NCBI GenBank assembly: GCA_026387405.1
Contig: JAPLLV010000026.1
Coordinates: 1-33,969, forward strand
Length of the DNA stretch: 33,969 nt
DNA from: Candidatus Omnitrophota bacterium
GTDB taxonomy: Bacteria; Omnitrophota; Gorgyraeia; Gygaellales; Profunditerraquicolaceae
Direction of reading: 5' to 3'
A program made the position numbers and the translations under genes. Positions 1 to 33,969 of this stretch are shown here, one piece after another (the stretch's first letter is position 1; every line of letters begins with the position of its first letter). Below the pieces are notes generated by a model. That model did no database searches. It had not been told where the DNA came from and worked only from the letters and a program-made list of their open reading frames with translations.

Positions 1-38
1 CCGCAAACCCCGCTCTCTTCAAGAGGGGCGGGATTTTT
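1..38 (+). repeat. Copy 1 of GC-rich hairpin repeat, probably truncated by the window edge
   Basis: ccgcaaaccccgctctcttcaagaggggcgggattttt is the exact reverse complement of 3279-3316; terminator-like hairpin followed by ATTTTT. Confidence 0.85.
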
Positions 39-71
39 AACTTTTCTAAAGAAAAGGATTTATTTAGATGA

Positions 72-551
72 TTAAACTACTCTATTAAATATGGCTGTGA
101 TTGAATTAAATAAACACTTTCTGACATCCGCACTGAATCGCTTAAATTCTGCCTCAGAAAATCTATCAACTAAACAATTTATTGGATAATACTTGAAATT
201 TCTTAATGATATTTTATTTCTTAAGAACTTGATATTCCTGACCCTAGCTATGTAATTTTCATTATTAAACATTGGGCCAAATATTTGTAATAAAATTATT
301 CTATTACCTATCCTATATTTCTCGCCCCATCTCCAATATTTCACGAAATTAGTATCCGGATGTGGCTGCATACTTTCAAGTTCGATGAATATTAAATTTC
401 CGTTCCTACAACGCAAATACATATCTGCTTCTGGGCTTTTAATTCCTTCGGTTTTTATAAATTTATAATTAATTTTTATATCTAATATTTTATCTGGATA
501 TATTGCAACTAACTTTCTTTTTATTGATTCCAGAATGGCTTTAGATCTCAT
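72..551 (-). CDS. Hypothetical protein, 159 aa, possible PD-(D/E)xK-like nuclease core
   Basis: Intact ORF; PEADMYL...GNLIFIELE resembles a D-x(n)-ExE core; no confident family assignment. Confidence 0.55.
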   Translation of the reverse strand: MRSKAILESIKRKLVAIYPDKILDIKINYKFIKTEGIKSPEADMYLRCRNGNLIFIELESMQPHPDTNFVKYWRWGEKYRIGNRIILLQIFGPMFNNENYIARVRNIKFLRNKISLRNFKYYPINCLVDRFSEAEFKRFSADVRKCLFNSITAIFNRVV

Positions 552-631
552 AATGGTTATGGGTTATGGAGACGTTCCCCAAAGGGACATTTTATCAGAA
601 AACTAAGAAATAGAACTGTCCCCTTTATTCC

Positions 632-679
632 CGCGCCCGGCCACAAACCCAGCTCTTTTCAAGAGGGGCGGGATTTTAA
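632..679 (+). repeat. Copy 2 of GC-rich hairpin repeat
   Basis: cgcgcccggccacaaacccagctcttttcaagaggggcgggatttt matches the reverse complement of 3279-3325 with a few mismatches. Confidence 0.85.
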
Positions 680-689
680 GCCTATTTTC

Positions 690-1697
690 TTAATGTTTTT
701 TGCCAGTGATACCCCAAAGTAAATGTTCAAAAGGATTTGGCTTTTTCTTGCGAAAATCTACCCATGTCATCTGTCGTAAAAAAATTGGAAGTTCTGGAAC
801 TTGTTTACAGTTAGGAAGAATAACGGGGATTACAGGACATCCCCTTCCAACAAACTCTTGTAAAAAAGCTTTTACTTCTAATCTCTGCCAAGGCCCAATT
901 CCATTTTGCCCTACAAATACTACAGCAGTTCTTATGGAGGATATTTGTTCTTCTAAGATATTTTGCCATGTTCTACCCGGCGGAAGCTGATCCTCATCAA
1001 ACCAAGTTTTAATACCAGCTTTCTTTAATCGGTTTTTCAATTTTGTTATTCGCGTTTTATCTTGACTATTATAACAAATAAAGGCATCAAATAGGCTCTT
1101 AGTTCCTAAATCCCAATATTCACAAATATCCATACCTTGTCGGCTTGATAAACATATATCATCTAGAATCTTTTTTATATCATTAAGTATTTTATTTTGT
1201 TTTTTAGATAAGTGGCTGGAGCAATTAGCGCATACGAAAGAACATCGCATTCCTGTATCTATGTTTGTTTTATCTTGCATGAAATCATTAATACAACCTG
1301 TGTTATCGCTATGCGTTGAACCCAAGCTGTACAGATCCATTAATATATCGCATATCAAATATGCGGCTCCGTTATTTCTAGATAACTTTGTTAACCATTG
1401 CCAGCCATAAAGTGAAACAATAATTATATTTCCATCAGCTTCCCAAAAATAATTATTATCGTATTTCTTATTTGTAAATAAAATTAAAATATCCGCTTTT
1501 TCTGTATCTTTGGTTAATTGTTTTCTTATTGCATTATGAGTTGAGGGAGATGACACTTCATCCGCATTAATCTGAAGTTTTCCCTTACCAGAAGAGATAT
1601 TAAGGAAGCTAACTTTACGATTTATACCTTTTATTACTTGAGAAACATTTATCTTGACTGCTGAATCTTGAAAAACAATAATTTTGGTATTATCCAT
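690..1697 (-). CDS. TIR-domain protein with N-terminal Cys/His-rich module
   Basis: C-terminal FDAFICYNSQDKTRITKLKNRLKKAGIKTWFDEDQLPPGRTW...PWQRLEVKAFLQEF...VIPVILP is a TIR domain; N-terminal H-x3-TGC-x2-DF...GMR...C-x2-C motif. Confidence 0.85.
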   Translation of the reverse strand: MDNTKIIVFQDSAVKINVSQVIKGINRKVSFLNISSGKGKLQINADEVSSPSTHNAIRKQLTKDTEKADILILFTNKKYDNNYFWEADGNIIIVSLYGWQWLTKLSRNNGAAYLICDILMDLYSLGSTHSDNTGCINDFMQDKTNIDTGMRCSFVCANCSSHLSKKQNKILNDIKKILDDICLSSRQGMDICEYWDLGTKSLFDAFICYNSQDKTRITKLKNRLKKAGIKTWFDEDQLPPGRTWQNILEEQISSIRTAVVFVGQNGIGPWQRLEVKAFLQEFVGRGCPVIPVILPNCKQVPELPIFLRQMTWVDFRKKKPNPFEHLLWGITGKKH

Positions 1698-1713
1698 ACA
1701 TGCCTCCTATAAC

Positions 1714-1908
1714 TCACCGACCCAATAAGGTATCCACAGAAATCCCTAACGCATCAGCTAATTTAATAACTGTTTCTATTTTAGGATTCTCAATACCATT
1801 ACTCTCCAGCTTTACAAGTGTATGATATGAAATATTCGCTTTTCGTGCTAATCCCTCTTGAGTTAAGCCTTTTTCTTTTCTTAATTTTGCTAAATTTTTT
1901 AGATGCAT
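1714..1908 (-). CDS. XRE/Cro-type helix-turn-helix regulator
   Basis: LAKLRKEKGLTQEGLARKANISYHTLVKLESNGIENPKIETVIKLADALGIS HTH_3 pattern. Confidence 0.9.
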   Translation of the reverse strand: MHLKNLAKLRKEKGLTQEGLARKANISYHTLVKLESNGIENPKIETVIKLADALGISVDTLLGR

Positions 1909-1932
1909 AGATTCTCCTTGACTTGTATCGTG

Positions 1933-1958
1933 ATACTATGTATTATAATACTTAGTAT
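1933..1958. promoter_or_regulatory. Candidate XRE operator: 26-bp near-perfect palindrome between divergent genes
   Basis: atactatgtattataatacttagtat; 12 of 13 base pairs symmetrical. Confidence 0.6.
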
Positions 1959-2003
1959 ATAAATCCTGTATTGTAAGGCTATTTTAACCCTAAGGAGGCC
2001 AAG

Positions 2004-3491
2004 ATGCAAGCCAAATGCGCTATCTACACAAGAGTTTCCACAGACAACCAAGCTGAAGTTGAATTTAATTCCTGCCAAGCGCAAGAAGAAAAGATTAAAT
2101 CTTTTATAAATAGCCAAGAAAATCTTTTGGTTTTTAAGGTGTACAGTGATGCTGGTTTTAGTGGGGCTGACTTGGAGCGGCCGGCACTCCAAGAAATGCT
2201 TAGAGATATACGAGAGAACAAAATCAATGTGATTATTGTCTATAAGATAGACCGGCTCACGCGCTCGCCAAAAGATTTTTATGCCTTAATGGAAATTTTT
2301 GATCAATACAAGGTAGATTTTATTTCCATAACCGAGAGATTTGATACCTCTACCCCGTCAGGAAGGCTTTTGCGTAATATTATGCTTACTTTTGCGCAGT
2401 TTGAGCGTGAACTGACTAGCGAAAGAACAAAAGATAAACTCTTAGAGCGGGCGAATAAAGGAATGTGGAATGGCGGCAATGTTCCTTTCGGCTATAAAGT
2501 AGTAGATAAGCGGCTGGTGCCTGATGAGCAAAAAGCGCAAAAATTAAGAGAGATTTTTGCGCTTTTTACCAGCGCTGGCTCCTTAGCCGAAGTCTATAAG
2601 GTGCTAAAGAGAAAACAAGTGTTTAATGATAAAAATTTGCCTTTTAGCAAGGCGCACTTGCAGAGCATCTTGAAGAACCCTGTTTATATAGGCAGGTTTC
2701 GGTATTCCGGCAAGATTTATCAAGGAGTGCACCAGCCGCTTATTTCGGAAGGTTTATTTAACCACGTCCAGCCGTTCTTTAGAGATAAGACGCGTAAGCT
2801 GCGCCTCTATAAGGATTATAAGCTTGGTGGGTTAGTCAAATGTATAGAGTGCGGATCTATAATGACATCTTCGCACACTAATAAAGGAAATATGCGACGC
2901 TATTACTATTACCGATGCACAAAGACGTTTAAGCAGGATTGGCGCGCTTGTTCTACGCGGCAAGTTAACGCCGATAGGTTAGAGGGTTTTGTAATTGATA
3001 ATCTCAAGCGGATTTCCTTAGATACCAATTACATTGATAGTTTGATTTTCAAGCTTAATTTTGAGGGCTCGCGCGTTCGCCAAGGACTCGAACCAACTGA
3101 TTTATGCTCTGAAACTGTCCAGAAAAACTTAAAAGAGTTCGTGGATTATATTGAAAAAGCGAGCAAAATTGAGCAGGCTTTGATAATGCGAAAATACATT
3201 AAAGACATTCTTTATTCCAAAGAATCCATCCAAATAAATATGCTTTGCCTTGCGGAACCAATTAACAGGCAAAGCATTAAAAATCCCGCCCCTCTTGAAG
3301 AGAGCGGGGTTTGCGGCCGGGCGCGGGCGGCCGCAAACCCAACAGTTCAGGTAAATTTCCAAACAAAAAGGGCTACTGTTAACAGTAGCCCTTCCTTAAA
3401 GATGGCTCCCCCTCGAGGACTCGAACCTCGGACCTGGTGGTTACACTTAACCCGAAATTACTTTCGGAAGCGGACTATATCTTTGCCATAG
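2004..3491 (+). CDS. Large serine recombinase (resolvase N-terminal, Recombinase and zinc-ribbon domains); C-terminal tail from about 3280 probably not native
   Basis: AIYTRVSTDNQAE..., YKIDRLTRSPKDFY, CIECGSIMTSSHTN...YYYYRCT; RBS aaggagg upstream; tail encoded by the repeat, the tRNA terminator and antisense tRNA. Confidence 0.93.
   Translation: MQAKCAIYTRVSTDNQAEVEFNSCQAQEEKIKSFINSQENLLVFKVYSDAGFSGADLERPALQEMLRDIRENKINVIIVYKIDRLTRSPKDFYALMEIFDQYKVDFISITERFDTSTPSGRLLRNIMLTFAQFERELTSERTKDKLLERANKGMWNGGNVPFGYKVVDKRLVPDEQKAQKLREIFALFTSAGSLAEVYKVLKRKQVFNDKNLPFSKAHLQSILKNPVYIGRFRYSGKIYQGVHQPLISEGLFNHVQPFFRDKTRKLRLYKDYKLGGLVKCIECGSIMTSSHTNKGNMRRYYYYRCTKTFKQDWRACSTRQVNADRLEGFVIDNLKRISLDTNYIDSLIFKLNFEGSRVRQGLEPTDLCSETVQKNLKEFVDYIEKASKIEQALIMRKYIKDILYSKESIQINMLCLAEPINRQSIKNPAPLEESGVCGRARAAANPTVQVNFQTKRATVNSSPSLKMAPPRGLEPRTWWLHLTRNYFRKRTISLP
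3279..3340 (-). repeat. Copy 3 of hairpin repeat (inverted) plus a truncated head-to-head partner
   Basis: 3279-3316 is the exact reverse complement of 1-38; 12-bp inverted repeat gggtttgcggcc (3307-3318)/ggccgcaaaccc (3329-3340). Confidence 0.85.
3365..3391 (-). terminator. Rho-independent terminator of tRNA-Asn
   Basis: Minus strand GGGCTACTGTTAACAGTAGCCCTTTTT; perfect stem then U-run. Confidence 0.85.
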
Positions 3492-3705
3492 CTTACGCCT
3501 TAGGCAGCAGGTGCATAGTCTCTGAACCTTCCCCTTTCGGGGCTCGGCTGCTGATTACCCGCGCTTTCGCGTTTGGGCTTCCAGCAATTCTCCTGCAGTT
3601 TCAACCACGGTTTCCCGTAGAAGCTGCGCTTTCAAGCATTTTTGCTCGGCCTGCCTCTGGCAGGCCTCGCACAGCCACTCGCTCTACCGACTGAGCTAAG
3701 GGGGA
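3403..3705 (-). tRNA. tRNA-Asn(GUU), interrupted by a group I intron in the anticodon
   Basis: Exons tcccccttagctcagtcggtagagcgagtggctgt + taaccaccaggtccgaggttcgagtcctcgagggggagcca; joined loop CTGTTAA; CCA encoded. Confidence 0.9.
3444..3670 (-). other. Group I intron in tRNA-Asn (between U35 and U36)
   Basis: GTTCAGAGACTA and AAGATATAGTCC core elements; starts after U and ends in G; internal guide CGCAGCT pairs with GGCTGT|G across the splice site with a U.G pair. Confidence 0.9.
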
Positions 3706-3747
3706 ATTCTAAACCTATTTTAACGGATTCCCAGACAAAATCAAGAC

Positions 3748-5679
3748 CTAAATAATCTGCGCCTCAAGGGCTTTTATTTCGTTATCAATACCTTCAATAG
3801 ACTTCTCTATATCCTTCATGCGGCGGCCATACTCCTTTGCCCGCTCTTCATCCTCATAAAAACGGGGGCTGGATAAGGAGCGCGCCTTGGCGTAACTTTC
3901 CAGGCGCAGCTTCTCCTTTTCATTCTCGAGTTTGTTGATCTTATCGCGGATAGCCGCATTATGCCCTTTACGCTTCTTATCTTGCTCCTTACGTCTCTTC
4001 TCTTCTTCTTTGGCTTTCTCTTTTGCCCCGTCAACCACCTTCTTTGGCGACGGCACCCTGGAGCCGGAGGAGGCTATCGGCGCATCCGAAAGCAGGTCTT
4101 TCTTCTCTAAATAATAATCGAAATTTCCCGAATACTTCTTTATCCGGCCGTCTTTTACCTCAAAGACGTAATTTGCAATCGAACGCACAAAATAAATATC
4201 GTGGCTGATAAACACAAGCGTGCCAGCGTAACCCTCAAGCGCCCTTACCAGGGCATCCACGGCATCTACGTCCAGATGTGTCGTAGGCTCGTCCAGGAGC
4301 AAGAAATTAGGCGGGTTGATCAATAGCTTGGCTAATATCAACCGGCTCTTCTCTCCTCCGGATAGTACCTTGACCTTTTTATCCCCGTCTTCCCCGGTGA
4401 ACAAAAACGCCCCCAGGATAGTCCTGATGGCCTCTTCGGCCATAAAACCCGGGGCAGCGGAATAGGCCTCCTGCAAAACAGTATTCTCCAGGCTCAAGAC
4501 ATCGGTGCGCGTCTGGGAAAAATAACCGATCTCCACGTTGTGGCCGGCCTTGCGCTCTCCCGAATCTATATCGATTATCCCGGCGAGTATCTTTAAAAGG
4601 GTAGATTTACCCGCGCCGTTCTCTCCGGCCAAAACCGCTTTTTCGCCCTTGGAGATCTCAAAATCCAGATTCTCATAGACCCGGATGTCTCCGTAAGATT
4701 TAGAAACCTTACTCAAGGCCATAACCAGATAACCGCTCTCCGCGCAGGGAGGAAAATGAAAATCATGGATACTCTCCCGCGTCCCGGGCGGCAGCACAAC
4801 CGCGTTCTTCTCTAATCGCTGGAGCTCTGTCCGCTTTGCCCTTACCGCCGCGGCCTTGTTAGGCTGGGCGTGAAAACGCGCTACAAATTTCCCCAGTTGC
4901 TCCCTTTTCTTTTCCTGTTCCTTAAACTGCTTTTGGAGGAACACGCGCCTTTCTCTCTTGATCTGCTCAAAATGCTCATAGTTGCCCCGGACTTTGTAGA
5001 TCGAACCGCTCTCTAATATCAGGGTGTAATTAGTCACATCGGTGAGAAACGCCCTATCGTGGGAGATCATAATGAAGGTGCCTTTAAAATCCGCTAAATA
5101 ACCTTTAAGCCACAGGGCGGCGTTTAAATCCAGGTAATTAGTCGGTTCGTCAAGAAGCAGGATATCATATTTATGGGTAAGCAGCCTGCCCAGAAGGGCC
5201 CGCATCTGCCATCCGCCGCTCATCTCGGATATCGGCCGATAGAAATCTCTTTCTTTAAAACCCAGACCCATCAAGATCTTTTTTGCCTTATACTCCAGCT
5301 CGAAATAACCCAATGTCTCTAACGAATGCAGCACCTCTCCGTAATGATGCGAGGCGGCCTGGTTGTTTTCTTCCAGCAGGTCCTTTTCTTTTTTAAGCTG
5401 CAGGATACGCTCATCTCCCTCGGTCAATTCTGCCAGCACCGTGCGCTCGCTCTTAAAACTTGCCTCCTGAGGGAGATAGCCGATATGGATATTTTTATTC
5501 ACCTGGATATTGCCGGCCGAAGGCTCAACCTCTCCCAGGATCAACGAGAAAAGCGTGGTTTTGCCTGTCCCGTTAGGACCGATAAGCCCGATCTTTTCTC
5601 CGTGATTTATAGTTAAGGAGATATCCTCAAAAAGGACCTTCTTGCCGTAATTTTTGGAAAGATTATTTATTGAGATCAT
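3748..5679 (-). CDS. ABC-F family ATP-binding protein
   Basis: Two ABC ATPase domains (GPNGTGKTT, GENGAGKST), LSGGEKSR, no TM segments, charged C-terminus. Confidence 0.93.
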   Translation of the reverse strand: MISINNLSKNYGKKVLFEDISLTINHGEKIGLIGPNGTGKTTLFSLILGEVEPSAGNIQVNKNIHIGYLPQEASFKSERTVLAELTEGDERILQLKKEKDLLEENNQAASHHYGEVLHSLETLGYFELEYKAKKILMGLGFKERDFYRPISEMSGGWQMRALLGRLLTHKYDILLLDEPTNYLDLNAALWLKGYLADFKGTFIMISHDRAFLTDVTNYTLILESGSIYKVRGNYEHFEQIKRERRVFLQKQFKEQEKKREQLGKFVARFHAQPNKAAAVRAKRTELQRLEKNAVVLPPGTRESIHDFHFPPCAESGYLVMALSKVSKSYGDIRVYENLDFEISKGEKAVLAGENGAGKSTLLKILAGIIDIDSGERKAGHNVEIGYFSQTRTDVLSLENTVLQEAYSAAPGFMAEEAIRTILGAFLFTGEDGDKKVKVLSGGEKSRLILAKLLINPPNFLLLDEPTTHLDVDAVDALVRALEGYAGTLVFISHDIYFVRSIANYVFEVKDGRIKKYSGNFDYYLEKKDLLSDAPIASSGSRVPSPKKVVDGAKEKAKEEEKRRKEQDKKRKGHNAAIRDKINKLENEKEKLRLESYAKARSLSSPRFYEDEERAKEYGRRMKDIEKSIEGIDNEIKALEAQII

Positions 5680-5685
5680 GAGAAA

Positions 5686-6285
5686 TTATATGGCGCGGCG
5701 GGATTCTAAGGATTTAGAAAGGGTATCGGCATCTGCGTATTCAAGGTTTGAGCCCACCGGCAGGCCCAGCCCGATACGGCTCAAAGTTACGCCTAGAGGC
5801 TTGATTATCTTAGTAAGATACAAGGCGGTAGTTTCGCCTTCGGTATCTGCGTCTGTAGCGATGATGATCTCCTTTATATGGTTTTCCTTTATCCTCTTCA
5901 GGAGGCTTTCTATCTTCAAATCCGCAGGGCCCCTCCCTTCCAGGGGAGAAATAGAACCCATGAGCACGTGATACACGCCGTCGAAAGTACCCGCCTTTTC
6001 TATCGCGGTTACATCACTGTGCTTTTCAACGATACAAATAATATCCTGCCGGCGGCGGGGGTCCCGGCAGATCTTGCATAACTCTTCTTCGCTTAAATTA
6101 TGGCAGATACGACAGACCCGGACATTTTCCTTCATCCTGGAAATGGCCTCGGACAAAAGCTTTATTTCCGAAAGATCGGCATCTAAGATATAACCGATTA
6201 TCCTGTCGGCGCTGCGCCTGCCGATGCCGGGCAGTTTGATCAGCCTTTCGATCAACTTTTCTATAGACTCGGTGTAATTAGCCAT
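5686..6285 (-). CDS. recR: Recombination protein RecR
   Basis: LIKLPGIGRRSADRI, CxxC zinc motif, Toprim region, downstream of dnaX. Confidence 0.96.
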   Translation of the reverse strand: MANYTESIEKLIERLIKLPGIGRRSADRIIGYILDADLSEIKLLSEAISRMKENVRVCRICHNLSEEELCKICRDPRRRQDIICIVEKHSDVTAIEKAGTFDGVYHVLMGSISPLEGRGPADLKIESLLKRIKENHIKEIIIATDADTEGETTALYLTKIIKPLGVTLSRIGLGLPVGSNLEYADADTLSKSLESRRAI

Positions 6286-7832
6286 TATTCCTCTCTGACC
6301 ACACGACCGCTAAATGTCTCAAGGGCGCTTTTTATAACCGGATTATCGCTCTTCGATGAAACGTCTTTGGAAAGTATAAAATTGACTTTCAGCGAGGCAT
6401 TACAGACCTGGCCGGCTATTTTTTCAATGATCGCGCGGTTGTCCTTCTCTTCCAATGACTCCTTGTGCAAGGAACAATCCTTGGGAAAAGCCACCAGGAG
6501 TATGTTGTTTTCCGATTTCACCGGGACCCCTTCGCTTAAGTAGGTACCGATATGCATCTTGACCTTGCTCACCGCCTCCACAATATCATGCCAGAGCCTT
6601 TTTACTTCGTCTAAAGGCACGGACGGGCCCGAAGGCGCCGGCGGATCGGATTGCGGCGCAGGCAAGGGATCATCAGGATGCCTATGCACGGATTTCGCGG
6701 GCCTTACATCATCCACAGGATCATGCCGCCCCACGGACTTTTTATCCTGGGTCAGTTTAACCAGGCTGATCTCTAAAGGTATGCGCACTGATTCCATGCG
6801 CCTGGACATCTCCTGGGCATTGATCATGGTAGTGAAGGCGCTGAATATCTCTTCCAGGGTAAAACTATCCGCCTGTTTCAGTAATGTTTCGCATATATCC
6901 TGAGGCAGGTCGATCAGCTTTGAGTCGGCCCGGGAAATCTTGGCTACCATAAGGTTACGGAAATGCTCGATCAGGCTGCTTAAAAGAACGGCGATATCCT
7001 TACCACTGTCAATAATAGAATCCAGCAATTTAAGCGCGGAAAGCGAATCCTTCTTGATAATCGCGTCTGTGAGCGCGAATAGCGACTCCTGCTCAACCAG
7101 GCCCAACACGGAAATCACGTCTTTTAAGGAGATCTTATCCTTAGAAAATGAGGCGAGCTGATCCAGGACCGACTCCGCATCCCTGAGAGAGCCGTCGCTG
7201 GCCCTGGCAATAGCGAAGATCACATCCTTATCTATATCCAGGCCTTCGGCTTTACTGATACGCTCCAACTGGCCGATGATCTCCATAACCGATATGCGCC
7301 GGAAATCAAAACGCTGGCACCTGGAGAGTATGGTGGGGATTACCTTGTGGGGATGGGTAGTGGCAAAGATAAACCTGACAAATTCAGGCGGCTCCTCGAG
7401 CGTCTTAAGCAGGGCGTTAAAACCGTCGGTGGTTATCTGATGCACCTCATCGATGATATAGATCTTATATTTTCCCTGCACCGGGGCGAACTTTACGCTT
7501 TCCCTTAACGCCCGTATCTCGTCTATGCCGCGGTTAGAGGCCCCGTCGATCTCGATGACGTCCAGAGAATTACCTTTAGCTATCTCTACGCAAGAGGCGC
7601 ATTTGCCGCAGGGCTTTATGGTAGGGCCGTCTTTACAATTTAAGGCCTTGGCAAATATCCTGGCAGTAGAGGTCTTACCTGTGCCGCGGGTACCGGCAAA
7701 TAGATAGGCCGAGGCAACGCGGTTATTTTTTATGGCCCCTTTTAGCCTGGTGACAACATCCACCTGGCCGATTATCTCATCGAAATCCTGGGGCCGCCAT
7801 TTTAGGGCAAAAACTGTATAAGACATAGTCAT
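6285..7832 (-). CDS. dnaX: DNA polymerase III subunit gamma/tau
   Basis: VFALKWRPQDFDEIIGQ, GTRGTGKTSTARIFAKALNC, IDEVHQITTDGFNALLKTLEEPP. Confidence 0.97.
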   Translation of the reverse strand: MTMSYTVFALKWRPQDFDEIIGQVDVVTRLKGAIKNNRVASAYLFAGTRGTGKTSTARIFAKALNCKDGPTIKPCGKCASCVEIAKGNSLDVIEIDGASNRGIDEIRALRESVKFAPVQGKYKIYIIDEVHQITTDGFNALLKTLEEPPEFVRFIFATTHPHKVIPTILSRCQRFDFRRISVMEIIGQLERISKAEGLDIDKDVIFAIARASDGSLRDAESVLDQLASFSKDKISLKDVISVLGLVEQESLFALTDAIIKKDSLSALKLLDSIIDSGKDIAVLLSSLIEHFRNLMVAKISRADSKLIDLPQDICETLLKQADSFTLEEIFSAFTTMINAQEMSRRMESVRIPLEISLVKLTQDKKSVGRHDPVDDVRPAKSVHRHPDDPLPAPQSDPPAPSGPSVPLDEVKRLWHDIVEAVSKVKMHIGTYLSEGVPVKSENNILLVAFPKDCSLHKESLEEKDNRAIIEKIAGQVCNASLKVNFILSKDVSSKSDNPVIKSALETFSGRVVREE

Positions 7833-7878
7833 AAAAAACCTTTAACCCGATAGAGAACAAAGGCTCTCTAAGAGGGAT

Positions 7879-8031
7879 TTACTTAACCGCATAGGGAGAA
7901 ATGCGAACAGTTTTACCGTTTTCCCACACCGCCAACGGCCGACCAGTCTTCTTATGCCGCTCTACAACTGCCCGCACCGCTTTTTTTAATGCCGCTTCAG
8001 CCTTATCCTGCAATGACATCCTTTTCTTCAT
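7879..8031 (-). CDS. Small 50-aa protein, putative antitoxin partner of the zeta-like protein
   Basis: MKKRMSLQDKAEAALKKAVRAVVERHKKTGRPLAVWENGKTVRISPYAVK*; begins 3 nt after the upstream toxin-like ORF; not in the supplied ORF track. Confidence 0.7.
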   Translation of the reverse strand: MKKRMSLQDKAEAALKKAVRAVVERHKKTGRPLAVWENGKTVRISPYAVK

Positions 8032-8034
8032 TTA

Positions 8035-8610
8035 TTACCTCGCGCTTCTTTGAACTATCGTAAATAAATCATCATTTACCACTTCCCTGTGGCCGTTTCG
8101 TCTTTTTGCGATCAATATAGGCTTTGCCTTAGAATTATCAAATAACATCCAGGAATCAAACAATGTATCATACAGGCTGAAGAAATTACTAATGCCACGG
8201 ACAAACCGTCTACGAACATCTTCAGCAGGTACATTATGCCCGCCTTCTGCAACCCTATCTTTAATGCGCGCTATTGCTAATTCCGGACTAGGAATCCAGA
8301 GAAAAAAAAGATGCAGTGCGTAACCTTTCGACTTTAATCCGGTGAGCAAACTTACATAAGATTTACCGGACAGGGTGGTCTCAAAAGCAAAATCAGCGCC
8401 GCGATTGCCATATTCATGGATCTGCTGCAGTACGAGCTTGCCGGCCTTAATAGCAGCAGCACGAGGCTCAAACGGGGCTAACCCTTGAGCAATAAGGTCG
8501 GCATTTACGAAGTTCGGGCACTTTACATAATCCGGCAAAAACATCTTTGCAAAAGTCGTCTTACCCGATCCGTTCGGTCCTGCAATAATATAAACTGCTT
8601 TATTTTTCAC
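8035..8610 (-). CDS. Zeta toxin-like P-loop kinase family protein
   Basis: VYIIAGPNGSGKTTFAKMFLPDY...FVNADLIAQGLAPFEP...FAFETTLSGKSY. Confidence 0.85.
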   Translation of the reverse strand: MKNKAVYIIAGPNGSGKTTFAKMFLPDYVKCPNFVNADLIAQGLAPFEPRAAAIKAGKLVLQQIHEYGNRGADFAFETTLSGKSYVSLLTGLKSKGYALHLFFLWIPSPELAIARIKDRVAEGGHNVPAEDVRRRFVRGISNFFSLYDTLFDSWMLFDNSKAKPILIAKRRNGHREVVNDDLFTIVQRSAR

Positions 8611-8747
8611 ATCTGTCTCTATTAGCCCAACAAACCCCGCCCACTATAACCAACCAGGGTTCGCCTGAACGTCAATAAATACGCACCCATTTGCAATCGA
8701 ACCGAAAGAACCACGAAAAAGGCTCCGATGGCTCGAATTGGTATAAT

Positions 8748-8841
8748 TGGCGGAGAGGGCGAGATTTGAACTCGCGAGACAGCTTTTCAACCGTCCAGCG
8801 GTTTAGCAAACCGCCGCACTAGACCACTATGCGACCTCTCC
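8748..8841 (-). tRNA. tRNA-Ser(GCU)
   Basis: GGAGAGG/CCTCTCC acceptor, loop TTGCTAA, long variable arm, encoded CCA. Confidence 0.93.
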
Positions 8842-9614
8842 TAAAATCTTTTCCATCTATCCAAGAACTTTGTATTACTTGAGCCCACTATCGAAAGATA
8901 TTTATTCACTTCCGCTTTCGCAGAAACCGTAATATGCACGCCTTTCAAAGAAGTTTTAATTCCCAGATTCGAAAAAATCTCATAGGCCGATCTAAGCAAA
9001 GGCTTAGAACAGCTGGTAAAATCCAGCTTTAGATACTCATACCATTTATTATTAACTTTATATCTATGGCAGTAAAGACTACCGTCTGTATCAACGAGTC
9101 CGCGAAGACAAGCCTTCTGGAATTCCACATCACTCATAATCCAAGCGGGAATATCTACCTGATTTTTAACCTTGTTGCCTGCTTTGAGTCCCTGCTTCAG
9201 AAGAAAAGCGATAACGCTCGCGCTACTGATAACTATATCAGCTCCCAGGCTATCTTTTCTCTTTGAAATTTTATGCTCAACAGCGAATAAACGTTTAATG
9301 AGCCTGGCTACATGCTCCGCAAATTCCCAATCAGTCTTATAATTAAACGAAATAGTGAGCTGATATTTACTGCGAATGCCCCCATCTCCCAGCATGATAC
9401 CAATTAACTTAGCTAATTCAACGCTTCGTGAAGGCTTTTTTATTTCTTTTAGAGTAACGAAATTCCGCTCCCGAGCAAGATCCGGATGCAATCTAAAAAA
9501 ATCACAAGTGCGCTTACCGCCCTTGCTTCTTCCTTCCGGCGTGCCGGGATTGCCATATAACTCAACACGCCTTAAACCACCTAATCTTGATCTAGCAGCT
9601 CGTGAAATTACCAT
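8841..9614 (-). CDS. LAGLIDADG family homing endonuclease, free-standing
   Basis: LAKLIGIMLGDGGI and CLRGLVDTDGSLY dodecapeptide-type motifs; N-terminal YGNPGTPEGRSKGGKRT segment. Confidence 0.85.
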   Translation of the reverse strand: MVISRAARSRLGGLRRVELYGNPGTPEGRSKGGKRTCDFFRLHPDLARERNFVTLKEIKKPSRSVELAKLIGIMLGDGGIRSKYQLTISFNYKTDWEFAEHVARLIKRLFAVEHKISKRKDSLGADIVISSASVIAFLLKQGLKAGNKVKNQVDIPAWIMSDVEFQKACLRGLVDTDGSLYCHRYKVNNKWYEYLKLDFTSCSKPLLRSAYEIFSNLGIKTSLKGVHITVSAKAEVNKYLSIVGSSNTKFLDRWKRF

Positions 9615-9629
9615 AAAGCTTGGCTTGTT

Positions 9630-10106
9630 CTATTGATTTCCTCCAGATCTCTTTTTCCTAAAAAAACTGCTCAAAAGCGAGCCGCACTCTTTTTCTAAGA
9701 ACCCGCCTTTTACCTTTATGCGGTGATTTAATTTTTTGCTGTTGGCGATATTAAATACCGACCCGCAGGCGCCTGTCTTAGGATCTTTGGCGCCGAAATA
9801 GATATTTTTTACCCGCGCCAGGACCAGCGCTCCGGCGCACATCGAGCACGGCTCAATTGTAACATAGAGCGACGCAGCATTCAACCACTTTGTACCCAGG
9901 TAATTAGCGGCAGAGGTCAAGGCAAGCATCTCGGCATGGGCGGTGGGATCCTTGAGGCATTCTATCTGATTATGGGCGCGGGCGATTATTTTTCCTTCAT
10001 AGACAATCACTGCGCCTACCGGCACTTCATCTTCTTCAAAAGCCTTCTGCGCTTCCTTTAAAGCCTCCCGCATCGAAAACTGATCTAACTTAATTATCTT
10101 TTGCAC
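9630..10106 (-). CDS. tadA: tRNA-specific adenosine deaminase
   Basis: AVIVYEGKIIARAHN, DPTAHAEMLAL, TIEPCSMCAGALVLARV. Confidence 0.95.
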   Translation of the reverse strand: MQKIIKLDQFSMREALKEAQKAFEEDEVPVGAVIVYEGKIIARAHNQIECLKDPTAHAEMLALTSAANYLGTKWLNAASLYVTIEPCSMCAGALVLARVKNIYFGAKDPKTGACGSVFNIANSKKLNHRIKVKGGFLEKECGSLLSSFFRKKRSGGNQ

Positions 10107-10165
10107 CGTGAACCGAAAGCTTTAAGCTGTGAACTGTCAACTTTAAACTGTCAACTGTGAACTAA
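10104..10165. repeat. Island of short degenerate repeated words
   Basis: ccgtgaaccg...ctgtgaactgtcaactttaaactgtcaactgtgaact. Confidence 0.6.
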
Positions 10166-10168
10166 AAG

Positions 10169-10242
10169 TGCGCCCAGTTGGAATCGAACCAACAACAACC
10201 AGCTCCGTAGGCTGATGCTCTATCCAATTGAGCTATGGGCGC
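10169..10242 (-). tRNA. tRNA-Arg(ACG)
   Basis: GCGCCCA/TGGGCGC acceptor, loop CTACGGA, canonical arms, no encoded CCA. Confidence 0.94.
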
Positions 10243-10332
10243 AGTATTCTTATTTAATCCATAGCTCATAAATCCTCTTTCCAACAAGCCTCGCGTTTTC
10301 TGCGAGGCGAAGTCCCGTACGCTTTTTACGGG

Positions 10333-10348
10333 ATTGAGCTATGGGCGC
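10333..10348 (-). repeat. Duplicated fragment of the tRNA-Arg 5' end
   Basis: attgagctatgggcgc identical to 10227-10242. Confidence 0.85.
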
Positions 10349-10389
10349 GTGAACTTTTTGGCTATAGGGGCAGGATGCGTAGATTAATA

Positions 10390-10683
10390 CTAGGTTGTAA
10401 ATATAGCTTTAGTAAGATAAACACAAAATTTAATATTATACAGGGAAAGCACGATCATTATTGGCCCGACGAGCCTGTTATGATTTATCATCCATAAGTC
10501 GAATAATGGCTGGGTGTTACCTAAATTCGCAGAATTGGACTGAGTGAAATTAAAGCTGAGTACCTCTTCTATCTTGACATATAATTCTACAAAGAAGGTG
10601 AATAATACGCTTATTATCAGGGTAGAACCGTAAACAAAATATACCAGGACGGTCAATAATACCCTTCCCTCGGCCGACCCCAT
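10390..10683 (-). CDS. Hypothetical membrane protein
   Basis: 97-aa ORF with hydrophobic segments LLTVLVYFVYGSTLIISVLFTFFV and LVGPIMIVLSLYNI. Confidence 0.55.
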   Translation of the reverse strand: MGSAEGRVLLTVLVYFVYGSTLIISVLFTFFVELYVKIEEVLSFNFTQSNSANLGNTQPLFDLWMINHNRLVGPIMIVLSLYNIKFCVYLTKAIFTT

Positions 10684-10812
10684 AATTGCACCTCGCTTTC
10701 CAGTGATACTAAAGCTTAATGTGCCTCATGGTTATTATAACTTAAAAAGCTATTTATACCAGAATTTTATTAAAAAGCAACGTAATTATAGATAAGTCGG
10801 CCTCGGACTCCG

Positions 10813-11874
10813 TCATAGCTCGATCAAATTATATTCCAGGCTGCCCATGCCTTTTTTGGCCGCGTAGTCGAACATCGACTCAGGGACTTTTCTTATATCG
10901 GAGAAAAAATCCGTCTTTTTATGCCTGTTCGCCAGATCCATGGTAGCCTTATCAAGGCTCAAGATATCCCGGGAAGCCAATATCCCAAAGTCATGCGAGA
11001 CCATTTTTTCGTTCTTATTGGAAATGCAATCGCATTCTTTGGTGATATCAAAGGCAAAAGAGATAAAGAATTTATTCTTGAATTTTTGAAGTATGGTATT
11101 CGCTACCTCCGCCATCCTCCGGCAAAAAGTATGCGGGTCTTCCCCCCAGTTGATATAGACGGCGTCAAATTTACAGGCGCAGAGGCATTCTCCGCAGCCC
11201 ACGCATTTGCGCTGGTCAATAAAGGCCTTACCGTCTTTAAAAGATATAGCCTCAACCGGACAAATGGCGATACAACAACCGCAGGCAGTACAATTCTTCG
11301 TGATAACCGACGGCTTCAGCGAAGAATGCTGCACCTGCTTTGTAGCCCTGGAACTCATACCCATGGCCACATTCTTTATTGCCCCGGCAAAACCGGAAAC
11401 TATATGGCCGGTGGGGTGCGTTAGCACCAGGAGGCTTTCCAGCATTCCCACAAAAGAAGGAACTTTCACCTTATGCATATCCGGGCCGGCTATGGTAAGT
11501 TCCCTCCCGTCATTGCCCAAAAGCCCGTCGGCTATGACAAACGGAGCGCCGATATTAGAATAACCAAAGCCTTTATCCTGGACCAAAGTCAAATGGTCTA
11601 CCGCATTCTGCCGAGACCCCCGGTAGATGACGCAGGTGTCAAAAAGAAACGGCTTTGCCCCATCCTTCTTTATTCCAGAGATCACCGGTCTCACCAAGTC
11701 GGGGCTCAGGTTATACACGCAGGCAGAATCTCCGATAGTGATCTTGACCGGAACGATCTCTTCTTTCTTATAGACCATAAACTGTCCCGTTGCCTCAAGA
11801 AGTTTTTCCAGCGCCCGGACCCTGCCTTCGGGAGTACTCTGGTCCGACTTAACAAAATAAACATCGCTTTTCAT
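10813..11874 (-). CDS. DUF362 domain / 4Fe-4S ferredoxin protein
   Basis: Two clusters CTACGCCIAICP and CVGCGECLCACKF in a DUF362-like context. Confidence 0.88.
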   Translation of the reverse strand: MKSDVYFVKSDQSTPEGRVRALEKLLEATGQFMVYKKEEIVPVKITIGDSACVYNLSPDLVRPVISGIKKDGAKPFLFDTCVIYRGSRQNAVDHLTLVQDKGFGYSNIGAPFVIADGLLGNDGRELTIAGPDMHKVKVPSFVGMLESLLVLTHPTGHIVSGFAGAIKNVAMGMSSRATKQVQHSSLKPSVITKNCTACGCCIAICPVEAISFKDGKAFIDQRKCVGCGECLCACKFDAVYINWGEDPHTFCRRMAEVANTILQKFKNKFFISFAFDITKECDCISNKNEKMVSHDFGILASRDILSLDKATMDLANRHKKTDFFSDIRKVPESMFDYAAKKGMGSLEYNLIEL

Positions 11875-11919
11875 AATCCTGCCTCCACCGACCCTGGGGT
11901 TAGGGATCCGCGCATCAAT

Positions 11920-13266
11920 CTATTTTTCGGGTAAGACCTCGATCCCGGAAGCCGCGCCTATTCCCAGAGCCACTTCCGGAATAATGCCCTTTTTTATGTA
12001 TATCGGGTGTATCTTTTCTCTCAATGAAGGGAGTTTCCTGATAAATAAAAAGCCGCCGATTATGCAGCAGGCGCCTCCGATCATCAAGGTATGCGGCGCC
12101 CCTATTTTTTGAGCCAGGCTGCCCGCCAGCAGGCATCCGAACGGAGACATACCCATAAAAGCCATGGTATAAAAACTCATCACCCTGCCGCGCTTGTCTT
12201 CCTCGACGATGGTTTGTAAAACCGTATTGCTGGCTGCCATTTGCACCATCATAGCAAAGCCGGCCACAAAAATAACCGCCATGGAAAACCATAAGACTCT
12301 CGAAAAAGAAAACACGAAAACCCCAAGGCCAAAAAGAACCGAGGACTGGGCGATTATTCTTCCCAGCCCCACAACGCTCTTCCTCCCCGCCAGATAGATG
12401 GCGCCTGTTAAAGCGCCGATACCGGACATCGCGATGAGAAAACCGAGGGTTTTGGGGCCGCCGTGAAAAATATCCCTGGCAAAAATAGGCATTAAAACCT
12501 GATATGGCACGCCCATTAAGCTGACCAGGGCAAGAAGCATAAGGATATCTTTAATGGGGGAAAAGTTAAAGACATAAACAAACCCTTCTTTTAGATCATG
12601 CAGGACATGGTGCGAGAACGGCCTTCTTTCTTTTGGGGCTATCCTCATCGCCAGGAGCGATACTATAACGGCAATATAGCTTATGGCATTAAACAAGAAA
12701 CACACGCCCTCTCCCAGGACGGCGATAAGAATACCGGCTACTGAAGGGCCTATCATGCGGGCGAGATTAACCACCGAGGAATTTAAGGCTATGGCATTGC
12801 CAAGATCGCTCTTATCTTCGATCATTTCTATGGTAAATGCCTGGCGCACGGGGATATCAAAGGAATTTATCAGGCCAAGGAATAAACTTAAAACCAGGAT
12901 CTGCCATACCGCGATATGGTGGGAAAAGACCAGGACCGACAAAACAGCAGCCTGCAGCATTGCCAGCGTTTGCGTGACGATCAAGATACGATGCCGGTTG
13001 TATCTATCCGCAACTACCCCGGCAAATGGAGACAATAAAAATGCCGGGATCTGTCCCGCGAACCCGACTATGCCAAGCAATAATGCCGAGTTGGTAAGCC
13101 GATACACCAGCCAGCTCATGGCTACCTGCTGCATCCAGGTGCCGACCAGGGATATGCTCTGTCCGCCGAAAAATAGACGGTAATTTCTATGCTTCAGGGC
13201 GCGAAAGACAAACCTGAAATTTTCCAGGTTATAAGCGCCGCGAAACCGGGCTTCCTTTTTTATCAT
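11920..13266 (-). CDS. MFS transporter (EntS/MFS_3-like)
   Basis: NYRLFFGGQSISLVGTWMQQVAMSWLVYRLT; multiple TM segments. Confidence 0.92.
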   Translation of the reverse strand: MIKKEARFRGAYNLENFRFVFRALKHRNYRLFFGGQSISLVGTWMQQVAMSWLVYRLTNSALLLGIVGFAGQIPAFLLSPFAGVVADRYNRHRILIVTQTLAMLQAAVLSVLVFSHHIAVWQILVLSLFLGLINSFDIPVRQAFTIEMIEDKSDLGNAIALNSSVVNLARMIGPSVAGILIAVLGEGVCFLFNAISYIAVIVSLLAMRIAPKERRPFSHHVLHDLKEGFVYVFNFSPIKDILMLLALVSLMGVPYQVLMPIFARDIFHGGPKTLGFLIAMSGIGALTGAIYLAGRKSVVGLGRIIAQSSVLFGLGVFVFSFSRVLWFSMAVIFVAGFAMMVQMAASNTVLQTIVEEDKRGRVMSFYTMAFMGMSPFGCLLAGSLAQKIGAPHTLMIGGACCIIGGFLFIRKLPSLREKIHPIYIKKGIIPEVALGIGAASGIEVLPEK

Positions 13267-15026
13267 TCGTATCTTAACGCTTCGATGGGATCAAGTTGAG
13301 AGGCCTTGCGGGCCGGCCAGAGCCCGAACACGATACCTACCACCAGCGAAAATGTGGTAGCGAGGATCACTGAAGACATGGAGACCTTAACCGACCATCC
13401 GGCAAAAAAAGTAATAAGCACCGACACGCCCGCGCCCAGCATGACCCCCGAGATGCCTCCGAGAAATGACATCAATATAGATTCAATAAGAAACTGCACC
13501 ATGATATCTTTATTGGTCGCCCCTATTGCCTTACGCAACCCGATCTCGCGCGTGCGCTCAGTCACCGACACAAGCATGATATTCATGATGCCGATGCCTC
13601 CGACTAAGAGCGATATCGCGGCTATCGACCCCAATAACAAAGACATTGTTTTAGTGGTAGCCTCGAGCGTATTCTTGATATCGGACATATTGCGCAGCTG
13701 GAAAGAATCTTGCTCATCCTTTGTAACCAGATGGTGCAGCTTTATAATAAGTTTGGTTATCTCGTCCTGCGCCGCGTCCATTATTCCGGGGCTGGCTGCC
13801 TCCACGGAAATGGAATCGATGTATTCTTTCCCAAAGACCCGGTACATGGCGGTAGTGACCGGGATTATTACCGTGTCGTCCTGGTCGCGAAAACCCGCAG
13901 CCCCTTTGGCAGGCAGTATTCCGATGATCTTAAAGTTAATAAGGTTTATTTTTACGCTTTCACCGATAGGATCGGCATTTTCGAAAAGCTGCTGCACTAC
14001 TGTAGTGCCCAATACCGCGACCTTATCTCTCCTCGTCACCTCTTCATCGGTAAAAAACCTTCCCACTGCCGGAACCGCGGCGCGGATAGGCGCGTAATTA
14101 ACCCCTGCCCCTTCCACCTGCGTACTCCAGTTTTTATTCCCGTAAACCAACTGCCCCCTGCCGGTAACCGAGGGACTTACCCTTTTTGCAAAATCAGTAA
14201 GTTTTTCGATCGCCGCTACATCCTGGAAGGTAAAACGCGTTACCGCTCCTGCCCCCAGGGATACCCCATGGATCCTTGAGGAGCCGGGCATCACTATAAT
14301 AAGGTTTGATCCCAAAGAGGACAGCTGTTTTTCGATAGATTCTTTTGCCCCCTGCCCCACCGCAAGCATGGCGATGACCGCGGCCACGCCGATCAATATG
14401 CCAAGGATGGATAAAAAAGAACGCATCTTATGCGATATCATTGCTTGGCCGGCCTGGCCGAGATACTCTAAAAATTGGGTCTCTCTGGCCTTCCTCTCTT
14501 TTTTCGACAGCACCACATCAATGACTTTATCTGCCTGGCTTTCTTCGGATGAAACGGGTAGTTCGCCCTGTTTGGCGTCAGAAATTATTTTTCCGTCGAG
14601 GACCCGGATGACGCGCTTGGCGTGCACGGCCATTTCGCTTTCATGAGTGACCATGATAATAGTCTTACCTAAGGCGTTCAGCTCCTTGAGTATGCCGACT
14701 ATCTCTTCTTTACTTTTTGAATCGAGGTTTCCGGTAGGTTCATCCGCGAAAATTATCAACGGGTCATTGACTAAAGAACGGGCGATGGCTACGCGCTGCT
14801 GCTGATCAGGAAGATCGTTCAGCTTCTTTTTACCGAGATAATACTCTCCGGAATCCGGCCTATCCAACAGGCCCAGGACATGCATGAGCGTGGATTTACC
14901 GGAACCCGAAGGCCCCATGATCGCCACAAACTCACCCGCCGCGATCTTTAAAGAAACATCCTGCAGGGCCATAACTACCTCTGAGCCCATATGATAGATC
15001 TTGGAAATATGTTTTAACTCTATCAT
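13263..15026 (-). CDS. MacB-like ABC transporter, ATPase fused to permease; ATPase apparently lacking Q-loop and LSGG
   Basis: GPSGSGKSTLMHVLGLLDRPDSGEYYLGKKKLNDLPDQQQRVAIARSLVNDPLIIFADEPTGNLDS, then MacB_PCD and FtsX domains. Confidence 0.93.
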   Translation of the reverse strand: MIELKHISKIYHMGSEVVMALQDVSLKIAAGEFVAIMGPSGSGKSTLMHVLGLLDRPDSGEYYLGKKKLNDLPDQQQRVAIARSLVNDPLIIFADEPTGNLDSKSKEEIVGILKELNALGKTIIMVTHESEMAVHAKRVIRVLDGKIISDAKQGELPVSSEESQADKVIDVVLSKKERKARETQFLEYLGQAGQAMISHKMRSFLSILGILIGVAAVIAMLAVGQGAKESIEKQLSSLGSNLIIVMPGSSRIHGVSLGAGAVTRFTFQDVAAIEKLTDFAKRVSPSVTGRGQLVYGNKNWSTQVEGAGVNYAPIRAAVPAVGRFFTDEEVTRRDKVAVLGTTVVQQLFENADPIGESVKINLINFKIIGILPAKGAAGFRDQDDTVIIPVTTAMYRVFGKEYIDSISVEAASPGIMDAAQDEITKLIIKLHHLVTKDEQDSFQLRNMSDIKNTLEATTKTMSLLLGSIAAISLLVGGIGIMNIMLVSVTERTREIGLRKAIGATNKDIMVQFLIESILMSFLGGISGVMLGAGVSVLITFFAGWSVKVSMSSVILATTFSLVVGIVFGLWPARKASQLDPIEALRYE

Positions 15027-15979
15027 CTTCTTCTAGACGGCAAAAACGGATTGCTCCCCGCAGCGCTCGCTTTGGGAAGGGAAAATTTCTTTGACTTCAC
15101 GATTATTTGGTCATTCTCGGTAAGGCCTGAAATAACCTCTATATTCTTATCATCGGTGATCCCCAGCTCCACGCGCACCTTCACCGGTTCTTTCGCGTTT
15201 GGCTGCTGGAGTAAACAATAATTCTCCTTGTTTTTATAAACCGCGTCCACGGGTATTACCAGGATATCTTTCTTATCCTGCACCATAAAATTCACCGAGG
15301 TGTTCATGCCGGAACGGAAAAAAGGCGGGATTTCCTGCGGAAGCAGGTCAACCAGATAGATAGTGACGTTGTTGACAGTCTGCGACTCATAATAGATATG
15401 CTCGACTTTGGCCTTTATCTTTGTATCGGGGTACGCGTCGAGGGTGATCATGGCTTTCATATCCTCGGTGACTTTACCGATATCGGTCTCGTCTACCTGC
15501 GCCCGCACGATCAGGTGATCCGACAAGACTACCACGGCATCAGTGCTAGTGACTGTCTGCCCGGGCTGCGTAGTCGCCACGATCACCTCGCCGTCAATAG
15601 GAGCCAAGAGCGGGATCGGTTTATAAGTCTCCTGCCAATACTTCAAGACCTTCTCTCCCTTGCCTCTTGCGGCATCCAATAGGGCAGCCCTGTCAGTGGA
15701 ACTCATCCATGCCAGGATATCCCCGGTCTTTACCATTTCCCCTTCTTTGACTAAGATACTTTCAATCCTGCCGTTGACCGGGGGTTTTACTGCCAGGCGG
15801 TTTTTAGGCAGGACCGTGCCGGTGCAAGATATAAACGTCCTGATCGAACCTTTCACCGGCTGGATGACCTTTACCTCTTCAACAGAGGCTGCCTTCTGCC
15901 GTATCTTGAACAACCATATGCCTATGGCCGCCAGTATGACTATGCTTACTATAAATACGTAAAATTTTTTAGCCCGCAT
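15023..15979 (-). CDS. HlyD/MacA-like periplasmic adaptor
   Basis: GTVLPKNRLAVKPPVNGRIESILVKEGEMVKTGDILAWM; LLAPIDGEVI. Confidence 0.92.
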   Translation of the reverse strand: MRAKKFYVFIVSIVILAAIGIWLFKIRQKAASVEEVKVIQPVKGSIRTFISCTGTVLPKNRLAVKPPVNGRIESILVKEGEMVKTGDILAWMSSTDRAALLDAARGKGEKVLKYWQETYKPIPLLAPIDGEVIVATTQPGQTVTSTDAVVVLSDHLIVRAQVDETDIGKVTEDMKAMITLDAYPDTKIKAKVEHIYYESQTVNNVTIYLVDLLPQEIPPFFRSGMNTSVNFMVQDKKDILVIPVDAVYKNKENYCLLQQPNAKEPVKVRVELGITDDKNIEVISGLTENDQIIVKSKKFSLPKASAAGSNPFLPSRRR

Positions 15980-17267
15980 ATTCTAACGTCTCTCCTTTCG
16001 CCTGGATCCAATTGGCCTCGGCCGTTAAAGTATTAGCCTGGGCGCTGAGATACGCCTTCTTTGTATTCACCAGATCGTCTTCAATTATCGTCCAGTTATC
16101 AAACTGGATCAACCCCAGCGAATATTGCGCTTCGGCGATATTGGCGCGCTCAATGGCGGCAGCGAGGAATTTATTTTGCACTTCCTGCGTCTCCACGGCA
16201 TCTAAAAACGCTGCCCAGGTCTGCTGGAGCGCCAGGATGATACCGTCTTTGCCGCTGCGCTCATCCGCCTCCGCCTGATTAAAAATTGACTTTGCCTGGG
16301 CTACTTCCGCGGACCTTAGGCCACCTTCTAATAAAGGAAAGGATAGGGTCAGGCCGGCGCTCACCTCGCTATTGCGCGGGGGCCAGAGGGAGCTTGTCTT
16401 ATTCGCGCCCATATCAGCCGAAAGCTGCGGAAAGAAATTTGCTTTCGCAGCATTAATGCCGTAGGACGCAGCGTTCTTCTTGGCAATGAGCTTGCCTAAG
16501 GATGGATTATCCTCGGCCAAGACCTCAAAATCAGGCCTTTCCAGGCTTGAATCAACTACCGTAAATTCTCCTTTCACGCGTAACGCGGAAAATTTAGTCC
16601 TCCCTATTTCTTTAATCAGGTCTCTTTGGGCGACTTCAAGCTCCCTGTTAGCCTGCGCTATCTCAAATTCGGCCTGAGCCAGATTAGCCTCGGCGGTAAG
16701 CAAAGCCCCTCTATGCTCTATCCCGGATTGATAACGCAAGGTGATTAATTCTAAGTCGCTTCTCCTGATATTGTAAATTTGCTGAGTTATGTTCAATAAT
16801 TCCTGGATCTTTAGCAAATCTATAAAGGCAGTGCGCAGGCGCAGCCTTACCTCGGTTGAGGTAAATTTATAATTATACTGGGCGGCTTTTATGTTCTCCG
16901 CAGCGGTCTTGACGTTATTGAGCGTCTTGCGGCCGTCAAACAGCAATTGTGTCCCGGTTGCCCCATAGGTAAAAGAGTTAACGGTCTTTCTGGTTTTTTT
17001 CCCGGCAGTCGTAGTAGAAGTCCCGGTCCTGGAATAACCCGCGCTTGAATCAACCTGCGGCATGAGAGTGCTTGAGGTTATGGCTTTGGCAGCCTCAGTC
17101 TGTTTAACCGCCTCCTGGCTTGAGATCAGGTCCGGATGGTTCTTGGCTGCCTCTTTAACACAATCCTGCCAGGCGAGAGTTTCCTCGGCTGCGTGCACTT
17201 GCGCGTAAGAAGGTAAGATAATACCAAGAAATAATAGGATTATAACGAGCTTAACGGATTTAGGCAT
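15969..17267 (-). CDS. TolC family outer membrane efflux protein
   Basis: Signal peptide, paired OEP repeats, LLFDGRKTLNNVKTAAENIKAAQYNY. Confidence 0.92.
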   Translation of the reverse strand: MPKSVKLVIILLFLGIILPSYAQVHAAEETLAWQDCVKEAAKNHPDLISSQEAVKQTEAAKAITSSTLMPQVDSSAGYSRTGTSTTTAGKKTRKTVNSFTYGATGTQLLFDGRKTLNNVKTAAENIKAAQYNYKFTSTEVRLRLRTAFIDLLKIQELLNITQQIYNIRRSDLELITLRYQSGIEHRGALLTAEANLAQAEFEIAQANRELEVAQRDLIKEIGRTKFSALRVKGEFTVVDSSLERPDFEVLAEDNPSLGKLIAKKNAASYGINAAKANFFPQLSADMGANKTSSLWPPRNSEVSAGLTLSFPLLEGGLRSAEVAQAKSIFNQAEADERSGKDGIILALQQTWAAFLDAVETQEVQNKFLAAAIERANIAEAQYSLGLIQFDNWTIIEDDLVNTKKAYLSAQANTLTAEANWIQAKGETLEYAG

Positions 17268-17274
17268 CTTTTGG

Positions 17275-17523
17275 CTACTTGCTTGCCGACACCCTGGCTT
17301 CTAATTTTGATATGAGCTTTCCGGCTTTATCCAAAAACTGGCTGAAATCCCTCGCGTGTATCAGGCTGATTATCTTTTTATCGAGCTTGGCAAAAACCAT
17401 GAGCTGATCTCCGGGTTTAATATTCAGGGCCTTGCGTAACACCGCGGGAATGACAAGCTGCCCTCTCTCCCCGATAGTTACCGAACCGTAAGCCCTGCCC
17501 TTAAGTATGGTATGCATATACAC
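17275..17523 (-). CDS. AbrB/MazE/SpoVT-type DNA-binding protein
   Basis: YGSVTIGERGQLVIPAVLRKALNIKPGDQLMVF. Confidence 0.93.
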   Translation of the reverse strand: MYMHTILKGRAYGSVTIGERGQLVIPAVLRKALNIKPGDQLMVFAKLDKKIISLIHARDFSQFLDKAGKLISKLEARVSASK

Positions 17524-17591
17524 ACCTCCCCATATTTGTATGAAATGTATGAGAAAGAGTATATATCATATCTTTCCAATTGTCAATTATT

Positions 17592-18521
17592 TTAATCGGG
17601 ATTTTGATAATAATTGTAGGTGAGCAATGCTATATCGGATATGAATCTCTTGGCGGATCTGGCAAACCTGTCTTCGTGTTTAGCTAAAACACAGATCAAA
17701 AAATTACCTTTATCGGTATAAACTATCCCCACGTCATGACAGACGTGGCGCTCAAGCCCTGTCTTATGAGCGATAAAAGTCCCGTTCTTAGGGAGTTTCC
17801 TGGGGATGCGGTCGTTGATCTTCTGCTGCCCGAGCAGCTGGAGGCACTCTTCAGATACGTCTTTGTTTAATAGATCGTTGTGATACATCCTCTCCAAAAG
17901 AAGGGCCATATCTTGCGCGGTGGTATAATTCTCTTCTCCTTCGCTCCTTTCTTTGAAATCCATCATCTTGCGGGCCAGATTCGTGCTTTTTAAACCCATT
18001 TTCTTAAAATAGCCGTTCAGCGCGTCGAATCCCACCAGGTCTATCAGCAGGTTTGCGGCGGTATTATCGCTTTGAGTGATCATCGGCTTAAGCAGCTCTT
18101 TTACCGTAAAGACCGACCCCGAAGGTACGTCTCCCAGCGCTCTTGAGCCGGAGACTCTTTGTGAATTCTTAAGGCTCGCGGTATCCTCTAAGCTTATCTT
18201 GCCGTCCTGCGCCGCATAAAAACAGGAAAGCATAATAGGAATTTTCACCAGGCTTGCGGCGGGGATCAAGGTATCCTTGTTAAAGGCGATCTCCCACTCC
18301 GAATCCAGATCTTCGACTACTATGCCTGCCGTACCCCTGAAATTAACGACTTTATGTTCTATGGCCTTTTTTAAATTCTCCCACTTGTCCTTCCTTATTT
18401 TTAACAGTGTTTGTTCTTTTGTAAGCTCCCGGTATTTTCCATACATTTTATATGAAAAGAATGCCCCGCCGGAGCAAGCGGTAATTAAGATAACCGTCAA
18501 AATAATTATTTTTCTTTTCAT
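17592..18521 (-). CDS. Serine hydrolase / class A beta-lactamase-like protein
   Basis: AASLVKIPIM (SxxK), QSDNTAANLLI (SDN), AHKTGLE (KTG). Confidence 0.88.
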   Translation of the reverse strand: MKRKIIILTVILITACSGGAFFSYKMYGKYRELTKEQTLLKIRKDKWENLKKAIEHKVVNFRGTAGIVVEDLDSEWEIAFNKDTLIPAASLVKIPIMLSCFYAAQDGKISLEDTASLKNSQRVSGSRALGDVPSGSVFTVKELLKPMITQSDNTAANLLIDLVGFDALNGYFKKMGLKSTNLARKMMDFKERSEGEENYTTAQDMALLLERMYHNDLLNKDVSEECLQLLGQQKINDRIPRKLPKNGTFIAHKTGLERHVCHDVGIVYTDKGNFLICVLAKHEDRFARSAKRFISDIALLTYNYYQNPD

Positions 18522-18534
18522 ATGATAAGGTATT

Positions 18535-19158
18535 CTATTTCTCTTGAAATAATTTCTGCAGTTTAGCTTCCGCCTGATGCAAAGATCTCTGTATCGCTGC
18601 CTTGTCCTCTCCGAAAATCTCTGCGTTACATTTTTCTAAAAGCGCGGAGCATCCCGGATCATCCATTAGTTCCTCAAGGGACCTTTGCGGAAGATTCTTT
18701 TTAAGAAAACCCACCAGGTCCTGGAAGGATCTACTGCCTTCCATTTTCCTGAAGGCAGCTTCAACCCTGGAAGGGCTTTCCATTGAGCCGGGGTCCTGAA
18801 ATAGAATAGCCGCAGCCGTAGATTTTGCATCAAAGGTTAAGCTTCGCGGACCTCCGGGTAAAACTATCATAAGCGCGCGGGTCGTTTTCCTGTCATCTTT
18901 TACCGCGAGCTTCTGCGGGCCGTGATCAGAGATCGTGGTTACAAAATCCCCTTCCCCGCTGACAGGAGAGCCTTTATTGTTATCCCATAAAGAAAAAATA
19001 TAAAGCCCGTTACCGCCTATATCTCTTATGTTCACGCTGCCTCCGGCCTTGATAAGCCTTAAGGCATTATCCGCCGCAGCCCGATCTCTTAAGGCCGCCG
19101 CAAAAGATAATATTAATACCAGCAAAAGGAATGTTTTTTTCATATTATAGGAAAACAT
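18535..19158 (-). CDS. Hypothetical secreted protein
   Basis: N-terminal signal peptide MKKTFLLLVLILSFAAA; no recognised domain. Confidence 0.6.
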   Translation of the reverse strand: MFSYNMKKTFLLLVLILSFAAALRDRAAADNALRLIKAGGSVNIRDIGGNGLYIFSLWDNNKGSPVSGEGDFVTTISDHGPQKLAVKDDRKTTRALMIVLPGGPRSLTFDAKSTAAAILFQDPGSMESPSRVEAAFRKMEGSRSFQDLVGFLKKNLPQRSLEELMDDPGCSALLEKCNAEIFGEDKAAIQRSLHQAEAKLQKLFQEK

Positions 19159-19196
19159 AGGATAATCAGCTATACTACTGCGAAAATCGCTTGAAG

Positions 19197-20486
19197 TTAT
19201 CGCTGAAGGCGATTTTCTTGTTTAACCAAACGGATGTCGTCTATGATCGCGTCCTCGCCGTCACAAGCAGGAGAGGTGGTCTGGCTAAGCCGGACATGCC
19301 CTCCACCGTGATCCTCAAACCTGATGACCACGGTCTGGCCCTTATAGCGCGACAGATCCGCGGTTTCAGTGCCCCATTCCCCGCTGTAAAGTTTCTCATA
19401 CACCGTATCAACGCCGGATGCGCCCTTAACAATCACCCTCAAGAGCCCATCGCTCCATAGCTTGTCCTGCTCGCTATATAAGGCGCTGTGGCGTAAAAAC
19501 TGCATCTCCACCTTGTCCCAGCCAGGCAGGGCTATTTTTTTCTCCATCCAGCTGAACTTATCCCCTCCCCAATTACAGGCAGGAATGACTACCGCGCCTT
19601 TTCTTCCGTAACTATCCGCCTGCCATAGGCAATCAGCGCTCCAGTTTTCGGAAGAACCGGTGATCCAACCGTCCAAGTCTTTTTCGAACGACCACTGCGT
19701 CCTATTGTCAGCCGGTTCCTTGGCCGCATTATTAAGAGGCGTTTTAAATTTCAGGTCCTCTTTGGGCGTTGCCTCCATCGTATCGCCGGATTTAAGGGTT
19801 ACCGCGAAGATCTCTGAAAAAGGACGATCACTAAGCCAGCTGTCGGTAACCAGGATATCCCTTACCGGAACCGCCGGACGGGAGTTGGTAAAGCTTATGT
19901 GGAGCATACTGCAATCTTTGCGTACCGGATTATTGCCTTTACACCTGACCCTGGCCCCATCCTTAGACCATTCCATCGGATCCAGGTGAAACCAATCCCA
20001 GAAGACAGGTACGGAAAGAGATTTATAGACGCCGTCCTGATAGGCAAAGATAACGCTGACAACTGAGTAAAAATAATTGTCTCCGTATAAACGCAGCAGC
20101 TTATCGTGCTCATAGCTGTTGCCGAAATTGCCTCCTGCCAGGAAATGCAGCTCATCCACCTTCATGCCTGAGCGTATCGGCACGGAGAACATATTATTAC
20201 CTTCAAGGTTAAGCCTCCCGTAATCATTCCAGCCGTCCGCTCCCCGCACCAGGAATTCAATCCCGTCGTAAGTCAGGTATTTGCTGGTAAACTTATTCGC
20301 CCCCGCGGCCGTTGCGCTAAAACTATCCCTGGTATTCTTCGTAAGAAAATAGAAATTATCCTGCTTTTCCCATTGCCCCGCAGCCTGTGACACGGCCAGG
20401 GGATAAAAGATCATCAATACGGCATACAATAATCTTTTCACTGCTTCTCCTGTCATGCAATTCATTACCCGATTCACCCGCATCAT
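19197..20486 (-). CDS. Secreted protein, C-terminal beta-sandwich (MAM/CBM-like)
   Basis: Signal peptide; WSFEKDLDGWITGSSENWSADCLWQ...AIIDDIRLV jelly-roll pattern. Confidence 0.7.
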   Translation of the reverse strand: MMRVNRVMNCMTGEAVKRLLYAVLMIFYPLAVSQAAGQWEKQDNFYFLTKNTRDSFSATAAGANKFTSKYLTYDGIEFLVRGADGWNDYGRLNLEGNNMFSVPIRSGMKVDELHFLAGGNFGNSYEHDKLLRLYGDNYFYSVVSVIFAYQDGVYKSLSVPVFWDWFHLDPMEWSKDGARVRCKGNNPVRKDCSMLHISFTNSRPAVPVRDILVTDSWLSDRPFSEIFAVTLKSGDTMEATPKEDLKFKTPLNNAAKEPADNRTQWSFEKDLDGWITGSSENWSADCLWQADSYGRKGAVVIPACNWGGDKFSWMEKKIALPGWDKVEMQFLRHSALYSEQDKLWSDGLLRVIVKGASGVDTVYEKLYSGEWGTETADLSRYKGQTVVIRFEDHGGGHVRLSQTTSPACDGEDAIIDDIRLVKQENRLQR

Positions 20487-20493
20487 AAAACAG

Positions 20494-21006
20494 TTAAGGA
20501 TTATTAAATTGCGAGATCAGCCCGTAATATTGCTTGAAAGACTTCATGGCATTATTAAATAAAGAGCCTAAATACCAGCTTAAAATAATAACTATTATAG
20601 TTACGACCAGCTTAGTTTTGCGGCTAAAACGGGGATTTAACCAAACCAACGGCAAGGCGAACGGGCCTACGCACAGAAAAGCAACAACTATCCGGGAAGT
20701 TTTAAAATACCACGGGGTCTCTTGAGGTTTCTCTTGCAGCATCTCCCCGCAATATCTGCACTTTATTGCTTCATCTTGTATTTCTTCGGCGCAATAAGGA
20801 CATTTTTTTGTTGTGCCGCGCTGCTTCTCTTCTGCCGGCATATCAACAGGCCCTTTTTCTCTCCCCTCCGTCTTCTCAATAGAGATCACAAATAAACCCT
20901 GCTCCTGTAATTTCTTTACGGCATCTTCTTCATCCCGGGCTTCAATTGTGCCGTCCTTGCCTATTCCCTTTGCGTCTCTTGCGCGATATTCAAAAATTAG
21001 GCTCAT
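20494..21006 (-). CDS. GspF N-terminal-like domain + zinc ribbon + TM protein
   Basis: FEYRARDAKGIGKDGTIEARDEEDAVKKLQEQGLFVISIEK; CPYCAEEIQDEAIKCRYCGEML; C-terminal TM helices. Confidence 0.8.
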   Translation of the reverse strand: MSLIFEYRARDAKGIGKDGTIEARDEEDAVKKLQEQGLFVISIEKTEGREKGPVDMPAEEKQRGTTKKCPYCAEEIQDEAIKCRYCGEMLQEKPQETPWYFKTSRIVVAFLCVGPFALPLVWLNPRFSRKTKLVVTIIVIILSWYLGSLFNNAMKSFKQYYGLISQFNNP

Positions 21007-21129
21007 ATTCTCTCCAAGAAAAAACTCTCCCCCGATAAATGGGGACGGTGGAAAACTGACTGGGGTATATTTTCTTACTTCGCAGGTGAGCTTAGACGCA
21101 CACTCGAAGAAGACACGGCGGGTTTTGAA

Positions 21130-21549
21130 TTACTTTTCCCAATTACCAATATCATCTGAGCTCTCTACGCCATCTTTACCAAGAGAAGATAAGTCGTAAT
21201 CTTGCGGGCGGTGCGTTCCGGGGCTCTTATACAGATACACTTTTCCCCATGGATCAAGCGGCTTTTTTTCCAGATAAGGCCCTTTCCAATTCTTGGCGGA
21301 AGAAGGAGCGGCCAATAAAGCATCAAGCCCCTCTTCTGTAGTAGGAAAGGCCCCATTGTCTATTTCGTAAAGCTTCAAAGCGGTAGCAACGTTTAGATCG
21401 ACATCCGCCTTGGCGACCGCGTCTCTTGCCTGCTCTGAACGGCCTGCCATCCTGGGCACAACCATAGCTACCAGGATACCAATGATAATTACCACCAACA
21501 TCAACTCTACCAAGGTAAAACCTTTATGCTTTATCATTTTTCGCTCCAT
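21130..21549 (-). CDS. gspG: Type II secretion major pseudopilin GspG
   Basis: GFTLVELMLVVIIIGILVAMVVPR; YEIDNGAFPTTEEGLDAL; GPYLEKKPLDPWG. Confidence 0.95.
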   Translation of the reverse strand: MERKMIKHKGFTLVELMLVVIIIGILVAMVVPRMAGRSEQARDAVAKADVDLNVATALKLYEIDNGAFPTTEEGLDALLAAPSSAKNWKGPYLEKKPLDPWGKVYLYKSPGTHRPQDYDLSSLGKDGVESSDDIGNWEK

Positions 21550-22487
21550 GCCTTTATGCTGTCCCTGTCCATCACGATATTATACCTCATCCCTACCTTG
21601 CCCATTATCTCAGTATCTACCTTTAAAGTAAAGTTTTTTGAACCCGTAGAAATTAACCCCTGGCTGATAAGTGAAACTAAAAGGGACTCTTGCGCACCGG
21701 ACAATGCAGCGAACGAACGTAACTTATTTATGATCTCACCCGTGTCCTCGAATATCACGTCATCTGCAGTTGCTTCTTGCTTATCCGGGCCTTGCCGGAA
21801 ACTTTCTATAGATGAGATCAAAGATTCGTCCATCCCTAAAGCTGCCATTACCGGTACGGAAGCGGTATTAATATTGACCGGGCCATCCGAATAAACGGTA
21901 ATATAATCCTTACAGCCATCAAAGGTTTTCTCAGTAAGTCCTTCAACGAGCAGGATCTCTTCTTTTAAACTGAATGGCCTTAAAGCAGAGGAGATAAGCT
22001 TATTGGCTAATCCCAGGTCAAACCCCGGAAGCCGTGAAATGATATCCCCCGATGCGGTATTAATGTTTATTTTGCTATCCTCATCTACCAATATATAAGT
22101 AAACTTACCCCCGCCCAGCTGCCTTTCTTCTTTGTTCCTTAATCCGTATAAAGTATCGTATCCGGTCTTGTGCTTGCTTCTCTGGCCGGCGGCATACCTG
22201 AAAGCGGCATTTGCCAGATAAAGGCCGGAAACCCTCTGCTCTATGGCACGCGTCAAATTCAGCCTGGCGAAAACAATTTTATACAAGCCGACGCTTAAGA
22301 TAGAAAAAGTTACCAGGATCCAGATCACAAAGATAAGAAGGCTGCCTTTGTAATTAAGACCATGGGATGAATACCGTCCTGCTGAATTCTTCGTTTCCAC
22401 TCCTGCAGTGTAATTTGACCGCCGTAAAGACCCCGTCATTTTTTGCCCAGTTATCTTTCCATAAATATTTCCCGCTGATCTTATCAA
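21534..22487 (-). CDS. gspK: GspK-like minor pseudopilin; true start probably near 22360
   Basis: GSLLIFVIWILVTFSIL, ININTAS motifs typical of GspK. Confidence 0.85.
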   Translation of the reverse strand: MIRSAGNIYGKITGQKMTGSLRRSNYTAGVETKNSAGRYSSHGLNYKGSLLIFVIWILVTFSILSVGLYKIVFARLNLTRAIEQRVSGLYLANAAFRYAAGQRSKHKTGYDTLYGLRNKEERQLGGGKFTYILVDEDSKININTASGDIISRLPGFDLGLANKLISSALRPFSLKEEILLVEGLTEKTFDGCKDYITVYSDGPVNINTASVPVMAALGMDESLISSIESFRQGPDKQEATADDVIFEDTGEIINKLRSFAALSGAQESLLVSLISQGLISTGSKNFTLKVDTEIMGKVGMRYNIVMDRDSIKAWSEK

Positions 22488-22929
22488 AGTAGAAATAGCT
22501 CAAAGTCAGATCGTCCAGCGATAATACTTCTTTTCCCTGATAATTTTGCGCCTCCGATTCGGCGATAATATCTTTCAGGGGAACCGTGGCGCGCGTAAGC
22601 CTTTTACTTGACGGATCAAACTTATAAGTAACTTTAAGAACGGCATTTCCTGACACGTAAGGAAAAGAGACATCGGTTGCGCTTCCTTCAAAACCGATCG
22701 GCTTAACATTGGCGCTTTGGCGTAATTCACCGGCGATTGAATCTACGGACAAAAATAAGCTGACTGCGGCGATATCTTCTTTGGCCTTATTCCATAGCTT
22801 TATGCCTGAAAAGAAGCTTGAAGCTATGCCTACGGCGACCAGAGAAAAAATAGTCACCGCCATTATAAGCTCTATCAGCGTAAAACCCTTTTGCGCGGAT
22901 AAGGTTACCCTATTCTTTCTTTTTAACAT
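22354..22929 (-). CDS. gspJ: GspJ-like pseudopilin
   Basis: KGFTLIELIMAVTIFSLVAVGI, order I-J-K. Confidence 0.8.
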   Translation of the reverse strand: MLKRKNRVTLSAQKGFTLIELIMAVTIFSLVAVGIASSFFSGIKLWNKAKEDIAAVSLFLSVDSIAGELRQSANVKPIGFEGSATDVSFPYVSGNAVLKVTYKFDPSSKRLTRATVPLKDIIAESEAQNYQGKEVLSLDDLTLSYFYFDKISGKYLWKDNWAKNDGVFTAVKLHCRSGNEEFSRTVFIPWS

Positions 22930-23317
22930 AAGTTGACAGGCTCGCCTCCTTGCTTACGCCCCCCTCCTGCCAGGAAACGATATACCTCGCCTCATTCAAT
23001 TCTTGCGCCGGATCATCGATGTCAACAGGCGATACTTCCAGACGCCAGCTGGCTTTACGGTTGCCAAGCATTTCTTCGCCTTTTTCCATTTCCGGTTGAA
23101 GGTCTTCCCCTTCTTTATCCTTTACCTCTAGATCAGCCATCTTCGCTTCCAGGAATTTCATACTCAAGATCCTGTTACGGCTTAAATCCAGAACGTTATT
23201 GGCGTTAAGGAAAGAACGCAGGATTAAAACTAAACCAATCGATAATATTGAAACCGCTATCATCAGCTCAACCAGCGTAAAACCCGCCGGCGAGTGAGTG
23301 TTCCCCTTCTTTATCAT
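22910..23317 (-). CDS. gspI: GspI-like pseudopilin
   Basis: AGFTLVELMIAVSILSIGLVLIL. Confidence 0.8.
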   Translation of the reverse strand: MIKKGNTHSPAGFTLVELMIAVSILSIGLVLILRSFLNANNVLDLSRNRILSMKFLEAKMADLEVKDKEGEDLQPEMEKGEEMLGNRKASWRLEVSPVDIDDPAQELNEARYIVSWQEGGVSKEASLSTYVKKKE

Positions 23318-23847
23318 AGCGGTACGACTATTGAAATAACCGTTTCCATCCTCAAGGCGCTTACCTGCTCATCTTTGGGAATGAGCGATAATTTATCTAA
23401 TTTTATGAGGAGCCTGCTTTGGTTTATCCTGCCCAAGAAGTTGAATAGCTGCTCCAATTTTGCCTCGGCGCGCAGATCCGCGTTATATTTCTTATATCCC
23501 AAGGCAACTTCAGGCGTATTTTGAGGAGCCAAATTAATTATAGAGATACCGGATTCCTTAGCTATGCTTTCAATCTCTTTCAAAAAATTCGTAAATAGTT
23601 CTTTATCGGGCAGCTTTTCGATATTCAGGTAATCCTTATAACTATCATAATCAGCCGTGATCAGGTCTTTTCTCTTTTCTATGTTAACGCCTTCGGTTAT
23701 CCTGCTTTCCTCAAGTTTTATCTGCTGGCGCAAACCCTGCATCTTTCCCCGCAGCCCGGAAAGAAAAATTCTTTCCGTCAGGAAAATAAATATCAAGGCC
23801 CCTATCGCGCCTACCAGGATTTTTTCCCGATTCTTAAGTTTTATCAT
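23314..23847 (-). CDS. GspM/PilO-like inner membrane protein
   Basis: Single N-terminal TM, coiled coil, position in the operon. Confidence 0.75.
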   Translation of the reverse strand: MIKLKNREKILVGAIGALIFIFLTERIFLSGLRGKMQGLRQQIKLEESRITEGVNIEKRKDLITADYDSYKDYLNIEKLPDKELFTNFLKEIESIAKESGISIINLAPQNTPEVALGYKKYNADLRAEAKLEQLFNFLGRINQSRLLIKLDKLSLIPKDEQVSALRMETVISIVVPL

Positions 23848-23858
23848 AGAATAACCGT

Positions 23859-24010
23859 GTCATTGCGAGGAGCGAACGAAGTGAACGACGAAGCAATCTC
23901 CATCGGCGATAGAGATTGCTTCGGGCCTTCGGCCCTCGCAATGACGGTGTTTTTGTCATTATGACACGCTCTGAATAACGGAAGAAACAATCGGCCTCCT
24001 CGCAATGACG
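23859..24010. repeat. gtcattgcgagg...cctcgcaatgac palindromic intergenic repeat, with an extra half-copy
   Basis: Arms gtcattgcgagg(...)gaagcaatctc and gagattgcttc(...)cctcgcaatgac; second cctcgcaatgac near 23998. Confidence 0.9.
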
Positions 24011-24019
24011 CGCATGCCC

Positions 24020-25414
24020 TCAAATAGCGATCCTTAACGTCAACTCAAAATCCGTGACCTCTTTATCCTTTACCTTTTTCGTCCGGGTGTATTTTGTTAC
24101 TATGTCCTTGAAATGCTTTCCTTTTTCCAGGGTAGAAACGAACTTGAACACGTCGGATAAAGAAACGCCCTGGCCGCGCAAGGTTACGGAGTTGATTTTT
24201 TCAATGTCCAGGAAAGTAATGGTGATCTCGGGAGGGACTATTTTTTCCAATTCGTAAAGAAAGATCATCGGCGATTGCCGGGCGTAAAGAAAGTCTTTCG
24301 CGAAAGTCACTTTCCTTGATTTCTCCACAAGGTCACCAACCGCCTGCTCAATCGGTTGATAATACCGTGTCACCTTCACCAGGTATTCCTGCTGGTGATA
24401 AATCCTGCCCCAAAATAGAGCCAGGATTATAGCGAAGACATAAATCAGCAGGCTTCCCATTATGATTAATTCTTTTGTCCTTTCTTTAAGCGTTTTCCTG
24501 ATCTGTATCTCAGGCAAAATAAAGGAGATCGTTTTCCCCTTATCTTCCAAGACGGACTCCGCTAACGCGCTTATCGAAGTATTCCGGGGGATGCCTTTGG
24601 CATAAGGGGCGGGGACTATTCTTACCGGCATATCCAGTTCGCTTTCGAACCTCTTCTGATAATCCAGGATAGCGGAGGAGCCGGCGAGAAAAAGCCTTAC
24701 CGGCTTCTTGTTTGCCTGCTCGCTCTGAAAGATGACCAGCGACTGCTTTATCTCTCCGGTAAGCCGGGCGATATCATGCTCAAGAGATTGCTCCTGCGAT
24801 TCCAAATTGATGCTCCTGTTAAAGACCGGGGCCTCCCGGTTAAAAACGATCAAATCGGCGAAATTAGAATCGCAGTCCAGGAGCATATAAAATTCGTTCG
24901 CGTGGATCTCGGAACGGAAATTACTCAATGTCCACTGCCAAACGCCGTAAGAACTTAAAACAACCTTGTCTATAGTGAGGCCGGCTCCCTCCACGATCCT
25001 TATATGCTTCCTGACGATATCGGCATGCACTATAGCCAGCATGACCTTAGTATAACCCAACTCGTCCCTGCCGAGGAATTGATAGCCGTAGACTATTTCC
25101 TCTTTTTTATAGGGCACGACCCTGCCGATATTCAAATTTATCATCTGGACGATTTCGTCGCGATCCTGCGAAGGCAGGGCAAGGTTCCTTAAGGTGCTTA
25201 AGTTCCTGGGCAGGCAGACTATCGTTTGACGCGCCTTCCATTTTCTCTTCTGCAGTAATTCGGCTATCTTCTTTGAAATTTGCTCTTCGGTAAGCGCGGA
25301 GACGGGCTCTATCATGCAACAGTCAAATAATTTCGACTGCCCTATCCTGATTGTTTTAGCGGCAACCAGCTTCAAATACTGTTCGCTGATCTCTATACCT
25401 ACGGAAAGCCTCAT
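24020..25414 (-). CDS. PilM-PilN (GspL-like) fusion assembly protein
   Basis: N-terminal actin-like PilM module, one TM (LIIMGSLLIYVFAIILALFWG), PilN-like C-terminus. Confidence 0.85.
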   Translation of the reverse strand: MRLSVGIEISEQYLKLVAAKTIRIGQSKLFDCCMIEPVSALTEEQISKKIAELLQKRKWKARQTIVCLPRNLSTLRNLALPSQDRDEIVQMINLNIGRVVPYKKEEIVYGYQFLGRDELGYTKVMLAIVHADIVRKHIRIVEGAGLTIDKVVLSSYGVWQWTLSNFRSEIHANEFYMLLDCDSNFADLIVFNREAPVFNRSINLESQEQSLEHDIARLTGEIKQSLVIFQSEQANKKPVRLFLAGSSAILDYQKRFESELDMPVRIVPAPYAKGIPRNTSISALAESVLEDKGKTISFILPEIQIRKTLKERTKELIIMGSLLIYVFAIILALFWGRIYHQQEYLVKVTRYYQPIEQAVGDLVEKSRKVTFAKDFLYARQSPMIFLYELEKIVPPEITITFLDIEKINSVTLRGQGVSLSDVFKFVSTLEKGKHFKDIVTKYTRTKKVKDKEVTDFELTLRIAI

Positions 25415-25439
25415 ATTTTCCTACTTAAATAATAATTTT

Positions 25440-25510
25440 CTATCAAATTACCAATAACCAAGAAACAAGATACAAACAAATTCCAATATCCAATAACCAA
25501 TAATCAAACA
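25440..25510. repeat. Left arm of word repeats flanking the four-helix-bundle gene
   Basis: taaccaagaaacaagatacaa..., ccaataaccaataatcaaac. Confidence 0.75.
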
Positions 25511-25517
25511 TAAAATT

Positions 25518-25865
25518 CTATTCTGACTTCGCTATTATTGATGAAAGAATATTTTTTAGCTCTCCGGCTTCGTTTATCAATGGTTTAATCTCTGACTCTT
25601 TGTTAGTATTGGCTTCCAAAATTAGCTCAAGCCAATGATGGCTTTCCTTGGCCTCTCTTCGGGCTATCTTCAACCGTAGGATGAAATCCTTTTTGCCTAA
25701 AGCATCGTTTGCTTCTCTATAGTTTGCCCCTATTGAGCCAGATGCGCCAACTACCTGTCCTATCAATCTATCATTCATTGAATTTCTCGGTAAATTTTTA
25801 CATACCCTGATTACCGCTTTAGCAAACTCAGTAGTTCTTCTTTCTAAATCAAATACTCTGGCCAT
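25518..25865 (-). CDS. Four-helix-bundle protein (23S rRNA intervening-sequence protein family)
   Basis: FAKAVIRVCKNLPRNSMNDRLIGQVVGASGSIGANYREANDALGKKDFILRLKIARREAKESHHWLELI. Confidence 0.93.
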   Translation of the reverse strand: MARVFDLERRTTEFAKAVIRVCKNLPRNSMNDRLIGQVVGASGSIGANYREANDALGKKDFILRLKIARREAKESHHWLELILEANTNKESEIKPLINEAGELKNILSSIIAKSE

Positions 25866-25940
25866 TTTGTTTGGTTATTTGAATTTGGTTATTGGTCATT
25901 GTTTGGTTATTGTATCTTGTAGCTTGGTTATTTTGCATTG
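25866..25940. repeat. Right arm of word repeats flanking the four-helix-bundle gene (inverted)
   Basis: ttggttattggtcattgtttggttattgtatcttgtagcttggtta; reverse complement resembles the left arm. Confidence 0.75.
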
Positions 25941-25951
25941 TTTCTGATGTT

Positions 25952-27205
25952 TTAATGCACGAACTGGGTGATCTGAAAAGTAGGCAGAAGAATAGACAAC
26001 ACTATCACTCCTAAAACTATCCCCAGGAGAAGGATCAGCACCGGCTCCAGCAATGACGTAATGACGGCGATGTCGGCTTCGACCTGCTGGGTATAGGAAT
26101 TGGAGATCTCAGTCAACACCTCGGAAAGCCTGCCTGATTCCTCCCCCACGGCGACCATTTTCACAAAAAATACCGGGAATGCCCCGGAGCTTTCCATGCT
26201 CTTCGACAAACTTCCTCCTTGAGCGACCTCTTCACATGTCTTCTTCAGGCCGCTCTTGAGCTTAGGCTCCTCAATAGTAGGTAAGGAAATTTCAAGGGCC
26301 TTAAGCGCGGGCACGCCGCTTCTTAAAAGCAGCGACAGCGCCCGGGAAAAATGGTCCAATTCCTGATTCCTGGTCAATTTCTTCAGTATGGGAAGATTTG
26401 TCTTTAACCCCCTTATCAGGCGCTTAAAGAAAGTTATGTCTCTGCGGTAGAGCATGAATGAAACCGCCGCAATGACCGCCAAGATCGCCAACCAGAACCT
26501 GTTGGAAAACGTGCTTATATCCAGGACTATCCTGGTGATCAGGGGGAGGTCGCTGCCTAAGCTGGCGAACATAGGCTTGAGGCGCGGGATGACAAAATTA
26601 ATCAACACGAATACGCTTAATAATCCTACCGACAAAAGCAGCACCGGATAAGCCAATGCCACCGAGACCTTAGTCCTTAGATTATCTTCGCGGTATAAAT
26701 ATTCGCTGATCTGCTCAAGGCTGGTATCCAGGCGGCCGCTCGTTTCCCCCGACCTGACCAAATTAATATAAAGAGGGGAAAATACATCGGGGAACCGGCT
26801 TAAGGACTCGGAAAAAGACTTACCTTCCTTGGTTGTATTATACAGCTCAAGTATGATCTCTTTTAACCTGGGGTGTTCCGACTGTTCATAGAGAATTTTA
26901 AGCGACGAGAATAACTCTACCCTCGCCCGGATGAGCGTGGTTAATTTCTGGGTAACAATGAGGATATCCTTGGGGCCTACCCTTTTTTTAAACTTTAACT
27001 TTATAACAGCAGGGTTTTTTTGATTTGCCTTCTCTTGCTGGACCGCAGACTCCAGCTCCACGCTGACCGGGAATAACCCCTGGTCGGCTAATTTAGCCAA
27101 AGCCTGATCCTGGTTTCCCGCCTCGATACTCCCTTCTACGGTCTCTCCCAAATACTTCTTAGCCTTGTAAACAAATTTAGCCACGGTCATGCTCCAGTTC
27201 AGCAA
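25952..27205 (-). CDS. gspF: Type II secretion inner membrane protein GspF
   Basis: FVYKAKKYLGETVEGSIEA; two T2SSF domains with TM pairs. Confidence 0.95.
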   Translation of the reverse strand: MLNWSMTVAKFVYKAKKYLGETVEGSIEAGNQDQALAKLADQGLFPVSVELESAVQQEKANQKNPAVIKLKFKKRVGPKDILIVTQKLTTLIRARVELFSSLKILYEQSEHPRLKEIILELYNTTKEGKSFSESLSRFPDVFSPLYINLVRSGETSGRLDTSLEQISEYLYREDNLRTKVSVALAYPVLLLSVGLLSVFVLINFVIPRLKPMFASLGSDLPLITRIVLDISTFSNRFWLAILAVIAAVSFMLYRRDITFFKRLIRGLKTNLPILKKLTRNQELDHFSRALSLLLRSGVPALKALEISLPTIEEPKLKSGLKKTCEEVAQGGSLSKSMESSGAFPVFFVKMVAVGEESGRLSEVLTEISNSYTQQVEADIAVITSLLEPVLILLLGIVLGVIVLSILLPTFQITQFVH

Positions 27206-28859
27206 CCCTTAAGACCTCTTCAGGCGTAGTTATGCCCTGCCTGACCTTTTCTATGCCGGAATCAAGCAGCGACCTAAAACCCATTTCCCTTGCCTTCTTC
27301 TTGATCAGGGAAGACGAGGCCTTGTTAAGGATTAATTCCTGTATCTGCTCATTCACAAGCAGGATCTCATAAATCGCCACCCTCCCCTTAAACCCGATGG
27401 ATTTACAATTTTCGCACCCCCTGCCCCGGTAAAGCTTCATGCTCCTGAATAACTCCGGAACAAGCTCTTTATCCTTGACCTCTTCTTTACAGTCCGGGCA
27501 GATCACTCTTACCAGCCTCTGGGAAATAAACGCATTCATGGAAGAGGCGACTAAATACGGCTCAATCCCCACATCAAGCAGCCGGGTGGCGCCGCTATAG
27601 GCATCATTAGTATGCAGGGTGGAAAAGATCAGGTGCCCGGTCAAGGAAGTGCGGATCGCCAATTCCGCGGTTTCCAGATCCCTTACCTCTCCTATCATCA
27701 TTATGTCCGGGTCATGCCGCAGGATACTACGCAGGGCATTGGCAAAAGTCATGCCGATCTCGGGCTTAACCTGGATCTGCATAATACCCATAAGTTCGTA
27801 TTCAATGGGGTCCTCGATAGTGATAATCTTTACCGATTCCTTATTTAACCTGCTCAGGCAGGCGTAAAGGGTCGTGGTCTTACCGCTGCCCGTGGGGCCG
27901 GTCAAAAAGATAATGCCGTGCGGCTTCACCATCAGCTCTTCTATCGTTTTTAACTCCTGCGGCTCAAGCCCAAGCTTATCCAGATTAAAAAGCAGGTGGA
28001 CGGGCAGGATCCTGATCACCACGTTCTCTCCGTAAAGAGAGGGGATAATTGAAATCCTTAAGTCAACCTGTTTGTCCTGGACCTTCATAATTGCCCGGCC
28101 GTCTTGGGGAAGGCGCTTTTCCACCACGTTCAGGTTCGAGAGTATTTTTATACGCGAGACTATCGCCTGGTGCAGATGCACGATCTGCTCCGGCATGCGC
28201 ATATCGTAAAGTATGCCGTCAATGCGGTAACGCACCCGCACGCTGTTGCGGTACGGCTCTATATGGATATCGGTTGCCCTTGAAGAGGCCGCCTCGGATA
28301 ATATCTGGTCTAACAAATTGATCACTGAAGCGCCCTGCGCAGAACGCTCAACGTCTTCTATTTCTTCATGGTGGACTTTCTGCTGCTCGGCCTTGATATT
28401 ATTCTCCGCTAAAATCTCTTCTATGGCGTCAGCGCCCAGGCCATAATACCTGCGGATTGCCTTCAATATCTCTTCTTCCGTAGTCAACACCCTTTCCACG
28501 TCAAAGCCCAGATGCAGCTTTAAATCGTCCATAGGCCAGACAGCCAAGGGGTCTGATACGGCAATGGTCAGGACCTTCTCTTTGATCTTAAGCGGCATGA
28601 ATTTATAATGCCAGACGAATTTTGCCGGTATTGCCTTTACCACGTCGGGAGAAACTATTATATCCTTAAGGCTTGGGAAAAACTGCAAATCCAGCTGCTC
28701 GGCCAGCGCCTCCAGTAGCTGCCCCTCGGTAACCAATTTCATGCGCAAAAATGCCTTGCCCAGAATTTCTCCCGCCTGCGCGCTTTCCTTCAATGCCATT
28801 TCCAGCTGTTCAGGGGTAAGCAGGCCTTTCTTAATTAAAATTTCTCCGAGCTTAGACAT
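27177..28859 (-). CDS. gspE: Type II secretion / pilus assembly ATPase GspE
   Basis: GPTGSGKTTTLYACL, ATDIHIEP, IMMIGEVRDLETAE, CPDCKEE zinc motif. Confidence 0.96.
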   Translation of the reverse strand: MSKLGEILIKKGLLTPEQLEMALKESAQAGEILGKAFLRMKLVTEGQLLEALAEQLDLQFFPSLKDIIVSPDVVKAIPAKFVWHYKFMPLKIKEKVLTIAVSDPLAVWPMDDLKLHLGFDVERVLTTEEEILKAIRRYYGLGADAIEEILAENNIKAEQQKVHHEEIEDVERSAQGASVINLLDQILSEAASSRATDIHIEPYRNSVRVRYRIDGILYDMRMPEQIVHLHQAIVSRIKILSNLNVVEKRLPQDGRAIMKVQDKQVDLRISIIPSLYGENVVIRILPVHLLFNLDKLGLEPQELKTIEELMVKPHGIIFLTGPTGSGKTTTLYACLSRLNKESVKIITIEDPIEYELMGIMQIQVKPEIGMTFANALRSILRHDPDIMMIGEVRDLETAELAIRTSLTGHLIFSTLHTNDAYSGATRLLDVGIEPYLVASSMNAFISQRLVRVICPDCKEEVKDKELVPELFRSMKLYRGRGCENCKSIGFKGRVAIYEILLVNEQIQELILNKASSSLIKKKAREMGFRSLLDSGIEKVRQGITTPEEVLRVAELEHDRG

Positions 28860-28863
28860 ACTT

Positions 28864-31142
<2,279 letters not shown>

Positions 31143-31151
31143 TACATTATC

Positions 31152-32651
31152 TCACTCGCTGCTCTCACCATTCTCATGTTTTAGCATCTTAAAGAAACTC
31201 GTATACGTCTTCTCAAGGTCATCCTTGATATCCCCGGTGATTTCCTTCCTCTCCTTGAGCAGCTCGATCAAATGAGGATTCTCCATCGTAAGGTATTCAA
31301 AGAATCCCTGAATAAACTTTTTCAATTCGGGCGGCGGCAGGGCCTCCAGGATCTTACGCTTGAAGGCATAGAATAAACAGATCTGCTCCTCTACGGAAAG
31401 AGGGCTGGTATTAGGCTGCATCAGCAGCTCGTACAGGGTCTCGCCGCGGTGCAGCCTTTCCGTTGCCTCGGCAGACAAATGCGTGCGTAATTTTGTCAAG
31501 CGCAGCATCTCGCGGTATTGCGCATACTCAAGCCTTAAGCCCAGGCTTACCTCTTTTATCGCGGGGCACTGGACACGGCTGCCGATACGCGAAACCGACA
31601 ATCCCAAATCTATCGCCGGCTTAAACCCTTCGCGGAACAACGGCGCGCTTATATAGATCTGCCCGTCGGTGATGGAAATAACGTTGGTCTGAATGTAACC
31701 GGTAATATCGCCCTGCATGGTCTCTACTATCGGCAGAAAGGTCATTGACCCTCCTTTACGTTCCTTCTTCAGCCTGCCGGCGCGCTCCAGGAGCTGCGAA
31801 TGCAGATAAAAGATATCTCCCGGATAGGCCTCGCGGCCGGGCGAGCGTTCCAGCAAAAGCGACATCTGGCGGTATATCCATGCGTGTTTAGTCAGGTCAT
31901 CGAATATAACCAGGACATGTCTGCCGTTATACATAAAGTATTCGCCCAGGGCGGCGGCTGTATAAGGTACGAGGTACTGCTCGGCCGCTGAAGTATCTGC
32001 CGAAGAAGAAACTATAATAGAGTATTTTAAAGCGCCCTTATCGTGAAGGGTATAGAGTATTTTCTTTAATGCCGCCTGCGGGCCTCCTATCCAGCAATAA
32101 ATGCAAATCATATCGTTATCTTTCTGGTTAATAATGGCGTCTATGCCGATGCTTGATTTGCCTGTCTGCCTGTCTCCGATAATTAACTCTCTCTGCCCTT
32201 TTCCGATAGGCAGCACGAGGTCGATCATCTTTATCCCCGTCGGCAGCGGCTCCGTAATAGGCTCCCTTTCCATGACCCCGGGCGCCTCACGGAAGACAGG
32301 AAAAAAATCAGACCCCCCAATCGCGCCTTTACCGTCCAAAGGCTCTGCCAGACTGTTAACCACCCTGCCCAGAAAATTATCTCCCACCGGGACCGTTAAT
32401 AATTCCGCTAAAGAGGAAACACTGTCTCCCACCGAGACACTGGTTTCATCTCCCAGGATAATTACCAGCACCTCCTGGGGATTAAACCCCATGACAATAC
32501 CCTTAGTACCCTTGGAGAACAGCACCATCTGCCCGTAAACGCAGGAAGGCAGACCCGCTATCTTGGCTATGCCCTGCCGTAAGTCGCGCACATAACCTAC
32601 TTCCCTGATTTCCAAGGCAGAAATCTTTAATTTGTCTAAATTGGTGTCCAT
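31152..32651 (-). CDS. atpA: F-type ATP synthase subunit alpha, divergent
   Basis: GDRQTGKSSIGIDAIINQK, GLSVSRIGSRVQ, ISITDGQIYI. Confidence 0.95.
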   Translation of the reverse strand: MDTNLDKLKISALEIREVGYVRDLRQGIAKIAGLPSCVYGQMVLFSKGTKGIVMGFNPQEVLVIILGDETSVSVGDSVSSLAELLTVPVGDNFLGRVVNSLAEPLDGKGAIGGSDFFPVFREAPGVMEREPITEPLPTGIKMIDLVLPIGKGQRELIIGDRQTGKSSIGIDAIINQKDNDMICIYCWIGGPQAALKKILYTLHDKGALKYSIIVSSSADTSAAEQYLVPYTAAALGEYFMYNGRHVLVIFDDLTKHAWIYRQMSLLLERSPGREAYPGDIFYLHSQLLERAGRLKKERKGGSMTFLPIVETMQGDITGYIQTNVISITDGQIYISAPLFREGFKPAIDLGLSVSRIGSRVQCPAIKEVSLGLRLEYAQYREMLRLTKLRTHLSAEATERLHRGETLYELLMQPNTSPLSVEEQICLFYAFKRKILEALPPPELKKFIQGFFEYLTMENPHLIELLKERKEITGDIKDDLEKTYTSFFKMLKHENGESSE

Positions 32652-32659
32652 AATTCTTT

Positions 32660-32745
32660 AGAGTCAGAGTGTCAGAGAGTCAGAGTAAAAAAAAGAATAT
32701 AAGAAGCAAAAAAAATGGCGAAACAAACTCTGACACTTTGACTCT
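32660..32745. repeat. Inverted repeat in the b/delta-alpha intergenic gap
   Basis: agagtcagagtgtcagag (32660-32677) vs reverse complement of ctctgacactttgactct (32728-32745), 17 of 18 identical. Confidence 0.85.
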
Positions 32746-32780
32746 CTGATACTTCTTTACTTAACTTACCGATAACCGAT

Positions 32781-33503
32781 TTACTTTACACTCTTGAGGT
32801 ACGGTATGACCTTACGTAATTTATTCCTGATGCTTCCGTCGATAACCAAGACCCCTATCTGGATGATCATGCCGGCAATAAGCTGTTCATCTATCGTTTC
32901 TTCTATTTCCACCGCCTGGGCCAATTTGTCTCCGAGGATCTGCGCAAGGCGCGCCTTTTCATCAGCCGTCAAATAACAGGCAGAATTGACCTTTATCTTT
33001 CTTTCCTTTACCGTGAATTTATCCTGCGGTAGGCTTTTAACCTCGTTAATGAACTCGTTAATCAAATCATGCTGCAAGGCGTCTTTTCCCTTTTCGAAAA
33101 ATGTAAAGTTGAACATTTGAAGCGACAGGTCCAAGGCATGCTCCTGGTATTTATCAGCTAGATCGTTTTCCAGCCGCCTTAATTCCTCTTTGTGCCGCTC
33201 GAGAATATCCTTTGCCTGCTGCCTTGCCTGCTCCTGAGTTTCTGTGCTCAATTTATCCGCCTTGTCCTTTGTTTCCTTGATAATGCGGGCGGCCTCTTCT
33301 TTGGCTTTAACTAAAGTGGCATTTCTTTCCTCTTTAGCTTTTTCCAATTCGCTTTTTAGTTCCTCTTCGCGCACAAGATTTTCCTCATGCAGCCGCTTCA
33401 GCCTTGCCAAGGCAGTGTTAAGGTCGCGGGAAAACAGCGCCTTCAATAAAAAAATAAGTCCGGCAAAAACTATTACCTGAATGATAAGAAGTTGAATAAG
33501 CAT
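32781..33503 (-). CDS. F-type ATP synthase b-delta fusion subunit
   Basis: N-terminal TM and long charged coiled coil; C-terminal IDEQLIAGMIIQIGVLVIDGSIRNKL delta-like. Confidence 0.85.
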   Translation of the reverse strand: MLIQLLIIQVIVFAGLIFLLKALFSRDLNTALARLKRLHEENLVREEELKSELEKAKEERNATLVKAKEEAARIIKETKDKADKLSTETQEQARQQAKDILERHKEELRRLENDLADKYQEHALDLSLQMFNFTFFEKGKDALQHDLINEFINEVKSLPQDKFTVKERKIKVNSACYLTADEKARLAQILGDKLAQAVEIEETIDEQLIAGMIIQIGVLVIDGSIRNKLRKVIPYLKSVK

Positions 33504-33526
33504 AGGCTTTTAGAGTGGAACCCGGG

Positions 33527-33736
33527 TCATTTGAATAAATTAAACACCATCAATATTGCCAACACCGCGATAGCCTCGGCAAAGATAAAAGCCGTGATCA
33601 TGGCCACGAGTATGCGCGGAGAGGCATAGGGATTCCTCCCCAGGGCCTTTACCGCGGCATAGCCCACCAGGCCTATGACTGCGGCCGGTCCGAGGGTAGA
33701 AAGCAGCATGATTAAAATTATAGTTACGTTACGCAT
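33527..33736 (-). CDS. atpE: F-type ATP synthase subunit c
   Basis: Hairpin of two TM helices: LGPAAVIGLVGYAAVKALGRNP...ITAFIFAEAIAVLAILMVF. Confidence 0.93.
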   Translation of the reverse strand: MRNVTIILIMLLSTLGPAAVIGLVGYAAVKALGRNPYASPRILVAMITAFIFAEAIAVLAILMVFNLFK

Positions 33737-33779
33737 ATACCGCCGCTCCCGTCGCGAATTTTTTATTCGTCATTGAAGT

Positions 33780-33969
33780 TTATTTCTCAACCAGCAATGT
33801 CAGCCGGTTGTCGACTACCCTGGCAATCCCGTTTTTTATGAAAAAACGCTCGGTTTTCGGTGCCCGGTGCCCCGTGCCCGCCGCGAACCGCGAACCGGAA
33901 ACCGATAAGCGGATCTCCCCCTTTATCAGCCTCGCCAAACAAGGCTGATGAAAATCCATAATGGAAAAT
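33780..33969 (-). CDS. atpC: F-type ATP synthase subunit epsilon, partial at window edge
   Basis: FSIMDFHQPCLARLIKGEIRLSVSGSRFAAGTGHRAPKTERFFIKNGIARVVDNRLTLLVEK*; not in the supplied ORF track. Confidence 0.8.
   Translation of the reverse strand, partial: FSIMDFHQPCLARLIKGEIRLSVSGSRFAAGTGHRAPKTERFFIKNGIARVVDNRLTLLVEK
33850..33905. repeat. GC-rich word-repeat island inside atpC
   Basis: cggttttcggtgcccggtgccccgtgcccgccgcgaaccgcgaaccggaaaccg. Confidence 0.75.

Follow-up and report, generated by a model that had tools for sequence, protein, structure and literature searches.

On the minus strand of the window, by which we mean the whole stretch of 33,969 nt that was analysed, lies a tRNA-Asn(GUU) gene (3705..3403) that is interrupted after U35 by an insert of 227 nt (Table 1). 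The initial annotation had described two halves of a tRNA-Asn(GUU) about 227 nt apart on this strand, an insertion after U35, an intron ending in G and an encoded CCA in the 3' exon. All of this agrees with what we find, and the distance is exactly 227 nt. The terminator claimed for the gene fared less evenly: a GGGCTACTG-TTAA-CAGTAGCCC hairpin followed by TTTTTG can be read directly just downstream of the tRNA, but a pattern scanner lists no terminator there. With the insert removed, the sequence folds as tRNA-Asn and is identical at 76/76 positions to the intact tRNA-Asn of a genome from another genus of the same family (G051, locus L237), which settles the host identity given earlier; two further intact genes (L238 and L239) agree with it at 75/76. 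Because the intact gene of G051 supplies an empty site, the insertion point can be placed between U35 and U36 and the exons can be recognised as undecayed. Judged from sequence, then, the exons are not decaying and the junction is exact.

Table 1. Features of the interrupted tRNA-Asn gene and its intron, in window coordinates
Feature	Position	Strand	Basis
Promoter-like site TTGATT-16-TAAAAT (sigma-70-like)	3717..3744	-	Upstream of tRNA; consensus scan only
5' exon of tRNA-Asn, ending CUGU (positions 32-35)	3671..3705	-	Identical to first 35 nt of intact G051 tRNA-Asn
Group I intron, 227 nt, last base G	3444..3670	-	RF00028, 70.5 bits; intact homologue fixes junction
P1 strand and GC-rich hairpin in P1 loop	3648..3670	-	Relatives have the same hairpin, then an HNH gene
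Internal guide GCAGCT, pairing with exon GGCTGT	3622..3627	-	Fold; GCAGC retained in relatives
P3 5' strand GCAGG	3592..3596	-	Pseudoknot pairs in 16 introns
P7 5' strand GACTA (guanosine-binding helix)	3516..3520	-	RF00028; pair counts
P3 3' strand CCTGC	3507..3511	-	Pair counts in 16 introns
P7 3' strand TAGTC	3473..3477	-	RF00028; pair counts
3' exon of tRNA-Asn, first base U36, CCA encoded	3403..3443	-	Sequence; intact homologue
Terminator-like hairpin and T run	3365..3391	-	Read from sequence

The insert was identified as a group I intron by several features. The Infernal check that had been proposed for it (cmscan) gives a match to Intron_gpI (RF00028) over 3643-3451 on the minus strand with 70.5 bits (E 3.8e-16), above the gathering score of 50 and covering the full model. 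The family model recognises the core P3-P8 with P7 and J8/7, and P3 and P7 have the expected pseudoknotted arrangement. The core words quoted in the initial annotation, GTTCAGAGACTA and AAGATATAGTCC, are present and contain both P7 strands. P1 is formed by GGCUGU/GC (the slash marks the splice site) with GCGCAGCU, so that the guide pairing with GGCTGT/G and the U.G at the 5' splice site, both of which had been anticipated, are seen in the fold, and the last base of the intron is G. In the unconstrained minimum-energy fold of the pre-tRNA (-95.1 kcal/mol) P1, P2 and P4-P9 all form, with a z-score of -4.07 and 0/200 shuffles equally stable; a P10 pairing was looked for in the intron and none was seen. 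With its position in the anticodon loop and a functional-looking spliced tRNA, the insert has what is expected of a bacterial tRNA anticodon-loop group I intron, and by its looks it may be of an IC3-like subgroup.

The structure was also examined by covariation, for which 48 pairs, distributed over ten helices and including P3 as a pseudoknot, were counted on 16 tRNA-Asn introns. The cells pair in 93.5% of cases compared to 75.1% in shuffles, a percentage biased towards the window, whose sequence served to draw the structure. Compensatory changes are stronger evidence than this percentage: 32/48 pairs have changes on both sides in the 16 relatives' introns, against 22.5 in shuffles, and the covariation score is 0.566, against 0.202. 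When the partners are slid by one to three columns, the pairing falls to 31-49%. The P3 pairs are 100% standard in the 16 introns, with compensatory changes in 3/5, and P7 pairs at 98.8%.

No intact tRNA-Asn was found among the listed tRNA genes, read by anticodon, of this 92.9% complete assembly, and it is likely that the genome has no intact copy. The same list holds no intact tRNA-Tyr; two intact CAU tRNAs were found in the assembly, neither of them resembling an initiator. For Tyr, fMet and Asn alike, the only gene found in the assembly has a group I intron. On contig 76 (L002) the sole tRNA-Tyr(GUA) found carries a 204-nt group I intron after U35 with a GCAG guide. On contig 9 (L118 2100-2812, minus strand) the initiator tRNA-fMet has a group I intron after U33, whose ORF matches PDDEXK_5 (E 2.5e-43). 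The 23S rRNA gene on contig 21 of the same genome contains two weaker group I intron matches, both below threshold (L004, L006).

A survey of tRNA-Asn genes in related genomes, which had also been proposed, covered 237 Omnitrophota genomes, 137 of which match the 5' half of the tRNA. In 72/137 the gene is uninterrupted and in 65/137 it is interrupted, 14 of these 65 having also been read directly as introns and the others inferred from the pattern; an interrupted and an intact tRNA-Asn occur together in 0/137. There is an excess of G31 among the interrupted genes, to which we give no weight as the count ignores kinship.

The arrangement extends well beyond this phylum. A scan of public genomes for a tRNA-Asn 5' half whose next base is not T returned at least 116 interrupted-type stretches, and the scan and the relatives together give at least 119 distinct introns at U35/U36 with a fitting 3' half. 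They come from Omnitrophota, Bacillota, Nitrospirota, Pseudomonadota, Myxococcota, several Patescibacteria groups, Cyanobacteriota, Planctomycetota and others, mostly as metagenome bins, for which individual phylum labels may be wrong. The earlier impression that an Asn(GUU) host is uncommon therefore does not hold among uncultured bacteria. In core trees, which are quick, built on short cores and of modest support, the introns cluster by host tRNA (Asn, Tyr, fMet, Arg, Lys) with four host changes, the minimum possible, and each lineage therefore seems to keep to its own site. The 20 Tyr introns in the relatives form one cluster. Group I introns were also seen in tRNA-Lys(UUU) and tRNA-Arg(UCU) of relatives (L007, L024, L034, L037, L039 and L058, L080, L086, L088), each with a cluster of its own. 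Guides read from individual intron sequences retain GCAG in both the Asn and the Tyr introns, including those whose hosts differ at stem base 31, which suggests that recognition is mainly of the loop CUGU. As the guide pairs mainly with these anticodon-loop bases, changes in the anticodon stem of the host should matter little.

Members of the group that are longer than the window intron carry a gene. In tRNA-Asn introns about 500-690 nt long, an ORF that starts in the P1 loop and has its end over the guide and P2 encodes a protein of about 107-125 aa, or more where the frame is extended. All 28/28 aligned members match PHROG_2255 (HNH endonuclease) and have in common an HH motif, a CANCH motif and two CxxC pairs; Pfam HNH matches them weakly. 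On its own strand the window intron lacks any ORF of endonuclease size, as had been stated, and hence a homing-endonuclease gene. Its closest relative is the intron of L054 (94% core identity), which does have the HNH gene, and the GC-rich hairpin that precedes this gene in L054 is kept in the window intron. The simplest reading of these sequences would be that the window intron lost its endonuclease gene. A search of the rest of the genome gave no match to the HNH protein, and current mobility therefore lacks support.

There are other ways in which the locus could be read. ARAGORN without introns reports no tRNA at the split locus and in intron mode prints tRNA-Thr(UGU), since the intron has GT at either end and its junction can be shifted by two bases. 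A splice two bases earlier would indeed make the host tRNA-Thr(UGU), with a spliced loop that is formally possible. However, an intact tRNA-Thr(UGU) is present elsewhere in the genome, the intact homologue in G051 reads CTGTTAAC, and in the fold the G of the guide stands opposite U35 and not U33. The homologue and the U.G rule exclude the Thr host, and we leave it practically no chance. The interrupted gene could also be a dead copy, with an intact tRNA-Asn in the part of the genome missing from an assembly that is 92.9% complete and in 84 contigs. A second, intact gene beside a decaying interrupted one had been named earlier as a concern; none was found in the assembly, and the exons equal the intact gene at 76/76 positions. 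The intron core is moreover intact and covarying, and 65 sampled genomes of the phylum have the same arrangement with both kinds together in 0/137, which makes a dead copy very improbable.

A further question is whether RNA alone would be enough. Some group I introns require protein help for their removal (reviewed in PMC3984707), and the same could be true here; we consider it unlikely, given a compact core and a very stable fold like those of small tRNA introns of bacteria for which self-splicing is reported, the Azoarcus tRNA-Ile intron (cited in PMC4033280) among them. Our preferred reading, of which we have little doubt, is that a group I intron of a site-specific lineage, here without the HNH gene, sits in the anticodon of what is apparently the only tRNA-Asn(GUU) gene of this Omnitrophota bacterium and would be spliced out to give a normal tRNA-Asn. 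In the folded precursor RNA the guide GCAGCU would hold the 5' exon GGCUGU, and a guanosine bound in P7 would cut after U35. The freed U35 would then attack just behind the G that ends the intron and be joined to U36, giving the normal tRNA-Asn. Full-length members of this site-specific lineage would home by means of the HNH endonuclease gene in their P1 loop, and the window copy, lacking this gene, would probably be inherited mainly with the chromosome. We would give an even chance to the broader proposal that these introns are a large, so far uncatalogued lineage specialised for the tRNA-Asn anticodon, which moves by the P1-loop HNH endonuclease and has spread across many bacterial phyla, and that the Asn, Tyr and initiator tRNAs of this genome need the removal of introns from three lineages.

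Group I introns in the anticodon of bacterial tRNAs are already known, and it is the breadth of the Asn lineage, the HNH endonuclease and the three tRNAs that appear to depend on intron removal that raise the interest of the present case. The hosts given in the papers covered are tRNA-Leu(UAA), fMet, Ile2(CAU) and Arg(CCU), with claims for cyanobacterial Arg, Gly and Lys (PMC8450103, PMC4033280, PMC5733544), and tRNA-Asn is not named as a bacterial intron host in these three papers. Among the papers that our literature search covered, none describes a bacterial tRNA-Asn host. A 2025 preprint (Nakagawa et al. 2025, bioRxiv 2025.07.03.662931), as it is cited in PMC12641178, concerns group I introns in tRNA genes of Patescibacteria; going by this citation, some of its introns may be among the Patescibacteria members collected here, and we therefore do not call the tRNA-Asn host undescribed. 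The window intron resembles the known anticodon-loop introns (Leu UAA and fMet of cyanobacteria; Ile2 CAU of Azoarcus, Acidovorax and Burkholderia; Arg CCU) in its small size, its loop, the U before the 5' splice site, the 3' G and a structural RNA as host, but differs in having tRNA-Asn(GUU) as the host and in being cut between U35 and U36. The group I introns of the tmRNA T-loop, known from 21 phyla (PMC11915505), are similar to the tRNA-Asn introns in occurring in many phyla, mostly without an endonuclease gene, and in their boundary rules. They lie in another host gene and another loop, however, and the endonucleases reported for them are LAGLIDADG where those of the tRNA-Asn introns are HNH. 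The tRNA-fMet introns with a PD-(D/E)XK endonuclease (in cyanobacteria and on contig 9 of this genome) likewise bear an endonuclease and sit in the anticodon loop, but the tRNA, the position, the intron cluster and the endonuclease type are all different.

Such split genes matter in practice because standard annotation misses or mislabels them, ARAGORN giving either nothing or Thr at the tRNA-Asn, and genomes can therefore seem to be without an essential tRNA. The close relatives also offer empty sites as well as forms of the tRNA-Asn intron with and without the endonuclease, and this makes the system suitable for testing the gain of homing introns, the loss of their endonucleases and their persistence in essential genes.

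Several neighbouring genes of the window should be mentioned. A serine recombinase gene with Resolvase, Recombinase and zinc-ribbon domains (2004-3491, plus strand) is convergent with the tRNA-Asn, and its frame reads on into the intron after crossing first the terminator and then the tRNA 3' exon in antisense (..APPRGLEPRTWW..). The recombinase region appears to be an element inserted at the 3' end of the tRNA-Asn. Adjoining it is a TIR-domain gene (690-1697, minus strand; TIR_2, E 1.3e-23), which is possibly a cargo or defence gene of the integrated element; a TIR-protein probe gave no match in viral contigs. Further away and outside any recognised intron lies a gene for a LAGLIDADG_3 protein (8841-9614, minus strand), the last base of its stop codon being also the first base of a tRNA-Ser(GCU) at 8841-8748.
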